The notes below the pieces were generated by a model. It searched no databases. It was not told the DNA's origin and saw only the letters and a program-made list of their open reading frames with translations. This document shows, one piece after another, positions 1 through 64,000 of a stretch of DNA of 64,000 bases. The number at the start of each line of letters is the position of its first letter. Position 1 is the stretch's first letter. Source of the stretch: Yoonia maritima (GTDB lineage Bacteria > Pseudomonadota > Alphaproteobacteria > Rhodobacterales > Rhodobacteraceae); NCBI RefSeq assembly GCF_003003285.1, contig NZ_PVTP01000005.1:1-64000 (forward strand), read 5' to 3'. A program made the translations under genes and the position numbers.

Positions 1-513
1 ATGGCGCGCCCCGCCTCAAATACCTCAAAATTTCTTACCGCCCCCGATCCATCCCTCAGCGTCTCCGCTTCCGTCTGACCCGTCCGGCGCCCCGTCGGTG
101 CTTGTTAGCGCCGCCGGTGAAGGGGGTTCTAAGGTTATCACCCAACACCCGCAACCCCTTTTTCAAAAAATCATAAAGTTTTTGAGAAAAAGAAGAAATT
201 CGCGTGTTTTGAAGCAGTTAGCCACCGTTCATTGCGCAGACCCCGACGTCAAACGTAACTTAATTACGCTCACAGACCCGGATGGCAGACCAACAATCAA
301 CAAAGCCCCGAGTCGTCCCCAGTTTCACGGCAGGTGCGTTGTAAAAATCTGCGTAATTCCCCGCCAAATGTGAATCGCTCTGCGTGATTAGGTGCAAAAT
401 CTGCGGACATGAGGCTTAATCTAGGGACTCGGCCCGACTTGGGGGCGAATCTGAAATGACCGCCGTGAACGAGTCCAACGACAGCCACTCCATACCGTGT
501 CATTTAATGACGC
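1..513. other. unassigned 5' stretch with no supported gene
   Basis: No reading frame here looks like a protein. The two longest frames (a 91-codon one on plus and a 68-codon one on minus) have no recognisable motif, no convincing ribosome-binding site and unusual composition. Bases 1-140 are GC-rich and 150-220 are A/T-rich. The stretch lies downstream of the minus-strand msrQ, so it may hold the 3' end of that transcript and part of a gene cut by the window edge. I see no clear hairpin with a T-run. Confidence 0.4.
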
Positions 514-1143
514 CTACTCGCCAACAGCTAAGCCACCGGGTTTTACCGCCCGCCTTTGGCGCAGCTTAACTCGCAGAGCCAACAGGCCCCCGACAATCAA
601 CGCATAGACGATAGGTTCGATTTGGAACCCTTTCACCAGCCATATGTAGTGAAGGACCGCCAATACAGCGACAGGGTAGGTTAGCTTGTGCAACTTACGC
701 CAGTTGGCACCAAGTTTACGAATTGAACGGTTGTTCGAAGTTAATGCCAGTGGAACCATCAAAACGAAGGCAATCATGCCCACAGTGACATAGGGCCGCT
801 TAACGACTTCGGTCCACATCCGGCCAAAGCTTTGAACATCGAGGACCGCCCACACAAGGAAATGCGCGAGCACGACGAAGAACGCGGTTACGCCAATGGC
901 CCGACGAAACTTGAGCAGGTTCACCCCAGTCCATGTTCGAAGCGGGGTCACCATCAATCCAAGCACGATCAGCTTTAGCCCAAGCTCACCATATTCACGC
1001 TCAAGCGCATTGATCGGTTCCGGGCCCATTTGATCGGTCGCAGCCAGATAGAACATCCAAACGACCCAAGCGGCACCTACTATATATATAGTCCACGTCG
1101 GAACCCTGCGAAGTGACTGGTTAACGGTATCAACAATATGCAT
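514..1143 (-). CDS. msrQ: MsrQ, heme-binding membrane subunit of protein-methionine-sulfoxide reductase
   Basis: MsrQ passes electrons from the quinone pool or flavin reductase to periplasmic MsrP, which repairs oxidised methionines in envelope proteins. The product is 209 residues, the usual length, with about six hydrophobic segments of the ferric-reductase-like fold. Candidate heme ligands are His94, His152 and His165. A TTG lies one codon upstream, but the ATG at 1143-1141 overlaps the msrP stop by one base (TGATG), the typical arrangement for translational coupling, so I chose it. Always paired with msrP in this family; the identification is firm. Confidence 0.93.
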   Translation of the reverse strand: MHIVDTVNQSLRRVPTWTIYIVGAAWVVWMFYLAATDQMGPEPINALEREYGELGLKLIVLGLMVTPLRTWTGVNLLKFRRAIGVTAFFVVLAHFLVWAVLDVQSFGRMWTEVVKRPYVTVGMIAFVLMVPLALTSNNRSIRKLGANWRKLHKLTYPVAVLAVLHYIWLVKGFQIEPIVYALIVGGLLALRVKLRQRRAVKPGGLAVGE

Positions 1144-2042
1144 CAAAAGAACTCTGACAGGTCCATGCCTTCGTAAAGGCTGGCGACTTCGGGGTAACCG
1201 TTAAACATTAGCGTGTCTTGGCGGGATGCGAACAGACCACCGCCAACGCGACGTTCGGTTGCCTGGGACCAGCGCGGGTGATCGACGGTTGGGTTCACAT
1301 TACTATAGAACCCGTATTCGCGGCGGTTCGCCTTGTTCCAACTGATAGGTGGCTCTTCGTCGGTCAGGGTGATGCGCACGATGGATTTGATCGACTTGAA
1401 CCCATACTTCCACGGCACAACCAACCGCATGGGCGCACCGTTTTGGTTTGCCAGCGGCTCGTCATAAATGCCCGTCGCCATAATTGTCAGCGGATGCATC
1501 GCCTCGTCCAGACGAAGCCCCTCTACATATGGAAAGTCGAGAACCCGGTTCCGAACACCAATCATGTTGTCAGGCTGAACCACGGTTTCAAACGCAACAT
1601 ATTTCGCAGAGGACTGCACGCCAACCTTGTTCAAGATGTCGGCCAATTCGATGCCATTCCAAGGAATGACCATCGACCATGCCTCTACACAGCGGAAGCG
1701 GTATAGGCGGTCCTCGACGCTAAGCCCCGACAACAGATCGGCCAAAGCATAATCGCCGGGGTTATCAACCAGCCCGTCGATCTTCACCGTCCAGTTCGAC
1801 GTATCCAACTGGTGCGCGTTTTGCGCCGGGTCGTTTTTGCCCACACCAAATTCATAGTAGTTATTGTAGGTCCTGATTTCTTCGAGAGTGTTCGGCTCAA
1901 GCGCGTCTTGTGCGCTCGCGCTACCTGCGATCCCAATCGCGCCGAGGCCAACAGTGCCTGCCAGAATTTGACGACGGTTAAGATAGGCGGACTTTGGGGT
2001 GATATCCGCGCGGGTAAGATCATTGGTCCAGCGATAGGCCAT
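1143..2042 (-). CDS. msrP: MsrP, molybdopterin catalytic subunit of protein-methionine-sulfoxide reductase
   Basis: This is a periplasmic molybdoenzyme that reduces both stereoisomers of protein methionine sulfoxide. It has 299 residues. A twin-arginine signal (NRRQILAG, residues 22-29) is followed by a hydrophobic stretch and an Ala-rich cleavage site near residue 44, so the folded protein with its cofactor is exported by Tat. Cys118 in FRCVEAW is the expected molybdenum ligand of the sulfite-oxidase-type fold. First gene of the msrPQ unit. The 105 bases upstream separate it from thiX. The true start could be a few residues in, but the ATG used leaves a normal n-region. Confidence 0.94.
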
Positions 2043-2147
2043 TTAGGGCTCCGTTCAGTACGTTTCCCGACAGTATATAGTGTAGAAGTATTGAAAGATG
2101 TCTCACGATGCCGCCAGCCGACTGAAATGTTGCGCCAAAGCCATGTT

Positions 2148-2891
2148 TCAACTTGTCACCGACGTATCCGTCAAACGGTTTGCCAACATCGAAACCACCT
2201 TGTGAAACAGTAGTGTCAGCAAGGCGAGAACGATCAAAGTCGCGAACATCAGATCGATTTTTGCCCTGCCGTTTGCAAGCAACATTAAATAGCCAAGCCC
2301 CCGCGATGCCCCGACCCATTCACCGATGACCGCACCAATTGGCGCATAAACAGCCGCGAGCTTTAGCCCAGACGCCAACGATGGCAACGCAGACGGAATT
2401 TTGATCCGAAGCATCATCTGCGTTTTGCTTGCCCCCATCGTTTTAGCAAGGTCCAACAACGCCGGTGTCACCCGTGATAGCCCGTCATAAAACGCCGATG
2501 TCACTGGGAAATAGATAATAAGAACTGCCATGACGATCTTTGACCCGATCCCATATCCAAACCAAAGCGTCAAAATTGGTGCCAATGCAAACACAGGAAC
2601 GGCTTGGGTGAAGACCAGCAATGGAAGCGTAAGACGCGCCAACCTAGGAAAGGCAGCCAATTGGATTGCTGTAATCGCCCCGAGGCTAGCACCAATGATC
2701 AAGCCCAAGATCACTTCGGTTCCGGTGACCACCGCATGCTCTGCAATCAGCGCTCGGCTTTCAAATGCGGCTTTAGCCACCCGCCATGGCGCAGGTAAGA
2801 TGAAATGCGGTGCATCCGTCACCCAAACCAACGCCTGCCATAAACATAACCCCAATAGCGTTGCGCAAAATGGATATGTTAAACGGTTCAT
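2148..2891 (-). CDS. thiX: ThiX, permease of the ThiXYZ hydroxymethylpyrimidine-precursor ABC transporter
   Basis: Inner-membrane permease of 247 residues, with six predicted hydrophobic segments and the cytoplasmic coupling loop of BPD-type permeases around residues 145-175 (LAKTMGASKTQM.. P). Family knowledge: ThiXYZ imports formyl-aminopyrimidine and related thiamin breakdown products. The assignment to thiamin rather than taurine or nitrate uptake rests on its place as last gene of a TPP-riboswitch operon. Its start overlaps the thiZ stop by four bases (2888-2891). Confidence 0.88.
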   Translation of the reverse strand: MNRLTYPFCATLLGLCLWQALVWVTDAPHFILPAPWRVAKAAFESRALIAEHAVVTGTEVILGLIIGASLGAITAIQLAAFPRLARLTLPLLVFTQAVPVFALAPILTLWFGYGIGSKIVMAVLIIYFPVTSAFYDGLSRVTPALLDLAKTMGASKTQMMLRIKIPSALPSLASGLKLAAVYAPIGAVIGEWVGASRGLGYLMLLANGRAKIDLMFATLIVLALLTLLFHKVVSMLANRLTDTSVTS

Positions 2892-3613
2892 GCCCCCACC
2901 CTTAGGTGTGCAAGCAAAGATGCCTGACTACGTAACATTTCCGGATCGTCCGGTTGGCGAATTGGCATCGTATTAGGCAAATCCCAAGCATTCGCACCAT
3001 CCTCTGACAACAGTGTAATCTGATGACCAAGACGACAAGCTTCGGCCGGATCATGCGTCACAAGCAACACGGTCCTGCCAGCCAATAGCTCTGCCGCCAA
3101 ATCCTGCATATCGGCGCGCGTTCCTGCATCTAATGCTGAAAACGGTTCGTCCAATAACACAATGGGTCTGTTTTCCATCAAGGTTCGCGCCAGCGCTGCC
3201 CGCTGACGCATCCCCCCCGACAAAGCGCCCGGTTTTTTCTTGATGTGGTCCGATAACCCCACCCGGTCGATCAACGCATTTGCCTGATCAAAATCCGGCT
3301 CTGCGCCACGTAGACGTGAACCAATCACAACATTCTCGTGCAAATTCAACCAAGGGAGAAGTAGATCCGATTGCGCCATATAGCTGGCCCGCTTGGCAAT
3401 AGGTTGTCCGTCATCGGCCACGATCTCTCCGATAAAATCGCCAGCTGTTTCCAGCCCAAGGATCAATCGCAGGATCGTAGACTTACCCACACCCGACCGC
3501 CCCAACAGGCAAGTCCATTGTCCTGCGGAGATCGACATATCAATCGGGCCAAACAGACGGTGATCGTCTACGTCATAGCGACCTTGCAATGTGATCGTCG
3601 GGGCATAGATCAT
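2888..3613 (-). CDS. thiZ: ThiZ, ATP-binding subunit of the ThiXYZ transporter
   Basis: ABC ATPase of 241 residues that powers ThiX. Walker A GRSGVGKST is at 38-46, the Q-loop is near 81, the signature LSGGMRQ is at 131-137, Walker B IVLLDEP is at 151-157, and the switch His is in LLVTHDP. It is of the nitrate/taurine-type importer class, and the neighbours point to pyrimidine-precursor uptake. It overlaps tenA upstream and thiX downstream by four bases each, so the three are probably translated in a coupled way. Confidence 0.9.
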   Translation of the reverse strand: MIYAPTITLQGRYDVDDHRLFGPIDMSISAGQWTCLLGRSGVGKSTILRLILGLETAGDFIGEIVADDGQPIAKRASYMAQSDLLLPWLNLHENVVIGSRLRGAEPDFDQANALIDRVGLSDHIKKKPGALSGGMRQRAALARTLMENRPIVLLDEPFSALDAGTRADMQDLAAELLAGRTVLLVTHDPAEACRLGHQITLLSEDGANAWDLPNTMPIRQPDDPEMLRSQASLLAHLRVGA

Positions 3614-4296
3614 GCCCCCAACAGTCCCATATCCCAGAACCCAACCTCCAGTTCAGTCGCCTTGGTAAAGCGGCCTTGCAACTGTGCCCAACGGGGTGTG
3701 GCTTTGAAATCAGCCCCAAGCCGCCGGATCACCGCAGCGTCCAGCATATCGCCAAAAGATACCATCACCTGCTGATAATCTACGTCCGCATATGTCGCGA
3801 TCCAATCAGCATAAGGCGTGTCATTGCACGCCGCACCCACGAGCCGCAGTCCGATTTCACCGTAACCAAAGCAGCAAGGTGCAAGCGCGACCATCAGGTC
3901 CAAAAAATCACCCTGCAACCCGGCATCAATGACATAACGGGTGTAGGCAAGGTTCGCGACTTCTTCCTTGGCGGAGAACAGGGCTGTTTCTTCAATGCCA
4001 GCCTTAGCACAAGTTTTCACATGCAACGCCATTTCATGATTCACCAATGCATCGACTGTACGCGCACAGGTTTTCATCTCGGCCATTGTTTCGGCCTTCA
4101 CGACGCCCAATGACCATGCCCGCGCAAAGTGAACAAGGAACACGTAATCCTGCACCAAGTAGTGCAGGAAAGATGCCTGCGGTAATGTCCCGTCGCCCAA
4201 ACCACGCACAAACGCATGATCCGTATATGCGCTCCATTCATCGGGACACGCCGCCCTTAGCGCCGCGAAACTGCGACCATAGTCAGGCCCGCTCAT
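3610..4296 (-). CDS. tenA: TenA, aminopyrimidine aminohydrolase (thiaminase II)
   Basis: TenA hydrolyses 4-amino-5-aminomethyl-2-methylpyrimidine to HMP, so that base-degraded thiamin can be reused. It has 228 residues and is all-alpha. The expected catalytic Cys lies in the APCCFGYGEIG stretch (Cys141, with Cys142 adjacent), and a C-terminal Glu lies in ELEVGFWDMG (about 215-217) before the FWDM motif. It sits between the substrate-binding and ATPase genes of the importer, with four-base overlaps on both sides. That fits a salvage path: import by ThiXYZ, deamination by TenA, phosphorylation by ThiD. Confidence 0.94.
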   Translation of the reverse strand: MSGPDYGRSFAALRAACPDEWSAYTDHAFVRGLGDGTLPQASFLHYLVQDYVFLVHFARAWSLGVVKAETMAEMKTCARTVDALVNHEMALHVKTCAKAGIEETALFSAKEEVANLAYTRYVIDAGLQGDFLDLMVALAPCCFGYGEIGLRLVGAACNDTPYADWIATYADVDYQQVMVSFGDMLDAAVIRRLGADFKATPRWAQLQGRFTKATELEVGFWDMGLLGA

Positions 4297-5231
4297 TCCG
4301 CAGTCACATCAATAGCAATTGTTGCGACATCATTCATCGCAGGCACAAGCCCGGCATCATACAAAAAGGCTTCGAAATTTGCATAACGTCCGACATCCAT
4401 TGCGGTGGGTCGCAGTGCAAAACGCGGCAGCGTATCCACCCACGCGCGCGCATTAAGCTCATCTTGTAATTCGGGCGATGTCCCAGCGAAGATATCCCAG
4501 CTTTCTTGCGGATGGTTCACTATGAATTGCGTCGCCTTTTCAGTCGCCGCAAGAAAACGCCGGATCATATCGCGATCCATCGTTTCCGGATTCGCGACAT
4601 AGATAAGTTCGTCGTATGACGGCAGCCCTTCTTCTTCGACATAGAAACAACGGCCCGGAACACCTTCGATATCCATCTGATTGAGTTCAAAGTTGCGATA
4701 TGCGCCGATCACCGCATCCACCTGCCCCGACATAAGCGATGGTGACAATGACCAGTTCACATTGATCAATTCAACATCATCTAGGCTTAAACCGTGTTTA
4801 CGCAGGATGGACCCCAGCACCGCCTCTTCGACACCGCCCACTGAAAACCCAACCTTACGACCTGCAAGGTCGGCTGGGGTAGTGATATCGCCGCCCTCCA
4901 AAACAAGAAGGCAATTCAGCGGCGTCGCCACCAATGTTCCAACGCGTTGCAACGGCAAACCTTGATGGATTTGCAGGTGCAGTTGCGGCTGGTAGGAAAT
5001 CGCAAGATCCGCCTGACCTGCGGCAACCATCTTGGGTGGATCAGAAGGATCAGCCGGCGCGATAATTTCGACTGCAAGATCAGCATCTGCAAAGTATCCC
5101 AGCTCTTGGGCGACAATGATAGGCCCATGATCGGGGTTGATGAACCAATCCAGCATAAGCGTCATGTCGTCCTGCGCCATCAAAGGCGATGTACACAGCG
5201 AAAAGGCCGCGGTTAAATATGTCAGTTTCAT
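4293..5231 (-). CDS. thiY: ThiY, periplasmic substrate-binding protein for formyl-aminopyrimidine
   Basis: Binding protein of the NMT1/THI5-like fold, 312 residues. It has a short signal peptide (cleavage expected after the Ala of PLMAQ, about residue 19). The mature protein begins with the LDWFINPDHGPIIVAQELGY type of opening typical of the family, followed by the GYF/ADAD region. It would capture N-formyl-4-amino-5-aminomethyl-pyrimidine in the periplasm and hand it to ThiX. It lies 14 bases downstream of thiD, and its stop overlaps tenA. Confidence 0.92.
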   Translation of the reverse strand: MKLTYLTAAFSLCTSPLMAQDDMTLMLDWFINPDHGPIIVAQELGYFADADLAVEIIAPADPSDPPKMVAAGQADLAISYQPQLHLQIHQGLPLQRVGTLVATPLNCLLVLEGGDITTPADLAGRKVGFSVGGVEEAVLGSILRKHGLSLDDVELINVNWSLSPSLMSGQVDAVIGAYRNFELNQMDIEGVPGRCFYVEEEGLPSYDELIYVANPETMDRDMIRRFLAATEKATQFIVNHPQESWDIFAGTSPELQDELNARAWVDTLPRFALRPTAMDVGRYANFEAFLYDAGLVPAMNDVATIAIDVTAE

Positions 5232-5245
5232 ATGATTTTCTTTCG

Positions 5246-6046
5246 TTACGAATAGAATGAGGAAAAGTGATGTGTCGGCCCATGCCCCGCGCCGACGGAC
5301 AACTGGTCAGCATCTGCAATCGCACGAGCAACATAGGATTTGGCGGCGACGACAGCGTCTGTCAGCGCTTTACCTTTCGCCATTTGCGCGGTCAGCGCCG
5401 ATGACAAGGTACAGCCCGTACCATGCGTATTCTTTGTTGAAATACGCGCGCCATCGAACCAACACAGACCAACATCGGTCACAAGACAGTCGGGGCTTTC
5501 ATCTGATGCAAGGTGACCGCCCTTAAGCAAGATCGCATCTGGCCCTAGTCCCATTAATGCCGTTGCCTGTTCGACCATTTCATCACGGTTTGTCGCGACA
5601 GACGCCCCTAACAAATGCGCGGCCTCGGGCAAATTAGGCGTTAAGACAGTCGCCAAAGGCAGAAGTGTGTCACGCAAAGTCGCAACCGCATCGTCATCCA
5701 ACAAAGAAGCCCCGCCCTTGGCGATCATCACAGGGTCTAAAACAACTGGTAAATCCGGATAGGACCGTAGCGCATCGGCGATCGACCTCGCGATTTCCGC
5801 GTTCGCGACCATCCCAATCTTAACGGCATCAACCCGGATATCCGCAAAAACAGCTGCGATTTGATCGCAAACGAATGAAGGTGGCACAAGATACACACCG
5901 CTAACACCTTGGGTGTTTTGTGCAGTCAAACCAGTAATTGCGGCCATTGCGAACGCGCCATTAGCAGATATTGCTTTGATGTCTGCTTGGATACCGGCCC
6001 CGCCCGACGGGTCGGACCCCGCGATGGAAAGAACATTGGCGATCAT
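5246..6046 (-). CDS. thiD: ThiD, hydroxymethylpyrimidine/phosphomethylpyrimidine kinase
   Basis: ThiD phosphorylates HMP twice to HMP-PP, one of the two halves of thiamin. It has 266 residues and a ribokinase-like fold. The N-terminus is VLSIAGSDPSGGAGIQAD, and the anion-hole motif HGTGCTLSSA is near residues 207-216. The reading frame is open for 20 codons further upstream, but the ATG at 6046-6044 overlaps the thiE stop as ATGA and is followed at once by the conserved N-terminus, so it is the start used. Confidence 0.95.
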   Translation of the reverse strand: MIANVLSIAGSDPSGGAGIQADIKAISANGAFAMAAITGLTAQNTQGVSGVYLVPPSFVCDQIAAVFADIRVDAVKIGMVANAEIARSIADALRSYPDLPVVLDPVMIAKGGASLLDDDAVATLRDTLLPLATVLTPNLPEAAHLLGASVATNRDEMVEQATALMGLGPDAILLKGGHLASDESPDCLVTDVGLCWFDGARISTKNTHGTGCTLSSALTAQMAKGKALTDAVVAAKSYVARAIADADQLSVGAGHGPTHHFSSFYS

Positions 6047-6678
6047 TGTGATCTCCTGTTTTGTATAAATTTGCCTGCGGCCGCGCTCGGGTCTGGTTGC
6101 CCGCAAATGGCCGACACAACGGCAAGACCGTCTGCGCCGGCGGACATGACATCACCGACATGTGTCGCATTTAGCCCCCCGATTGCGACAGCCGGCAGAT
6201 CACTGAGCGAAACAAGCGTTTTTAGCCCCGCCATCCCGATAGGCTGTTTGTGGTCAGATTTTGTGTCTGTCGCAAAAACGGGCCCAATTCCCAGATAATC
6301 GACAGGCGCAGAATTGGCCTTGGATACAGTTCGGGCAGTTTCGCAAGACAGTCCCAAAATCCGGTCAGAGCCAAGAACGGAACGTGCTTTTTGCACTGAG
6401 CTGTCACCTTGGCCAATATGCGCGCCGTCCGCGCCAGATGCGATTGCCGCCTCAAGATCATCATTGATCAACAACGGGACACCCGTACCATTCAAAACAC
6501 GGATCAACGCCCGCGCGAGGTCCACCCGCTGCGCCGTTGTCGCGTGCTTATCGCGCAGTTGCACCATCGTAACGCCACCGGCCACCGCCCGTTGCACCGT
6601 TTCAACCACGCCAATGTCTGCGCAAAGCGCCGGATCAGTGACCAAATAGACGCGTAACTTTTTAGCTATCAAAGCCAT
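6043..6678 (-). CDS. thiE: ThiE, thiamin-phosphate synthase
   Basis: ThiE joins HMP-PP and thiazole phosphate to give thiamin monophosphate. It has 211 residues and a TIM barrel. The conserved VQLRDK stretch lies near residues 39-44, NDD near 71-73 and GAHIGQGD near 84-91, followed by the GIGPVFATDTK loop. The start overlaps the end of thiM by ten bases. With thiM upstream and thiD downstream, the order follows the chemistry of joining the two salvaged halves. Confidence 0.95.
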   Translation of the reverse strand: MALIAKKLRVYLVTDPALCADIGVVETVQRAVAGGVTMVQLRDKHATTAQRVDLARALIRVLNGTGVPLLINDDLEAAIASGADGAHIGQGDSSVQKARSVLGSDRILGLSCETARTVSKANSAPVDYLGIGPVFATDTKSDHKQPIGMAGLKTLVSLSDLPAVAIGGLNATHVGDVMSAGADGLAVVSAICGQPDPSAAAGKFIQNRRSQ

Positions 6679-7454
6679 TGAACACGGCCGGGCTTGTCCA
6701 GATCACTTGGCATCACGTTTGGCAAAGCATCCAAAAACGCGACTTGAAAGCTGCCCGGACCGTCTGCCCTTTGGGCCGCCGTCAAACCGGCTTCGGCGAA
6801 ATGCGCGAGTGCGGCAACTGCCGCCTCTAGCGGCGGGGCAACAGCGGCAAAAGCCCCCATCAAAGCTGTCAAAGAACACCCCATCGCAGTGATCATAGGC
6901 ATAATTTCGGACCCGCCAGTCACACGTGCACTACGATCACCGTCAGTCACAAAATCGACTTCGCCAGTAACCGCCACAACACACCCCTGACTTTGCGCCA
7001 GTGAAATTGCTGCGCTTTCAGCGTCGGCCACGCTATCACCGCTATCTGCCCCCTTACCAGCAGTCTCAGCACCGATCAGCGCCATTATTTCAGACGCGTT
7101 TCCGCGTATGATCGTTGGCCTACGCGTGATGAGATCGCGCACCACCTCGCCCCGATAAGGGGTCGCAAAATGGGCAACCGGGTCAAGCACCCAAGGCACC
7201 CCTGCCGACACGGCCGTATCCGCAGCCAGCTGCATCGCCGCAACCCAATCAGGCGAAAGCGTTCCTATGTTGATTGTCAGGGCACCGCTGATGGGGACAA
7301 AATTCGCGACCTCCGCTTCGGCATGGACCATCGCAGGCGATGCACCCGCTGCAAGCACGACATTTGCCGCGATATTCATTGCAACATAATTGGTGATACA
7401 CTGCACCAACGGCGCTTGATTACGAAGGTCGGCAAGAGCTTGTTCTATTTTCAC
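6669..7454 (-). CDS. thiM: ThiM, hydroxyethylthiazole kinase
   Basis: ThiM phosphorylates the thiazole alcohol recovered from thiamin. The 261-residue ribokinase-like protein has the family opening QAPLVQCITNYVAMN..ANVVLAAGASPAM and the TAMGCSLTALMGAF motif near the C-terminal third. I set the start at GTG 7454-7452 because GGAGAA lies nine bases upstream and the conserved part begins about 12 residues later. A start 16 codons upstream would add an unusual hydrophobic leader. First gene behind the TPP riboswitch. Confidence 0.93.
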   Translation of the reverse strand: MKIEQALADLRNQAPLVQCITNYVAMNIAANVVLAAGASPAMVHAEAEVANFVPISGALTINIGTLSPDWVAAMQLAADTAVSAGVPWVLDPVAHFATPYRGEVVRDLITRRPTIIRGNASEIMALIGAETAGKGADSGDSVADAESAAISLAQSQGCVVAVTGEVDFVTDGDRSARVTGGSEIMPMITAMGCSLTALMGAFAAVAPPLEAAVAALAHFAEAGLTAAQRADGPGSFQVAFLDALPNVMPSDLDKPGRVQWL

Positions 7455-7507
7455 GGTCAATTCTCCGACCAGCGAAAAAAGGAAGACCGCCGTGAAATAC
7501 ACAGCGA

Positions 7508-7582
7508 CTTCTACCCTCCCTCCGCCAGCATTATCTGGTTCAGGTTCAAAGGGTACTTCTCAGCCGTTAGGCGCCCCCGGTA
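7508..7582 (-). promoter_or_regulatory. TPP riboswitch (THI box)
   Basis: Read on the minus strand, the stretch carries the classical THI-box order: GGGGGCGCC, then GGCTGAGA, ACCCTTTGAACC, TGA.CCAGATAATGC, GGCGGAGGGAGGG. These are the sensor helices and conserved bulges of the TPP aptamer. It ends about 55 bases before the thiM start, so thiamin pyrophosphate should repress all seven downstream genes. The expression platform likely masks the GGAGAA ribosome-binding site. Confidence 0.95.
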
Positions 7583-7693
7583 CCATCGTGATAGGAGGCA
7601 GCGCTAAGGTCGTCAACCACTGTCATTCATGCTTAGCAATTTAGGGCCGCAAAGATTGCGTTACAGTCCTTGCAGCACCACACGCATAGTTGC

Positions 7694-8125
7694 TTAGCAA
7701 ATATTGTAGGGAACGACAGCGCTGTATTTTGCGCAGAACCGTCCATCTGCCCACCACACATCAGTCGGGCCTATGACATAGTCATCCGTAATCCAGCGTC
7801 CATCGCTTTGATACAAATAACCGATAAATATCGGCCCATCGATCAAATCTATAGGTCTACCTTGCTCAAGAACCAAGGGCGTTAGCGCAAGATCAACAGC
7901 GCTCCCGTCGGGGCGTTGCGCATCCAGAATGGCAAAAGCACGTCCTGCGTCCACCAACAACTCCTGAACGACAAATCTGACAGGCGCCCCCAAATCGGCT
8001 TCTGCGGCAACACGCGCGGCATCTAAAACATCTCGCCTTAACTGGGTGCCGGGCTGAGGTGTGATTGGCTCTGCGCTTGCGCTGCCGACAAACAGGATCA
8101 AAAATACCGAAATGAGGTTTCTCAT
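7694..8125 (-). CDS. small secreted protein of unknown function
   Basis: The 143-residue product has a clear Sec signal peptide (MRNLISVFLILFVGSASA, cleavage after about residue 18). A soluble mature part follows, ending with two Cys residues (RFCAKYS and the C-terminal YNIC) that could form a disulfide. I do not recognise the family. A pair of AATGAG-CTCAT palindromes covers its start and upstream region, so it may be under a dedicated repressor. It is monocistronic and lies in the opposite orientation to the fasciclin gene, with about 230 bases between them. Confidence 0.75.
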   Translation of the reverse strand: MRNLISVFLILFVGSASAEPITPQPGTQLRRDVLDAARVAAEADLGAPVRFVVQELLVDAGRAFAILDAQRPDGSAVDLALTPLVLEQGRPIDLIDGPIFIGYLYQSDGRWITDDYVIGPTDVWWADGRFCAKYSAVVPYNIC

Positions 8126-8159
8126 AAGTGTATCTCAATAAATAAATGAGGTTCTCATT
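8111..8159. promoter_or_regulatory. two palindromic operator-like boxes at the start of the secreted-protein gene
   Basis: AATGAGGTTCTCATT at 8145-8159 is a perfect palindrome (6-base arms, 3-base centre). A second copy, AATGAGGTTTCTCAT, at 8111-8125 covers the start codon of the minus-strand gene. The copies are 34 bases apart. This looks like a repressor binding pair; the regulator is not identifiable from sequence alone. Confidence 0.45.
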
Positions 8160-8277
8160 CTGCGACAACACCTCGGATCACTCAAGAATTATCACCAATA
8201 TTTGTGTGGAAATCCAAAATCCGCCCGGCTTAGTTCAAATGTGGCTTTGGTCAACGGCGAAAACCTATCTTTAATGG

Positions 8278-8306
8278 TGATCCAATCACTCGTGTGCGTC
8301 CGTAAC
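8278..8306 (+). promoter_or_regulatory. candidate ECF (RpoE/ChrR-type) promoter upstream of the fasciclin gene
   Basis: TGATCC at 8278-8283 and CGTAAC at 8301-8306, 17 bases apart, resemble the TGATC..TAA promoters read by the singlet-oxygen sigma factor RpoE of Rhodobacteraceae. The fasciclin start lies 50 bases downstream. A fasciclin-domain gene belongs to that regulon in Rhodobacter, which supports the match. This is pattern recognition only. Confidence 0.4.
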
Positions 8307-8355
8307 GTTTCCGATGCTACCGACAATGCATCTTTCATTAACGGGAGAAACCACA

Positions 8356-8832
8356 ATGCTACGTAGAACTTTCACAGCACTCAGTACAGCAGCACTATTC
8401 GCAACGGCAGCCTGCGCAGGCGGTCATTCCAAAGACATCGTTGATACGGCAATCGACGCAGGTTCTTTCACAACATTGATCGCAGCGACCCAAGCTGCTG
8501 GACTTTTTGAAACCCTAAAAGGCGACGGCCCGTTCACAGTATTCGCTCCAACAGACGATGCTTTCGCTGCCCTACCAGAAGGAACAGTCGAGGCACTGCT
8601 AGCAGATCCAGATGCACTTGCTCAAATCCTGACGTACCACGTCATCGCCGGCAAAGTAATGTCGACTGACCTAAGCGACAACATGATGGCAACCACCGTG
8701 AACGGTGCGGAGGTGACAATCACCACCATGAACGGCGTAAAGGTAAACGATGCAAACGTTGTGGCAGCCGATATCGAAGCATCAAACGGCGTCATTCACG
8801 TCATCGACAAAGTGATCCTACCACCAAGCTGA
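8356..8832 (+). CDS. fasciclin (FAS1) domain protein, secreted
   Basis: A single FAS1 domain makes up almost all of the 158 residues after a signal peptide with a lipobox-like end (LFATAAC, Cys near residue 20), so it may be a lipoprotein. FAS1 motifs seen: [11 protein letters not shown], the H1 box [17 protein letters not shown], and the H2 box [14 protein letters not shown] at the C-terminus. The ATG at 8356 has GGGAG eight bases upstream; an earlier in-frame ATG adds an implausible leader. Family role: cell-surface adhesion or oxidative-stress-linked envelope protein, function unproven. Confidence 0.92.
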
Positions 8833-8868
8833 ATACTTTCTTGGGCCTCGGTCATATGATTGGGGCCC

Positions 8869-9243
8869 TCAGGAGCTGGCTTCGGATAGCCATCCTTCGG
8901 CGTCATCAATTTGAGCCAGTTCAAAGCTTTTTATCTTGAGCCCAGGAATAAGCGCGCCTTCGACTTCAGCTGCAGTTCGCAACCACCCAGCATCGCTTAG
9001 CACGGCGCATTTATCGAACTTACCTAGCAATCCAAACAGTTTTGGCAACCGCGCGAATTCCACCCCGATTGCACCAAGCGTCGGCAGCGAAAAATCCGTG
9101 ATGGTATACAGCATTTTGCCATCGGATATACCTTCGGACTTTGCAATGAGGTCATCCAGCGCCATGCGCATGGTATCAGCATCAATCCCACCGTGCAGTT
9201 CGATATCAAGACGATTGGCCTTCGGGCTCGTGATCTTAAGCAT
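8869..9243 (-). CDS. SpoIIAA-like (STAS-type) protein
   Basis: Small cytosolic protein of 124 residues that looks like the SpoIIAA-like/DUF3478 group: a short beta-rich start (LDIELHGGIDADTM), a middle helix and the LYTITDFSLPTLGAIGVEF region, with alternating helices to the end. The start ATG at 9243 has a strong AAAGGAG site nine bases upstream; a longer frame exists but lacks a site. Members often accompany stress genes; here it is next to clpB. Function unknown. Confidence 0.75.
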   Translation of the reverse strand: MLKITSPKANRLDIELHGGIDADTMRMALDDLIAKSEGISDGKMLYTITDFSLPTLGAIGVEFARLPKLFGLLGKFDKCAVLSDAGWLRTAAEVEGALIPGLKIKSFELAQIDDAEGWLSEASS

Positions 9244-9356
9244 GATAAAATCTCCTTTTATGCGGCTATACTGACACACAGGTCGCAGACTTTCGTTGAT
9301 TTCGATCAACGCGAAAGCCGACCCTCCCATGGTAAAATCAACCGCACACATTCCAC

Positions 9357-9381
9357 AAAAAAGGGCGCCCGGAGGCGCCCA
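9357..9381 (-). terminator. rho-independent terminator after clpB
   Basis: On the minus strand GGGCGCC and GGCGCCC form a 7-bp stem around a short TCCG loop, followed by six T. It begins right after the clpB stop. Confidence 0.85.
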
Positions 9382-9387
9382 ATTTCT

Positions 9388-12000
9388 TTAGTGTACGACC
9401 GCATCTTTGGGCGGTTGTCGTTTACTTGATGACACCCGGTCACCCACCAACAACCCGTCCGCGCCAGCGCTTACGCTGATCGCATCACCGTCCATGACAT
9501 CGCCAGCCAAGATCATTTCGGCCAACTGGTCTTGCAACGCACGTTGGATCACCCGCTTAAGCGGACGCGCACCGAACACCGGATCGTAGCCTTCGTCGGC
9601 CAACCACTTCAGTGCGGCATCATCCAGATCCAGCGTGATGTTCCGCCCGGCCAAACGTTTGGCAAGCAGACCCAACTGGATCGAAACGATCCCGGCCATG
9701 TCTTCGCGTGCAAGCCGATCAAAAATGATCGTCTCATCCAGACGGTTCAAGAACTCTGGACGGAAGTGCGCACGTACCGCATCCATCACATCGCGCTTGG
9801 CGTCGCTTGCATCTGCACCATCTGGCAGCTGACTTAGGGATTGCGCCCCAAGGTTCGACGTTAGGATGATCAGCGTTTGCTTGAAATCAACGGTCCGGCC
9901 CTGACCATCGGTCAGAACACCATCATCAAGCACCTGCAAAAGCACGTTGAACACATCAGGGTGCGCCTTTTCGACTTCATCAAACAGGATCACCTGATAA
10001 GGGCGACGGCGTACAGCCTCGGTCAACACGCCACCTTCGTCATAGCCAACATAACCCGGAGGCGCACCGATCAGACGTGATACAGCGTGTTTCTCCATGA
10101 ACTCGGACATGTCGATACGAACCATCGCGTGTTCATCGTCGAACAGATACTCAGCCACCGCTTTAGTCAGCTCTGTTTTACCAACACCGGTTGGCCCAAG
10201 GAACAAGAACGATCCAAGCGGACGGTTCTCATCATTCAGACCGGCGCGCGCACGGCGCACGGCGTTGGCCACCGCAGTTACAGCAGACCGCTGGCCAATG
10301 ACGCGTTTGCCTAGTTCGTCTTCCATACGCAGTAGCTTGTCACGCTCTCCCTCCAGCATCTTGCTGGTCGGGATACCTGTCCAACGCTCAACGACTTCGG
10401 CGATCTGTTCAGGACGAACCGCCTCTTCGACCATAAGGTCTTCGTTTTCCTCTGCGTCTGAAAGCTTACGCTCAAGATCAGGGATCACGCCGTAAGACAG
10501 TTCACCGGCTTTCGCGAGGTTACCTTCGCGTTTCGCGATATCCAGCTCCGCCCGCGCACGATCAAGATGTTCTTTGACCTCGCGTGTGCCTTCCAGCTTG
10601 TCGCGCTCGGCCTGCCATTTCACGGTCATTTCTGACGCGCGATCTTGGAGGTCAGCTAGTTCCTTTTCCAGTTTCTCAAGCCGATCAACCGATGCTTTGT
10701 CGTCTTCTTTCTTCAGCGCCTCAGCTTCGATCTGAAGCTGGAGAATCTGACGATCCAACGCGTCCAGTTCTTCTGGCTTACTGTCGACTTGCATACGCAA
10801 ACGCGACGCTGCTTCGTCCATCAGGTCGATGGCTTTGTCTGGCAGAAAACGGTCTGTAATATAGCGATGCGACAAGGTTGCAGCGGCCACAAGCGCGGCA
10901 TCCGCGATACGTACACCGTGGTGCAATTCGTATTTTTCCTTAATCCCGCGCAAAATGCTGACAGTATCGGAAACGGTTGGTTCTTCGACCATCAACGGCT
11001 GAAAACGACGGGCTAGGGCTGCGTCTTTTTCTACATACTTGCGGTATTCGTCCAAAGTGGTCGCACCGATACAGTGCAATTCACCACGCGCAAGCGCAGG
11101 TTTGATCAGGTTGGCCGCATCCATAGCGCCATCGGACTTACCGGCACCAACAAGCGTGTGCATCTCGTCGATGAAGAGGATGATTTCACCGGCAGCGGTT
11201 TCGATTTCTTTCAAAACAGCTTTCAGGCGTTCTTCGAACTCACCACGATATTTCGCGCCAGCAATCAGCGCCCCCATATCCAGCGCCATCAGTTTCTTGT
11301 TGCGCAGGCTTTCTGGAACATCGCCGTCGATGATCCGCAAGGCTAGCCCCTCGGCGATCGCTGTTTTACCAACGCCGGGTTCACCGATCAGAACCGGGTT
11401 ATTCTTGGTCCGGCGTGACAAGACCTGCATTGCACGACGAATTTCTTCGTCGCGGCCAATGATAGGGTCGATTTTACCTTGCTCGGCGGCCTCGGTCAGA
11501 TCGCGAGCGTATTTGGCGAGCGCTTCGAAACTGTCTTCGGCGCTTGCGCTGTCCGCAGTACGACCTTTGCGAATGTCATTAATCGCAGCGTTCAGGTTCA
11601 TTGCGGTCACACCACCAGCATCCAATGCGTCCTTCGCTTTGGATTTGATCACGGCAAGCGCGGTCAACAGGCGTTCAACCGGCACAAAGCTATCGCCAGC
11701 TTTCTTGGCGATTTTTTCGGCCTCATCGACGACTTTGGCGGTGTTGTTGTCAAGATAGACTTGGCCCGCGTCCCCAGTAACCTGCGGAATTTTCGCGACA
11801 CTTGCGTTCACGACGCTGCGCACCGTCGCGACATCACCGCCCGAACGGGTGATAAGGTTGGCGGCTAGGCCTTCCTCATCGTCCATCAATGCTTTTAATA
11901 GATGTTCTGGCGCAAGACGCTGATGGTTCTCACGCATTGCGATCGTTTGTGCGGCTTGAATAAAGCCGCGCGACCGCTCTGTGAACTTATCTAAGTTCAT
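9388..12000 (-). CDS. clpB: ClpB, ATP-dependent disaggregase chaperone
   Basis: Hsp100 chaperone that pulls polypeptides out of aggregates together with DnaK. At 870 residues it is full length. It contains two N-terminal Clp repeats (1-145), NBD1 with Walker [10 protein letters not shown] near 208, a coiled-coil middle domain (about 410-525, rich in Glu/Lys/Leu), and NBD2 with GPTGVGKTE near 608 followed by [12 protein letters not shown]. The C-terminal tail is rich in Lys/Ser and slightly unusual. A heat-shock-type promoter lies about 80-110 bases upstream and a terminator directly follows. Confidence 0.97.
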
Positions 12001-12076
12001 GAGTTCTCTCCTTTGTTAAGCGCCCAGTCGTTCGGATGCCCACCATTGCGGCACACCCCTTATTGGGCCTCTATCC

Positions 12077-12107
12077 ATAGATGGTAAGCCAGACCACATT
12101 CCGCAAG
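12077..12107 (-). promoter_or_regulatory. RpoH-type heat-shock promoter of clpB
   Basis: On the minus strand CTTGCG is followed after 15 bases by TACCATCTA, close to the sigma-32 pattern CTTGAA..CCCATNT with the tolerance seen in alphaproteobacteria. Position and target gene fit. Confidence 0.6.
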
Positions 12108-12140
12108 GTCACAGCGGGCAATGTTATACCTGCAAGGCGT

Positions 12141-12149
12141 TTATCCACA
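12141..12149 (+). other. isolated perfect DnaA box
   Basis: TTATCCACA, identical to the strong consensus DnaA box, lies in the clpB upstream region. I see no second perfect box nearby, so this is more likely a titration or regulatory site than an origin. Confidence 0.4.
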
Positions 12150-12224
12150 ATTTTTCCCCGTTGATGAACAAAAACCGCAAGCTATTTCAAATTATAGTTT
12201 TGAATAATTATCGAGTACTTTCTC

Positions 12225-12491
12225 ATGGACGTATTGCACAGCCACATTGTCAAAGTGTCCGCGCGCCAAACGGGCATCGTGGAGGCGCATATGCACTTGA
12301 TCATCCGCGTCAGCCCTACCTGTGAGCCAAGCGGACAAAGTGTGATCGTCATGGTGCAAGAAGGTCCACCCAACCTGAAACAAAGGATCCATCAAGAGGC
12401 AGCGCTGATGGCTGCAAAGCTAACGCGGTTCGAACATCTATACCGACAAGCAGTGTCGCCCAACTGTTCAGACGGGGAAGCCGAAGAATAA
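12225..12491 (+). CDS. possible small hypothetical protein
   Basis: The frame encodes 88 residues starting MDVLHSHIVKVSARQ, with a plausible alternating hydrophobic first half (VEAHMHLIIRVSP, VIVMVQEGPP) and a charged helical second half (LKQRIHQEAALMAAKLTRFEHLYRQA). The residue pattern looks selected rather than random, but there is no clear ribosome-binding site and I know no family. It is followed by another small frame in the same direction. A minus-strand frame over the same bases looks less protein-like. Confidence 0.45.
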   Translation: MDVLHSHIVKVSARQTGIVEAHMHLIIRVSPTCEPSGQSVIVMVQEGPPNLKQRIHQEAALMAAKLTRFEHLYRQAVSPNCSDGEAEE

Positions 12492-12533
12492 GTTCCCCGT
12501 TTCTTGATACCAAAGTCCACCTAAATACGACTC

Positions 12534-12683
12534 ATGAAAACGACACCAAATAAAAAGAAACAATTCGACAATACTATATATAACTACCCGCTGTTTCCTC
12601 TGACACCTGCAGCCGTGCGCCGTTTACGCGATCACGACACCAAAGCAGACAAGTCAGGGTCGGCAGGCCCAAAAGACGATTAA
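12534..12683 (+). CDS. possible 49-residue basic protein
   Basis: ATG at 12534 to TAA at 12681. The product is Lys-rich at the start (MKTTPNKKKQFDNTIYNYP) and then has LFPLTPAAVRRLRDHD before a charged Ser/Gly tail. The amphipathic centre and clean length suggest a real small protein, and a terminator follows about 50 bases later. No strong ribosome-binding site is seen, and the function is unknown. Confidence 0.45.
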   Translation: MKTTPNKKKQFDNTIYNYPLFPLTPAAVRRLRDHDTKADKSGSAGPKDD

Positions 12684-12735
12684 CACCACTCACATAGAAT
12701 TCCTGCGCTGTCTTCCCCCAGATCCGCAGGACTAT

Positions 12736-12776
12736 AAAGGCGTAGCTCTTTTCCCGAGGCTACGCCTTTTCTTTTG
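12736..12776 (+). terminator. rho-independent terminator between small protein and pyrF
   Basis: AAAGGCGTAGC and GCTACGCCTTT form an 11-bp stem with a 12-base loop, followed by TTTTCTTTT. It would end the transcript of the small plus-strand genes before pyrF. Confidence 0.85.
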
Positions 12777-12846
12777 CCCAGTGCCGATTGCGCCAAACTC
12801 TTACAAGATGTAGACCGCGCAAAACCAAGCTGCAAAGGAAACGACT

Positions 12847-13563
12847 ATGTCTGATGATCGCCTAATCGTCGCAATGGATGTCCCTAACGTCATTGCAGGC
12901 ATGGACCTTGCAGAAAAGCTGGGCGACAGCGTGAGCTTTTACAAAATTGGGCTCGGGATGCTGACGGGCGGCGGGCTCGCGCTTGCGAATGAATTAAAGC
13001 AAGAATTCGGTAAGCGTATTTTTCTTGATATGAAATTTTTTGACATTGGCGCGACCGTCGAAGCGGCCGTACGTGGCGTTGCCCAATACGACCTTGATTT
13101 TTTGACAGTCCACGGTGACCCGCATGTTGTACGCGCTGCGCGCGCAGGTGCCGGCGGTTCCGACATGAAAATCCTCGCTGTCACTATTCTCACATCACTT
13201 GACCGCGATGATTTGGACGCTTCCTGCATCAAAACGGGCGACATTACTGATCTGGTCCAAGAACGCGCTGGCATTGCCCTATCCAACGGCGCTGACGGCG
13301 TTATTGCTTCACCTCAAGAGGCATCTCTCATTCGTGCCCTGCCCGAGGCGGATGGCAAATTGATCGTTACCCCCGGCGTACGTCCAGCAGGTGCTGATTT
13401 GGGTGATCAGAAACGTGTCATGACGCCAGCACAGGCCATTGCAAATGGTGCCGATCATGTCGTCGTTGGACGGCCAATCTGGCAGGCAGAAAACCCCGCA
13501 CAAGCCGCAAAAGAAATCGTTGCTGAAATGAATTCTCCGCAAGCGAAACGCGCCAACAACTAA
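12847..13563 (+). CDS. pyrF: PyrF, orotidine 5'-phosphate decarboxylase
   Basis: PyrF catalyses the last step of UMP synthesis. It is a TIM barrel of 238 residues. The family catalytic tetrad region is visible as LDMKFFDIGATV (about 57-68: Asp-Lys-Asp in the D.K..D pattern), the first strand LIVAMD is near residue 6, the phosphate-binding VTPGVRP is near 177, and GADHVVVGRPI is near 198. AAGGAAA lies upstream of the ATG. It stands alone, after a terminator and followed by a small gene. Confidence 0.96.
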   Translation: MSDDRLIVAMDVPNVIAGMDLAEKLGDSVSFYKIGLGMLTGGGLALANELKQEFGKRIFLDMKFFDIGATVEAAVRGVAQYDLDFLTVHGDPHVVRAARAGAGGSDMKILAVTILTSLDRDDLDASCIKTGDITDLVQERAGIALSNGADGVIASPQEASLIRALPEADGKLIVTPGVRPAGADLGDQKRVMTPAQAIANGADHVVVGRPIWQAENPAQAAKEIVAEMNSPQAKRANN

Positions 13564-13637
13564 AAATTCCGGTATTTTGGGGAACCAATTAGTGTTTCGC
13601 GCATTTCTTAATTGAAACAAGCGAACGAGGTTGCCCA

Positions 13638-13817
13638 ATGAATATCAAAAACTTGCGCTATTCTGCGAAAGAACAGGCCTTCATGGCATCTGTAGATATT
13701 GAGCGCTTTGGCCGCACATTCCGGTACCCGTGTGCCGTCCATGGTCCGCAAAGCATGGACCCAGCAGCAGTGGTTGACCGGTTGCGCCACAAAGCGCTGC
13801 AAATGTCCGACACCTAA
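13638..13817 (+). CDS. small conserved-looking protein of unknown function
   Basis: The product is 59 residues beginning MNIKNLRYSAKEQAF, with ERFGRTFRYPCAVHG in the centre and a helical tail with VVDRLRHKAL. One Cys and several aromatic residues suggest a small folded domain. An AGG-rich site (CGAGGTT) lies about 12 bases before the ATG. It is followed by a terminator hairpin. Not recognised. Confidence 0.6.
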   Translation: MNIKNLRYSAKEQAFMASVDIERFGRTFRYPCAVHGPQSMDPAAVVDRLRHKALQMSDT

Positions 13818-13890
13818 AATCTAACTCCCTCTGATCAAAGCGACGGCGCCTGTCCTGTCCCCAAGACGCTGAAACCTGCTTGATCATAAC

Positions 13891-13923
13891 TGGCCCGGCA
13901 CATTGCGCGCCGGGCCATTTTTT
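13891..13923 (+). terminator. rho-independent terminator
   Basis: TGGCCCGGC pairs with GCCGGGCCA around a nine-base loop, followed by six T. It ends the small-gene transcript and abuts the stop of the convergent NfeD gene. Confidence 0.85.
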
Positions 13924-14195
13924 CAATCGTTGATATCCGTATCCCAGATTTTCACCTGACCGGTACGCAGACCAAACACCTTGCGCATTACCAGATATGA
14001 AGCCAACGAAAGTACGGCAAAGATGACGAGCGTCAGGGCGAACCCTTTGGCAGATATCCCGATGAGGATAAGTAACCCCATCACTGCAGCGCCCATAGCA
14101 AACCCAAGAAAGATATAACCGGGTACAAGTACCTCAAGCGTGGCTAGGACGACTGCAGCAGACATCCAAACCCACCATTGTGTCCAAAGCGGCAT
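13923..14195 (-). CDS. short NfeD-like membrane protein
   Basis: A 90-residue protein with three hydrophobic segments (about 8-30, 33-50, 52-70) and a short charged tail (VFGLRTGQVKIWDTDIND). It lies one base downstream of a band-7/SPFH gene, the standard arrangement of NfeD partners, which are thought to anchor or organise SPFH membrane microdomains. It lacks the soluble OB-fold and protease parts of long NfeD, as expected of the short class. Confidence 0.85.
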   Translation of the reverse strand: MPLWTQWWVWMSAAVVLATLEVLVPGYIFLGFAMGAAVMGLLILIGISAKGFALTLVIFAVLSLASYLVMRKVFGLRTGQVKIWDTDIND

Positions 14196-14196
14196 A

Positions 14197-15087
14197 TTAA
14201 CGTCCTTTCAACATTTTGAAGGCATCGCCAAACGCCTCGACAGCGTTCGCAGGTAGGACGATTGTTTGGTTGCCTTGTTTCGATGCAACGGCTTGGAATG
14301 CCTCAACCTGTTTTAGCGCAACTTGGTACTGCGCGGCCTCTAGACCGTTTTCAGCGATCGCAACGGCAACAACTTGGGTCGCATATGCTTCAGCGTCGGC
14401 ACGTACACGGCGGGCTTCTGCTTCTTGCTTCGCAGCGTATAGCTCACCTTCGGCCTGAAGTTCCACGGCACGTTTGGTACCTTCGGCCTCGGTCACTTGC
14501 GCGCGGCGTGCACGTTCAGCGTTCAGCTGCTGCAACATCGCCGCACGGGTCGCGGCATCAAGGTTCACGTCAAGAATTTCGGCACGGGTCACTTCGATGC
14601 CCCAGTCATCAACTTGCTGGGCAACCTGTTCGCGCACAGCATCAATAAGCGTCGCGCGGTTTGCCTGCACTTGGTCCAATTCCATCCGGCCAATTTCCGA
14701 ACGCACGATACCAGCAACGGTCGTCGAAATCGCACCATCAACATCGCGGATACGGTAAACGGTCTTTTCTGGTTCAATAATGCGGTAAAACACCGATGTT
14801 TCGACCTGCACTAGCACGTTGTCCGACGTAATTGCGTCTTGGGTCATAGCTGGCAGCTGGCGTTCAAGAATCGAAACCTTATGACGAACGCGATCCAGAA
14901 ACGGCACGATAAAGTTGATGCCAGGCCCAAGCACGGACCGCAGACGGCCAAGACGTTCAACAACGAATTTTTGCGACTGCGGTACGATCCGCACGCCTGC
15001 CAAAATGCAGACGATGATGAACACTGCTAATAGCAGGAACAGCACGTTCTGACCGATAAATTCGGCTATTAAATCTTCACTTTGCAT
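14197..15087 (-). CDS. SPFH/band-7 domain protein (QmcA/paraslipin type)
   Basis: 296 residues. One N-terminal transmembrane segment (about 12-33) is followed by the SPFH domain starting VPQSQKFVVERLGRL, with PGINFIVPFLDRV and QVETSVFYRI. A long Ala/Glu/Arg-rich coiled coil (about 190-250) and a short tail follow. Such proteins form oligomeric rings in membrane microdomains and affect protease and envelope quality control. It is co-transcribed with the small NfeD-like gene. Confidence 0.92.
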   Translation of the reverse strand: MQSEDLIAEFIGQNVLFLLLAVFIIVCILAGVRIVPQSQKFVVERLGRLRSVLGPGINFIVPFLDRVRHKVSILERQLPAMTQDAITSDNVLVQVETSVFYRIIEPEKTVYRIRDVDGAISTTVAGIVRSEIGRMELDQVQANRATLIDAVREQVAQQVDDWGIEVTRAEILDVNLDAATRAAMLQQLNAERARRAQVTEAEGTKRAVELQAEGELYAAKQEAEARRVRADAEAYATQVVAVAIAENGLEAAQYQVALKQVEAFQAVASKQGNQTIVLPANAVEAFGDAFKMLKGR

Positions 15088-15129
15088 ATGATCTATCCCT
15101 CTTTGTTATGAAGGATAGATAGTTATGCA

Positions 15130-16380
15130 TTAGGCCGATTTCAATGTATGCTGTTGTATACCGTGAGAATTTTTCGCACGCATACGTTGTTCCACTGCGT
15201 CTCCCAACAAATCCGCAGTCGCTGCTGACAAAGTCCAACCGAGGTGCCCGTGGCCTGTGTTATAAAAGACACGCGCGTGACGGCCGTTTCCAACCCGTGG
15301 CATCATGTTTGGCATCATCGGACGCAAGCCAGCCCAAGGAACGCAGCTTTCTGTGCTGACCTTTGGAAAGTGGGATTCGCACCAATCAACAAGCGGCTTT
15401 ACACGGTCCGCACGGATGTCCCGGTTAATACCGTTAAACTCTGCAGTGCCGGCAATCCGGAACCGATCGCGACCTAAACGAGACGTCACAATCTTGGCCT
15501 TATCATCAAGCAGTGAAACAGTTGGCGCACCATTCTGCGACGCTTCATCACGCAGGTTCACAGTGATCGAATAACCTTTGACCGGATAGATGTTCACCCG
15601 GTCGCCCAGCATCTTTGCAAACTGACGCGACGCGACACCGGCGGATACCACAATACCATCAAACCGGGCTTCGGTTGATGTCCGCACAGTGACACCGTCA
15701 TCGTCCGCTGACACCTGCTGAACATCCTCACCCAGCGCGAACTTCACGCCCTGTGTCTGCAGCCATTCGGCCAAACCAACGGTGAACTTGTGAATGTCGC
15801 CAGTGCTATCGCTTTCGGTCCAGAAACCGCCCAAGATGTCGCCGCGTAGGTTTGGCTCTTTCGCGAATACCTCATCGACGGTCAGCTCGCGGCGGTCCAA
15901 TCCGCCTTGGCCCAACAGATCATTCACGCGGCGGGCGTGATCCAGATCCTGTTGGCTTTGATAGAAATGCAAAATACCCGCTGGTGTGAAATCAAAGTCG
16001 ATCCCGGCCACCTCCGCCATTTCGGCCAGACCAGCACGGGCCGTGACAGCCAAACGGGCGGTTTCAATAGTGTTTGCCTTGTAACGGGGGATATTCGCCA
16101 AAAACTCGGCCATCCAGCTGGCCTTGTGCCATGTCGGGCGCGGGTTCACGGAAAGCGGCGCATCGCCTTGCAGCATCCACTTGATCCCTTTTAGGACCGT
16201 AGACCACTGGTTCCAGACTTCAGCATTCGACGCGCTTAACTGGCCACCGTTTGCGAAACTAGTCTCCATCGCGGCATACCGATGGCGATCAAAAACCGTC
16301 ACGTCAAATCCGCGTTTCATCAATGAATAAGCAGTGGTTACACCGGTAATCCCGGCACCCAGAACAGCAATCGAAGGCAA
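15130..16380 (-). CDS. dadA: FAD-dependent D-amino acid dehydrogenase, glycine-riboswitch controlled
   Basis: 416-residue DAO-family flavoenzyme. The Rossmann motif IAVLGAGITGVTTAYSL opens the protein, the DadA-like FANGGQLSASNAEVWNQW follows, and the C-terminal FAD part GHGHLGWTLS is near 390. Family reaction: oxidation of D-amino acids with electrons to the quinone pool. The tandem glycine riboswitch directly upstream suggests that glycine (or glycine-derived substrate) overload is its trigger, so glycine oxidation is possible. I use the TTG at 16380, since GGAGAG stands five bases upstream and the conserved Rossmann strand starts two codons later. A longer frame would translate the riboswitch. 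Confidence 0.9.
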   Translation of the reverse strand: MPSIAVLGAGITGVTTAYSLMKRGFDVTVFDRHRYAAMETSFANGGQLSASNAEVWNQWSTVLKGIKWMLQGDAPLSVNPRPTWHKASWMAEFLANIPRYKANTIETARLAVTARAGLAEMAEVAGIDFDFTPAGILHFYQSQQDLDHARRVNDLLGQGGLDRRELTVDEVFAKEPNLRGDILGGFWTESDSTGDIHKFTVGLAEWLQTQGVKFALGEDVQQVSADDDGVTVRTSTEARFDGIVVSAGVASRQFAKMLGDRVNIYPVKGYSITVNLRDEASQNGAPTVSLLDDKAKIVTSRLGRDRFRIAGTAEFNGINRDIRADRVKPLVDWCESHFPKVSTESCVPWAGLRPMMPNMMPRVGNGRHARVFYNTGHGHLGWTLSAATADLLGDAVEQRMRAKNSHGIQQHTLKSA

Positions 16381-16414
16381 GGCATCTCTCCGCCAATGGC
16401 GCTTTCGCGCGTCG

Positions 16415-16580
16415 CCCCCACCGTCACTGGGCCTGAGAGATTCACCGCATCGCGGCTTGCTCCTTCGGCGGGCATCGCTGCCACTCTCCGGTGTATTGCA
16501 CCCCAACCGGTCCCTGCTGCCTGAGAGTTACCGGGGCGGTTGCTCCTTCGGCGACGGACCGAACCGTTCTCTCCCGGTCG
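16415..16580 (-). promoter_or_regulatory. tandem glycine riboswitch upstream of dadA
   Basis: On the minus strand two glycine aptamers follow each other. The first has GGGAGAGAACGG, CGCCGAAGGAGCAA and CTCTCAGGCA. The second has CCGGAGAGTGG, CGCCGAAGGAGCAA and ATCTCTCAGGCCC. The short linker between them is typical of the cooperative tandem type. A GCGC-GAAA-GCGC hairpin and the ribosome-binding site GGAGAG follow before the TTG start. Confidence 0.93.
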
Positions 16581-16675
16581 GCGTGTTTCCTATAAGAAAC
16601 TCATAGAGCAAAAAAGAAATATAGCAATCAAATTTCCTACATAATGATTATGTTGATCTTAGAAAAAACCGAACA

Positions 16676-17113
16676 TTAATCCGGCAAACCACCAGTTTCC
16701 TTCTCCCAAAGCGCTAATCGTGCCCCAAAAGACGGCACACGGTTCGGCAATGCAATGAAACTAGGCAGATCAAACAAGGCCCAACGCTGCCCCTCATCAC
16801 CGAATTTAACCTGCGTGACAGTATCGGCCGGTAATTGCGCGACAAAGAACCCGACCCAAGCATCGGGTTTATAATTCGCAGCAAAATTTGATTCCCACAA
16901 AACCGCATCCGAAGGCACAGACAGTCCCAGTTCCTCGTTCAACTCTCGGGTCATCGTTTCAAACGGTGTCTCATCGCCCTCGCGTCCGCCACCGGGGAGG
17001 TCCCACAAATTCGGATAGGTGATGTGATCAAAATCATCGCGCAGGATGCTAATCAGCTTATCCCCTAAAAACAGCGCAACCTTTGCACCATCATGTTGCC
17101 CTGTTGTTCTCAT
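16676..17113 (-). CDS. Nudix hydrolase
   Basis: 145 residues with a complete Nudix box near 41-63: GGGREGDETPFETMTREL followed by NEELGL, matching G-x5-E-x7-REUxEExGU. The opening strand KVALFLGDKLISILRDD is typical. Substrate not predictable; members clean up oxidised or excess nucleoside diphosphate derivatives. Its neighbour dinB, divergent with 25 bases between the starts, hints at a shared promoter region and perhaps a nucleotide-pool role. Confidence 0.92.
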   Translation of the reverse strand: MRTTGQHDGAKVALFLGDKLISILRDDFDHITYPNLWDLPGGGREGDETPFETMTRELNEELGLSVPSDAVLWESNFAANYKPDAWVGFFVAQLPADTVTQVKFGDEGQRWALFDLPSFIALPNRVPSFGARLALWEKETGGLPD

Positions 17114-17138
17114 CCGTGCGCCCCTTTAGAATGCGGCC

Positions 17139-18392
17139 ATGCCCGCCCTTTGCCGCGATTGCCTTTGCACATTTGACAGTGAATCCCGCTGTCCTCAATG
17201 CCGCAGCCCACGGGTCACGCGGCACCCAGAGCTGTTCGATCTGACCATCGCGCATATGGATTGCGACGCATTCTATGCCTCGGTCGAAAAGCGCGACAAT
17301 CCAGAGCTCGCTGATAAGCCAGTGATCATCGGCGGTGGCAAACGCGGGGTCGTATCGACCGCATGCTATGTCGCCCGAATCAGGGGCGTCAAATCCGCTA
17401 TGCCGATGTTTCAGGCGCTAAAACTCTGCCCTGATGCCGTCGTGCTACCACCACGGTTTGACGCTTACACCAAAGCATCCCGTGCGATCCGCGCAATGAT
17501 GGATGAACTCACCCCAGTCGTTGAACCGCTATCACTGGACGAGGCGTTTATGGACCTCACCGGCACCGTCCGCCTGCACGGCGCGCCGCCTGCGGTTATG
17601 CTGGCCCGGTTAATCAAACGGATGAAGACCGAATTGGGATTAAGCGGTTCAATCGGGCTATCGCACAACAAGTTCTTGGCAAAAGTCGCGTCAGACTTAG
17701 AAAAGCCACGTGGTTTTTCGATTATCGGCAAGGCCGAGACGACCGAATTCCTGCGCCCCAAATCCGTGCGGCTAATCTGGGGTATCGGCCCCGCCGCCCA
17801 AGTCAGCCTGAACAAGGCAGGCATCCAGACATTCGATGACCTCCTGCGCTGGGATCGTCGCGACCTGCATGATCGGTTTGGCGGCATGGGTGAACGGCTC
17901 TATTCGCTTGCCCGAGGCGAAGATGGTCGACGGATTTCGACACACGCACCTGTTAAGACGCTATCGAACGAAACGACATTCTCAGAAGACACTGCTGACC
18001 CCGAAATCCTAGACGGTCACCTCTGGCGGATGTCAGAAAAGGTCAGCGCACGCGCAAAGGCGACCGATAAGGCAGGCCGCGTCATTACGTTGAAACTGAA
18101 GACCTCTGACTTCAAACTGATTTCAAAACGGTTAAGCCTGCATCACCCCACCCAGATGGCTGACACAATTTACCGAACCGCGCACGGGCTATTTGAACAG
18201 GTCAAAATGCGTGGGCCGTTTCGGTTGCTGGGTGTGGGGCTATCAGAAATCACATCAGCCGATGATGCCGACCGCGAAGGTGATTTGCTTGACCCTGACG
18301 CAGGAAAACGCGCGCGGGCCGAGCTCGCAACAGATAAAATACGCGAAAAATTCGGCAAAGACGCCATCATCAAAGGGCGGTCGCTTCGGTAG
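17139..18392 (+). CDS. dinB: DNA polymerase IV with N-terminal zinc-finger extension
   Basis: Y-family translesion polymerase of 417 residues. A four-Cys motif (CRDC..CPQC, residues 5-21) precedes the polymerase, an extension common in Rhodobacteraceae. Catalytic motifs are HMDCDAFYASVE (about 39-50) and LSLDEAFMDL (about 132-141), with the KFLAKVASDLEKP loop near 180. The TAG stop is inside a palindromic repeat (see 18388-18410). DinB is normally induced by DNA damage, but no clear LexA box was seen in the very short divergent region. Confidence 0.95.
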   Translation: MPALCRDCLCTFDSESRCPQCRSPRVTRHPELFDLTIAHMDCDAFYASVEKRDNPELADKPVIIGGGKRGVVSTACYVARIRGVKSAMPMFQALKLCPDAVVLPPRFDAYTKASRAIRAMMDELTPVVEPLSLDEAFMDLTGTVRLHGAPPAVMLARLIKRMKTELGLSGSIGLSHNKFLAKVASDLEKPRGFSIIGKAETTEFLRPKSVRLIWGIGPAAQVSLNKAGIQTFDDLLRWDRRDLHDRFGGMGERLYSLARGEDGRRISTHAPVKTLSNETTFSEDTADPEILDGHLWRMSEKVSARAKATDKAGRVITLKLKTSDFKLISKRLSLHHPTQMADTIYRTAHGLFEQVKMRGPFRLLGVGLSEITSADDADREGDLLDPDAGKRARAELATDKIREKFGKDAIIKGRSLR

Positions 18393-18410
18393 GGTGGGTC
18401 TTGACCCACC
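18388..18410. repeat. palindromic repeat, copy 1 (GGGTGGGTC-TT-GACCCACC)
   Basis: Perfect-armed hairpin without a T-run, beginning at the dinB stop codon TAG. A sister copy lies at 21377-21400. It resembles short REP-type palindromes scattered in proteobacterial genomes. Confidence 0.6.
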
Positions 18411-18607
18411 GCCCACGTCGCCATTACACTTCCTTATCAGTCAAATGCACACAACAGGAGGGCACAAGCTGAACATGCGTATATTCCGCCAACTTCAGCA
18501 TGGTCCCCGTACCGCCCTGCGAATCCGTTTGCAGGGCTGATCACTGGCATTTGCCCACGGTCTGCCCTTGTCGCTGCGCCACGCGCGGCCAACACTATAT
18601 CTGACAA

Positions 18608-20125
18608 GTGACCACAATGATCCTTTCTATAAACTCCTTAGGCGTGACGCTTGGCGATCCGCTATTTTCTGACTTGAACCTGACGATTTCCAAAGGCGAC
18701 CGTATTGGTTTGGTCGCTGCAAATGGCCGCGGAAAATCCACACTGATGGGCTGCATGGCTGGCACGGTTGAACCCACGTCCGGCGAAATCACCCGCGCAC
18801 GCGGCCTGCGTATAGGGCACGTTGAACAGCATATCGCGCCAGAACGCCTTTCGCAGACACTGTATGACTTAGTGCTTTCCGCATTGCCGCCTGACCAGGC
18901 CGATTTCGAAGCATGGCGCGTTGATGTGGTGCTCGGCGATCTGCAAGTGCCCTATGAGCTACAGCAAAAACCACTGTCAGAGCTTAGTGGGGGCTGGCAA
19001 CGCACAGCGTTGTTGGCGGCCGCTTGGGTGACTGAACCTGACTTGCTGTTACTTGATGAACCGACCAACCACCTGGACCTGCATCGTATCGGGTTGCTGC
19101 AAAATTGGCTGGGTGCGTTGCCACGCGATACGCCGGTATTAATCACCAGCCATGACCGGGCCTTTCTAGATGCTACAACCAACCGAACGCTTTTCCTGCG
19201 GGCGGAGCGGTCACGCGTGTTTCAGCTACGCTTCACAAAGGCGCGCGTCGCATTGGATGAGGCAGACGAAGCCGACGAACGGCGCTTTGCCAACGATCTG
19301 AACAAGGCAACCCAACTGCGCAAGCAGGCCGCGAAGTTAAAGAACATTGGGATCAATTCAGGCTCTGATTTGTTAATCACAAAGACCAAGCAGCTAACCG
19401 AGCGCGCAGCCAAGATTGAAGCGGCAACAAAACCCGCCCACCAAGACCGCAGCGCCGGCGACATCAAGCTGACCAACAGCGGCACCCACGCCAAGGCGCT
19501 TATCACTTTGGATGATGTGGCGGTGACCACGCCAGACGACAGATTACTATACACGACTGGCAAGAAATGGATCACGCAAGGCGACCGCATTGTGCTGCTT
19601 GGCACCAATGAGACAGGTAAAACCCAACTGGTTAAGATGATCCACCGGGCATTATTGAACGAAGAACCCAGCATAAAATGCGCCCCTAGCGTTGCGCTTG
19701 GGTATTCGGACCAACATCTTAGCCAGCTGGACGACGCCGATACCCCGATGACCGCAGTCGCAGGACAATTCGACGTGGGCGATCAACGTGCACGCGGGTT
19801 GCTTGCGGCTACGGGCGTGAACATCCAGATGCAGGACACCAAGATCGGTGCACTTTCTGGCGGGCAAAAGGCACGGCTCGCGATGCTAATCCTGCGGCTA
19901 CAGCGACCAAACTTTTACCTACTCGATGAACCTACGAACCATCTCGATATCGAAGGGCAAGAAGCGTTAGAGGAGGAACTTATTGCCCATGGCGCTTCAT
20001 GTCTGCTGGTTAGCCATGATCGCAGTTTTCTGCGAAATGTCGGAAATAGGTTTTGGCAGATCGAACGCAAGCGATTGATAGAGGTCGACGACCCAGAGGC
20101 GTTCCTAAACGCGGAACTCGGCTAA
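18608..20125 (+). CDS. ABC-F family ATPase
   Basis: Two ABC ATPase domains in one 505-residue chain and no membrane part, the ABC-F layout of ribosome-acting ATPases. Domain 1 has Walker A AANGRGKST (about 38-46), signature LSGGW and Walker B LLLLDEPTNHLDL. The linker is about 225-290 (many Lys/Ala). Domain 2 has GTNETGKTQ and signature LSGGQKARLAM, then LLDEPTNHLDIEG. It is shorter than EttA or Uup, so the subfamily is uncertain; translation factor or antibiotic protection are both possible. An ATG three codons after the GTG start is an alternative start. Confidence 0.85.
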   Translation: MTTMILSINSLGVTLGDPLFSDLNLTISKGDRIGLVAANGRGKSTLMGCMAGTVEPTSGEITRARGLRIGHVEQHIAPERLSQTLYDLVLSALPPDQADFEAWRVDVVLGDLQVPYELQQKPLSELSGGWQRTALLAAAWVTEPDLLLLDEPTNHLDLHRIGLLQNWLGALPRDTPVLITSHDRAFLDATTNRTLFLRAERSRVFQLRFTKARVALDEADEADERRFANDLNKATQLRKQAAKLKNIGINSGSDLLITKTKQLTERAAKIEAATKPAHQDRSAGDIKLTNSGTHAKALITLDDVAVTTPDDRLLYTTGKKWITQGDRIVLLGTNETGKTQLVKMIHRALLNEEPSIKCAPSVALGYSDQHLSQLDDADTPMTAVAGQFDVGDQRARGLLAATGVNIQMQDTKIGALSGGQKARLAMLILRLQRPNFYLLDEPTNHLDIEGQEALEEELIAHGASCLLVSHDRSFLRNVGNRFWQIERKRLIEVDDPEAFLNAELG

Positions 20126-20994
20126 GGCACAAACTGGTCGCGAATACCGCGCATGTAGGGCACCAACATTTCACGAAACGCTGCGACCTTGGCCGAGGCC
20201 CAGATATCACGGTGCGCGACCACCCAAATCTCAGGGTAAGGCTGCGGTGGCAGCACGGGCACCTGAACCAATCCGTCACTTGCGCGGCCCAAAAACAAGG
20301 GCATCCGCGCCACCCCAAGACCCGCCTGCGCAGCCGCGCGGATCGCGACCATATCGTCGAATGTCATGCGTATCCGATGGTGGGGATAGGCCGGATCGAC
20401 GTTCTTTGGCACAGTCGTATAATCAGCATAGACAATCCAATCGACCATCCCATTCGGATCGGCTTTGATCTGTGCAGCAACCTTCGGCGATGCAAAGCTA
20501 GCCGAATATTGTGGCATCAGTCGTAACCCCTTGAGCGTATCACCCGGATCGCGACTGATCCGAATAGCAAGATCCGCCTCTCGACGGTTCAGATCAAGCA
20601 GATCATTCGTGGCACGCACATGCAGGTCGACATCGGGATAGGCGGCACAGAACCGATCAATCACTGGTGTCAGTATATGCGCGATCAATAATTGTGGGGC
20701 GGTGATGGTTAGCGATCCATGTAAAGTCGCGTCCTGCCCTTGCAGCTGGCGCATCAACGCATCGGTCTGATCTGCCATGCGCGCCGCGTGATCCGCAACC
20801 AGCAGCCCTGCTTCAGTTGGTCGATAGCCATCGGTCAAACGCTCAAATAGCGCGACACCCAAGGCACCCTCTGCACGGGCGACACGACGAGCAACGGTCG
20901 TGTAGTTGAGGCCAAGCATCTGCGCCGCAGCGGACAACGATCCAGCCCTCACGAGGCACATAACCGTGCGCATATCATCCCATGAAACCGTCAT
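20122..20994 (-). CDS. LysR-family transcriptional regulator
   Basis: 290 residues from the ATG at 20994. The N-terminal winged HTH has GSLSAAAQMLGLNYTTVARRVARAE, and the effector-binding domain begins near LHGSLTITAPQLL. The frame extends 16 codons upstream (rich in Met and His), but that part coincides with two copies of an operator-like box, so the downstream start is preferred. It is divergent from a DUF1330 gene that it probably regulates. It overlaps the end of the ABC-F gene by four bases, tail to tail. Confidence 0.9.
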   Translation of the reverse strand: MTVSWDDMRTVMCLVRAGSLSAAAQMLGLNYTTVARRVARAEGALGVALFERLTDGYRPTEAGLLVADHAARMADQTDALMRQLQGQDATLHGSLTITAPQLLIAHILTPVIDRFCAAYPDVDLHVRATNDLLDLNRREADLAIRISRDPGDTLKGLRLMPQYSASFASPKVAAQIKADPNGMVDWIVYADYTTVPKNVDPAYPHHRIRMTFDDMVAIRAAAQAGLGVARMPLFLGRASDGLVQVPVLPPQPYPEIWVVAHRDIWASAKVAAFREMLVPYMRGIRDQFVP

Positions 20995-20997
20995 GTC

Positions 20998-21044
20998 ATG
21001 CATTTTTGCATGCACGTGATGCATATGCACGCATTTTCGCACGT
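20998..21044. promoter_or_regulatory. two LysR-operator-like boxes between lysR and the DUF1330 gene
   Basis: ATGCATTTTTGCATGC (20998-21013) and ACGCATTTTCGCACGT (21029-21044) match at 12 of 16 bases. The shared core is a GCATTTT.GCA box, and the spacing is 31 bases or about three helical turns. Paired boxes in a divergent promoter region are the usual LysR layout. Confidence 0.5.
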
Positions 21045-21087
21045 GTAAGCGGCGTCTAATTACATGGCATCAACAAAGGAGAAGCCA

Positions 21088-21369
21088 ATGATCTACGCAT
21101 ATGCAAGCCTAACCGTGACGAACCCAGACTCTCTTGCCGCCTACCGCGAAAAAGCGGCTGACGCCTTGAATAAATACGGTGGGAAGGTCGAAACAGCGAC
21201 CAACGCCGCCCGCGGCATTGATGGGACGCCACAAATTCCGGACGTTGTCGCATTGCTTTCTTTCCCTGACGCCGATTCCGCAATGGGATGGATCAACGAC
21301 CCCGCACTCGCAGAGATTCACTCGCTGCGCCGTAACGCGGGTGGGTCGGACATCGTGTTGCTTGGTTAA
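21088..21369 (+). CDS. DUF1330 domain protein
   Basis: 93-residue protein of the DUF1330 (dimeric alpha-beta barrel) family, starting IYAYASLTVTNPDSLAAYREKAADAL, with SFPDADSAMGWINDP and a Leu-rich end. AAAGGAG stands seven bases before the ATG; an ATG eight codons earlier lacks a site. Function unknown, possibly binding a small hydrophobic ligand. Its divergent LysR neighbour is likely its regulator. Confidence 0.88.
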   Translation: MIYAYASLTVTNPDSLAAYREKAADALNKYGGKVETATNAARGIDGTPQIPDVVALLSFPDADSAMGWINDPALAEIHSLRRNAGGSDIVLLG

Positions 21370-21376
21370 TTCAGGT

Positions 21377-21400
21377 GGGGTGGATCAAGATCCACCCTAC
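21377..21400. repeat. palindromic repeat, copy 2 (GGGTGGATC-AA-GATCCACCC)
   Basis: Sister of the 18388-18410 palindrome. Read on minus it gives TAGGGTGGATCTTGATCC. The TAG is the stop codon of the N-formylglutamate amidohydrolase, just as copy 1 holds the dinB stop. Confidence 0.6.
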
Positions 21401-22260
21401 TCAGCCGCGACAGGTTGATCTTTAGCAAATCCAATCTCGGCAATCATGGCGATAGCCGCGCTGATCTGTTCCTTAAACGCTGCAAAGTCGGACTTAGGCT
21501 CTAAAGTCCGCTCATCCATATAAAGGGCGCGGTCCATTTCGACCTGAATCGCATGCTGATTCCGTGAAGGTCGGCCATATTGCTGAACAATATAGGCCCC
21601 TGCAAACGGTGCATTTCTCGCGACGCGTAGGCCAGCTTCGGTAAATGCGGCCTCGACCTGATCCATGATGTGCCCGGCTGCGGTGCTGCCAAACCGGTCG
21701 CCCAATACAATATCGGGGCGCGGTGCGTTTTGTAGATTCATCGTCGTCAACGCCTCGTGCGGCATCGAATGACAGTCGATTAAGATTGATTCGCCGTATG
21801 CACGGTTGCTTTCATCCAACAAGGTCTGAAGCTGGTCATGATAGGGCCGCCAATATGTGGCTATGCGATCGTGCGCTTCGTTCAATGAAATCTTACCGCG
21901 ATAGATATGACGTCCATTCGCCACAACGCGAGGAATCACACCCAGCCCACTTGCGATTCGCGGGTTGTGGGGCTTGCGACGCACCCCTTCGATCAATGCT
22001 GGATCCAATTCGTCAGGTCCACGATTCAAATCTACAAATGCCCGTGGCGCCAATGCCTTGATGAATGGCGCACCAAAACTGGGTGCGTCTTCATACAGGC
22101 GATCAATAAACGCATCCTCAGATGAACGGATTTCAGCAGCGTCTAAATCTGCTATACTTAGAAAAGAAGACGCGTAATCACGCCCACTGTGTGGAGAGGC
22201 GAATACAACGCTCGTACTGCGAACAGCAGGGAGCGAAAGATCAAAGGTTGTTTCTTGCAA
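21397..22260 (-). CDS. N-formylglutamate amidohydrolase family protein
   Basis: 287 residues. Family motifs: FASPHSGRDY near 21-30 (zinc-binding His), DLNRGPDELDP near 78-88, and IDCHSMPHEA near 161-170. The C-terminus contains NQHAIQVEMDRALYM. The reaction known for the family is hydrolysis of N-formyl-L-glutamate in histidine degradation, but no other hut genes are in the window, so the substrate here is uncertain. It starts at TTG 22260-22258, with AAGGAG eight bases upstream. Confidence 0.88.
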   Translation of the reverse strand: MQETTFDLSLPAVRSTSVVFASPHSGRDYASSFLSIADLDAAEIRSSEDAFIDRLYEDAPSFGAPFIKALAPRAFVDLNRGPDELDPALIEGVRRKPHNPRIASGLGVIPRVVANGRHIYRGKISLNEAHDRIATYWRPYHDQLQTLLDESNRAYGESILIDCHSMPHEALTTMNLQNAPRPDIVLGDRFGSTAAGHIMDQVEAAFTEAGLRVARNAPFAGAYIVQQYGRPSRNQHAIQVEMDRALYMDERTLEPKSDFAAFKEQISAAIAMIAEIGFAKDQPVAAE

Positions 22261-22413
22261 TAAAATGCTCCTTCTGGCGAAGAGGATAGCCTGAATTTTG
22301 TTTTTTCCGAAAGCCCTTGATCCCCGGTTCGACTCCTTTTATAGACCCCACACCTGACGCGGTTTGCCCGCTTCCTATTTCTTTATAGGACAGATGCAAA
22401 CACGTTGGAAAAT

Positions 22414-22488
22414 GGATGATTAGCTCAGCGGTAGAGCACTTCGTTGACATCGAAGGGGTCACTGGTTCGATCCCAGTATCGTCCACCA
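22414..22488 (+). tRNA. tRNA-Val (GAC)
   Basis: 75-nt cloverleaf: acceptor GGATGAT pairs with ATCGTCC, D-arm GCTC..GAGC, anticodon arm CTTCG-TTGACAT-CGAAG with anticodon GAC, T-arm ACTGG-TTCGATC-CCAGT, and the CCA end is encoded. It stands before rpmJ. Confidence 0.96.
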
Positions 22489-22564
22489 TGAATTCACTGG
22501 TCCATTCTGGGCCATATTGCAACCCAAGGCGCAATCCGCGCGCCGCGACATGAAGGACACGACC

Positions 22565-22690
22565 ATGAAGGTACGTAACTCCCTCCGCTCGCTCAAGCAG
22601 CGCCACCGCGATTGCCGCATCGTGCGCCGTAAGGGCCGCGTCTATGTTATCAACAAGACGCAACGCCGGTTCAAAGCCCGTCAGGGCTAA
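22565..22690 (+). CDS. rpmJ: 50S ribosomal protein L36
   Basis: 41 residues, [16 protein letters not shown] followed by [19 protein letters not shown] and FKARQG. This is the short alphaproteobacterial L36. It holds only one Cys, so it lacks the four-ligand zinc site of classical L36. AAGGA lies before the ATG. A terminator follows at once. Confidence 0.96.
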
Positions 22691-22712
22691 AACCTGCTAA
22701 AAGCAAATGGTA

Positions 22713-22747
22713 AAAAGGTCGCATCCGCAAGGACGCGGCCTTTTTCT
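22713..22747 (+). terminator. rho-independent terminator after rpmJ
   Basis: AAAAGGTCGC pairs with GCGGCCTTTT (one G-T pair) around a 12-base loop, followed by TTTTC. Confidence 0.85.
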
Positions 22748-22772
22748 TTGTCTACACATTTGAGAACCATGC

Positions 22773-23339
22773 ATGCCAAACAACGCAGATTATAAGCCAC
22801 CAAAATGGATCACCATTCTCATTCTGACTTGGTTCTTTCTAGGATGCCTTCCAATACTCGCCTTAGCATTTGGGTTTCGTTTTCTGCCAAGTCCCGAATG
22901 GGTTCAGAACACGCGGCTCATCGCGGCCCTTGCTGCGTTTGGAACCGCAGCTTTGATGCTCGTGTTGCTTAGGATCGGCCACAAAAAACAAAAACCTGAA
23001 GGCGGCATGATCAAGATTGTTGGGATGTATTTGGTGGCGGTGTTCTTGTTCTCACCAGCGGTCGGTGCTTCAGCCATTGCCGCAACGGGACCAATGCTGG
23101 TAGCGATCGTCGCAGGTTCGCAAAGTTCCTTAACATATACTGTTGCGGACGCATCGCAGTCAGGAAGTTACAAATGCCGACGACCGATTAAGCTAACTGA
23201 GGCACCATTTTTGTTCAATTTGGTGTGCGGTACGTCCCAAGCATTTCAACTCGGTGTCTCCAAAGAGGATTTCGTTTTAGTGACCGGTCATGGAACGCGG
23301 TGGGGACTATTCCCGCGTACGATATCTATGACCGATTAG
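22773..23339 (+). CDS. hypothetical membrane protein
   Basis: 188 residues with three strongly hydrophobic segments (about 13-35, 48-66, 82-112) and a C-terminal soluble domain of about 75 residues, probably periplasmic, with two Cys residues (YKCRRPIK and LVCGTSQ) that could pair. I recognise no family. The DNA is a little AT-richer than the flanks. It stands alone after the rpmJ terminator. Confidence 0.7.
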   Translation: MPNNADYKPPKWITILILTWFFLGCLPILALAFGFRFLPSPEWVQNTRLIAALAAFGTAALMLVLLRIGHKKQKPEGGMIKIVGMYLVAVFLFSPAVGASAIAATGPMLVAIVAGSQSSLTYTVADASQSGSYKCRRPIKLTEAPFLFNLVCGTSQAFQLGVSKEDFVLVTGHGTRWGLFPRTISMTD

Positions 23340-23495
23340 GCCGGCGCCGGTTTGGTCCCGCTAACAGCAATAGCAAGAGACCGCTGATCGAAGGTCAGGG
23401 TTTCCTCACTTTTTATCGTTTAGTCTAGTCACATGGTCCGCATTCCGCGTATCGTGCCCGCAGAACGGTTTTAAAAACGACTAAGGAACATTTTC

Positions 23496-24695
23496 ATGCA
23501 TTTTCTGAATATTAGATCAAGTGCACTTGCTGTTGCGATGCTTGGGCTCGCGGCACCTGCCTATGCCCAAGACGCAATTTGTGGTGGTCTAGGCGCAGGT
23601 GGTCAGTGGATTGGCGGAGACGAAGCGTCATCTGACATCACAACTGCTGACACCTACCAAGAACAAATGGCGCTTGTTCTAGGCGGAAATGATTATGTTT
23701 CCTTGTTTTCAGTTAGCGAAGGCACTGACGTACGGATCGAGGCCGCAGGTCGCGGCGCGGGCGACACTGTGATCGACGTGCTTGATAGCACCGGCAGCAT
23801 TGTTACGTCCGATGATGATTCAGGTGGCAATGGCGCGTCGCGCGCTGAAACGTTCCTGAACCCCGGAACATACTGTATGTCACTGCGCAGCTATGATGGC
23901 GGTCCAATGACCGCATTTGTCCGCGTTGGTCGGCAAGAACATGAACCCCTAACTGAGGGCGCAATGGAAACCAGCAGCGCACGCGATTCAGGCGGATGCG
24001 AAGCAGCGACCCCAATGGGTGGTCTTGGTAGCACGGTATCTGGATCCGCGGCCGATAGCTCTCACTGGAGTTTTACTCTGGATGCACCTGCGCAGGTCAG
24101 CGTCACTGCAGAAAACGAATCTGCTGATCCAGTGATCACGCTTTACGGCCCGAACGACATGTACATCGATGAAAACGATGATTTCGACGGATATAATTCT
24201 CGGATCGATGTCACTGACACACTGGATGCTGGTACATATTGCATCGCGGTGTCCGCACTAAGCGATGACACACAACCGATTACTATCAGCGTCTCAGAAT
24301 ACGATGCCGAAGCAGCGCTGCAATCGCTTTATGCGCGTGGCGAAGCAGCCCCGCCCCTAGACGGAAGCGTTGAGGTCTCCGATCTTGGCATTCTAGAATC
24401 GCGCATACGCCAAGACGTACAAGCGACGGACGATGTAAAATGGTTCACTATCGAAGTTGAAGATAACAGCCTGCTAGTGGTCGAAGCTATTGGCGGTGGG
24501 AACAGTGATCCATGGCTTGTCGTGTATGACGACCTTGGTCGTGAAATCGGCCAGAATGACGATTATGGTGACGGTTTGGACAGCATGGTGATGGCTCGCG
24601 TTCAGTCCGGAATCTATATTATTGGCGTAAGACAGTACGACAGCAACAACGGACTGATCCGTCTATTGGCCGAACGTTACGTACGCGCGCAATAA
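23496..24695 (+). CDS. secreted protein with three PPC-like calcium-binding repeats
   Basis: 399 residues. A signal peptide (cleavage at AYAQD, about residue 25) is followed by three related beta-sandwich units of the bacterial pre-peptidase C-terminal (PPC) type. Each has a strand, an acidic turn and a Gly-Tyr strand: DVLDSTGSIVTSDDDSGG with GTYCMSL, TLYGPNDMYIDENDDFDG with GTYCIAV, and VVYDDLGREIGQNDDYGDG with GIYIIGV. No catalytic domain is present, so it is a binding or structural protein, probably exported to the envelope or medium. AAGGAAC precedes the ATG. It faces the caspase-like gene across a shared terminator. Confidence 0.82.
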   Translation: MHFLNIRSSALAVAMLGLAAPAYAQDAICGGLGAGGQWIGGDEASSDITTADTYQEQMALVLGGNDYVSLFSVSEGTDVRIEAAGRGAGDTVIDVLDSTGSIVTSDDDSGGNGASRAETFLNPGTYCMSLRSYDGGPMTAFVRVGRQEHEPLTEGAMETSSARDSGGCEAATPMGGLGSTVSGSAADSSHWSFTLDAPAQVSVTAENESADPVITLYGPNDMYIDENDDFDGYNSRIDVTDTLDAGTYCIAVSALSDDTQPITISVSEYDAEAALQSLYARGEAAPPLDGSVEVSDLGILESRIRQDVQATDDVKWFTIEVEDNSLLVVEAIGGGNSDPWLVVYDDLGREIGQNDDYGDGLDSMVMARVQSGIYIIGVRQYDSNNGLIRLLAERYVRAQ

Positions 24696-24712
24696 ACGAC
24701 ATATATGTTGCG

Positions 24713-24752
24713 AAAGTGGCCGTCGGCACCTGCCGGACGGCCACTTTTTATT
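24713..24752. terminator. bidirectional terminator
   Basis: AAAGTGGCCGTC and GGACGGCCACTTT form a long stem (one mismatch) around CGGCACCTGC, with T-runs usable on both strands. It separates the convergent PPC-repeat and caspase-like genes. Confidence 0.85.
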
Positions 24753-26217
24753 ATCGGCCAAATGTATCAGCCAGCAAACGCGCCAGCGTTGGCTCATTTA
24801 GGTAGCCAGTCGCGGCTGTTCCGCTTCTCGTCTGGTACCGACTAATCGCGCCACGCGTATCACTATCGAAGCGGCCGTCAACGCGCCCAGGGTTGAACCC
24901 CATTTGCGCAAGGCGACTTTCGATTAAGCGTGCAAGAACTGGGTTAATGTTCAATCCTGCCTCGATGTCCGCAGCAGCCGCATTTTGATCGACCTCGTCT
25001 TCAGAAAGCCCATCCTTTGCTTCATCGGCAAACATCCCTTCTGGGTACCGGTTCAAATAGGCACGGTATCCAGCCAGATCGCCACGCGCGCCCGTTTCTT
25101 CCCAATACGCACGATCAAGACGCTCTGTTTCCTCACGTGCACGTTCTTCCTCTGCCTCGATTTCGGCTTGGCGACGACTGGCCTGCGCGTCAATCCGGTT
25201 AATTTGCTCCGCAGTCAGAAATGACGTTTGTGCAAATCCGTTGGACTGCTGCCAATTCCGGATCGCCCGGCGGCTGCCCGGGCCAAATATCCCGTCAACG
25301 CCGCGCGTATCGTAGTCTAGCAAAGTCAGATCACGCTGGATATCGCGGCGGCCATTACGCGAAAGCGACAAATCATCTTCAGCATTTTCGGCAAGCCGAA
25401 CTGGGTCGTTTTCGATTTCGTCCAGACGTCGCCGTGCTTCGTCAGCGTAACGGCTATCGGGATAGGTCAAAGCGAAATCACGATATGCATCAGCCGTATC
25501 GGCCTGCTGGGCATCAGTCCAAAACTGCAAGGTGGCCTCAACCGCAGGTGCTGCGGCCCCCTCTTCATTCTCGGTTTGCATTACCAAACGGTTTGGCTGA
25601 AAGCCGTCCGCAGTTAACCAACGCACATCCTGAACAAACGCCATAATATCTGCACCCGGCATGGCAATGGCATCCACGACGACAGTGTCAGTCGCATTTG
25701 GCTCTCCGTATAAAACCGTAACCCCTTGCGGGATGTCCAAATCACCCATGCCTTCACGCAAGTATGACCCGATCATACTATCAGCGTCTAAGTCGTAGCC
25801 AAGGATCAACACCGCCTGTCCCGGCGTTTTAGCAAGAACATCCAGCACGCTGTCGATTGAAACGGCATTTGCCAGTCCAAAATATGTTGGCGATTCTGCA
25901 TCAGCTGCCAACAGCCAGCTTCGTTCGCCATCAGTCACAAATCGCCCTGACAATCCGACAACCAAGCGGTCAGCATCCGTAGCGTTTTCAGCCAGACGAT
26001 CCAATAGTCGCGCCATATCGCCCGACGACCCATTCGATAACGTGCTAACGTCATACCCCGCCTCACGCAGGCTTTGCGCGCCATCAAGAACATCGGTCGC
26101 ATTAGAGACACGCCGCAAATTCTGATAGCGTTCCACCCCCATCAACAGCGCAGCATCCTCTGCAAATACAGGAAGGGCAAAGGCCGAAAGGGCCGCAATC
26201 AGACTTAGTTTACGCAT
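24751..26217 (-). CDS. caspase-like (peptidase C14 fold) protein with two peptidoglycan-binding domains, catalytic dyad apparently lost
   Basis: 488 residues. Signal peptide 1-20 (ends PVFAED). A caspase-like p20 fold follows: ALLMGVERYQNL, then the place where the catalytic SGHG should be reads LSGRFVTDGERSWLL, and where DAC should be reads LILGYDLDADS. Both catalytic residues are therefore missing. Then come a helical region, a peptidoglycan_binding_1 repeat (RDIQRDLTLLDYDTRGVDGIFGPGSR.., about 290-330), a Glu-rich coiled coil and a second PG-binding repeat at the C-terminus (GFNPGRVDGRFDSDTRGAIS). It probably acts as a periplasmic scaffold. The start is set by GGAGGAAA. Confidence 0.82.
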   Translation of the reverse strand: MRKLSLIAALSAFALPVFAEDAALLMGVERYQNLRRVSNATDVLDGAQSLREAGYDVSTLSNGSSGDMARLLDRLAENATDADRLVVGLSGRFVTDGERSWLLAADAESPTYFGLANAVSIDSVLDVLAKTPGQAVLILGYDLDADSMIGSYLREGMGDLDIPQGVTVLYGEPNATDTVVVDAIAMPGADIMAFVQDVRWLTADGFQPNRLVMQTENEEGAAAPAVEATLQFWTDAQQADTADAYRDFALTYPDSRYADEARRRLDEIENDPVRLAENAEDDLSLSRNGRRDIQRDLTLLDYDTRGVDGIFGPGSRRAIRNWQQSNGFAQTSFLTAEQINRIDAQASRRQAEIEAEEERAREETERLDRAYWEETGARGDLAGYRAYLNRYPEGMFADEAKDGLSEDEVDQNAAAADIEAGLNINPVLARLIESRLAQMGFNPGRVDGRFDSDTRGAISRYQTRSGTAATGYLNEPTLARLLADTFGR

Positions 26218-26324
26218 CGCGCGTTTCCTCCAAAGTTCACGTCGCATTAGTTCTGACACTAACGCCTTGTCACTCAAAAGGTTGCGCGGATGGGGCTGCT
26301 ATTCAATAGCGCGACCGCAAACCC

Positions 26325-29093
26325 CTATTCAGCGGCGATTTCAGACCCAATCTTTTCAATCCGCACAGCTGCGAATTTGAATTCAGGAATTTTGCCATAT
26401 GGGTCTATCGCCGGATTGGTCAACGTGTTCGCTGCCGCTTCGACATAGGCAAAGGGAACAAACACCATATCGGGCGATACAGCGCGATCAGCACGCGCCA
26501 TAATGTCGATACTGCCGCGCCGTGTGGTCAGCCTGATCATATCACCGGGCGCCGCCCCAAGCTGCCGCAGCGTTGACGGATGCAGTGAACAGTTTGCTTC
26601 GGGTTCGACCGCGTCCAGTACTTTGGATCGGCGAGTCATCGACCCGGTGTGCCAATGCTCTAGCTGACGGCCCGTCGTCATGATCATTGGGTATTCCGCG
26701 TCAGGCGTTTCATCGGGTGCGATAACATTGGCAGGCGTGAACTTCGCGCGTCCATTTTCGCGTGGGAATCCATCTGCGAACACAATGGCCTGCCCGGGAT
26801 CCGTGGGCGACAGCGATGGGTAGGTCACCGCATTCTCTGTCTCTAGTCGATCCCAAGTGATGTTATCAAACGACTCCATCACCATCGTCATTTCCGCGAA
26901 CACCTCGCGTGGATGAGCGTATTCCCATGCCAAACCAAGCTGTTTTGCTAGCTCAACCGTGATCCACCAGTCTTCGCGTGCATCACCCGGCGGCGGCACA
27001 GCAGGGCGGCCCATTTGCACCTGACGATTGGTATTCGTGACGGTCCCAGTCTTTTCCGCAAAGGCGCTAGCGGGCAGGATGACATCAGCAAAATTGGCCG
27101 TTTCAGTAAGGAAGATATCCTGCACGACAAGGTGATCCAGTTTAGCCAAAGCGTCACGCGCATGATCGACATCAGGGTCAGACATCGCCGGGTTTTCGCC
27201 CGAAATATACATGCCCCGAATATCGCCGGTGTGAACGGCATCAAGAATTTCCGTGACAGTCAGCCCCTTTTCAGGGTTCACACCTTCGTCTTTCCAGACC
27301 TGTTGGAACGCGCTGCGTACACCATCGTCACCGACAGGTTTGTAGTCGGGTAAGAACATCGGGATCAAACCAGCGTCAGACGCCCCCTGCACGTTGTTCT
27401 GCCCACGCAACGGGTGAAGCCCCGCACCCGGCCGACCAACCTGCCCGGTCATTAGCGCAAGGCTGATCAAGCAACGTGAATTATCGGTGCCATGAATGTG
27501 TTGGCTGACACCCATTCCCCAGAAAATCATCGCCGACTGCGCACCGGCAAACGTCCGGGCAACATCGCGCAAAACGTCAGCGGGAATGCCGCAAATACCT
27601 TCCATCTTTTCCGGTGAAAACTCTGCCAGATGCGCTTTCTCGGCTTCCCAGTTCTCGGTGTAGGCTTCGATATATTGCTGATCATAAAGGCGTTCTTCGA
27701 CGATCACATGCATGATCGCGTTCAGCATCGAGACATCTGCACCGGGCCGGAATTGAAGCATATGCGACGCAAACCGCTTTAGCGCCTGCCCACGGGGGTC
27801 CATCACAATCAGCTTGCCACCACGTTTGGTGAACTGTTTGAAATAGGTTGCCGCAACTGGGTGGTTTTCGATTGGGTTCGCGCCAATCACGATTGCCACG
27901 TCGGCATTTTCAATCTCGTTAAAGGTCGCGGTGACGGCACCCGACCCCACGTTTTCCATCAGCGCAGCGACCGATGACGCGTGGCAAAGCCGCGTGCAGT
28001 GGTCGACGTTGTTATGACCAAAGCCCTGACGGATTAGCTTTTGAAATAGATATGCCTCTTCATTCGTGCATTTCGCTGAGCCAAAGCCGGCGACGCCCGT
28101 TCCGCCAATGTCTTTGAGGCCCTTAGCCGCTGCATCCAGCGCCTCGTCCCAAGTCGCCTCTCTGAAATGGGCCTGCCAGTTTCCGGGATCAACGTTTAAC
28201 CCCTTGGCCGGCGCGTCTTTACGGCGGATCAGCGGTTTTGTCAGGCGATGTTCATGGTGGATGTAATCGAACCCGAACCGGCCTTTGACGCACAAACGCC
28301 CCTCATTCGCTGGGCCGTTGATACCCTCAACGAATTTGACCTTATTGTCTTTGACCTTGAGCGAAACCTGACAACCCACACCGCAAAACGGGCAAACGCT
28401 TTTGACTTCGCGATCATAATCCGCAGTGTCGCCAATCTGGTTTTCATCAGTGACCGTTGCAGGCAGTAGTGCCCCGGTCGGGCAGGCCTGCACGCATTCA
28501 CCGCACGCCACACATGACGACGCACCCATTGGGTCAGACATATCGAACACCGGATAAGCGTCATGCCCGCGCCCGGCCATCCCGATCACGTCATTCACCT
28601 GCACCTCACGGCAGGCCCGAACGCAAAGACCGCATTGAATACAAGCATCTAGGTTCACCGACATCGCGACATGGCTATCGTCGAGCAGCGGAATGTGATC
28701 GGCGTCCATTGTTGGAAAACGACTACTTTCAACGCCTTGGGCGGCAGCCATATCCCACAAATGGCTGGATTTGTCATGGGCGACCGGTTGCTCTGGCTGA
28801 TCTGCGACAAGCAGTTCCATCACCATTTTACGTGCCTGCACCTCGCGCGGTTGGTCGGTCGTCACGACCATACCTTCGGCGGGTTCACGAATACACGAGG
28901 CAGCCAACGTGCGTTCGCCATCAATCGACACCATGCACGCACGGCAGTTTCCGTCAGACCGATAACCGGGCGCTGGTTTGTGGCACAGATGCGGGATCTT
29001 TAGGCCGCGACCGTTCGCGACCTCCCAGATCGTTTCACCGGGCTGCGCGGTGACTTCTTTGCCGTCCAAAGTAAACGTGATGGGTTCTGACAT
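26325..29093 (-). CDS. fdhA: molybdenum formate dehydrogenase, alpha (catalytic) subunit
   Basis: 922 residues, FdsA-like. In order: an N-terminal [2Fe-2S] domain (CHKPAPGYRSDGNCRAC), a His-Cys cluster, two ferredoxin [4Fe-4S] motifs (CIQCGLCVRAC, CVACGECVQACP), the molybdopterin domain cluster CPFCGVGC..CVKG, and the active-site Cys in CTRLCHASSV, where E. coli FdhF has selenocysteine. It oxidises formate to CO2 with electrons leaving through the Fe-S chain. No FdsB, FdsG, FdsC or FdsD gene lies nearby, so partners must be elsewhere or the subunit acts alone. It is divergent from an ArsR/permease operon. Confidence 0.93.
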   Translation of the reverse strand: MSEPITFTLDGKEVTAQPGETIWEVANGRGLKIPHLCHKPAPGYRSDGNCRACMVSIDGERTLAASCIREPAEGMVVTTDQPREVQARKMVMELLVADQPEQPVAHDKSSHLWDMAAAQGVESSRFPTMDADHIPLLDDSHVAMSVNLDACIQCGLCVRACREVQVNDVIGMAGRGHDAYPVFDMSDPMGASSCVACGECVQACPTGALLPATVTDENQIGDTADYDREVKSVCPFCGVGCQVSLKVKDNKVKFVEGINGPANEGRLCVKGRFGFDYIHHEHRLTKPLIRRKDAPAKGLNVDPGNWQAHFREATWDEALDAAAKGLKDIGGTGVAGFGSAKCTNEEAYLFQKLIRQGFGHNNVDHCTRLCHASSVAALMENVGSGAVTATFNEIENADVAIVIGANPIENHPVAATYFKQFTKRGGKLIVMDPRGQALKRFASHMLQFRPGADVSMLNAIMHVIVEERLYDQQYIEAYTENWEAEKAHLAEFSPEKMEGICGIPADVLRDVARTFAGAQSAMIFWGMGVSQHIHGTDNSRCLISLALMTGQVGRPGAGLHPLRGQNNVQGASDAGLIPMFLPDYKPVGDDGVRSAFQQVWKDEGVNPEKGLTVTEILDAVHTGDIRGMYISGENPAMSDPDVDHARDALAKLDHLVVQDIFLTETANFADVILPASAFAEKTGTVTNTNRQVQMGRPAVPPPGDAREDWWITVELAKQLGLAWEYAHPREVFAEMTMVMESFDNITWDRLETENAVTYPSLSPTDPGQAIVFADGFPRENGRAKFTPANVIAPDETPDAEYPMIMTTGRQLEHWHTGSMTRRSKVLDAVEPEANCSLHPSTLRQLGAAPGDMIRLTTRRGSIDIMARADRAVSPDMVFVPFAYVEAAANTLTNPAIDPYGKIPEFKFAAVRIEKIGSEIAAE

Positions 29094-29211
29094 CTGATTT
29101 CTCCGCCGCTTTCGACCATACTAAAGCATTTGCCGCTGTTACGCGAAAGTACGTCGATGGTCGTAGGTCGAATTGTCCAAAAACGACACAATAGTTGACT
29201 CGATTTATTAT

Positions 29212-29235
29212 TTCTATATTTCTAGTTATATCGAA
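29212..29235. promoter_or_regulatory. candidate ArsR operator dyad
   Basis: TTCTATAT and ATATCGAA are near-complementary arms (7 of 8) separated by eight bases, 21 bases before the arsR-type ATG and inside an AT-rich promoter region. This fits autoregulation of the regulator-permease pair. Confidence 0.45.
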
Positions 29236-29256
29236 TCATTATTCAGGGCATCAAAA

Positions 29257-29556
29257 ATGGACAATGTTACAGCGGCACAGGGATTTTCCGCACTTGGATC
29301 AGAATCCCGTATCGAAGTGTTCCAGACCCTTGTGAAAGCAGGCAAAAACGGGCTGCTGGTTGGGGACATCCAGCAACGCACTGGCATCCCGGCATCGACG
29401 CTCGCGCACCATCTGAAATTTCTCAGCACCGCGCAACTGATCCTTCAGGAAAAGAAGGGGCGCGCAATCGTGAACCGCGCCAATTTTGATCACTTAGAAA
29501 ACCTTGCAGCATTTATTCTTGAGGAATGCTGCTCTGAACCAGGGCCGCAGTCATGA
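29257..29556 (+). CDS. ArsR/SmtB-family transcriptional regulator
   Basis: 99 residues, winged helix: FSALGSESRIEVFQTLV, then the recognition helix GIPASTLAHHLKFLSTA and a short tail with a Cys pair (EECCSEP) that could bind metal(loid). ATG at 29257 chosen because upstream codons lie in the AT-rich operator region. It overlaps the permease by four bases, so the pair forms an operon. The inducer could be an arsenical or another soft metal, but the sensing site is not the classical CVC of ArsR. Confidence 0.9.
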   Translation: MDNVTAAQGFSALGSESRIEVFQTLVKAGKNGLLVGDIQQRTGIPASTLAHHLKFLSTAQLILQEKKGRAIVNRANFDHLENLAAFILEECCSEPGPQS

Positions 29557-30587
29557 CACAGATCAACACAACATCAGCACCGCGCATCGCCGATTATCTC
29601 AAACGGCTCAAATCTCCATGGACGCTAACCCTGCTTGTTCCGGTGGTGGTTGCGATCCTTGATCAACCAAATACCGTCCCGGTCATAGAATTCGCGATAC
29701 GCGCACTTTTAGGTACATTACCCTACATCGTTTTTGCCGTGATCATGATTGCGAGCCTCAAGGCGGCAGGCGCGGAATCGGTCATCGCAGGCATATTCAA
29801 AGGGCGCGAAACGCGGATGATTGTCCTCGCCGCCTTATTTGGCGGGCTGGCACCGTTTTGCTCATGCGAAGTCATTCCGTTTATCGCGGGCCTACTTGCG
29901 CTTGGCACCCCACTTGCCCCTGTAATGGCGTTCTGGCTGGCGTCGCCTTTGATCGACCCGCCGACACTTCTGATTACCGCAGGTGCGCTGGGGTGGCCAT
30001 TTGCTGTTGCCAAGGCCTTTGCCGCTGTTGGCCTTGGGCTGATGGGCGGGTTCGCCATCAAACTGCTGCAATCACGTGGGTTCTTGTCTGCACCTTTGCG
30101 CGCATCACCCGTGTCGCGTTGCGGCTGTGGTCCTGACCCGTTTAGCGGCAAACCCATATGGGCGTTTTGGAACGACAGCACCCGTGTCCAAACATTTAAA
30201 CATGAGTTTGCCCACAATGCGCTGTTCTTGCTCAAATGGCTGGCCTTCGCATATGCACTCGAAGCCTTGTTGATCACTTACGTGCCTGCATCCCTGATCG
30301 CCGGCCTTGTCGGCGGTGAAGGTGTCGTGCCTATTGCAATTGCTGCATTGGTTGGTGTGCCTGCCTATCTGAACGGGTTTGTTGCCCCTCCTCTGATCGC
30401 CGGGTTGATGGAACAAGGCATGAGCAGTGGATCAGCCATGGCATTCGTAATCGGTGGCGGGGTTAGCTCTATTCCCGCAATGGCAGCGGTTTGGTCGCTG
30501 GTCAGACGCCAAGTCTTTGCAGCCTACATCGGTTTGGGCATCACTGGCGCCATCTTGTCAGGGGTCGTGTTCCAGCTAGTCGTTTAA
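29553..30587 (+). CDS. permease of the YraQ/DUF318 (ArsP-like) family
   Basis: 344 residues, about eight to ten membrane segments. The motif PFCSCEVIPFIAGLL near 109 contains the CSC signature of ArsP and related permeases, which export trivalent organoarsenicals in some members. A second Cys cluster, RCGCGPDPFSG, lies in the large central loop (about 190-200). Coupled to an ArsR-type regulator, it is likely a metal(loid) efflux protein; the substrate cannot be fixed by sequence. Confidence 0.87.
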   Translation: MTQINTTSAPRIADYLKRLKSPWTLTLLVPVVVAILDQPNTVPVIEFAIRALLGTLPYIVFAVIMIASLKAAGAESVIAGIFKGRETRMIVLAALFGGLAPFCSCEVIPFIAGLLALGTPLAPVMAFWLASPLIDPPTLLITAGALGWPFAVAKAFAAVGLGLMGGFAIKLLQSRGFLSAPLRASPVSRCGCGPDPFSGKPIWAFWNDSTRVQTFKHEFAHNALFLLKWLAFAYALEALLITYVPASLIAGLVGGEGVVPIAIAALVGVPAYLNGFVAPPLIAGLMEQGMSSGSAMAFVIGGGVSSIPAMAAVWSLVRRQVFAAYIGLGITGAILSGVVFQLVV

Positions 30588-31408
30588 CCACCGAGTTCCG
30601 CTTCGACGTGTGCCAGATTACTACGAATTTCGGGAACATCAGGGGCAATCGCGCGGGCGTATCTTAGGGCCGCCCGCGCACCACGTAAATCCCCTTGAGC
30701 GTATAGTGCATTGCCAAGCCCAAACTGCCAAAGCCAACTATCAGGCCATTGTTTTGCGCCCGTTTGATACAGCGTTTCTGCTGCACGCAGTTGATCAACA
30801 CGCTCTAATGCTGCAGCGGCAGACAAGACCCGGGTCTCTGCCACACTGACAGGCAAATCATCGGGGGGTAGAACGACCAAAGCCCAGTTTCCACCGCGCT
30901 GCCAAGTGCGTTGAAACAGATCAAAGGGAAGAACCATTTGGTCTTCTTGCCCGGAATTCAGGTAAACAGCATCACGTTCAAGATCATACCCTGTCACAAC
31001 GCCGTAATGCCAAACCGGCGCGATCCCGAGACCAAGATTTTGAAACACAATGACCGGATGACCAGCGGCTACTTCGGTTAATAACTGGTCAAATGTCGAA
31101 ATCTCGACGGCAAGCTGACCGAGCCTGCGACTGCTCCCAATCATATCTGCTTGATATGTGCCCCTAGCGCGAGGGCTAAACGCGAGTTCGGCAATCTGGT
31201 CCTGTTGGATGTCAGAACCCGCCCACTGCATGACCATCGCAATTGCGGTTGGGCCACAAAAAAATGCGTCTTGCTGAATGCGTGGTACGCCTTCGACGTG
31301 CGCACGGGTGGCTGCGCCCGGAAACGTGGCGGTCGGGTCCATTGGGACCGCGCAACCTGCCAGCCAGCAAAACGCTAGCAGACAGGCTAATCGGTTTAGC
31401 GTACGCAA
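30584..31408 (-). CDS. PA2778-family C39-like cysteine peptidase, lipoprotein, with TPR end
   Basis: About 274 residues. The signal peptide ends in the lipobox LAGC. The peptidase C39-like core has DAFFCGPTAIAMVM (catalytic Cys) and WHYGVVTGYD (catalytic His). A TPR-like helical repeat forms the C-terminal third (WLWQFGLGNALYAQGDLRGARAALRYARA). It is paired with a PA2779-family gene directly upstream, overlapping by 13 bases. The start is uncertain: I used TTG 31408; a TTG ten codons earlier is possible. Function of the family is unknown; it was likely co-opted for an envelope process. Confidence 0.82.
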   Translation of the reverse strand: MRTLNRLACLLAFCWLAGCAVPMDPTATFPGAATRAHVEGVPRIQQDAFFCGPTAIAMVMQWAGSDIQQDQIAELAFSPRARGTYQADMIGSSRRLGQLAVEISTFDQLLTEVAAGHPVIVFQNLGLGIAPVWHYGVVTGYDLERDAVYLNSGQEDQMVLPFDLFQRTWQRGGNWALVVLPPDDLPVSVAETRVLSAAAALERVDQLRAAETLYQTGAKQWPDSWLWQFGLGNALYAQGDLRGARAALRYARAIAPDVPEIRSNLAHVEAELGG

Positions 31409-31797
31409 CGTGTAAAGTTGAAGATCCGCGTAAAGCAAAGGATGTCAGTGACGAGCAAGATTACGAACACCGTGAACAACGTCCCGACAATATCCGCACC
31501 AGCCGTGTCGTTCTGCATTTGCACGACAAGTGCTTCGACTTCAGCATCGGAAAGCGCAGCAAGGCGGGCTTCGGCCTCTGCTGGATCAACGCCTTCTTCG
31601 ATCATCGCCGCCTGCACATCGTCACGCTGCAACGCATCCATCAAATAACCGCGGTCGGCATGCGTTGCGTATTTATCAATCGCGTTTTCAGTCGCCAGCA
31701 TTTCGGCCTGCGCCATCGTCGCGGTTTGCGTCGCAAACAAAAGCTGCGTCGTCAAAACCAGCGCAACGCCTTTTTTGGAAATCCCGAGAATACCCAT
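31396..31797 (-). CDS. PA2779-family protein
   Basis: 133 residues: an N-terminal hydrophobic signal anchor (about 10-30), then MLATENAIDKYATHADRGYLMDALQRDDVQAAMIEEGVDPAEAEARLAALSD in the helical centre (positions 33-85), and a C-terminal membrane segment (about 103-120) ending CFTRIFNFTRCVR. The family always accompanies the PA2778 peptidase. Both ends hydrophobic and both genes translationally linked suggest a membrane complex of unknown role. Confidence 0.85.
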   Translation of the reverse strand: MGILGISKKGVALVLTTQLLFATQTATMAQAEMLATENAIDKYATHADRGYLMDALQRDDVQAAMIEEGVDPAEAEARLAALSDAEVEALVVQMQNDTAGADIVGTLFTVFVILLVTDILCFTRIFNFTRCVR

Positions 31798-31917
31798 CCA
31801 TCAAATCCTTTCGTCAGGCGGCCCCGCACCGCCTTCTATGCATTTGACATATAGTGTTCAGGAATTCCCTATCATTGCAAGCGTTTGGTCTACTACTGCG
31901 CCAAAGCCCGCGTATTG

Positions 31918-32208
31918 CTAGTGCAAGAATGCACCGGCGTTATTGTAGAGAAAGATGCGCAAAATCTCGAGGCCAACCAGCACAACGATTGGCGACAAGT
32001 CGACGCCACCAAGATCAGGCATAAAGCGGCGGACCCGGCTATAGATCGGCTCAAGAATGCGTTGAAGCGTGTACCAAACCTGGCCCACGAATTCTTGACG
32101 TACATTCAGCACCTCAAAACGGATCAGCCAGCTCATGATAAAATGCGCGATCACGAAAAAGCGGACTACACTGATCAGCAAAAGTAGAATTTGAATAATA
32201 GTTAGCAT
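31918..32208 (-). CDS. YggT family membrane protein
   Basis: 96 residues with two hydrophobic helices (about 3-25 and 72-90) around the family motif FVGQVWYTLQRILEPIYSRVRRFMPDLGGVDLSP. YggT proteins are small integral membrane proteins linked to cell division or ion homeostasis in other bacteria. The gene is alone here. Confidence 0.92.
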   Translation of the reverse strand: MLTIIQILLLLISVVRFFVIAHFIMSWLIRFEVLNVRQEFVGQVWYTLQRILEPIYSRVRRFMPDLGGVDLSPIVVLVGLEILRIFLYNNAGAFLH

Positions 32209-32349
32209 CGTCTCAGGGACCCTTTGATTGGTTTGCCCTGAATTAAGCGCTCCACCAGCATCCTACAAGGCCGCCGTTTCCCTTAGGTCAAAGTTGACGC
32301 TAACGTCAATCTGGATCATCCCAGACGCGAAACATAATTCGAGGCGCTC

Positions 32350-32889
32350 ATGTACCCTGTTGTTCGTGTCATAAAAGAACTGATCACCAACCGTAAGGCG
32401 CCCAAGCTGCACCCGCTGGATACACATGTGTCGTACCACCGCTGCTGGCCGCAGGACATTGATACATATTTTGAAATGAACAACGGTCGCATTTTGACGA
32501 TCTTTGACCTTGGGCGCACAGGATTGGCAACGCGGGTCGGTCTAATTGACGTATTAAAAAAGAATAGCTGGGGCCTTACGATGGCTGGCGTTTCTGTGCG
32601 TTACCGCAAGCGCATTCGGCCTTTTGCAAAGTTCCGGATCGTCAGCAAAACAGCGGGCTGGGACCATCGGTTTGTGTATATCGACCAATCGATTTGGATC
32701 GGCGACGAATGCGCGACCCAAGCGATGTATCGGTCCGCGATCACCAGCGCGAATGGCATCGTACCCCCGGATCAGGTTTTCGCAGCACTTGGAAATGAAG
32801 GTAAGTCGCCCGAATTGCCTGAGTGGATCAAAAACTGGATCGACGCGGATGCAACGCGCCCTTGGCCACCAACCGATAGCGGCACCTAA
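32350..32889 (+). CDS. acyl-CoA thioesterase family protein (hotdog fold)
   Basis: 179 residues. The THEM6/4HBT-like layout is visible: THVSYHRCWPQDIDTYFEMNNGRILTIFDLGR (the hotdog helix with the catalytic-region Asp/Asn) and the beta strands GVSVRYRKRIRPFAKFRIVSK and HRFVYIDQSIWIGDE. Likely hydrolyses a medium or long acyl-CoA; the substrate is not predictable. Confidence 0.88.
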   Translation: MYPVVRVIKELITNRKAPKLHPLDTHVSYHRCWPQDIDTYFEMNNGRILTIFDLGRTGLATRVGLIDVLKKNSWGLTMAGVSVRYRKRIRPFAKFRIVSKTAGWDHRFVYIDQSIWIGDECATQAMYRSAITSANGIVPPDQVFAALGNEGKSPELPEWIKNWIDADATRPWPPTDSGT

Positions 32890-32952
32890 CCGCTTGCTTT
32901 TGCCCTGCGTAACGGTGTCTTATCGCCGCAAAGAATACGCAGGGGCAGGCAC

Positions 32953-34329
32953 ATGACAGTCGAAAAGAAACGCATCTGGGGGTGGATGGCTTTTGATTGG
33001 GCCTCGCAGCCCTATTACACGCTTGGCCTGACCTTTATTTTCGGACCTTACTTTGCGTCTGTCGCCACCGACTACCTGCAAGGCGGCGGATTAGACGCAG
33101 ACACTGCAAACGCGCAGGCCCAGTCCATCTGGTCGACAGGTCAGATGGTTGCCGGGTTGTTCATCGCGCTCACGGCACCTTTCCTTGGTGCATTTGCAGA
33201 CCATTCAGGGCGAAAAATACCGTGGATCGCAGCGTTTTCGGTCGTATACATTATCGCCGCATTTGCCCTTTGGGGGCTAATGCCCGATAGCAGCTCTGTC
33301 TGGCTGTATATGGGTATTTTCTTTGTCGGTTTTATCGCTGCTGAATCAGCCTTAAACTTCGTGAACGCGATCCTGCCCAGCCTTGGAAATGACGAAGACG
33401 TTGGGCGCATTTCTGGCTCCGGGGCTGCATTTGGGTATTGGGGCGGCGTACTATCGTTGATCCTCATTTTGCTTTTGCTTGCTGAAAACGGTGATACCGG
33501 TAAGACTCTGATTGGGCGTGATCCGTTGTTTGGGCTAAACCCCGACCTCAAGGAAGGCACCCGCGCGGTCGGTCCGTTCATCGCGATTTGGTTTGCGATC
33601 TTCATGATCCCATTTTTCCTGTGGGTTCGCGACGCACCTCAGCCGAAACCTGAAAAAGTGCGGCTTAGCGCAGTGGCAAGCGACTTGGGGCAGACCCTAA
33701 AAAATGTGTTCAAACGCAAAAGCCTCCGTAGCTTCCTGCTTGCCTCGATGTTTTACCGTGATGCCGTGAATGCCCTGTATGCTTATGGTGGGATTTACGC
33801 CAAATTGGTGCTGGGATGGGAAATTACCCAAATCGGCGTATTCGGCGTGATTGCGGCGATTGCGGCCGCGATTACAACTTGGGTTGGCGGGCTCGCTGAC
33901 AAAAAATTCGGTCCAAAGCCTGTGATCATCACCGCCGTTTGGGCCATGATCGCTGTGTCATGTATTATCGTCGGGATGTCCCGTGAGGCCGTCTTTGGCG
34001 TGCCTCTCGACCCGTCATCATCGCTGCCAGACATCATTTTCTTTGTCTGCGGTGCGGTTATCGGTGGTGCTGGTGGCGCGGTTTATGCAGCGTCTCGTTC
34101 TCTTATGGTACGCCACAGCCACCCTGACCGTCCCGCCGAGGCATTTGGCCTATTCGCGCTATCCGGCAAGGCGACTGCGTTCCTTGCGCCAGCACTGATC
34201 GGCCTTGTTTCATGGCTGTCTGGTAACGTACAAATTGGTTTTTCTCCCGTTATTGTACTATTCATTGTGGGGCTTTTGTTGCTACGATGGGTTAACAAAG
34301 ACGGAGATCGCGCAGAATGGTCCGCATAA
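32953..34329 (+). CDS. MFS transporter of the Atg22/UMF1 type
   Basis: 458 residues with about twelve membrane segments. Opening WGWMAFDWASQPYYTLGLTFIFGPYF is typical of the UMF1/Atg22 group of major facilitators, probably effluxing amino acids or peptides. The central loop is rich in Lys/Pro (about 220-235). The last 13 bases overlap mepA, so the two genes are co-transcribed. Confidence 0.9.
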   Translation: MTVEKKRIWGWMAFDWASQPYYTLGLTFIFGPYFASVATDYLQGGGLDADTANAQAQSIWSTGQMVAGLFIALTAPFLGAFADHSGRKIPWIAAFSVVYIIAAFALWGLMPDSSSVWLYMGIFFVGFIAAESALNFVNAILPSLGNDEDVGRISGSGAAFGYWGGVLSLILILLLLAENGDTGKTLIGRDPLFGLNPDLKEGTRAVGPFIAIWFAIFMIPFFLWVRDAPQPKPEKVRLSAVASDLGQTLKNVFKRKSLRSFLLASMFYRDAVNALYAYGGIYAKLVLGWEITQIGVFGVIAAIAAAITTWVGGLADKKFGPKPVIITAVWAMIAVSCIIVGMSREAVFGVPLDPSSSLPDIIFFVCGAVIGGAGGAVYAASRSLMVRHSHPDRPAEAFGLFALSGKATAFLAPALIGLVSWLSGNVQIGFSPVIVLFIVGLLLLRWVNKDGDRAEWSA

Positions 34330-35216
34330 TCACAGCAGTATGTATGGTCCTTGGGCTGGCAGCATGTCAGCCAGAGGAACCAACAGTTTCGATTTCATCC
34401 CAAAACGCCGGTGACGGCCGTATTGCCAAACATTTGTTTGGGGCAATGCAGTCCGGATCGAACCAACGTTCGCAATCGTTCGGGGGATATGCACGTGGCT
34501 GCCAGGCCGGTGCAGAACAGCTCCCAGAAACCGGCCCAACGTGGCAAGCGATGCGCCTTTCGCGAAACCGCAACTGGGCACAGCCCGTCACTGTCGATTT
34601 CGTCCAAGACCTTAGCCGCTTTGCCGCAACACAGGCTGGGTGGGAAGGTCTATATATCGGCGATATGAGCCAACCGCGCGGCGGCCCAATGCTGACAGGA
34701 CACGCGAGCCACCAAACCGGGCTTGATGCTGATATCTGGATGCTACCACCTGACCGTCTGAACCTGACTGCGGCTGAACGCGAAAGCATTTCATCGATCT
34801 CAATGCGGCGGAACGCCGGGGCATACACCAATGACAAATGGACGCCCCAGCATGAGGCAATCTTGCGCGCTGCGGCTTCTGACCCACGTGTTGCACGCAT
34901 ATTTGTATTCCCAGGGGCAAAGGTCGCCATGTGTAATAGCGCAACGGGTGATCGCAGCTGGCTAAACAAAATTCGGCCATGGTGGGGGCATCACTATCAC
35001 TTCCACGTGCGACTGAACTGCCCAGATGGTGCAACTGGCTGCACCAATCAGGCTCCTCCGCCAGCTGGTGACGGTTGCGCAGATGCTGCACGTTGGGTGG
35101 ACAATATTCTGAACCCACCGCCCCCGGATCCCAATGCTCCTCCACCCACTCCGCGTGCAGAGCTGACTATGGCAAACCTGCCCGGACAATGTGTTGGCGT
35201 GCTGAGCGCGAACTAA
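34317..35216 (+). CDS. mepA: MepA, penicillin-insensitive murein endopeptidase
   Basis: 299 residues. Signal peptide with lipobox LAAC at the Cys near 16. LAS-type zinc metallopeptidase motifs: GHASHQTGLDADIW (His...Asp, about 128-141) and WWGHHYHFHVRL (about 222-233). It cleaves D-Ala-DAP cross-links in peptidoglycan. The C-terminal tail is Pro-rich. GGAG stands before the ATG. The phytase-like gene begins immediately after its stop. Confidence 0.93.
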   Translation: MVRIITAVCMVLGLAACQPEEPTVSISSQNAGDGRIAKHLFGAMQSGSNQRSQSFGGYARGCQAGAEQLPETGPTWQAMRLSRNRNWAQPVTVDFVQDLSRFAATQAGWEGLYIGDMSQPRGGPMLTGHASHQTGLDADIWMLPPDRLNLTAAERESISSISMRRNAGAYTNDKWTPQHEAILRAAASDPRVARIFVFPGAKVAMCNSATGDRSWLNKIRPWWGHHYHFHVRLNCPDGATGCTNQAPPPAGDGCADAARWVDNILNPPPPDPNAPPPTPRAELTMANLPGQCVGVLSAN

Positions 35217-36050
35217 GTGGGCTGGATTTACGCCCTTGTGGCGATTGGTTGGGCAATACCTGCTGCGGCAGATACCACTTGGATTAATAGTTTTCACTGG
35301 AAAGTCGATGACCCGTCATTTGGCGGGTTGTCTGCGATCGAAGTATCACCAGACGGAAGCCAATTTACAGCAGTTAGCGACCGCAGCGCATTTGTCTCGG
35401 GCACATTTGTACGCGCGGACGGCGTTATTACGGGGATCGAAGACTACACCTTTACCGAAATGATCGGGACTGGGGACCAAGTGGATAGCGAAGGCATTGC
35501 CATCGCACCCGGCGGGACGATCTATGTCTCATTTGAGGGGTTCCACGGTGTTCGAGCGTTTGAGAACACCGAGTCAGCATCAACTCTGTTGCCCGTGGCC
35601 AGCGCATTTGACGCAATGCAAAACAACTCTTCACTTGAATCGCTGGCGATTGGACCTGACGGGTCGCTCTATACCATTCCCGAACGATCCGGGCTCGCGA
35701 CCCGCCCTTTTCCGGTTTACCGCCTTAAAGACGGCAACTGGGATGAAGCCTTTGAAATCCCGCGGCGTGGGGCATTTCTGATTGTTGGGTCGGACATTGG
35801 TCCCGACGAAAACCTATACATCCTTGAACGCGACTTTGTTGGCATCGGTTTCCGAAGCCGTGTCCGGCGATTTGATCTGACCGGAAACAACGAAAAAACC
35901 CTGCTTCAGACACACACAATGACCCACGACAACCTAGAAGGCATTAGCGTTTGGGACGACGGAACAGGGCTAAGACTAACGATGGTTTCAGATGATAACT
36001 TTAGAGTGTTCCAGCGAACCGAGATCGTGGAATATCGGATCGACGATTGA
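35217..36050 (+). CDS. phytase-like esterase domain protein, secreted
   Basis: 277 residues from a GTG that follows the mepA TAA without a gap. Short signal peptide (about 1-18). The rest is a beta-propeller with repeated [38 protein letters not shown] and [18 protein letters not shown] blades, matching the esterase-like activity of phytase family (PF13449). Substrate unknown. Operon with the MFS transporter and mepA. Confidence 0.85.
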
Positions 36051-36053
36051 CAG

Positions 36054-36111
36054 GGCACGGCGCAAAGGGCTAATGCGCTTCGTCCCCGGATGAACCGCGG
36101 GGCCAAGTGCC
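36054..36111 (+). ncRNA. candidate structured leader (three-way junction with pseudoknot potential) upstream of the yhhQ gene
   Basis: Arms GGCAC (36054-36058) and GTGCC (36107-36111) close a domain. Inside are a GCGC/GCGC stem (36060-36063 with 36075-36078), and a TTCGTC/GATGAA stem (36079-36084 with 36089-36094) whose CCC loop can pair with GGG at 36100-36102. The queuosine transporter ATG starts 28 bases after it. The shape suggests a ligand-binding leader; it matches no riboswitch class I know. Confidence 0.4.
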
Positions 36112-36138
36112 GCACCCTTGTCAAAACGGAAACCTGAC

Positions 36139-36768
36139 ATGACACGTATTCTTCCCGGCGTTATCGCCATGGCCACAATTGTTGTGGCATCCAACATTCT
36201 TGTACAATTCCTGATCCTTGACGGGCTGCTCACGTGGGGTGCTTTCACTTATCCGTTCGCGTTCCTTGTGACCGATGTGATGAACCGCGTTTACGGCGTG
36301 TCCGCTGCGCGCAAGGTTGTGTTCGTGGGTTTGATCGTTGGGATCGTCTGTAGCCTTATCGGATCGCAGATCATGTTAGAGTTCGGGCCGGCCGTTCCGG
36401 TGCGTGTCGCGATTGCGTCGGCGACGGCATTCATCATCGCGCAATTGCTGGATATCGCTGTGTTCAACCGGCTGCGTGACGGGTCTTGGTGGAAGGCACC
36501 GCTGGGCAGCACTCTCGTAAGCTCTTCTTTTGACACGGTTATTTTCTTTTCGATTGCGTTTGCGGCGGCTTTCAATGGGTTTAGCGCGGCTGCGGCGGAT
36601 CAGATTATGTGGGCGCAGGACGCTGTGCCGTTCCTGAATGCTGGGCCGCTTGTGCCGCTTTGGGTGTCACTGGCTGTGGCGGATTGGGGGGTGAAGCTGA
36701 CTATCGCTTTGGTTGCTTTGGTGCCATTTCGCATCATTGTTGGGCGGATCACGCGGCAAAACACTTAA
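36139..36768 (+). CDS. queuosine precursor transporter (YhhQ family)
   Basis: 209 residues with six membrane segments. The family signature is visible: LTWGAFTYPFAFLVTDVMNRVYG near 31-53 and FDTVIFFSIAF near 133-143. YhhQ proteins import preQ0 or preQ1 for queuosine tRNA modification, feeding the tRNA-modifying pathway. ATG at 36139 is used; the upstream TTG seven codons earlier lacks a site. A structured RNA leader precedes it. Confidence 0.9.
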   Translation: MTRILPGVIAMATIVVASNILVQFLILDGLLTWGAFTYPFAFLVTDVMNRVYGVSAARKVVFVGLIVGIVCSLIGSQIMLEFGPAVPVRVAIASATAFIIAQLLDIAVFNRLRDGSWWKAPLGSTLVSSSFDTVIFFSIAFAAAFNGFSAAAADQIMWAQDAVPFLNAGPLVPLWVSLAVADWGVKLTIALVALVPFRIIVGRITRQNT

Positions 36769-36780
36769 ACGCGACCAGTG

Positions 36781-36803
36781 GTATATTTTTACTTGAAATA
36801 TAC
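36781..36803. promoter_or_regulatory. perfect 8-bp dyad before the small-RNA unit
   Basis: GTATATTT and AAATATAC form a perfect inverted repeat with a 7-base spacer (TTACTTG), just downstream of the yhhQ stop. It could be an operator for the RNA unit, or a stem without T-run. Confidence 0.5.
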
Positions 36804-36855
36804 AAAATCTGTGCGAACCTACCTTTAGGCGAAATTTTTGAAAGGAGGTGATCCA

Positions 36856-36912
36856 GTGCATCATGAGGTATTGGAGAAGTGTGTCGGGACAACTTGTGGG
36901 GGTCGCAGCTAG
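36856..36912 (+). CDS. possible 18-residue leader peptide
   Basis: GTG start seven bases after GGAGG; product VHHEVLEKCVGTTCGGRS, with two Cys and three Gly. No family known. Its ribosome-binding site is the best imaginable (17 nt anti-16S), which favours real translation. It may act as a sensing leader rather than a functional protein. Confidence 0.35.
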   Translation: MHHEVLEKCVGTTCGGRS

Positions 36913-36977
36913 GGCAGCCCTTGGCTGAGAAGATCACAAGGTGGAGATCCTAACCGACCCACCTCCGAAAATCAGAG

Positions 36978-37011
36978 AAGGGCTATCCCAACGCCGGGGT
37001 AGCCCTTTTTC
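36978..37011 (+). terminator. rho-independent terminator of the leader unit
   Basis: AAGGGCTA and TAGCCCTT form an 8-bp stem around a 14-base loop, followed by TTTTT. Confidence 0.85.
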
Positions 37012-37023
37012 ATTGGTTTTTAG

Positions 37024-37078
37024 GCGTATGTTTGGCGTACACACAGCGTACAGACAGCGTATGTACTGCGTACGGCCA
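37024..37078 (+). repeat. five GCGTA units at exact 11-bp spacing
   Basis: GCGTA begins at 37024, 37035, 37046, 37057 and 37068, each step exactly 11 bases. The unit is roughly GCGTAYRYACA. Eleven is not a multiple of three, so this is not coding. Spacing of one helical turn places all units on one face of the DNA. It lies between the leader terminator and arfB. Confidence 0.85.
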
Positions 37079-37104
37079 AGTAATTTGAGAACAAGCGAGG
37101 GGCC

Positions 37105-37518
37105 ATGCGGGTCAACGATCAGATCGAAATCGCCGATTGGGAACTGACCGAAAGCTTTACGCGCGCGTCCGGGCCGGGCGGGCAGAACGTGAACAAAGTA
37201 TCCACGGCGGTCGAGTTGCGGTTCGAGGCGGCGCGGTCACCCAACCTGCCCGACCCCGTGAAAAACCGACTGCGGCGGCTGGCGGGGCAACGGTGGACGA
37301 AAGACGGGGCGATTGTGATCTTTGTGCAGGAAACCCGGTCCCAAGCCCGCAACCGCGAAATCGCACGGGAGCGTCTGGCCGAACTGATCCTAAAAGCAAC
37401 CGAGCGACCCAAACGCCGCGTCGCAACCAAACCAACCTATGGGTCCGTCAAACGCAGACTCGCAGGGAAGAAAGCGCGTGGTGAGGTGAAGGCGTTAAGA
37501 GGGAAGGTTGAGGAGTGA
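37105..37518 (+). CDS. arfB: ArfB, alternative ribosome-rescue factor
   Basis: 137 residues, peptidyl-tRNA hydrolase of the class-I release-factor fold. The GGQ motif is in ASGPGGQNVNKVSTAVELRF (near 21-40). The C-terminal tail is Lys/Arg-rich (KRRLAGKKARGEVKALRG) and enters the empty mRNA channel of stalled ribosomes. It rescues ribosomes lacking a stop codon, a back-up to tmRNA. It is preceded by the repeat array and leader RNA and followed by the AT-rich islet. Confidence 0.95.
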   Translation: MRVNDQIEIADWELTESFTRASGPGGQNVNKVSTAVELRFEAARSPNLPDPVKNRLRRLAGQRWTKDGAIVIFVQETRSQARNREIARERLAELILKATERPKRRVATKPTYGSVKRRLAGKKARGEVKALRGKVEE

Positions 37519-37520
37519 CA

Positions 37521-37542
37521 ATGCTATCTTACCTGATAGCAT
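37521..37542. promoter_or_regulatory. perfect hairpin/dyad at the islet's left edge
   Basis: ATGCTATC and GATAGCAT with a 6-base spacer (TTACCT), two bases after the arfB stop. No T-run. It could be an operator of the ATPase gene that starts 26 bases later, or a boundary mark of the islet. Confidence 0.5.
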
Positions 37543-37568
37543 CCGTCCTATAGTAGTAGGGAAATGTA

Positions 37569-39056
37569 ATGAAGATACGTGATTTTAACTTTGGCGACTA
37601 TTCGGGCATGCGCGAGTACAACAGAAATCCAGAGTTTTTCATGAACTCTTTTATAACTCCCGGCCTATTCTCACTGAACTCCCTACAGAACGGTGCAAAT
37701 AATATTCTAGTTGGCCGAAAAGGCACAGGCAAATCGTCTTGCTGCTTGGCCCTTGCTCACATGAAAAAAGCTGAGGGGTACTTATCAACATTTTACAACT
37801 TTTCAGATGATTTGAATCGCAACGATCTAAAAGAAGCCGTCCAAACTCAAGCATTAGACCTTAAAGACGTCGCGGGCCTGACTAAGCTCTTTGATTCGAT
37901 AAGTAGCTTTTATGATTTTAGAGATTTATGGAAGCGGCGAGTTATTTCACAAATTGGAAAACGCATTACAGATAGCGGCAAAAAATCTACCTTTACTGAT
38001 TTTGCCACCAGCGTTCACCTCGCCGAAACAAGCATAACCAGCGGCGTTGGAAAAGGGCTTGTAATTGACAAACCTAAGATGACTGGCAAGCTAGCTGAAA
38101 TGCTAAATTCGCTTTTCCCCGATAGAGCTACAATGAGTCTTCGAGATTTCAATAGCATCGGATTGGATTTGTTAAAGCAATGCCATTCAGATGTAAAACA
38201 CTACTTCTTTTTTGATGAATTAAACCTAAGCCACACCAAGTCAGATTCGTCAGAATACGAAACTCTTCTAGCGCTAGTAAGGGATATTATCAGAGCAGCT
38301 TGCGAGCTTAATGACTTTTTTTCAATGAATAATATAGATGTTCATATCATTTGTTCCATTCGGCCAGAAGTTCGAAATGAAATTATTTCTCGAGACAACG
38401 AATTAAGCAAAATTATTGATTCAAATTTCGTAAGTTTAAGCTGGCCAAACCATGCTAAGGTAGAAAATCCATTAATTGAGTTGATGTTAAAGAAAATGCA
38501 GTTCGGTGGCGATTTTTCTGAGGTACCAACCACTCTAATCCCTGAAAAAGTGTACAATGTCGTTGAACAGAAAGACGTTCTTTTCCCACAATACTTATTA
38601 AATTTAACTTGGTACCGGCCAAGAGATGTCATCAGGGTGCTGAAGTGCTATCAAATCACAAATGGGAATATGGCATCTCTCTTCGAAAAAGGTGATGATC
38701 AGCTAAAATTTTTAAAAGAATATTCTAGGGTCAGCTTCCAAGATACTGTCGCAGAATTGGAAGTGAAGTATTCAAAAGAGATAATAAAAGAGTTGTTCTT
38801 GAGAATTAAGAAACCTGCCTTCAGAGACAAGAACGAGTTACTGGCTCACCTTGATGTACTCTCGAACAGAGTGCCATCGCTTGACGAACTCATTAAAGAC
38901 CTTTTTGATACAGGTGTTATTTTAAATTACCAGAGCGGCAATGGCGGGTTTAGCATCTTGGCGTCCTACCGTGATGACGCTGAATTGGACCCTTCTCTTC
39001 GCATTATCATTCACCGCGGACTGCGATCGCACTTGAATATTTCTTTCAACAATTAG
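37569..39056 (+). CDS. P-loop ATPase, Sll1717-like family, AT-rich islet gene
   Basis: 495 residues. Walker A GRKGTGKSS at 49-57 (the VGRKGTGK form of the Sll1717-type P-loop ATPases), Walker B HYFFFDELN near 211-219 and a sensor-like strand HIICSIRPE near 276. C-terminal half is helical with a winged-helix-like end (DELIKDLFDTGVILNYQ..). No signal or membrane segment. The composition is clearly AT-richer, with codons such as TTA, ATA and AGA, than both flanking genes, a sign of transfer. Such ATPases with large unknown C-terminal regions recur in defence islands; activity is not proven. RBS AGGGAAA. Confidence 0.8.
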   Translation: MKIRDFNFGDYSGMREYNRNPEFFMNSFITPGLFSLNSLQNGANNILVGRKGTGKSSCCLALAHMKKAEGYLSTFYNFSDDLNRNDLKEAVQTQALDLKDVAGLTKLFDSISSFYDFRDLWKRRVISQIGKRITDSGKKSTFTDFATSVHLAETSITSGVGKGLVIDKPKMTGKLAEMLNSLFPDRATMSLRDFNSIGLDLLKQCHSDVKHYFFFDELNLSHTKSDSSEYETLLALVRDIIRAACELNDFFSMNNIDVHIICSIRPEVRNEIISRDNELSKIIDSNFVSLSWPNHAKVENPLIELMLKKMQFGGDFSEVPTTLIPEKVYNVVEQKDVLFPQYLLNLTWYRPRDVIRVLKCYQITNGNMASLFEKGDDQLKFLKEYSRVSFQDTVAELEVKYSKEIIKELFLRIKKPAFRDKNELLAHLDVLSNRVPSLDELIKDLFDTGVILNYQSGNGGFSILASYRDDAELDPSLRIIIHRGLRSHLNISFNN

Positions 39057-39074
39057 AACCGCTGAGCTACACCC
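39057..39074 (-). other. tRNA 5'-end remnant at the islet's right edge
   Basis: On minus: GGGTGTAGCTCAGCGGTT, the acceptor start and D-arm of a tRNA. The rest of the tRNA is absent, and the fragment starts within the pncB stop region and ends at the ATPase stop. It looks like a leftover of a tRNA gene used as integration site. Confidence 0.5.
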
Positions 39075-40366
39075 TAAACCACCACCTCAACCCGCTCTTG
39101 CTCGCCCACGCCAAATACCTGTTTGTAGCGTGCGATTTCCTCGGATGGTCCCATCGCTTTGTTGGGGTTGTCCGACAGTTTCACGGTGGGGCGTCCGTTG
39201 GCCGCGACGGCTTTGCACACGAGGCTGAACGGCGCGAGCGCGTCGCCTGCGGATAGCCCCTTGAAGTCGTTGGTCATCATTGTCCCCCAACCAAAGGACA
39301 CCCGCACGCGCCCGGCGAATTGGCTATGCAGTTCGAGGATTTTATCCACGTCCAGCCCATCCGAGAAGATGACGAGCTTTTTCGTCGGGTCTTCGCCACG
39401 GGATTTCCACCAGTTGATCGCGTTTTCGGCCCCGGTGGCCGGGTCTCCGCTGTCGATCCGCATTCCTGTCCAGCCCGCGAGCCAATCGGGCGCCCGGTCA
39501 AGGAACCCTTTGGTTCCGAATGTGTCGGGCAGGATGATCCGTAGGTTGCCGTCGTGCTCTTCTTGCCAGTCGGACAGCACGTCGTAGGGCGATTGCAGCA
39601 GTTGCGCGTCTGTATCGGCGAGCGCGGCATAGACCATGGGCAATTCATGGGCGTTTGTGCCGATGGCCTCGATCTCTCGCATCATGGCGATCCGGCAGTT
39701 TGACGTGCCGGTAAAGCTGTTGCCGAGCCCTTCCATCATCGCCTGCACGCACCAATCCTGCCAGAGGTATGAATGCCGGCGGCGCGTACCGAAGTCGGCG
39801 AGTTTCAGGCCCTCGATTGGTCGCAGTTGTTCGACCTTTTCCCACAGTTTCGTCATGGCGCGGGCGTAGAGCACCTGAAGTTCAAACCGCCCCATGTCGC
39901 GCAGCACGGCCCGCGACCGTAGTTCCATGATCGTCGCAAGCGCGGGGATTTCCCACAGCATGACCTCGGGCCAAGAGCCTTCGAAGGTGAGTTCGTACTG
40001 CCCGTCCTTTTTCTCGAGGTGGTAAGGGGGGAGTTGGAGGTTCTCGAACCACTCCATAAAATCAGGCCGGAACATTTGCCGTTTACCGTAGAAGGTGTTG
40101 CCGCGCAGCCAAGTGGATTCACCGCGCGTCAGCCGCAGAGAGCGGATGTGGTCAAGCTGCTCGCGCAGTTCGCCTTCGTCGATCAGTTCGGCCAGCCGGA
40201 TGGTTTTGGTCCGGTTGATCAGGGAAAAGGTGACTTGGGTGTTTGGATGGTTCCGAAACACCGACTGGCACATCAGCAGCTTGTAGAAATCCGTATCGAT
40301 GAGCGACCGCACGATCGGGTCGATCTTCCATTTGTGGTTCCAGACTCGTGTTGCGATATCGACCAT
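39074..40366 (-). CDS. pncB: PncB, nicotinate phosphoribosyltransferase
   Basis: 430 residues. Family opening SLIDTDFYKLLMCQSVFRN near 21-39, the FGTRRRHSYLWQDW stretch near 194-207 and GTSNCRIAMM. It converts nicotinate and PRPP to nicotinate mononucleotide in NAD salvage. With pncA 64 bases upstream in the same direction, it takes the deamidated product of nicotinamide. The ATG is followed by the conserved N-terminal region. Confidence 0.96.
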   Translation of the reverse strand: MVDIATRVWNHKWKIDPIVRSLIDTDFYKLLMCQSVFRNHPNTQVTFSLINRTKTIRLAELIDEGELREQLDHIRSLRLTRGESTWLRGNTFYGKRQMFRPDFMEWFENLQLPPYHLEKKDGQYELTFEGSWPEVMLWEIPALATIMELRSRAVLRDMGRFELQVLYARAMTKLWEKVEQLRPIEGLKLADFGTRRRHSYLWQDWCVQAMMEGLGNSFTGTSNCRIAMMREIEAIGTNAHELPMVYAALADTDAQLLQSPYDVLSDWQEEHDGNLRIILPDTFGTKGFLDRAPDWLAGWTGMRIDSGDPATGAENAINWWKSRGEDPTKKLVIFSDGLDVDKILELHSQFAGRVRVSFGWGTMMTNDFKGLSAGDALAPFSLVCKAVAANGRPTVKLSDNPNKAMGPSEEIARYKQVFGVGEQERVEVVV

Positions 40367-40430
40367 TGATTTAGCCCCCCGTTTTTACGCGTTAGAGCAA
40401 TTGGTTGACGGGGTGGCAAGGCCTAGTTTG

Positions 40431-41024
40431 TTACGCGATTGTTACGCCTGCGGCGATCATCCCGTCGCGCGCAGCCTGAAGTGACCCGTCAAAGTCGATG
40501 GCGCGGCAGAGGTCCATTTGAACGGTGACGTTGAACCCAAGCTTGGCCGCGTCCACGGCTGAGTAGTTAACGCAAAAGTCTGTGGCCAGCCCGACCATCG
40601 TGAGTGTGTCGATGCCGCGTGTCCGCAGATACCCTTCGAGTCCCGTTGGTGTTTTGTGGTCGTTTTCAAAGAACGCGGAGTAGCTGTCGATGGCGGGATT
40701 GTAGCCTTTGCGGATAATCATGTCGGCCCGGTCCACGGTCAGGTTCGGGTGGAAATTCGCGCCGACTGATCCTTGGATACAGTGATCGGGCCAAAGCACC
40801 TGTGGGCCGTAGGGCATTTCGGTCAGCGACATTGGTTCGGCATCATGGCTCGATGCAAAAGAAGAATGCCCAGCTGGGTGCCAGTCTTGGGTCAGGATGA
40901 CTGCGTCAAAGTCATTCATCGCAGCGTTGATCCCCGATACGATTTCATCGCCACCAGCGACGGCCAGTGCTCCGCCGGGGCAAAAGTCGTTTTGTACGTC
41001 GATCACAAGAAGGGCGTGCGTCAT
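40431..41024 (-). CDS. pncA: PncA, nicotinamidase
   Basis: 197 residues, isochorismatase-like fold. Catalytic Asp in LLVIDVQNDF (about 5-14), metal ligands in LTQDWHPAGHSSF (about 45-57), and the catalytic Cys in GLATDFCVNYSA (about 150-161). It hydrolyses nicotinamide to nicotinate for PncB. The start was set at the ATG with GGAG nine bases upstream; an open frame extends 32 codons further but is not protein-like. Confidence 0.95.
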   Translation of the reverse strand: MTHALLVIDVQNDFCPGGALAVAGGDEIVSGINAAMNDFDAVILTQDWHPAGHSSFASSHDAEPMSLTEMPYGPQVLWPDHCIQGSVGANFHPNLTVDRADMIIRKGYNPAIDSYSAFFENDHKTPTGLEGYLRTRGIDTLTMVGLATDFCVNYSAVDAAKLGFNVTVQMDLCRAIDFDGSLQAARDGMIAAGVTIA

Positions 41025-41034
41025 GTCGGGTCTC

Positions 41035-41553
41035 CTATTTTGTGGATAGGCTAGCAATATACGCGCGGACCTGCGAGCGGCTTTGTAGACGATGAACGGA
41101 CAAATGTGGGTGTTCTGCAATTAACCGCTGGATCCTTGCCCGCGTCCGACGCCGAGAGCTGAATATCCAACGCCAAAAGGCAAAGGTTTCTTGCTGGAAC
41201 ACCTCGGGGCAGTCTTTGGTCATGTCGGGTCGTGTTTGCCCATAGTCCCTCTGCAATCGCCGCACGACACGCCAAAACCGCAGCATAACGGGTAGGTCTA
41301 ACCAAACGAGCGTATCCGCCCGGCTCGCGCGATTATCGTAGGTCGCGGAAAAGCCGCCTTCGAATATCCATGTTTCGCGCGCCTCAACAGCGCAGGCCAT
41401 TTGTACGCGTTCATCCATGTCACGCTGCACCCAACCGGGCATCCAGTGGATTTGATCCATGTGAAAGATTGGCAGCCCCGTCCGTTCGCCCAGTATCCGG
41501 GCGAGCGTACTTTTGCCGGAACCAGGCCCACCTGTAATCATGACGCGCTGCAT
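41035..41553 (-). CDS. P-loop nucleoside/nucleotide kinase-like protein (FlaR-like)
   Basis: 172 residues. Walker A TGGPGSGKSTLAR near 6-18, then FHMDQIHWMPGW and a lid-like Arg-rich end. It resembles the adenylate-kinase-related family annotated as topology modulation protein. Substrate unknown. Start ATG 41553; a GTG nine codons earlier is possible. It lies 11 bases before pncA. Confidence 0.82.
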   Translation of the reverse strand: MQRVMITGGPGSGKSTLARILGERTGLPIFHMDQIHWMPGWVQRDMDERVQMACAVEARETWIFEGGFSATYDNRASRADTLVWLDLPVMLRFWRVVRRLQRDYGQTRPDMTKDCPEVFQQETFAFWRWIFSSRRRTRARIQRLIAEHPHLSVHRLQSRSQVRAYIASLSTK

Positions 41554-41592
41554 GGGGAATTGGTATCGCTGAGGTGTCACATTGAAAAGCTG

Positions 41593-42375
41593 TTAACTGT
41601 GAACTCCAGTCTCGTAGTTGCAAAACTGCGTATATTGCAGCGTTACGTGGCCATTCCAAATATCAATCACACCGTATTGCGGGGCTTCTTTCGCAGGAGA
41701 GAAGCTATCCCAATCCCATCGTGGGTTTGGCGCAGGTGCCTGATATGACACGGCCCCAATTGTCGCGTAAGGCAGCCCGCCGATGGTACCTGCCGTTGGT
41801 CGATGCACATGCCCAAGAAACAGGTGCTTCACGTTTTTATACCAACCTATCATATCGAGAAACTGATCCCCCGACTGCATCATCAGCAGGTCTTGCATTG
41901 GTAAGCCCAGCGTCATGGGCGGATGATGCATGAATAAATAGGCAGGTTTATCCCCCAAATCAGCAAGCGTTTCGCAGAGCCAAGCCCGGCGCGCCGCACA
42001 GAATTCGCCACAATCTGAACCTTCTTTTTTGGTATCAAGGCAAATTACCGCAAAACTGGGCAATTCGACAAAGTACTGCACAAAGTCATCCATACAGTTG
42101 TTCGGCAATGGACGGCTTTTGCGCAAAGCGTCCCGGCTATCATGATTGCCGGTTAAAGGCAGAACAGGAATTGAGAACGTATCTAGTTGTTTTGCAAGGG
42201 CCGAATAGCTTTGTTCGTTATCCGCCATATCACCGGTAATCACCACAAACGCCGCATCGTTATGGTGTTCGTTAATATGCGCAATCGCTGCCTCTAGCCG
42301 AATTCGCGGATTGTGCCCCTGCACATCGCCTAGATCGCGATAGTGAAGATCAGATAACCATAGAATTTTTGTCAT
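41593..42375 (-). CDS. metallophosphoesterase (class III phosphodiesterase/CpdA-like)
   Basis: 260 residues. All five calcineurin-like motifs are visible: LSDLHYRD near 6-13, TGDMADN near 46-52, GNHDSRDAL near 76-84, MHHPP near 150-154 and GHVHRPT near 188-194. Two-metal active site; CpdA-type enzymes hydrolyse cyclic nucleotides, but the substrate here is unknown. The ATG has GGGAG just upstream. It is divergent from the Hsp70-like gene. Confidence 0.92.
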   Translation of the reverse strand: MTKILWLSDLHYRDLGDVQGHNPRIRLEAAIAHINEHHNDAAFVVITGDMADNEQSYSALAKQLDTFSIPVLPLTGNHDSRDALRKSRPLPNNCMDDFVQYFVELPSFAVICLDTKKEGSDCGEFCAARRAWLCETLADLGDKPAYLFMHHPPMTLGLPMQDLLMMQSGDQFLDMIGWYKNVKHLFLGHVHRPTAGTIGGLPYATIGAVSYQAPAPNPRWDWDSFSPAKEAPQYGVIDIWNGHVTLQYTQFCNYETGVHS

Positions 42376-42492
42376 GAAGGCTCCCAATTAGAGCTACAAC
42401 CTATGCGCGATTTCCAAAAACGTCGAGGGCTTGACGACAAGTTTGTAATCGCGTACCTCGCCCGCCTTTCATTTAAGCAGCAGGAGGCGCAA

Positions 42493-43737
42493 ATGGCGGT
42501 TTTGGGTATCGACTTTGGAACCTCGAATACGGCGGCGGGTGTGCTGGCTGGGGATCGTCCGTTTTTGATCGAGGTTGAGCCGGGGCGCACGACGCTGCCG
42601 ACCTCGGTGTTTTTTGATTATGACCGCAAGGTCACGACCTATGGGTCGGTTGCGAATGCTGCATTGATTGATGGCCGCGAAGGCCGATTTATGCGTGCGT
42701 TGAAGTCCGTTTTGGGCACGCCGTTGATGCGGGAAAAGCGTCAGGTTGCATATGAGCGTCTGACCCTGATCGAAGTCGTCGCGCGTTTTTTGCGCATGAT
42801 CCGCGAAAGAGCCGAGGCAGCGACAGGTCAAACCTATGACGTGGCCCTTTCCGGTCGTCCGGTGCGGTTTCATTCATCTGATGACGCGCGCAATGCGCAA
42901 GCCGAGGTCGATCTGCGCGAGGCCTATATGATCGCGGGCTTTAAGGACGTTCATTTTATGTACGAGCCCGAAGCCGCGGCGTTGGCCAGTGGTCCGCTTG
43001 ATGCCGGTACACTGGGTCTGATCGTGGATATTGGTGGTGGTACATCGGATTTCTCGGTCTTTGAGCGCGATGGCGACAATACCCGCGTGATTGCCAGCCA
43101 CGGTGTGCGTGTCGGCGGTACGGATTTTGACCGTGCGATTAGCATTGATCAGGTCATGCCGTTGTTGGGTCGTGGCGCAGAGGTGCGCAATGCGATGGGC
43201 TCTGGTCGTCACATCGCGCCGAACGCGATCTTTAATGATCTCGCGACTTGGCAGAAAATCCCGTTCACCTATACGCCCGAAAACAAACGTATGGCTGCGG
43301 ATTTCGCAAAGCTGGGCATTGATCCTGCGCTATTCGCGCGGCTTCATACGGTTCTGGATATGGAATTGGGGCATGATATTGCCTTTGCCGTTGAGGCCGG
43401 GAAAATCCACATCAACAAACCGGATGTGGACGAGGCCGGGATTGATCTGCGTGTCGTTGAGCGTGAGCTATGGGCGCGGTTTAGCAAGCTGCAGCTGGGT
43501 GCGATCCTGACGGATCATGCGGATGAGATCAGCACTTGCGCGACTGAAACCCTGCGCATGGCGGATGTAAGCCCCGGTCAAATTGGCAAGATCGTCTTTG
43601 TTGGCGGGTCGAGCCTGCTGCATGTGGTTGAGAATGCCATGACCACGATCTTCCCTCATGCAGCGCTGGAACGTGCCGAAGCCTTTACCGCTGTGGCCGA
43701 TGGCCTTGCGATTGCGGCATCGCGTCCCTTGCCCTAA
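42493..43737 (+). CDS. Hsp70-family protein (YegD-like)
   Basis: 414 residues. Actin/Hsp70 ATPase domain: VLGIDFGTSNTAAGV at the start (phosphate 1), GLIVDIGGGTSDFSVFE near 175 (phosphate 2) and KIVFVGGSSLLHVVENAM near 372 (adenosine). No full substrate-binding domain, so it is the YegD type rather than DnaK. Ribosome-binding site AGGAGG sets the ATG at 42493. Role unknown. Confidence 0.92.
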   Translation: MAVLGIDFGTSNTAAGVLAGDRPFLIEVEPGRTTLPTSVFFDYDRKVTTYGSVANAALIDGREGRFMRALKSVLGTPLMREKRQVAYERLTLIEVVARFLRMIRERAEAATGQTYDVALSGRPVRFHSSDDARNAQAEVDLREAYMIAGFKDVHFMYEPEAAALASGPLDAGTLGLIVDIGGGTSDFSVFERDGDNTRVIASHGVRVGGTDFDRAISIDQVMPLLGRGAEVRNAMGSGRHIAPNAIFNDLATWQKIPFTYTPENKRMAADFAKLGIDPALFARLHTVLDMELGHDIAFAVEAGKIHINKPDVDEAGIDLRVVERELWARFSKLQLGAILTDHADEISTCATETLRMADVSPGQIGKIVFVGGSSLLHVVENAMTTIFPHAALERAEAFTAVADGLAIAASRPLP

Positions 43738-43763
43738 CAAAACAACAGGATTATCTGATCCCT

Positions 43764-44672
43764 ATGTATACAGTAGCTGCACTATATCACTTTACCCGCT
43801 TTGATGACCCTGCCGCGTTGCAAGGGCCGCTTTTGGACCTGTGCAAATCGCAAGGGATCAGCGGCACGTTGTTGCTCGCCAAAGAGGGTATCAACGGCAC
43901 CATCGCTGGTAGCCGCGCTGGGATTGATGCGGTCATCGCGCATATTCAATCCTTGCCTGGCTGTGCCGATTTCGAGTGGAAAGAAAGCACGGCAAGCGTG
44001 CCCCCGTTCCACCGTATGAAAGTCCGCCTGAAGCGCGAGATCGTGACCATGGGCCAGCCTGATGTTGACCCGATTGCGAATGGCACGGGGCATTATGTTG
44101 ATGCGGCCGATTGGAACGAACTGATCAGCGCGCCCGATGTGGCCGTGATTGATACACGCAATGATTACGAGGTTGCGATTGGTACGTTTGACGGGGCGAT
44201 TGACCCGCTGACCAAATCCTTTGGCGAATTCCCTGCGTGGTGGGAAGAAAACAAGCATCGCTTTCATAACAAGCGTATTGCGATGTTCTGCACCGGCGGC
44301 ATTCGTTGCGAAAAATCCACGAACTTTCTGATGGGCCAAGGTGTTGAGGATGTTTACCACCTGAAGGGTGGCATTCTGAAATACCTTGAGGAAGTCCCTC
44401 AAGAGCAAAGCAAGTGGGACGGCGAATGTTTCGTCTTTGACGCCCGCGTGAGCGTTGGTCATGAGTTGAAGGAAGGCCCGCATGTGTTGTGCTATGCCTG
44501 CCGCCGCCCGATCCTGCCCGAAGATCGCAATCGCGCTGAATTCGAAGAAGGCGTCGCATGTCACCAATGTGCGCATGAGACCACCGAAGAAGACAAAACC
44601 CGTTTCCGCGAGCGTCAAAAGCAGATCGCGCTCGCGAAGAAGCGCGGCACGCATCACATCGGCGGCCTGTGA
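43764..44672 (+). CDS. trhO: TrhO, oxygen-dependent tRNA uridine(34) hydroxylase (rhodanese domain)
   Basis: 302 residues. N-terminal UPF0176 domain (AALYHFTRFDDP, LLAKEGINGTIAG), then a rhodanese domain with MFCTGGIRCEKST (active-site Cys about 177, second Cys about 182), and a C-terminal zinc motif CYACRRPI..ACHQCAHE. It hydroxylates U34 of tRNA with oxygen. It forms a plus-strand run with the Hsp70 gene and the permease. Confidence 0.94.
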   Translation: MYTVAALYHFTRFDDPAALQGPLLDLCKSQGISGTLLLAKEGINGTIAGSRAGIDAVIAHIQSLPGCADFEWKESTASVPPFHRMKVRLKREIVTMGQPDVDPIANGTGHYVDAADWNELISAPDVAVIDTRNDYEVAIGTFDGAIDPLTKSFGEFPAWWEENKHRFHNKRIAMFCTGGIRCEKSTNFLMGQGVEDVYHLKGGILKYLEEVPQEQSKWDGECFVFDARVSVGHELKEGPHVLCYACRRPILPEDRNRAEFEEGVACHQCAHETTEEDKTRFRERQKQIALAKKRGTHHIGGL

Positions 44673-44739
44673 TCTGAATCAAGACTTGGGGTGCGGTGTT
44701 GCCATAGGCTGACATCGCACAACCAAGGAAACGCGCCCT

Positions 44740-45969
44740 ATGCCATCAGATACGACGACACCCGAGCTGCGCCGCGCAATCGGTTTGCCGCTACTTGTTC
44801 TTTACGGTCTGGGCATCACCATTGGGGCTGGCATCTATGTCCTGATCGGCGAGGCAGCGGCGGCGGCTGGTGTCTATGCCCCCGCCGCGTTCTTGGTCGC
44901 CGCTGGCGTGATGACCTTTAGCGCGCTTAGCTTTGCCGAGTTTTCGGGTCGCATTCCGTTAAGTGCGGGCGAGGCGGTTTATGTCGAAGCTGGCTTTGGT
45001 TGGTCGTGGCTTACGCTTGGTGTTGGCCTATCCATCATCTTTGCCGCGACGATCGCGGGTGCTGCGATCAGTTTAGGGTGTGCGGGATATGTGGCCGAAT
45101 TGGTCCCCCTACCCGAACCTATAATTGTCACGGCGATCATTCTGACTATGGGTTGGATTGCGGCGAAGGGCGTACAGGAATCTGTCACCTTTGCCGGGGT
45201 GCTTACCGTGATTGAGATTCTGGGACTCTTGGTCATTATCTATGCCGGGTATCGCGTTGACCCCGCAATGATGGCTGAAATCAATACTGTCATTCCACCG
45301 ATTTCAGACGGTTTTGCAATGACTGGGGTGCTTAGCGCCAGCCTGATTGCCTTTTTTGCGTTCATTGGGTTCGACAACGTCGTGAACCTCGCTGAAGAAG
45401 CAAGGAACCCTCGCAAGATTATGCCTTGGGCCATAGGGATTTCGTTGGCCGTTGTGACGGTCATCTATTTCTTTGTCATGCTGGTCGCCGTTCGCGCGCT
45501 GCCCCAAGAAGAGCTAATCGCGTCCAAAGCCCCGATTGGCCTTTTGTTCGAACGCTTAACGGGCATGTCCCCGTTTGCGATTACGTTGATCGCCATTGTC
45601 GCCACAATGAACGGCGTCGTGATTGAGATCATCATGGCTGCACGCGTGGCATATGGCCTTGCGAAAGGTGGCAAGCTTCCAACGGTCTTAGGACGCGTCG
45701 ACCCAAAGCGCCGCACACCACTTAATGCTACCATCATCATTACAAGTGCCATGCTGGTATCGGCACTGATCGTTCCGCTGGATTTTCTGGTCTCGCTGAC
45801 TTCACAAATCATTCTAGCGATATTTGTGTTGGTCAATATGGCGCTGGTACGCGTGAAATGGCGCGGCGACCCCGTGCCGGACGGCATTTTTACCGTGCCA
45901 ATCTTTATCCCGGTCATCGGCGCGATCAGCTGCTTGTTCTTGTTGATCGGCCCGATCTGGATCAACTAG
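44740..45969 (+). CDS. APC-superfamily amino acid permease
   Basis: 409 residues, about twelve membrane segments. Motif GLGITIGAGIYVLIGEAA near 23-40 is the broken-helix GAGI motif of APC transporters; FIGFDNVVNLAEEARNPRK near 208-226 is the second signature. Likely amino acid or polyamine uptake. The substrate cannot be deduced. The stop is shared with the remnant on the opposite strand. Confidence 0.92.
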   Translation: MPSDTTTPELRRAIGLPLLVLYGLGITIGAGIYVLIGEAAAAAGVYAPAAFLVAAGVMTFSALSFAEFSGRIPLSAGEAVYVEAGFGWSWLTLGVGLSIIFAATIAGAAISLGCAGYVAELVPLPEPIIVTAIILTMGWIAAKGVQESVTFAGVLTVIEILGLLVIIYAGYRVDPAMMAEINTVIPPISDGFAMTGVLSASLIAFFAFIGFDNVVNLAEEARNPRKIMPWAIGISLAVVTVIYFFVMLVAVRALPQEELIASKAPIGLLFERLTGMSPFAITLIAIVATMNGVVIEIIMAARVAYGLAKGGKLPTVLGRVDPKRRTPLNATIIITSAMLVSALIVPLDFLVSLTSQIILAIFVLVNMALVRVKWRGDPVPDGIFTVPIFIPVIGAISCLFLLIGPIWIN

Positions 45970-46103
45970 TCCGCTGGCTTTTCATAGACTGACACATGGA
46001 ATTTGCTTTCGGCAGTAAAGGCGGATTTATCCCAACCACCCCAACGATGCTTTAACCGCAGCCCCGCAAGCCGCGCGACCAGAGCTGGACCAAAGTTTTC
46101 CAT
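45966..46103 (-). pseudogene. C-terminal remnant of a methyltransferase-like protein
   Basis: 45 residues: starts MENFGPALVARLAGLRL, continues KHRWGGWDKSAFTAESKF and HVSVYEKPAD. It reads like the tail of a class I SAM-dependent methyltransferase; an in-frame TAG sits just before it and no upstream part exists. The rest was apparently deleted when the neighbouring AbrB-family gene came to lie here. Low certainty on the parent family. Confidence 0.35.
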
Positions 46104-46213
46104 CAATTCGTCTTTCTAAAAATACATGCACCGACTGCATAGCCGCCACACGTTGACCCTACGATACGCGCGGCATATTGCAACTGTGTACCCCATTGCC
46201 AAAAGGACGAAAA

Positions 46214-47272
46214 ATGCCCCTGACCGATCAACGTGTTGCTGGGCTAAGCACCCAAATGCTGGCCTTGTTGATCGGGATTATTGGTGGTGTTGCTGCCTAT
46301 TCGGTTGGGTTGCCGCTGCCTTGGATGTTGGGTCCGATGATCGGTAATACGATTGCGGCAATGGGCCATTTACCCGTACGAGCGCCAGCGCGTTTGCGCC
46401 CTGTGGTCATTCCTGTGATCGGAGTTTTGCTGGGGTCTGGCGTGACTGCCGAAGTGTTCGGGCTACTGCAGTCATGGATTTTGACGCTGCTTTTGTTACC
46501 AGTGTTTTTGGCTTGCGCATCTGCGGCGTCGTTTACTGTATATCGTCGGTTAGGCGGCTATGACACGGTCACAGCGTTTTATGCCGCGATGCCCGGCGGT
46601 ATTAACGAAATGCTGATGCTGGGCGCCGAAGCGGGTGGTGACGAACGCAGGATCGCGCTCGCCCATGCGGCCCGTATTTTGGTGGTTATTGTGTTTGTCG
46701 CGCTTTTCTTTGGGCTGGTTTTGGGAGTGACAAGCGGATCACCAAGCGCGTCGAATTGGGTGCAATTGGATGCGCTGACATGGGCGGATTATGCCATTTT
46801 GGGCGTTTGCGCGGTGGCTGGCACATGGCTTGGCAACCGCATTGGCCTGCCTGCGGCACCTGTGTTTGGCCCCATGATCCTAAGTGGTGCAGCCCATATC
46901 ATTGGGTGGGTCACGGTCGCGCCGCCGACCCTGCTGATCATCATCGCGCAGATCACGATTGGTACGATCATCGGCACACGTTTTGCCGGTTCAAGCGTGG
47001 CAGAGGTTGGTCGCGACCTTGCGCTGGCGGCGATGGCGTCGCTTGCGATGTTGGTCGTGGCGGTGGTGTTTGCTGTGATTATTGCTTGGCCGAATGGCAT
47101 CCCAACAAGCCAAGCCTTCCTTGCCTATTCACCCGGAGGCCTGACCGAGATGTCTTTGCTTGCGCTCGCGCTGGACCAAGACGTGACCTATGTGTCGGTG
47201 ATGCATATCTTTCGGATCACGCTGGTCATTGCGATTGCGCCAGTTGTTTTCGCCAAATGGCGCAAAGACTGA
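46214..47272 (+). CDS. AbrB-family membrane protein (PF05145)
   Basis: 352 residues, about ten membrane segments in two repeats, each with the family's P.P.MLGPM-like stretch (LPLPWMLGPMIGN near 34-46, LPAAPVFGPMILSG near 214-227) and AMPGGINEML / SPGGLTEMS. Known as AbrB or ammonia-monooxygenase-like; transport role probable, substrate unknown. The ATG is fixed by AAAGGACG upstream. Confidence 0.9.
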   Translation: MPLTDQRVAGLSTQMLALLIGIIGGVAAYSVGLPLPWMLGPMIGNTIAAMGHLPVRAPARLRPVVIPVIGVLLGSGVTAEVFGLLQSWILTLLLLPVFLACASAASFTVYRRLGGYDTVTAFYAAMPGGINEMLMLGAEAGGDERRIALAHAARILVVIVFVALFFGLVLGVTSGSPSASNWVQLDALTWADYAILGVCAVAGTWLGNRIGLPAAPVFGPMILSGAAHIIGWVTVAPPTLLIIIAQITIGTIIGTRFAGSSVAEVGRDLALAAMASLAMLVVAVVFAVIIAWPNGIPTSQAFLAYSPGGLTEMSLLALALDQDVTYVSVMHIFRITLVIAIAPVVFAKWRKD

Positions 47273-47362
47273 TGGCTCTATAAACGTTGGGGTCGGCATC
47301 ATAACGTGATGCACCGTTATGTCGGACGTAGTTTCGTTTCGGTTTCCATGCCAATGATCACC

Positions 47363-47836
47363 TCAGCGTCGTTTGGAAAGTGAACTCCGATAGACAACAA
47401 ATTCTGTGTTCTCGGCCATCCTGTCGTAAAGCTTCATTGCCGTTTGGTTGGATGCGTGCGTGTGCCAGTAGACCCCTCGCGTTCCAGCAAGTCTTGCTCG
47501 CTCGTAGAATTCGGTCACTAACTGACGACCTATGCCCAATCCACGCATCTTGGAATCGGAAAAAAGGTCTTGAAGGTAACAGGTATTTTCAATCGTGATC
47601 GTGTTTCGGTGAAAGATGTAATGAGCGAGGCCGACAAGATTCCCTGCCTGCTCTGCCACGAGGCAAAACACCTGCTCGTTCGGGTCAAAGAACCGCCGCC
47701 AAGTCGATTTAATGATAGCGTCAGATAGGGCGGTTGGACCTTCTCGTCCGTAAAAGGCGTTGTATTGCCCCCACAGTGATCTCCATTGATCATAGTCAGT
47801 CTCGGCGACATCTCGAATGCTGATCGCGTGCTCCAA
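47363..47836 (-). CDS. GNAT family N-acetyltransferase
   Basis: 157 residues, motif A around KMRGLGIGRQLVTEFYERA (near 96-114), then VYWHTHASNQTAMKLYDRM. Starts at TTG 47836-47834 with GGAG 10 bases upstream; the ATG choice is not available. Acetyl acceptor unknown. Confidence 0.88.
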   Translation of the reverse strand: MEHAISIRDVAETDYDQWRSLWGQYNAFYGREGPTALSDAIIKSTWRRFFDPNEQVFCLVAEQAGNLVGLAHYIFHRNTITIENTCYLQDLFSDSKMRGLGIGRQLVTEFYERARLAGTRGVYWHTHASNQTAMKLYDRMAENTEFVVYRSSLSKRR

Positions 47837-48107
47837 ATTTAGAAAGCTCCATCAACGGCTCTTTGCGAAGAACAAACCCAATAAGCAGACACTAACCGCG
47901 TCGCGAAAGGCCGTATATACACTCAGTAGGTTCGGCAACCAAATTACTGTTTGCAAACCGGTGACGCCAAAGCGGGCCCCTACAGTCGAACGCCTGACAG
48001 AAACATTTGTGATTAACGTCTAATTCTTCGCCGGCATTTTTTGAGACCAAATTCTGCGAAACGAAGTATCATGGGCAGCGCGAAGTATTATGCGCTGCCC
48101 ACAACAA
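47837..48107. other. intergenic region upstream of the GNAT gene and downstream of gyrB
   Basis: 271 bases without a gene. Apart from the hairpin at 48073-48100 I see nothing in it. Confidence 0.5.
48073..48100 (-). terminator. probable terminator hairpin after gyrB
   Basis: GGGCAGCGC and GCGCTGCCC form a 9-bp perfect stem with a 10-base loop just after the gyrB stop, but no good T-run follows, so termination is likely Rho-aided or partial. Confidence 0.55.
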
Positions 48108-50522
48108 TTAGAAATCCAAATGTTCCACGTTCAGCGCGTTGTTTTGGATAAATTCGCGACGTGGTTCGACCACGTCACCCATTAGCTTGGTGAATAGATC
48201 GTCGGCTTCGGCGACATCTTCGACTTTCACTTGCAGCAGGGTGCGTGCATCCGGGTCAAGCGTGGTTTCCCATAGCTGATCAGGGTTCATCTCGCCCAGA
48301 CCTTTGTAGCGTTGCAGCGACAGGCCTTTTTCACCTTCTTCAAGGATTGCCTTGAGCAGGTCCAACGGTCCGTGGATCAGCTGGCTGCGGTCCTTGCGTA
48401 CCAATGTGGCGGGTAGATTGTAGACGTCTTGCAGGCTTTGCGTGAACGTCCCGGTGCGACGCGCCTCGCCAGAGCGCAGCATGCCACCGTCAAGTGTACG
48501 CACTTCCTCGACCCCACGCAGGATACGCGCGAGACGCATGCCTTTGTCTTGGGTAATCCGGCCTTGCCAGCCGCGTTCCCATTCGAGCGCAATCAGGTTC
48601 AGGCGGTCCGCAACGCGGTCTGCCGTACCTTGTAGGTCACTTTCAAGAACACCAGGCACAAAGGCACCTGCGATTGCGGCCTGTTCAAGAATATGGCGTG
48701 GATAATGGGTTGGGAATGCATCCAGAACACGCTTGAGCTGGCGGGCTTCGTCAACGATACGGCGCAGATCGGCACCCGCGATTTCTTCGCCGTTGCCTTG
48801 GCGTAGAATCGCACCATCAATGCCCTGTTCGATAAGGTATTCATCCATCGCGGCCTGATCTTTCAGGTACACTTCGGATTTGCCGCGCGACACTTTGTAA
48901 AGCGGTGGCTGCGCGATATAAAGATACCCACCTTCGATCAGTTCTGGCATCTGACGGAAGAAGAACGTCAGCAAAAGCGTACGGATGTGGGCGCCGTCGA
49001 CGTCAGCATCGGTCATGATGATGACTTTGTGATAGCGCAGCTTATCGATGTTGAATTCGTCGCGCCCGATGCCTGTACCCAGCGCCATCACCAGCGTACC
49101 GATTTCCTGAGAGTTCAGCATCCGATCGAAACGTGCGCGTTCAACGTTCAGGATTTTACCTTTTAGCGGCAAAATCGCTTGTGTCTGACGATCACGGCCC
49201 GTTTGTGCGGAACCACCAGCAGAGTCACCCTCCACTAGGAAGACTTCGGTTTTCGACGGGTCTTTTTCAGAACAGTCTTTGAGCTTGGATGCGTTAAAGT
49301 TCACGTCCATCGCCGATTTGCGTCGAATTTCGCGGGCTTTACGTGCGGCCTCTCGGGCTGCCGCAGCTTCGACGATTTTGCTGATGATCGACTTGGCAAC
49401 GGCTGGGTTTTCTTCGAACCATTCGTTCAGCTTTTCACCCATCAAGTTTTCAACGGCTGGGCGTACTTCGGAACTGACCAGTTTGTCTTTGGTCTGCGAC
49501 GAGAATTTCGGATCGGGTACTTTGACAGACAGCACGCAGGTCAAACCTTCACGGGCGTCGTCGCCTGTCAGTGAAACCTTTTCCTTTTTGGAAATCCCGG
49601 TTTCAGTCGCATACTTCGTGATCGCGCGGGTGAGTGCGCCACGGAAACCGGCAAGGTGTGTACCGCCGTCGCGCTGTGGGATGTTGTTGGTGAATGGCAG
49701 CACCATTTCGTTATAGCTGTCGTTCCACCACATCGCGACTTCGACACCGATATCGTCACGTTCGCCGGTCACATAAATGGGTTCTTCCATCAGTGGCGTT
49801 TTGGAGCGGTCGAGGTATTTAACGAATTCTTTGACGCCGCCTTCGTAGAACAGGTCTGCCTTCAAAGGCTCGGCCGGGCGCAAATCTTCGAGGATGATCC
49901 GCACGCCAGAGTTCAGGAACGCAAGTTCGCGCAGACGCTTTTCTAGCGTGTGGAATTCAAAATCGCGGTTGCTGAATGTCTCGGTCGAGGCAAGGAATGT
50001 GACCTCGGTCCCTTTGCGACCATCGGCATCGCCCATGACCTTTAGGTGTTCAGTGGTAAAGCCGCCTTCGAACCGGGCGTAGTGTTCTTTGCCATCGCGC
50101 CAAATGCGCAGTTCAAGGAAATCAGACAGGGCGTTCACAACCGAAACACCCACGCCGTGCAGACCGCCAGATACCTTGTAAGAATTGCTGTCGAACTTAC
50201 CACCAGCGTGGAGCTGGGTCATGATAACTTCGGCTGCGGAAACGCCTTCTTCTTCGTGGATGCCCACGGGAATTCCGCGCCCGTTATCACCGACGGTGAC
50301 TGAGCCATCAGCGTTAATTTTTACGTAAACATGGTCCGCGTGACCAGCGAGCGCCTCATCAATGCCGTTGTCCACGACTTCGTACACCATGTGGTGCAGG
50401 CCAGAGCCATCGTCTGTGTCCCCGATATACATTCCGGGGCGCTTGCGAACTGCCTCTAAGCCCTTGAGAACTTTGATCGAATCGGCGCCGTATTCTTCTG
50501 GATTTTTATTGTCGTCGACCAT
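48108..50522 (-). CDS. gyrB: GyrB, DNA gyrase subunit B
   Basis: 804 residues. GHKL ATPase domain (VVDNGIDEA near 52, the G-loop GGLHGVGVS near 114), the TOPRIM domain with EGDSAGGSA near 429 and DADVDGAHI near 504, and the C-terminal LQRYKGLGEMNPDQLW near 731-746. With GyrA (not here) it introduces negative supercoils. In the dnaA-side chromosome region with recF and dnaN about 3 kb away. Confidence 0.98.
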   Translation of the reverse strand: MVDDNKNPEEYGADSIKVLKGLEAVRKRPGMYIGDTDDGSGLHHMVYEVVDNGIDEALAGHADHVYVKINADGSVTVGDNGRGIPVGIHEEEGVSAAEVIMTQLHAGGKFDSNSYKVSGGLHGVGVSVVNALSDFLELRIWRDGKEHYARFEGGFTTEHLKVMGDADGRKGTEVTFLASTETFSNRDFEFHTLEKRLRELAFLNSGVRIILEDLRPAEPLKADLFYEGGVKEFVKYLDRSKTPLMEEPIYVTGERDDIGVEVAMWWNDSYNEMVLPFTNNIPQRDGGTHLAGFRGALTRAITKYATETGISKKEKVSLTGDDAREGLTCVLSVKVPDPKFSSQTKDKLVSSEVRPAVENLMGEKLNEWFEENPAVAKSIISKIVEAAAAREAARKAREIRRKSAMDVNFNASKLKDCSEKDPSKTEVFLVEGDSAGGSAQTGRDRQTQAILPLKGKILNVERARFDRMLNSQEIGTLVMALGTGIGRDEFNIDKLRYHKVIIMTDADVDGAHIRTLLLTFFFRQMPELIEGGYLYIAQPPLYKVSRGKSEVYLKDQAAMDEYLIEQGIDGAILRQGNGEEIAGADLRRIVDEARQLKRVLDAFPTHYPRHILEQAAIAGAFVPGVLESDLQGTADRVADRLNLIALEWERGWQGRITQDKGMRLARILRGVEEVRTLDGGMLRSGEARRTGTFTQSLQDVYNLPATLVRKDRSQLIHGPLDLLKAILEEGEKGLSLQRYKGLGEMNPDQLWETTLDPDARTLLQVKVEDVAEADDLFTKLMGDVVEPRREFIQNNALNVEHLDF

Positions 50523-50629
50523 GTAACTTTTCCCGTGTCTTTATGCGCAAAATATATGCGGTTTACGGAAGTTTGTCACGCAAATGACACAAGATTTTGT
50601 GGTTTTAGGCGGAGTTTGGAGTGCGCCCG

Positions 50630-51220
50630 CTATGCCGCCCTTTTTCCAATTGTTTCAACCTTGGCAAACCAGCCTTTGACCTTTGCCTCTGACGCTTCGC
50701 TTGCTCCTGAAAAATAAGTGTAGCGCGTTGGCTTGATCCCCACGAAACCCATGATCTGTTTGTTTGTTTGGTGCAAGATCGCGTTGCGGTAGATTAGGCG
50801 TTCGAACCAGCGTGGCGTGTCGGATGTCATGATGATGCGCGCGGTTTTTCCCGTTAGCATTGGGGTCGGCATTCCCAACTTTTTTACCCTTGTGTTAAAC
50901 GTTCGACCCGGTAGGAATGAGCGATCGAAAAGCCCTTTCAGTTTTGCAGGTAACCCGCCCCACCACATTGGCGTCGCCACCACGAAATGTTCGGCCCATT
51001 CCAAGTCAGCCAAGAAGGTTTCGAGGTCGGGTTCGAGGGGTTTGGCGTTTTCGTAGCCCGCAAACCCATAATCAATGTCGAACGACATTTCAGGCAGGTG
51101 GTGCAGGCGCACGGCATTGCCAGCATCACGGGCAGCCGCCGCATATTTTTCAGAAAACTGGCGCGACAGTGAGGTCGGACCAGGATGCCCATTGAGCACG
51201 ATAATACGTCTTTGTGTCAT
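50630..51220 (-). CDS. NAD(P)H-dependent quinone oxidoreductase (flavodoxin-like)
   Basis: 196 residues. Flavodoxin-like fold of the KefF/MdaB group: IIVLNGHPGPTSLSRQF near 6-22, and the FMN/FAD-binding ATPMWWGGLPAKLKGLFDRSF near 82-102. Two-electron quinone reduction is expected. It is divergent from a tetR gene and three copies of a palindromic operator lie between them, so it is probably the TetR target induced by quinones or aldehydes. Confidence 0.9.
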   Translation of the reverse strand: MTQRRIIVLNGHPGPTSLSRQFSEKYAAAARDAGNAVRLHHLPEMSFDIDYGFAGYENAKPLEPDLETFLADLEWAEHFVVATPMWWGGLPAKLKGLFDRSFLPGRTFNTRVKKLGMPTPMLTGKTARIIMTSDTPRWFERLIYRNAILHQTNKQIMGFVGIKPTRYTYFSGASEASEAKVKGWFAKVETIGKRAA

Positions 51221-51236
51221 AACGAATCCTTAAAAT

Positions 51237-51300
51237 TGACTATGGTCATTTTCATAGCGTCAAAAGATGACCGCGGTCAATTAAAATTTGACCACGGTCA
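51237..51300. promoter_or_regulatory. three TetR operator copies (TGACYRYGGTCA-type)
   Basis: TGACTATGGTCA (51237-51248), TGACCGCGGTCA (51268-51279) and TGACCACGGTCA (51289-51300). Centres are 31 and 21 bases apart, near three and two helical turns. They lie between the divergent oxidoreductase and TetR genes. Confidence 0.7.
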
Positions 51301-51322
51301 AAATACTGGTATTCTACCGTTC

Positions 51323-51922
51323 ATGGAAGCACGCCCCCCACAAAAGCGCCGCATCGCGACGCGCCAAAGATTGATTGAAGCAGCCAGCGAAATCGTCGCA
51401 GAATCTGGCTTTGCCGCTTTGCGTGTTGAAGATGTGGTTGCCCGTGCAAAGGTCGCCAAGGGGACGTTCTTTTCGCATTTCGAAGACAAAGACCGCCTCA
51501 TGGCATTGCTGATCGGTCAAGAAATGGACCGCATTCTGAAACAAATTGCGCAGGCGCCTGCCCCGGATACAGTTGACGGCTTTGGCCCGGCGCTCGCGCC
51601 GCTTATGGGTTATATGGGCCAAAACCGTGTCGTATTTGATGTCGTGATCAGGTTTTCAGGCGCAGCGGCGATTGAAACGACAGAGCTGATTTCGGTGAAC
51701 TTCATGGAACAAGTCATGCTGTTTGCGAAATGGGTCGAGAGGTTGCAACCGCACATCGTACGCAGCGATGTCGATGCGATGTTATTGGCCGAGGGCATTC
51801 AGGCGTTCATTATCCAAGCCATCGCTTTGGAATTTTGCGCGTTGCACAACAGCGTTGATGTTCAGGATCGGCTTGCGCCTTACCTTCGCGCTTGGCTCGC
51901 GGTGCCTAAGTCAACGCGATAA
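51323..51922 (+). CDS. TetR-family transcriptional regulator
   Basis: 199 residues. HTH at RQRLIEAASEIVAESGFAALRVEDVVARAKVAKGTFFSHFEDK (about 14-56). The C-terminal ligand domain is helical. ATG at 51323 is used; a longer frame runs through the operator region. It probably represses the divergent oxidoreductase and itself. Its 3' end overlaps the convergent LysE gene by 17 bases. Confidence 0.9.
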   Translation: MEARPPQKRRIATRQRLIEAASEIVAESGFAALRVEDVVARAKVAKGTFFSHFEDKDRLMALLIGQEMDRILKQIAQAPAPDTVDGFGPALAPLMGYMGQNRVVFDVVIRFSGAAAIETTELISVNFMEQVMLFAKWVERLQPHIVRSDVDAMLLAEGIQAFIIQAIALEFCALHNSVDVQDRLAPYLRAWLAVPKSTR

Positions 51923-52526
51923 CGCAGGCGACTCCGATCAGTAGCCAGCCGGCTGACAAGTTCAATCGCCGGACCGCTGTGGGGGATTTTAGGAACCCGC
52001 GTACGCGGTCGACGGATAGTGCCAAAATCAGGTTTCCGGTCAGTGGAACAACAAAGCTAAGCGTGCAGATCGCAATGATATCTAGCGTTGTCATTTGGGT
52101 CAGATCAAAGAACCCCGGCAGGATGCCCATGTAGAACAGCGCGGCCTTTGGGTTGCCGATAATGACCGCTAGCCCTGCTAAGAACCCAGCCCACATGCCG
52201 GGACGTGTAAGACGACTGTTGCTGCTGAGTGACTTGTCAGCGTTCTTAATTAGCAGAGCGCCCATGAGTAGAAAAACAATCACCGCAACCCAGCGCAGCA
52301 CATCCATGAAACCTGCGAATTCGGACACCAACCAGCTAACGCCCAAGACGGCGACCAAAGGCCAGAGGATATCACCGATGGCGACGCCCATCGCCAGTGG
52401 CCAAGCTGCCTGAAAACCACCCGACATTGACCGGGCCAGCAGCGCGACCCAAACCGGACCGGGGGTAAGGAACAAAACAAAGAGCGCCGAGGCATAGAGC
52501 ATGAGCTCGTAAGGGCTGATCGTCAT
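51906..52526 (-). CDS. LysE-family translocator
   Basis: 206 residues, about six hydrophobic segments. The start ALFVLFLTPGPVWVALLARSMSGG near 14-37 is the LysE/RhtB hallmark, and GNPKAALFYMGILPGFF near 121-137 the second. It exports amino acids or homoserine lactone-like compounds. It overlaps a GNAT gene by one base upstream. Confidence 0.92.
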   Translation of the reverse strand: MTISPYELMLYASALFVLFLTPGPVWVALLARSMSGGFQAAWPLAMGVAIGDILWPLVAVLGVSWLVSEFAGFMDVLRWVAVIVFLLMGALLIKNADKSLSSNSRLTRPGMWAGFLAGLAVIIGNPKAALFYMGILPGFFDLTQMTTLDIIAICTLSFVVPLTGNLILALSVDRVRGFLKSPTAVRRLNLSAGWLLIGVACVIALT

Positions 52527-53059
52527 TAAAATTCATGCCCCATAAGGTCGATTTCGGCAGCGTCATCCCAATCCAAATGACCTGTGGGTGCAACCATAAA
52601 GCCGCTGTCCGGTGCTGTAGTGACCGCAGACGAATGACCGTCTTTTAAGTCCAATTGGCGTAGTTGGTTTTGCGCCCTACGAAATCCATAGCGGTTGTAA
52701 TGCGCGGGATCGCCAAAAAGCAGCGCAAACTGTGCTTGGCTGTCTTGTGCGATTTGTAGCGATTGCGTGATCAGCGTGCGTGCAATGCCTTGGCCCCGAT
52801 GCGTACTGGCTGTGGCGACCTCGGCCAGACCAATGATCGGGATCAACTGACCACGCGATTGAATAGCGCGGTACAGCAGGGCCACATGCCCAGCCAATAC
52901 ATCCCCATCACGCGCCAAAAGGCGTAGGTGGTGCCGTTGCCGATAGTAAGATCGTCCACCGAACCCAGAAACAAACGCAGCCATCAACAGCGCCGCGATT
53001 TCAGCGTCAGTCTGCGGCGTCAGATCAAGTTCATTGATGGTTTCGATGGATATCGTCAT
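52526..53059 (-). CDS. GNAT family N-acetyltransferase
   Basis: 177 residues. Acetyl-CoA motif STHRGQGIARTLITQSLQIA near 84-103 and FGDPAHYNRYGFRRA near 114-128. It overlaps the VOC gene by four bases and the LysE gene by one base, in a minus-strand run of LysE-GNAT-VOC-RecF. Substrate unknown. Confidence 0.9.
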   Translation of the reverse strand: MTISIETINELDLTPQTDAEIAALLMAAFVSGFGGRSYYRQRHHLRLLARDGDVLAGHVALLYRAIQSRGQLIPIIGLAEVATASTHRGQGIARTLITQSLQIAQDSQAQFALLFGDPAHYNRYGFRRAQNQLRQLDLKDGHSSAVTTAPDSGFMVAPTGHLDWDDAAEIDLMGHEF

Positions 53060-53484
53060 GGGGTTGGTAAGGTCAGGCTACCATCCTCATTGAGCGGCCA
53101 GAACGGGTTGTGTGCGACCTCCCAGACGTGGCCGTCTGGGTCTGCGTAGTAGCCGGAATAACCGCCCCAAAACACCTTTTCCGGTGCCTTAAGTGCAGTC
53201 GCTCCTGCCGCAAGTGCAGCAGAATAAGCCGCATCAACCTCGGCTTCGGTTTCGAAATTTTGCGCAAGTGTCATGGCGCCAGTGCCCAGTTTGGCGTCAG
53301 GTCGTCCTTGGTCCTTGGCCAGTGGTTCTAACCCAAAGAACCCCAGCACCATGCCGTTGATTTGGTAGAACACTACACCTTCTGTTTCGGAATGCAGGGT
53401 CCAGCCGAGCGTACCGTAAAATGATTTCGCCCGTTCTAGATCTGCTACCCCAAGGGTAATCAATGTCACGCGCTGCGGTGTCAT
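53056..53484 (-). CDS. VOC family protein (glyoxalase/bleomycin-resistance fold)
   Basis: 142 residues. Two beta-alpha-beta-beta-beta halves: VTLITLGVADLERAKSFYGTLGW and the FFGLEPLA..YAGYYADPDGHVWEVAHNPFW C-terminal part with metal-binding His/Glu. Substrate unknown. Overlaps recF and the GNAT gene by four bases each. Confidence 0.92.
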   Translation of the reverse strand: MTPQRVTLITLGVADLERAKSFYGTLGWTLHSETEGVVFYQINGMVLGFFGLEPLAKDQGRPDAKLGTGAMTLAQNFETEAEVDAAYSAALAAGATALKAPEKVFWGGYSGYYADPDGHVWEVAHNPFWPLNEDGSLTLPTP

Positions 53485-54581
53485 AGGCTTTCCTTTCGGG
53501 TCAGGGTCGATTGCCCTTCGATTTCAGTTACTTCGGCGTATTGGGCGCGGTCGCCTAGTTCAGCAAATAGCTCTGGCCCCGTTCCGGTCATAAATGCCTG
53601 TGCGCCGAGGCTGCATATTTCATCATAAAGCGCTGCCCGGCGCGTTGCGTCAAGGTGGGCGGCGACTTCGTCCAGCAGCAGGATCGGCGGTGCGCCAAAA
53701 TCGCGGGCAAGTGCACGACCATTGGCAAGGAACAAGCTGATCAACAGCGCCTTTTGTTCACCGGTCGAGCAATCCTTTGCGTCGACGCCTTTATCCGCGA
53801 ATACGGCGTGCAAATCAGCGCGGTGTGGCCCGATCAAGGTGCGCCCTGCCGCCATATCACGCCCACGATTATTTGCGAATGCCGCCTGCAGGTCATCGGG
53901 AATTGGGTCCGGGCTGGTCAGCGTCAGATCTGCGGTTGGAAAGGCTGTGGTCGTGGCCTGTTGTGCGGCGGTCAGTTCGGCGATGGCGCGCTGACGGTTG
54001 GCTTGGATCGCTGTGCCCGCCTCTGCCATTTGGGATTCGAGAGCCGTGTACCAATGTGAGTCGCGCACCATGTCTTTTAGCAGGCGATTCCGTTCCCGCA
54101 TTGCCTTTTCGTATGACAGGACTGCATCGGCATGGCTTGGTTCAAAACTAAGCGTCGCGCGGTCAAGGAACCGACGCCGCCCTTCGGCCCCTTCGATCCA
54201 AAGCCGATCCATCGAAGGCACCAGCCATAAGATGCGCCCGATCCGGCCAAGCGCGACCTGCGCCGATGCCTTGCCATCAATGCGCAATTGGCGGGCGCTG
54301 CCTGCTTCGGCCCAGGTTTCTAGTTCATGGGTCTGGTGCAGTGATTGCAGGACTGAAGTGACCTTCCAACCGAGCGCCTCTGGCCGGCGTGTCAGATCAT
54401 CCGCCGCTGCACGACGCAGACCGCGACCGGGCGACAACAGTGAAACAGCTTCGATGAGGTTGGTTTTGCCCGCGCCGTTGGGTCCAAAAATGGCCAATGG
54501 GCGCGGATCAAGCTCTAACACCGCCCGCTTGTGCGATCGAAAGTGCGACAGCACCAGTTCTGAGATAGCGAGCTTAGTCAT
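53481..54581 (-). CDS. recF: RecF, DNA replication/repair ATPase
   Basis: 366 residues. Walker A GPNGAGKTNLIEA near 33-45, signature and Walker B ILLLDEVAAHLDATRR near 298-313. It loads RecA on gaps through RecFOR. ATG at 54581 is preferred over the TTG four codons earlier. It follows dnaN in the usual dnaA-dnaN-recF order of the family. Confidence 0.96.
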   Translation of the reverse strand: MTKLAISELVLSHFRSHKRAVLELDPRPLAIFGPNGAGKTNLIEAVSLLSPGRGLRRAAADDLTRRPEALGWKVTSVLQSLHQTHELETWAEAGSARQLRIDGKASAQVALGRIGRILWLVPSMDRLWIEGAEGRRRFLDRATLSFEPSHADAVLSYEKAMRERNRLLKDMVRDSHWYTALESQMAEAGTAIQANRQRAIAELTAAQQATTTAFPTADLTLTSPDPIPDDLQAAFANNRGRDMAAGRTLIGPHRADLHAVFADKGVDAKDCSTGEQKALLISLFLANGRALARDFGAPPILLLDEVAAHLDATRRAALYDEICSLGAQAFMTGTGPELFAELGDRAQYAEVTEIEGQSTLTRKESL

Positions 54582-54641
54582 ATCTGGCCGCAAGGGTTTG
54601 CATGAAACCCTTGCGCAATGTTTCTACGAAACCTGTCCGCT

Positions 54642-55760
54642 TCAAACGCGCATCGGCATGACGACGTAGACGGCAGACATGTCGTTGCCTTCGCGCATCA
54701 GCGTCGGATCACCTGACGAGTTGAACATGAAAACAGCATTCTCGCGATCAACTTGGCTGGCGATTTCCAGCAGGTATTTCGCGTTGAAGCCAATTTCCAG
54801 ACGCTCATCGCCGTAGGCAACAGCCAGCTCTTCTTCGGCTGCACCGCTGTCAGGTGAGTTCACGGAAAGGATCAGGCGGTCTTCGTCGAGTGACAGTTTT
54901 ACCGCGCGCGAACGCTCGGATGATACTGTTGCCACACGGTCGACGGCCTTTGCGAATTCGCTGGCGTCGACTTCCATCTTGCGTGTGTTTCCTTGCGGAA
55001 TGACACGTGTGTAGTCTGGGAATGTCCCGTCGATGACCTTTGAGATCAGCGTGATGTCAGGTGTCGCAAAGCGGATCTTTGTCTCGGACACGGACACGGC
55101 GATTTGCATATCGTCGTCATCAAGCAGCTTGCGCAACTCGCCGACTGTCTTGCGTGGAACGATGACGCCAGCCATCTCGGCTGCGCCTTCGGGCAGTTCC
55201 GCATCAATGCGTGCCAAACGGTGACCATCGGTCGCCACGCAGCGCAGCACCTTACCGCCGTCGCCATCAGCGACGTGCATGTAAACGCCGTTCAGGTAGT
55301 AACGGGTTTCTTCGGTTGAGATGGCGAATTTGGATTTGTCGAAAAGGCGACGCAGAACCGGCGCAGGTGCCGAGAAGTTCGCAGCATATTCAGACGTTGC
55401 CATGACTGGAAAGTCTTCTTTTGGCAGCGTTGCGAGCGAGAAATTTGAACGCCCAGCCTCAATTGTTAGGCGGCCAGATGCGCTATCTTCGGTCAGTGAT
55501 ACCAAGGCCCCATCGGGCAATTTGCGCACGATTTCGTTCAGCGTCACGGCAGACACGGTGGTCGCACCGGCGCGTTCAACCATTGCTGGGGCGCGGTCAA
55601 CGACCTCGATATCTAGATCGGTCGCCCGGAACTGGACAGAGTCACCTTCGGCTTCGATCAGCACGTTTGCTAGGATCGGAATTGTATTGCGCCGTTCAAC
55701 AACTGATTGGGCTTGTGCGACGGCCTTAAGGAGGGCTCCGCGTTCGATGCTGATTTTCAT
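54642..55760 (-). CDS. dnaN: DnaN, DNA polymerase III sliding clamp (beta subunit)
   Basis: 372 residues with three similar clamp domains; starts KISIERGALLKAVAQAQSVVERRNTIPILANVLIEA near 2-37. C-terminus ends VYVVMPMRV. The ATG at 55760 has GGAG nine bases before it; the frame continues upstream but is not conserved. It lies 125 bases downstream of dnaA. Confidence 0.97.
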   Translation of the reverse strand: MKISIERGALLKAVAQAQSVVERRNTIPILANVLIEAEGDSVQFRATDLDIEVVDRAPAMVERAGATTVSAVTLNEIVRKLPDGALVSLTEDSASGRLTIEAGRSNFSLATLPKEDFPVMATSEYAANFSAPAPVLRRLFDKSKFAISTEETRYYLNGVYMHVADGDGGKVLRCVATDGHRLARIDAELPEGAAEMAGVIVPRKTVGELRKLLDDDDMQIAVSVSETKIRFATPDITLISKVIDGTFPDYTRVIPQGNTRKMEVDASEFAKAVDRVATVSSERSRAVKLSLDEDRLILSVNSPDSGAAEEELAVAYGDERLEIGFNAKYLLEIASQVDRENAVFMFNSSGDPTLMREGNDMSAVYVVMPMRV

Positions 55761-55885
55761 GTCCCAATGCTCCGCATATCTTGGTGGCAAGAGCCACCGG
55801 GACGGAAAATGTACTGTATTTTCCGTGGGGCTCAAGCGTTTTGTTGGACTGTTGACGATGGGCGCACCGGCGTCAAGCGCTGGAC

Positions 55886-57235
55886 TTATTCTTCCAGCGC
55901 GCGACGCAGCAATTCAAGATCGTCTGCGATCTGACTATCGGTGACTTTCAGTTCTTCGATCCGGCGCACACCATGCATGACTGTGGTGTGATCGCGGCCA
56001 CCAAAACGGCGTCCGATTTCAGGCAATGAACGGCTGGTCATTGTTTTGGCCAGATACATCGCGACCTGACGTGGGCGTGCATAGTTGCGCACGCGCTTTG
56101 GACCGATCATGTCGGACAGGCGGATGTTGTAGTGTTCAGATACTTTGCGCTGGATTTCTTCGACGGTGACTTTGCGATCTGATGCTTTGAGAACATCGGA
56201 CAGGCAGTCTTGGGTCAGTTCCAGTGTGATTTCACGACCAACAAGCGACGCGAATGCGAACAGGCGGGTCAATGCGCCCTCAAGAACGCGCACGTTGGTT
56301 GAAATACGGTGTGCAAGGAATTCCAGAACGCCAGGTGCGATCGCCAGATCAGGATATTGCGCGGCGTAAACTTCGACTTTGGACTGAAGGATGCCAAGGC
56401 GCAGTTCGTAGTCAGTCGGGTGCAGGTCAACGACCAGACCACACTGCAGACGCGACTTAATACGCTCTTCAAGGTCTTTGATTTCACCGGGGGCACGGTC
56501 AGCCGAGATGATGATCTGTTTTTGACCATCAACAAGCGCGTTGAACGTGTGAAAGAATTCTTCTTGAGTGCTGTCTTTGCCACCGATGAACTGAACATCG
56601 TCGACCATCAGAACATCAACCGAACGGAACAGCTGTTTAAAGTCCATCATCTTGCGTTCACGCAAGGCAGTGATGAAACGGTACATGAACTGTTCTGCGG
56701 AGAGATAAAGTACGTTTAGCTCTGGTGAGCGTAGCTTTAGTTCATTTGCGATGGCGTGCATGAGGTGGGTTTTACCAAGACCAACGCCACCATAAAGGAA
56801 CAGCGGGTTGAATGTGACAGGGCCACCATCCGCAACACGGCGTGCAGCGGCGTGCGCCAATTCGTTTGGTTTACCAACAACAAACGTGTCGAACGTAAAA
56901 CGCGAATCGATTGGTGAGCCAGAGATTTCTTGGGTCGATGTCGGCTTTGGCGCAGGTGCGGCTGTTGGGGTAGCAGCCGCAACGGTGCGCGTTTGAGACT
57001 GAACCGTGAATTCCAAACGGCGTACTGATTCGCCCATCTGATTCATGTGATAGATGATCTGATCACCAAAGTTTTGCGACACGTAGTTACCGATAAAATT
57101 TGTCGGTACATGAAATGTCATAACGCCAGCATTTAGTTTCGAAAATTCGAGCGGTTGTATCCAACTTGAAAAGTTGTTCGCGCCCAATGCGCCCTTAAGT
57201 TTCGTCTGTACCGTCGCCCAAGTATCGTTCGTCAT
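55886..57235 (-). CDS. dnaA: DnaA, chromosomal replication initiator
   Basis: 449 residues. N-terminal DnaB-interaction domain, linker rich in Ala/Pro (about 85-100), AAA+ domain with Walker A GGVGLGKTH near 148-156 and Walker B MVDDVQF near 211, and C-terminal domain IV with GGRDHTTVMHGVRRI near 412-426. Binds DnaA boxes to start replication. A 600-base upstream region with hairpins precedes it. Confidence 0.98.
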   Translation of the reverse strand: MTNDTWATVQTKLKGALGANNFSSWIQPLEFSKLNAGVMTFHVPTNFIGNYVSQNFGDQIIYHMNQMGESVRRLEFTVQSQTRTVAAATPTAAPAPKPTSTQEISGSPIDSRFTFDTFVVGKPNELAHAAARRVADGGPVTFNPLFLYGGVGLGKTHLMHAIANELKLRSPELNVLYLSAEQFMYRFITALRERKMMDFKQLFRSVDVLMVDDVQFIGGKDSTQEEFFHTFNALVDGQKQIIISADRAPGEIKDLEERIKSRLQCGLVVDLHPTDYELRLGILQSKVEVYAAQYPDLAIAPGVLEFLAHRISTNVRVLEGALTRLFAFASLVGREITLELTQDCLSDVLKASDRKVTVEEIQRKVSEHYNIRLSDMIGPKRVRNYARPRQVAMYLAKTMTSRSLPEIGRRFGGRDHTTVMHGVRRIEELKVTDSQIADDLELLRRALEE

Positions 57236-57376
57236 CTTGTATCTCTGTCCCCAAACACATGCCGTTCATCTCGCGAAGCGAGCCTCGCTTGCACTTCACA
57301 ATCAATCCATTTGGACAACAGAAATCTCGTGCTTGAGTGCACCACTCAAACAAGGTCTCTGTTACCAAATCCATAG

Positions 57377-57413
57377 GCCTGAACGCACAAGCCGACGACA
57401 GTCGGGCTCAGGC
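57377..57413. repeat. nested hairpin in the dnaA leader
   Basis: GCCTGA (57377-57382) pairs with TCAGGC (57408-57413); inside, AGCCGAC pairs with GTCGGGCT around GACA. On the minus strand it lies in the possible 5' untranslated region of dnaA. Confidence 0.45.
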
Positions 57414-57769
57414 GTCTGAGCGGCAGACAAAAGAACAAGAACCGCAAAATTACCAAAGAGCAGCCTCTGGCAACCGTACAGACACAAAACCAGCCCAGCA
57501 GTATCAGTTGATACAAATCCTGCCTGCCAGCGTTGCATGAAGTTTGGCAAAGAAATTCTTTATACGTTCATCTAAACGACGGACGCACAGTGTTTTTTCG
57601 ATGCAAACTCTTCATGTCCCCCCGGAACGATGTGAATCGCTTGGCTAAACTAGCAAGCTCTCTGCGGACGCTTCAACACAACATCGCGCTTGACTCTAAG
57701 ATTGCGTGAAAAGAATCTAACGGGCCGCTGAAATCACACAAAATAAGCGCAAACGGACAACACTCGCAC

Positions 57770-57803
57770 AAAAAAGGGCATGCCCTGAACAGGCATGCCC
57801 TTT
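57770..57803 (-). terminator. rho-independent terminator after rpsT
   Basis: On the minus strand GGGCATGCC and GGCATGCCC form a 9-bp stem with a 7-base loop, followed by six T. Confidence 0.9.
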
Positions 57804-57844
57804 AGCAGTAATCCGCCGCTCTTTACTGAGCGGAGCAGATAAAT

Positions 57845-58108
57845 TTAGCCGATTGCTTTGACGCGAGACGCCAAGCGAGAGATTTTACGAGCAGCTGTGT
57901 TCTTGTGAACAACGCCTTTTGTAACACCGCGCATCAGCTCTGGCTGTGCAGCTTTCAGTGCAGCAGCGGCTGCATCTTTGTCGCCTGATGCAATCGCTTC
58001 TTCAACGAAACGCAGGTACGTGCGGATACGTGAACGGCGCATTTTATTTACTGCAAAGCGGGCTTCGTTTTGACGGGCGCGTTTTTTCGCCTGTGGTGTG
58101 TTTGCCAT
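57845..58108 (-). CDS. rpsT: 30S ribosomal protein S20
   Basis: 87 residues, typical Lys/Arg-rich helical protein: [37 protein letters not shown] and [20 protein letters not shown]. Binds 16S rRNA early in 30S assembly. Own terminator. Confidence 0.97.
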
Positions 58109-58267
58109 TTGGTCTTTCCCTTCGTCGGGTCAAATTAAAATTCAATAGCGCAATAAGCCCCGACCGGGTTCAGAACCGGTTGATCTGGCCAAAGCGGGCC
58201 TCACACGCATGTATGAGGCGCCGCATAAGCCAGATTCCCTAGCAATGCAACGCCATTTTGACCTGCG

Positions 58268-59215
58268 TTAGTACACGCGTTTGGAATATGTTTGGTAAAG
58301 CACTTCAAGTTCTTCAACCTTATGCAGCTTAACCGCTAACAAGTGATACAGATCAGCACGATCTGCGATGCTCATCTCTGCACCCGATATCGCGGCCTCT
58401 AGGTATCCGCTGATAACAGCCCAATCCGCGGCGACGAATTCTAGATTGTGTGCGATTTCCGGCGTAGGGGCGGGCTTAATCCCTAATTCTGGCATTCCAT
58501 TGGTCAATGCATGCATGCCAGCTTCGAACTGAGAAATTGTTTTTTGAAGATCCGCGATCAATGCTTCGCTTCCGTCACCCGACCAGATCCGACATGCTTC
58601 ATAGGCCATGCGCTGTGTCATCATTGCCAACCGGCCCGACACCTCAAGAAGTAATACATCGGACTGAAGCAGTTCTACAGGGTTAGAATATTCGGCCTCG
58701 ATCTCGCTCAGCAGATGATAGGTCGCATCCAAAAGCGTATCAGCGGCATCGAAGATCGTTGTAACGGCAGCTTCATCGCTGGGGTCATCCAACACAGTAA
58801 GCGCCGCGTTCTGAATTGGCCCCCATGTGGCGATCAATTCTTCGATCTCTACGGTCACCCGATGCAAGCGTTCTGCACCGATAATTCCCAATGTTTCGTC
58901 ACCATTCAACAATGCAAACAGCGCCGTATCAAACTGCGTAATGCTAGAGCGCAAAAGATCGGATGCTTCATCAACGCCTACATTGTGATGAAGATAGCAA
59001 ACTGCGGCTGGAATTTCTTGGGATAAGGTCCGCACCAAATCTGCAGCGATAACGCGGTTTGCTGCACCCATATCGATGATGATGTCGGTTTGTTCAGCAA
59101 GAACAATCTGTTCGGGAATGGGAGGCGATGTTTTCCCGGCAAGCAGTGAATTGGGAAGCAGAGCAATCAGCGTACTCAGTAAAAAGGCAGACTTCTTTAG
59201 CGGCAAAACGGTCAT
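58268..59215 (-). CDS. periplasmic protein with two PilJ-type (type IV pili methyl-accepting chemotaxis N-terminal) domains
   Basis: 315 residues. Signal peptide (about 1-25, SALLAGK end). Two similar four-helix units: NRVIAADLVRTLSQEIPAAVC with LLRSSITQFDTALFALLNGDETLGI, and GRLAMMTQRMAYEACRIW with LQKTISQFEAGMHALTNGMPELGI. This resembles the sensor part of PilJ/NarX proteins without any cytoplasmic output domain. The ATG at 59215 is fixed by AAGGA. Alone in its region; possible ligand-binding partner of a separate signalling protein. Confidence 0.8.
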   Translation of the reverse strand: MTVLPLKKSAFLLSTLIALLPNSLLAGKTSPPIPEQIVLAEQTDIIIDMGAANRVIAADLVRTLSQEIPAAVCYLHHNVGVDEASDLLRSSITQFDTALFALLNGDETLGIIGAERLHRVTVEIEELIATWGPIQNAALTVLDDPSDEAAVTTIFDAADTLLDATYHLLSEIEAEYSNPVELLQSDVLLLEVSGRLAMMTQRMAYEACRIWSGDGSEALIADLQKTISQFEAGMHALTNGMPELGIKPAPTPEIAHNLEFVAADWAVISGYLEAAISGAEMSIADRADLYHLLAVKLHKVEELEVLYQTYSKRVY

Positions 59216-59388
59216 TTCGTTCCTTATCTTAGATCCTGGCATTGCGCCTATGGACTCAGGGTTGATAAGGGATATCACCCCACAACCATGAGAACACATT
59301 GGGGCAAAAAAAGGTAATCGATACGGCAAAACAGTGACCTGCCGGGCGCGCCAAAGCGCATAGGTGGGTACGTGGGAAAGAAGGTATG

Positions 59389-60165
59389 CTAGCGGTCGCG
59401 GAACTGCGGTTCACGCTTCTCTAGGAACGCGGCCATGCCTTCGGACTGGTCATCCGTCGCAAACAGCGACTGGAAAACACGACGTTCATAGTTCAGCCCC
59501 TCGGCTAACGTCGTTTCATAAGCGCGATTAACTGCTTCTTTTGCAGCAATCGTCGCAACTCGTGATTTTTCGGCGATCTTTTCCGCAGTAGAACGTGCTT
59601 CGGACAATAGCTTTTTCGCAGGAACGACGCGGCTCACAAGTCCGCTACGTTCGGCCTCATCGGCGTCCATGAAACGACCGGTCAGGTGCATTTCCATCGA
59701 CTTCGACTTACCGACAAAACGCGTCAAACGCTGTGTGCCACCAATCCCGGCGATTACACCAAGGTTGATTTCAGGCTGTCCGAATTTCGCGTTGTCCGCG
59801 GCAATAATGAAATCACACATCATCGCCAGTTCGCAGCCACCGCCCAGCGCATAGCCTGCGACAGCGGCGATGATCGGTTTGCGGGTGCGGTTAAAACGGT
59901 CGGTTTCGTTTTCGAAGAAACGTGAAGTGTACATTTCAACGAATGTCTTGTCAGACATTTCTGCGATATCCGCGCCAGCGGCAAATGCCTTTTCCGACCC
60001 CGTAATCACAATACAGCGCACCTTGTCGTTTGCGTCTGCTTCTTCAAGTGCGGTGCACAGTTCACACAACAGTTGGCTATTCAGCGCATTCATCGCATTT
60101 GGGCGGTTCAGAGTGATAGTCGCTACAGAATCGCTAACGTCTACGATGATTTTCTCAAAAGCCAT
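59389..60165 (-). CDS. enoyl-CoA hydratase
   Basis: 258 residues. Crotonase motifs: [23 protein letters not shown] and the oxyanion-hole region [18 protein letters not shown] near 104-121. It hydrates 2-enoyl-CoA in beta-oxidation (or a related pathway). Downstream of mutM in the same direction with 62 bases between them. Confidence 0.95.
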
Positions 60166-60227
60166 TCGTGTACTTCCTGTTTCCCCAGATTACCTTAGTG
60201 ATTAGCAAAGGTTACACGTGGTGCAAG

Positions 60228-61079
60228 TTATCTTTGGCATTGCGGGCAAAAAAAGGAAGAACGACCCGACTGTACGATTCGCTGAATTGTCTTTTTACAT
60301 CCGTCGGTTACGCACAGTTTTCCTTCTTGGTCATAGACCTGAAAGACATGCTGAAAATATCCCAGCTCTCCATCGGATTGCCGATAATCGCGCAACGATG
60401 ACCCGCCTGCGGCGATTGCTTCGGATAGAACCTCGCGAATAACGGGAACCAAGCTGGCGATCCGTTTGGCACTGATTTGGCTTGCTTTGCGCGCGGGGTG
60501 AATGCCTGTGCGAAATAGGACCTCGCAAACGTAGATATTACCTAAGCCCGCGACGATTCCTTGATCAAGAAGCGCAGATTTAATCGGGCTGTTTTTACGT
60601 TTAAGTCGTTCAACCAAGTAAGTTTCGTCGAATGCGTTGCCCAGCGGCTCTGGCCCGATGTCACGGATCAGCCAGTGGTCTTCTTGTGTGGCCGTATCCA
60701 ACAGATCCATCGCGCCAAACCGACGCGCATCGTTAAAGGTGATCCGCGCACCGTTTTCCATGTGAAGCACGACATGGTCATGTTTGGCGGGAACAGGATG
60801 CGGATGATGAAATTCACCAACCTTTACGCCAGACACCAACATCCGGCCTGACATCCCCAGATGGATCAGCAGCGTCTCACCGCTATCTAGATCAGCCAAG
60901 ATGTATTTGGATCGCCTACGCAGCCCAAGCACACGTTTGCCTGTCAGTCGCGCCGACATGTTTTCCGGAAACGGCCAACGCAGATCAGGGCGGTTAATAT
61001 CGGCTTGCGCAATCACCTGCCCTTCCATTGCGGGGGCGATGCCAGCTTTGACGGTTTCAACTTCGGGAAGTTCGGGCAT
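60228..61079 (-). CDS. mutM: MutM, formamidopyrimidine-DNA glycosylase
   Basis: 283 residues. N-terminal catalytic PELPEVET (P2, E3), H2TH region, and the zinc finger [26 protein letters not shown] at the C-terminal end. It removes 8-oxoguanine. Divergent from ubiE, a common Rhodobacteraceae layout. Confidence 0.97.
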
Positions 61080-61294
61080 TAGATCCTGTTATTCTTTGCG
61101 ATTTGTTCCCTTGCATATGTAAGGAAGGGACGGATGCCGACAAGGTATTTCATCACCTCGGTCTTTCTGCCGCTCTCTAATCGCGGGATATGAATGCAAT
61201 ACCCGTTACTGACCTCCCGTGTCACATTGACAGTTTGTCTATTGGACCAAGTCCGTATAACCCGTTTGGGACAGTATTCGGGCGAAAGAATGAC

Positions 61295-62047
61295 ATGACC
61301 GACAAGCCAGAGAACACCACCCACTTTGGGTTTGAAACCGTACCCGAGGGCGAAAAAGCAGGCCGCGTGCAGGGCGTGTTTTCCTCGGTGGCAAGCAAAT
61401 ACGACATTATGAACGATGTGATGTCGGTTGGTATCCACCGCGTTTGGAAAGACGCGATGATGGATTGGCTTGCCCCTCGCCCCGGCCAACGGTTGTTGGA
61501 TGTTGCTGGCGGCACTGGTGATATTTCATTCCGGTTCCTGAAACGTGCGGGCCACGGGCATTCCACTGTTTTGGACATTACTGAATCCATGCTTGTCGAA
61601 GGCCGCAAACGCGCCGAGGCAGAACGCATGTCAGACAGTCTTGATTGGGTGGTTGGCGATGCGATGGCGCTGCCGTTCGAATCGAACACCTTTGATGTTT
61701 ACACGATCAGCTTTGGCATCCGGAACGTCACCCGCCCCCAAGAGGCATTAAACGAGGCTTACCGCGTGTTAAAACCGGGTGGTCGCTTGATGGTTCTGGA
61801 ATTTAGCCAACTGCCGAACCCGATGATGCAGGCCGCATATGATGCTTATTCGTTCAATGTCATCCCGCAAATGGGCCAGCTGATCGCCGGGGACCGAGAC
61901 AGTTATCAATATCTTGTGGAATCTATCCGCAACTTCCCAGACCAAGACACGTTCCTAGACATGGTGGGCAAAGCGGGCTTTGGGAATGCAAAGTATCGCA
62001 ACCTGTCGCTTGGCATTGCGGCGCTGCATTCGGGTTGGAAACTGTAA
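61295..62047 (+). CDS. ubiE: UbiE, ubiquinone/menaquinone C-methyltransferase
   Basis: 250 residues. SAM-binding [13 protein letters not shown] near 69-81 and the UbiE signature [21 protein letters not shown] near 33-53. ATG at 61295; a frame runs further upstream but is not conserved. It C-methylates the quinone ring precursor. Followed directly by ubiB. Confidence 0.96.
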
Positions 62048-62048
62048 T

Positions 62049-63578
62049 ATGCGCGGCCCCCATAATATCATTCGCCTGATCCGTACGGGCGCTACATTCG
62101 AACGTACTGGTGCGATGAAAGTCGTTTTAGACGCGTTTGACGCGGGTCCGCTGCTACGCATGACCATCCGCACGTTGGTTTGGCCGTTTCAGTGGCTTGG
62201 CTACAAAGGCGATGTAAACATGCCCCCGGCCACACGGGCACTGACGGCGCTGGGCCCCGCTTATATCAAGTTTGGGCAAGTCCTATCGACACGTCCCGAT
62301 GTTGTAGGCGACGATTTGGCCGTACAGTTGCGCGTGCTCCAAGACAAACTGCCACCGTTTTCGATGGACGAAGCCAAAGCTGCGATCCAAAGAGAGCTGG
62401 GCGCACCGACCGATACGTTGTTTTCGACATTTTCAGAACCCGTCGCCGCTGCTTCGCTTGCCCAGGTCCATAAGGCGCATCTGGCCGACACGGGCGAGGC
62501 TGTAGCCGTTAAAGTCCTGCGCCCCGGTATCGAAAAAGCGTTCCGCAAAGACGTTGATGCATTCTATTTTGCGGCCCGCGCGATCGAGGTTCTATCACCC
62601 GCTTCCCGTCGTCTGCGCCCAATGGATGTGATCACCCATTTCGAAGGGGTGGTCGCTGGCGAGCTTGACCTTCGGCTTGAGAGCTCGGCCGCTGCGGAAT
62701 TCGCGGCGAATACAGAAGGTGACACTGGGTTTCAGGTCCCTCTCATCCACTGGCACCTTTCCGGCCGACGCGTCATGACGCTTGATTGGGCGGAAGGTGA
62801 CAGTATTGGTGATAACGCGGCACTCGACGCCGCCGGACACGACCGAACAGCGCTAGCGTCACGGGTGCTGCAACTGTTCTTGAACCACGCGCTACGCGAC
62901 GGTTTCTTTCATGGTGACATGCATCAGGGCAACCTAAAGGTCGCTGCGAATGGCGACATCATTGCCTATGATTTTGGCATCATGGGACGGATTGATGAAT
63001 ATACGCGCCGCGTCTACGCCGAGATTTTGTTTGGCTTTATCCGCAAAGATTACCAACGCGTTGCCGAGGTTCATTTTGAGGCAGGCTATGTTCCAGCTAA
63101 CCAAGACGTTGATGAATTCGCGCGTGCGCTTCGTGCGGTAGGTGAACCAATCTTCGGTATGGACGCGAGCCATATTTCGATGGCGCGCTTGCTAAGCTAT
63201 CTGTTCGAAGTGACCGAACGCTTTGGCATGGAAACCCGCACTGAACTGATCCTGCTACAACGCACGATGGTCGTTGTCGAAGGTGTCGCACGGTCGCTCG
63301 ACCCCCATATGAACATCTGGCAAGTCGCCAAGCCCGTGGTCGAAAGCTACATCAAGCAAAGTATCGGCCCCAAGGCCCTACTGCGTGATCTTGGCAAAAC
63401 AGCGATGGTGTTGTCCCGATTTGGGCCGCAACTACCGCGATTAGCCGAAGAAGCGTTGATACGTCGTAATAATCCGCAGCCACAGCCCAAGCCACCGTCA
63501 TTGGCCCATCAGCTGGGGTGGATGACGCTTGGTGGTGCGCTTGTCGGTGCAGGTGTTTGGATCAGTGCATTGCTTTAA
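62049..63578 (+). CDS. ubiB: UbiB, ubiquinone biosynthesis regulatory kinase-like protein
   Basis: 509 residues. Atypical kinase: Ala-rich loop AAASLAQVHKA, VKVLRPG and the HGDMHQGN catalytic loop, two C-terminal membrane segments. Supports hydroxylation steps of ubiquinone. ATG one base after the ubiE stop. Stop codon overlaps the convergent flgD stop. Confidence 0.95.
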   Translation: MRGPHNIIRLIRTGATFERTGAMKVVLDAFDAGPLLRMTIRTLVWPFQWLGYKGDVNMPPATRALTALGPAYIKFGQVLSTRPDVVGDDLAVQLRVLQDKLPPFSMDEAKAAIQRELGAPTDTLFSTFSEPVAAASLAQVHKAHLADTGEAVAVKVLRPGIEKAFRKDVDAFYFAARAIEVLSPASRRLRPMDVITHFEGVVAGELDLRLESSAAAEFAANTEGDTGFQVPLIHWHLSGRRVMTLDWAEGDSIGDNAALDAAGHDRTALASRVLQLFLNHALRDGFFHGDMHQGNLKVAANGDIIAYDFGIMGRIDEYTRRVYAEILFGFIRKDYQRVAEVHFEAGYVPANQDVDEFARALRAVGEPIFGMDASHISMARLLSYLFEVTERFGMETRTELILLQRTMVVVEGVARSLDPHMNIWQVAKPVVESYIKQSIGPKALLRDLGKTAMVLSRFGPQLPRLAEEALIRRNNPQPQPKPPSLAHQLGWMTLGGALVGAGVWISALL

Positions 63579-64000
63579 AGTGCCGGGTCACGCAGGGCGC
63601 TGACCTGTGATGTCGCAACCGCGACACCACCATCAAGGATGAGAATGGTTTCACCATCTTGGGCACGTACTTCTGTCACGGTGCTGTAAAGTTCGACAGT
63701 TTCTTCGGTCAAAATTTCGCCTTCGAGCGAGCTGATCAACTCAAAGGAGTATAGACCTTCTGCGAATGGATACCCGCCAGTGTCGACCCCGGCCCATTCT
63801 ACAGGATCCGCACTGATTGGAACGTCGAACCGCTGCACCTCTGCACCCGATTCGTCGCGTACAACCACCTCTGCCTTATCCGCGACAACAGCGGGGTTCG
63901 GGGCCAAAGTAATTGGTTCTCCGTCAAAATATGCCGGGGTGGCGGCGCGTGCTTCTTTGCCAACCCACGCGGCCATATCAGCCAACCCACCTGATGCAAG
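63575..64000 (-). CDS. flgD: FlgD, flagellar hook capping protein, 3' part
   Basis: The frame is open to the window edge, giving the C-terminal about 141 residues. Visible is GLADMAAWVGKEARAATPAYFDGEPITLAP, the central region of FlgD, then the fibronectin-like VVVRDESGAEVQRFDV and a tail typical of the family (TVTEVRAQDGETILILDGG). Required for hook polymerisation. The N-terminus lies beyond the edge; flagellar genes may follow. Confidence 0.85.
   Translation of the reverse strand, partial: LASGGLADMAAWVGKEARAATPAYFDGEPITLAPNPAVVADKAEVVVRDESGAEVQRFDVPISADPVEWAGVDTGGYPFAEGLYSFELISSLEGEILTEETVELYSTVTEVRAQDGETILILDGGVAVATSQVSALRDPAL

Follow-up and report, generated by a model that had tools for sequence, protein, structure and literature searches.

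Core-genome defence hotspots are described for P. aeruginosa (PMC10250203) and E. coli (PMC10121019), and in the accessible parts of both reports fixed flanks enclose interchangeable anti-phage systems. The interval between arfB and pncB that we analysed here likewise keeps its flanks and varies its content. However, compared with the hotspots as those parts of the two reports present them, our slot usually holds one or two genes, no mobility gene was seen in it, its boundary lies at the pncB stop, terminal DNA of the flank gene appears to go along with the cargo, and it recurs in many genera of one bacterial family. The P-loop ATPase that occupies it in our DNA is in kind a resident of a defence hotspot, which is a known type of arrangement; the slot itself looks new, sharply bounded and extended over many genera. 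In the literature covered, with most subscription papers outside its scope, we found neither a description of a pncB slot nor a function for the Sll1717 family to which the ATPase belongs.

Integrative elements also occupy the 3' ends of genes, as SGI1 does at trmE. As for elements of the SGI1 type, the target of our islet would be the terminal bases of a housekeeping gene that stays intact; unlike them, the islet has no integrase and no duplication of an attachment site. Concerning the protein, ATPases of the ORC/Cdc6 clade (BrxC, BrxD, SspC and others) belong to defence systems, and, as far as the available portions of the sources go (PMC12839542, PMC10853773), BrxC and BrxD of BREX and SspC of Ssp have an AAA+ core in which inserted helices follow strand 2, and a C-terminal part resembling a winged helix, features that ours appears to share in its predicted model. 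Unlike the BREX and Ssp ATPases, ours is a lone gene: arfB and pncB enclose no partner from BREX, Dnd or Ssp. The NCBIfam model NF047389, which our ATPase matches over its full length, states no function.

We consider it fairly probable that the islet is one occupant of this slot, that its product is an AAA+ anti-phage ATPase, and that the cassette is exchanged together with flanking DNA without an integrase. Judged by comparison, the slot, common to the bacterial family, is bounded by the pncB stop and lies between the convergent arfB and pncB; foreign AT-rich cassettes, usually of one or two genes and including many defence genes, succeed one another in it and bring no integrase. Composition, slot, turnover and family membership come from comparison and the fold from prediction, and we infer the defence role and the transfer.

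The ATPase gene and its relatives

The gene (37569..39056, + strand) encodes 495 amino acids. Its GC content of 0.397 and GC3 of 0.417, against 0.614 and 0.710 in arfB and 0.592 and 0.759 in pncB, agree with the AT-rich base and codon use remarked in the initial annotation, and its GC is the lowest among 53 ORFs of 150 aa or more that were called mechanically across the window, that is, the whole 64,000-nt stretch of DNA analysed. It is the single gene-sized ORF between arfB and pncB, accompanied by a 96-aa antisense ORF inside it. The identity and motifs first proposed for it held up as well. NF047389 (P-loop ATPase, Sll1717 family) was matched at 174.3 bits, for a cut-off of 75, by residues 8-489 over profile positions 1-454 of 454. 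The P-loop GRKGTGKSS is present, with Walker A GRKGTGKS at residues 49-56 (37713..37736, +), as is Walker B, HYFFFDEL with its FFFDEL core, at residues 211-218 (38199..38222, +). In the 17-member alignment A2, G49, G52 and K55 of Walker A and D216 of Walker B are invariant, and so are R265, T347 and P351-D353; R265 would be a candidate sensor arginine. Judged by its sequence, this is a real gene, foreign and AT-rich.

A protein search found the ATPase once in its own genome, where a profile search gave one extra 24-bit match on another contig, far below the cut-off; a protein scan of genome contigs returned no relatives. The four neighbours scanned (arfB, pncB, isochorismatase and the Vut_1 transporter) contained no recombinase, in line with the early remark that no transposase or integrase lies nearby. 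Against the PADLOC defence models the ATPase matched nothing at 0.001, the best being PtuA at 0.04, and a weak N-terminal resemblance of residues 22-113 to the anti-phage model NF053860 DS41_1 scored 21.8 bits, below its equivalog cut-off of 370. A sequence search of solved structures gave a single match, with E 0.75.

The AlphaFold2 model (pLDDT 83.0, pTM 0.83, with weak segments at 91-111 and 153-163) predicts an AAA+ core followed by a C-terminal winged-helix-like part at about residues 403-490. The top VIA match was Cdc6 1fnn (Z 13.6, rmsd 4.2, 251 aligned), and the next ones were Cdc6/Orc1, TnsC (12.4), the archaeal Walker-type ATPases 2qen and 2fna (12.2-12.3), plant NLRs and CED-4; lower matches included Avs5 (Z 10.4) and RdrA (10.3), together with p97, an unrelated AAA+ protein, at 10.1. 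The matches in a viral fold library were mainly replication factor C and other ATPases. From the model, the protein is likely an AAA+ ATPase near the ORC/Cdc6-STAND-TnsC group, and it is probably a virus-defence protein. Its assembly would depend on ATP, its winged helix would sense or bind the nucleic acid of an invader, and either phage replication would be blocked or the infected cell would be stopped.

Vertical presence in all related genera, which would speak against acquisition, is not what we observed: any match to the ATPase occurred in 4 of 194 relative genomes, and 40 of 394 genomes of the bacterial family matched NF047389, 21 of them above the cut-off, our own genome being included in both counts. 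Three Sll1717 ATPases are known to abut pncB, namely ours and those of G195 and G011. The one in G195, from another genus (locus L198), is 46% identical, is separated from arfB by about 2.1 kb of other DNA, and is encoded by a gene with a GC of 0.43-0.46 versus 0.70 for its genome and genus. Its Walker A reads GRKGTRKS (L198 6008-7504), a change of Gly to Arg, such that this ATPase may be inactive. The one in G011 is distant and abuts pncB in the opposite orientation, with no arfB in the fetched stretch; its membership in the Sll1717 family was deduced from the second Sll1717 match among the cargo ORFs described below. Most family members are found elsewhere: among 22 other ATPase stretches, that of G195 included, the latter alone also holds pncB, and in G308 a 49%-identical ATPase lies beside gyrB. 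At 22 of 23 other loci, too, the DNA around the ATPase gene is less AT-rich than the gene itself.

Relatives of the ATPase are carried by 2 of 50,697 phage records and 2 of 72,556 plasmid records. The Sll1717-like ATPase of Lactococcus phage CAP (L218 8001-9473) lies behind the lysin gene; that of a Peduoviridae Klebsiella phage (L219 5992-7503) lies between the tail-completion and baseplate genes. Both are accessory genes of these phages and belong to phrog_13260, a family without assigned function. Phage genes in such places are often of use to the lysogen. Around other Sll1717 members, 79 ORFs matched 93 PADLOC families, a count that has no matched control, with strong single matches to SAVED and cyclase proteins and to PD-Lambda-1; as a pointer to defence, these sequence matches are no more than suggestive.

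An exchange slot between arfB and pncB

The fixed right flank of the slot is pncB, the nicotinate phosphoribosyltransferase gene (39074..40366, − strand), which 367 of the 394 genomes sampled from the bacterial family possess. The usual left flank is the arfB-like RF-1 domain gene (37105..37518, +). Within the fetched stretch it comes after pncB at 24 of 35 loci of the genus and, in other genera, at 29 of 40, and it is usually followed by the Vut_1 transporter gene. These 75 unselected loci exclude duplicates and loci obtained by motif or ATPase searches, and the 40 from other genera were drawn from the top of a list ordered by pncB similarity and are not a random sample. They comprise 31 loci with AT-rich cargo, 10 with a GGDEF gene, 3 nearly empty, 30 without a GC drop and 1 at a contig end; the genus accounts for 17 AT-rich, 10 GGDEF, 7 other loci without a GC drop and the contig end, and the other genera for 14 AT-rich, 3 nearly empty and 23 without a GC drop. 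Judged by comparison of the loci, the same flanks with different cargo show that the pncB-arfB interval is an exchange slot across the bacterial family.

The reading of our locus as a horizontally acquired single-gene islet gains from two observations on relatives. Close relatives with about 94-95% nucleotide identity in pncB carry unrelated cargo at the same junction: our ATPase in one case, a dCTP deaminase in another (L113 and L080, one locus), and glycosyl- and pyruvyltransferase genes with GmrSD in a third (L035). Nearly empty junctions, with the arfB and pncB stops 31, 40 and 140 bp apart, occur in three other genera (L130, L138, L143). The cargo stop overlaps that of pncB by 4 bp in 28 of 64 cases, the 28 including two duplicate pairs (L080/L113, one locus, and L045/L052, with the same cargo); its value as proof of site-specific insertion is weakened by the same overlap in 11 of 73 other convergent pairs, where it is the sole overlap type of up to 8 bp.

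We then asked what the slot contains in 52 cargo ORFs (alignment A1), of which 51 are distinct, L080 and L113 being one gene. Thirty of these proteins (29 distinct), picked for size and variety, were scanned with Pfam, which identified deaminase domains in 4 (3 distinct), RT in 2 and the OLD-like AAA_15/AAA_21 in 2, with AAA_15 with OLD-TOPRIM among the matches, and in one protein each GmrSD, DndB, PAPS reductase, HATPase, HD, MrcB with HNH, IrrE and transglycosylase. SIR2_2 and NYN matched one protein each just below the cut-off, the ATPase of L043 had AAA-type matches only, all below cut-off, and a second IrrE protein was present in L060. Some cargo genes are neighbours, as DUF433 beside DUF5615 and a nucleotidyltransferase beside a protein with pentapeptide repeats. 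No recombinase was found among the 30 proteins, and 7 of them had no Pfam family. The transglycosylase (L144) and the glycosyl- and pyruvyltransferases (L035) are not defence-like.

In the NCBIfam scan of all 52 ORFs, the names among the best 25 of 76 matched families included the anti-phage dCTP deaminase in 4 ORFs, 3 of them distinct (best 2.4e-139), Drt2 (2.7e-109), HalA (6.6e-94) and HalB (3.6e-52) of Hailong, DndC (2e-71) and Sll1717 in 2 ORFs. The cargo ORFs matched 254 PADLOC families versus 10 for 52 control ORFs, chosen mechanically at least about 4 kb from pncB, and these controls may include non-genes, so the contrast is exaggerated. As in a defence hotspot, then, the cargo is rich in known defence genes according to the NCBIfam names and to PADLOC with its mechanical control, and the defence-type cargo that the initial annotation proposed as the likely class is supported by these and the Pfam matches. 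The gene names GGDEF, Vut_1 transporter, GyrB, DXP synthase, kinase, PP2C and glycosyl/pyruvyltransferase were checked against families; those of genes outside the family-library scans are our own reading.

Because named anti-phage genes share the slot with proteins without a Pfam family (7 of 30), residents with no assigned role, the ATPase included, become strong and cheap candidates for new defence genes. The fixed and easily recognised flanks make the slot minable genus by genus, and the Sll1717 family, known by a locus name, would gain a testable function.

On the far side of arfB, the stretch 36832-37006 (+), between the Vut_1 transporter gene and arfB, weakly matches the Caulobacter sRNA CC2171 over the full model (38 bits, gathering threshold 75, E 7e-6), and a similar sequence is visible at the same position in L046 and L048.

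The islet edges and the 3' end of pncB

The perfect dyad claimed for the left edge is present just 3' of arfB, at 37521..37542, with 8-bp arms ATGCTATC (37521-37528) and GATAGCAT (37535-37542) and a 6-nt loop; the folding z-score of the surrounding 61 nt is only -1.73. At the right edge, a truncated tRNA 5' end had been proposed, making the locus a tRNA-anchored genomic islet. The 18-nt string GGGTGTAGCTCAGCGGTT does exist (39057-39074, minus strand) and looks like a tRNA 5' end, but we rejected it as a tRNA remnant and regard such an anchoring as hardly credible. ARAGORN detected no tRNA between pncB and arfB in 35 loci, 33 of them pncB loci, and no further copy of the string with up to 2 mismatches occurs in its own genome. 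A tRNA has 7 acceptor nucleotides before positions 8-9, and the string offers 5, two short, unless the pncB stop codon is counted. Moreover, the frame after the TAG stop of the ATPase reads AAC CGC TGA GCT ACA CCC TAA; the final TAA (39075-39077) overlaps the pncB stop, and the 46%-identical ATPase of L198 ends at the same overlapping stop. Since the string extends the ATPase frame as far as the stop of this relative, we infer that 39057..39077 (+), which includes it, was a C-terminal tail of the ATPase lost by a nonsense change. We also discarded a tRNA-Arg of G308, which lies about 600 bp from the 49%-identical ATPase and has a different 5' end. The sequence comparisons support the 3' end of pncB, and not a tRNA site, as the fixed edge of the slot.

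Unexpectedly, the last 15-45 bases or so of pncB appear to track AT-rich cargo, an association that the locus comparisons support without settling it. In the 25 genus loci without a GGDEF gene, the last pncB codons are mostly GAG GTT GTG GTT TAG, GTT occupying codon -3 in 19 loci and codon -1 in 23, while at the GGDEF loci they vary freely; in our DNA this end is CGGGTTGAGGTGGTGGTTTAG (39074..39094, −). GTT is a rare choice in pncB, where 431 valine codons at conserved positions divide into 29 GTT, 214 GTG, 174 GTC and 14 GTA. Over the 75 unselected loci, mismatches to GAGGTTGTGGTTTAG correlate with the GC drop (rho -0.59), whose mean is 0.123 at 0-1 mismatch (n=31) and 0.006 at four or more (n=27; p=3.4e-7). 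Phylogenetic contrasts (74 tips) gave r=-0.34 for the C count (p=0.0033) and r=-0.25 for the mismatches (p=0.031), and upstream control windows were not significant by contrasts (p=0.67, 0.13 and 0.11), with a raw rho of +0.32 (p=0.005) at codons 40-46. A binary sister-pair test of pncB end against cargo was negative (8/16, p=0.28); this test and the 80-locus table used below took in loci from motif or ATPase searches, and the contrasts were rerun on the 75 loci without these.

The signature includes a loss of C. In a set that includes motif-ascertained loci, the third-position C in codons 1-3, 4-7, 8-11 and 12-15 from the stop was 0.02, 0.04, 0.12 and 0.20 with AT-rich cargo, versus 0.32, 0.16, 0.22 and 0.42 without a GC drop and 0.40, 0.25, 0.25 and 0.38 with a GGDEF gene; it is thus nearly absent from the last codons and recovers over about 45 nt. 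In the same set, G minus C in the last 30 nt of pncB was 0.40 with AT-rich cargo, 0.24 without a GC drop and 0.15 with GGDEF. No such C loss was seen at other gene ends in the same loci. The direction of the cargo is irrelevant: in the 80-locus table, the mean third-position C of the last 7 codons was 0.16 and 0.27 for the two orientations, versus 1.88 for other loci.

Some individual loci bear on how the pncB end and the cargo are joined. In G005 (L035 1569-5776), pncB is followed by pyruvyl- and glycosyltransferase genes, a 140-bp pncB 3' fragment, a GmrSD-like gene and arfB, such that two motif copies flank cargo; the fragment is more similar to the pncB of L113 (0.908) and to ours (0.901) than to its own (0.865). 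In G008 (L048 3280-5646), a protein kinase and a PP2C phosphatase gene are inserted between arfB and the Vut_1 transporter gene, and this insertion holds, away from any pncB context, a near-copy (1 mismatch in 19) of the pncB-end sequence. G036 has two copies on separate contigs, and an ectopic copy in G002 turned out to be the terminus of a DXP synthase gene. Across genomes, ectopic copies are no commoner than matches to a reversed control, and we give weight only to those of G005 and G008, because of their position. In 5 of 8 close pairs with different cargo, the final 60 bp of pncB are less identical than the next 60 bp by at least 0.05, as in L036/L071 (0.77 versus 0.97); the GGDEF-GGDEF pair L046/L048 is also lower by 0.05, and as sequence evidence this drop appears weak. 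Two further candidates were set aside: an 18-mer scan of viral contigs for a phage attP gave 7 matches in AT-rich contigs without pncB, which we read as chance, and the GGGCGC.. repeats around the glycosyltransferase genes of G005 are not general.

Taking together the contrasts, the G005 fragment, the G008 near-copy and the differences between close pairs, we take these data to mean that cargo travels with the neighbouring pncB end, through either ordinary recombination nearby or a dedicated recombinase. Under the explanation that we prefer, the cassette would be transferred within chromosomal DNA, for instance by transduction or by gene transfer agents, which occur in this bacterial family, and recombination close to the cargo would bring the last tens of pncB bases along. 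A dedicated recombinase acting in trans on a true attachment site at the pncB 3' end, inserting cassettes and replacing the last 15-45 pncB bases with their own copy, seems to us possible but improbable. It would account for the rare GTT at codons -3 and -1, for the mismatches that track the GC drop, in raw correlation and in contrasts, for a signature present whichever way the cargo gene points, and for the copies in G005 and G008. Nevertheless, neither the 30 Pfam-scanned cargo proteins nor our islet provide a recombinase or integrase; no second motif copy with up to 3 mismatches exists in our genome, and so no direct repeat at the arfB end of the islet; the viral contigs gave chance-like matches only; and the sister-pair result and the stop overlaps of other convergent pairs also weigh against it. 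In its boldest form, in which the pncB 3' end would be the docking site of undescribed integrase-less defence cassettes of one or two genes, moved family-wide in trans by a putative recombinase, each arrival rewriting the last 15-45 pncB bases while the enzyme still works, the proposal is doubtful. Were the pncB-end signature an attachment site, it would help to explain how integrase-less single-gene islets move.

The poverty in C admits another reading, in which the antisense RNA of the pncB end would be a Rho-dependent terminator that shields pncB from cargo transcription and was selected after the cargo arrived. The scarcity of third-position C and the highest G minus C with AT-rich cargo, together with the intact C of other gene ends in the same loci, agree with it, but the order GTT-GTG-GTT is more specific than avoidance of C and the signature is the same when the cargo points away from pncB; we think this quite unlikely. 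As to the protein, its ORC/Cdc6-like predicted fold, the relatives on two phages and two plasmids, and the lack of a named defence model above cut-off would suit an ATPase that has no part in defence and is either selfish or serves plasmid or phage maintenance, left over from the replication or partition functions of a former prophage or plasmid. This too we hold to be unlikely, if somewhat less so than the terminator, given that the neighbours of the two phage copies are lysis or structural genes, not replication genes, that named defence genes fill the slot in several relatives, and that no phage or plasmid gene lies alongside the ATPase between arfB and pncB.

Two loci show additional irregularities. 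In G021 (L058 10184-10996), two separate arfB 3' fragments lie beside a 510-aa protein without a Pfam match, and TGTAGGCGCGCG occurs both at the edge of one of them and at that of the pncB fragment of L035. In G016 (L067 286-4190), pncB, arfB and the Vut_1 transporter gene each match in two pieces, perhaps as a result of assembly errors.
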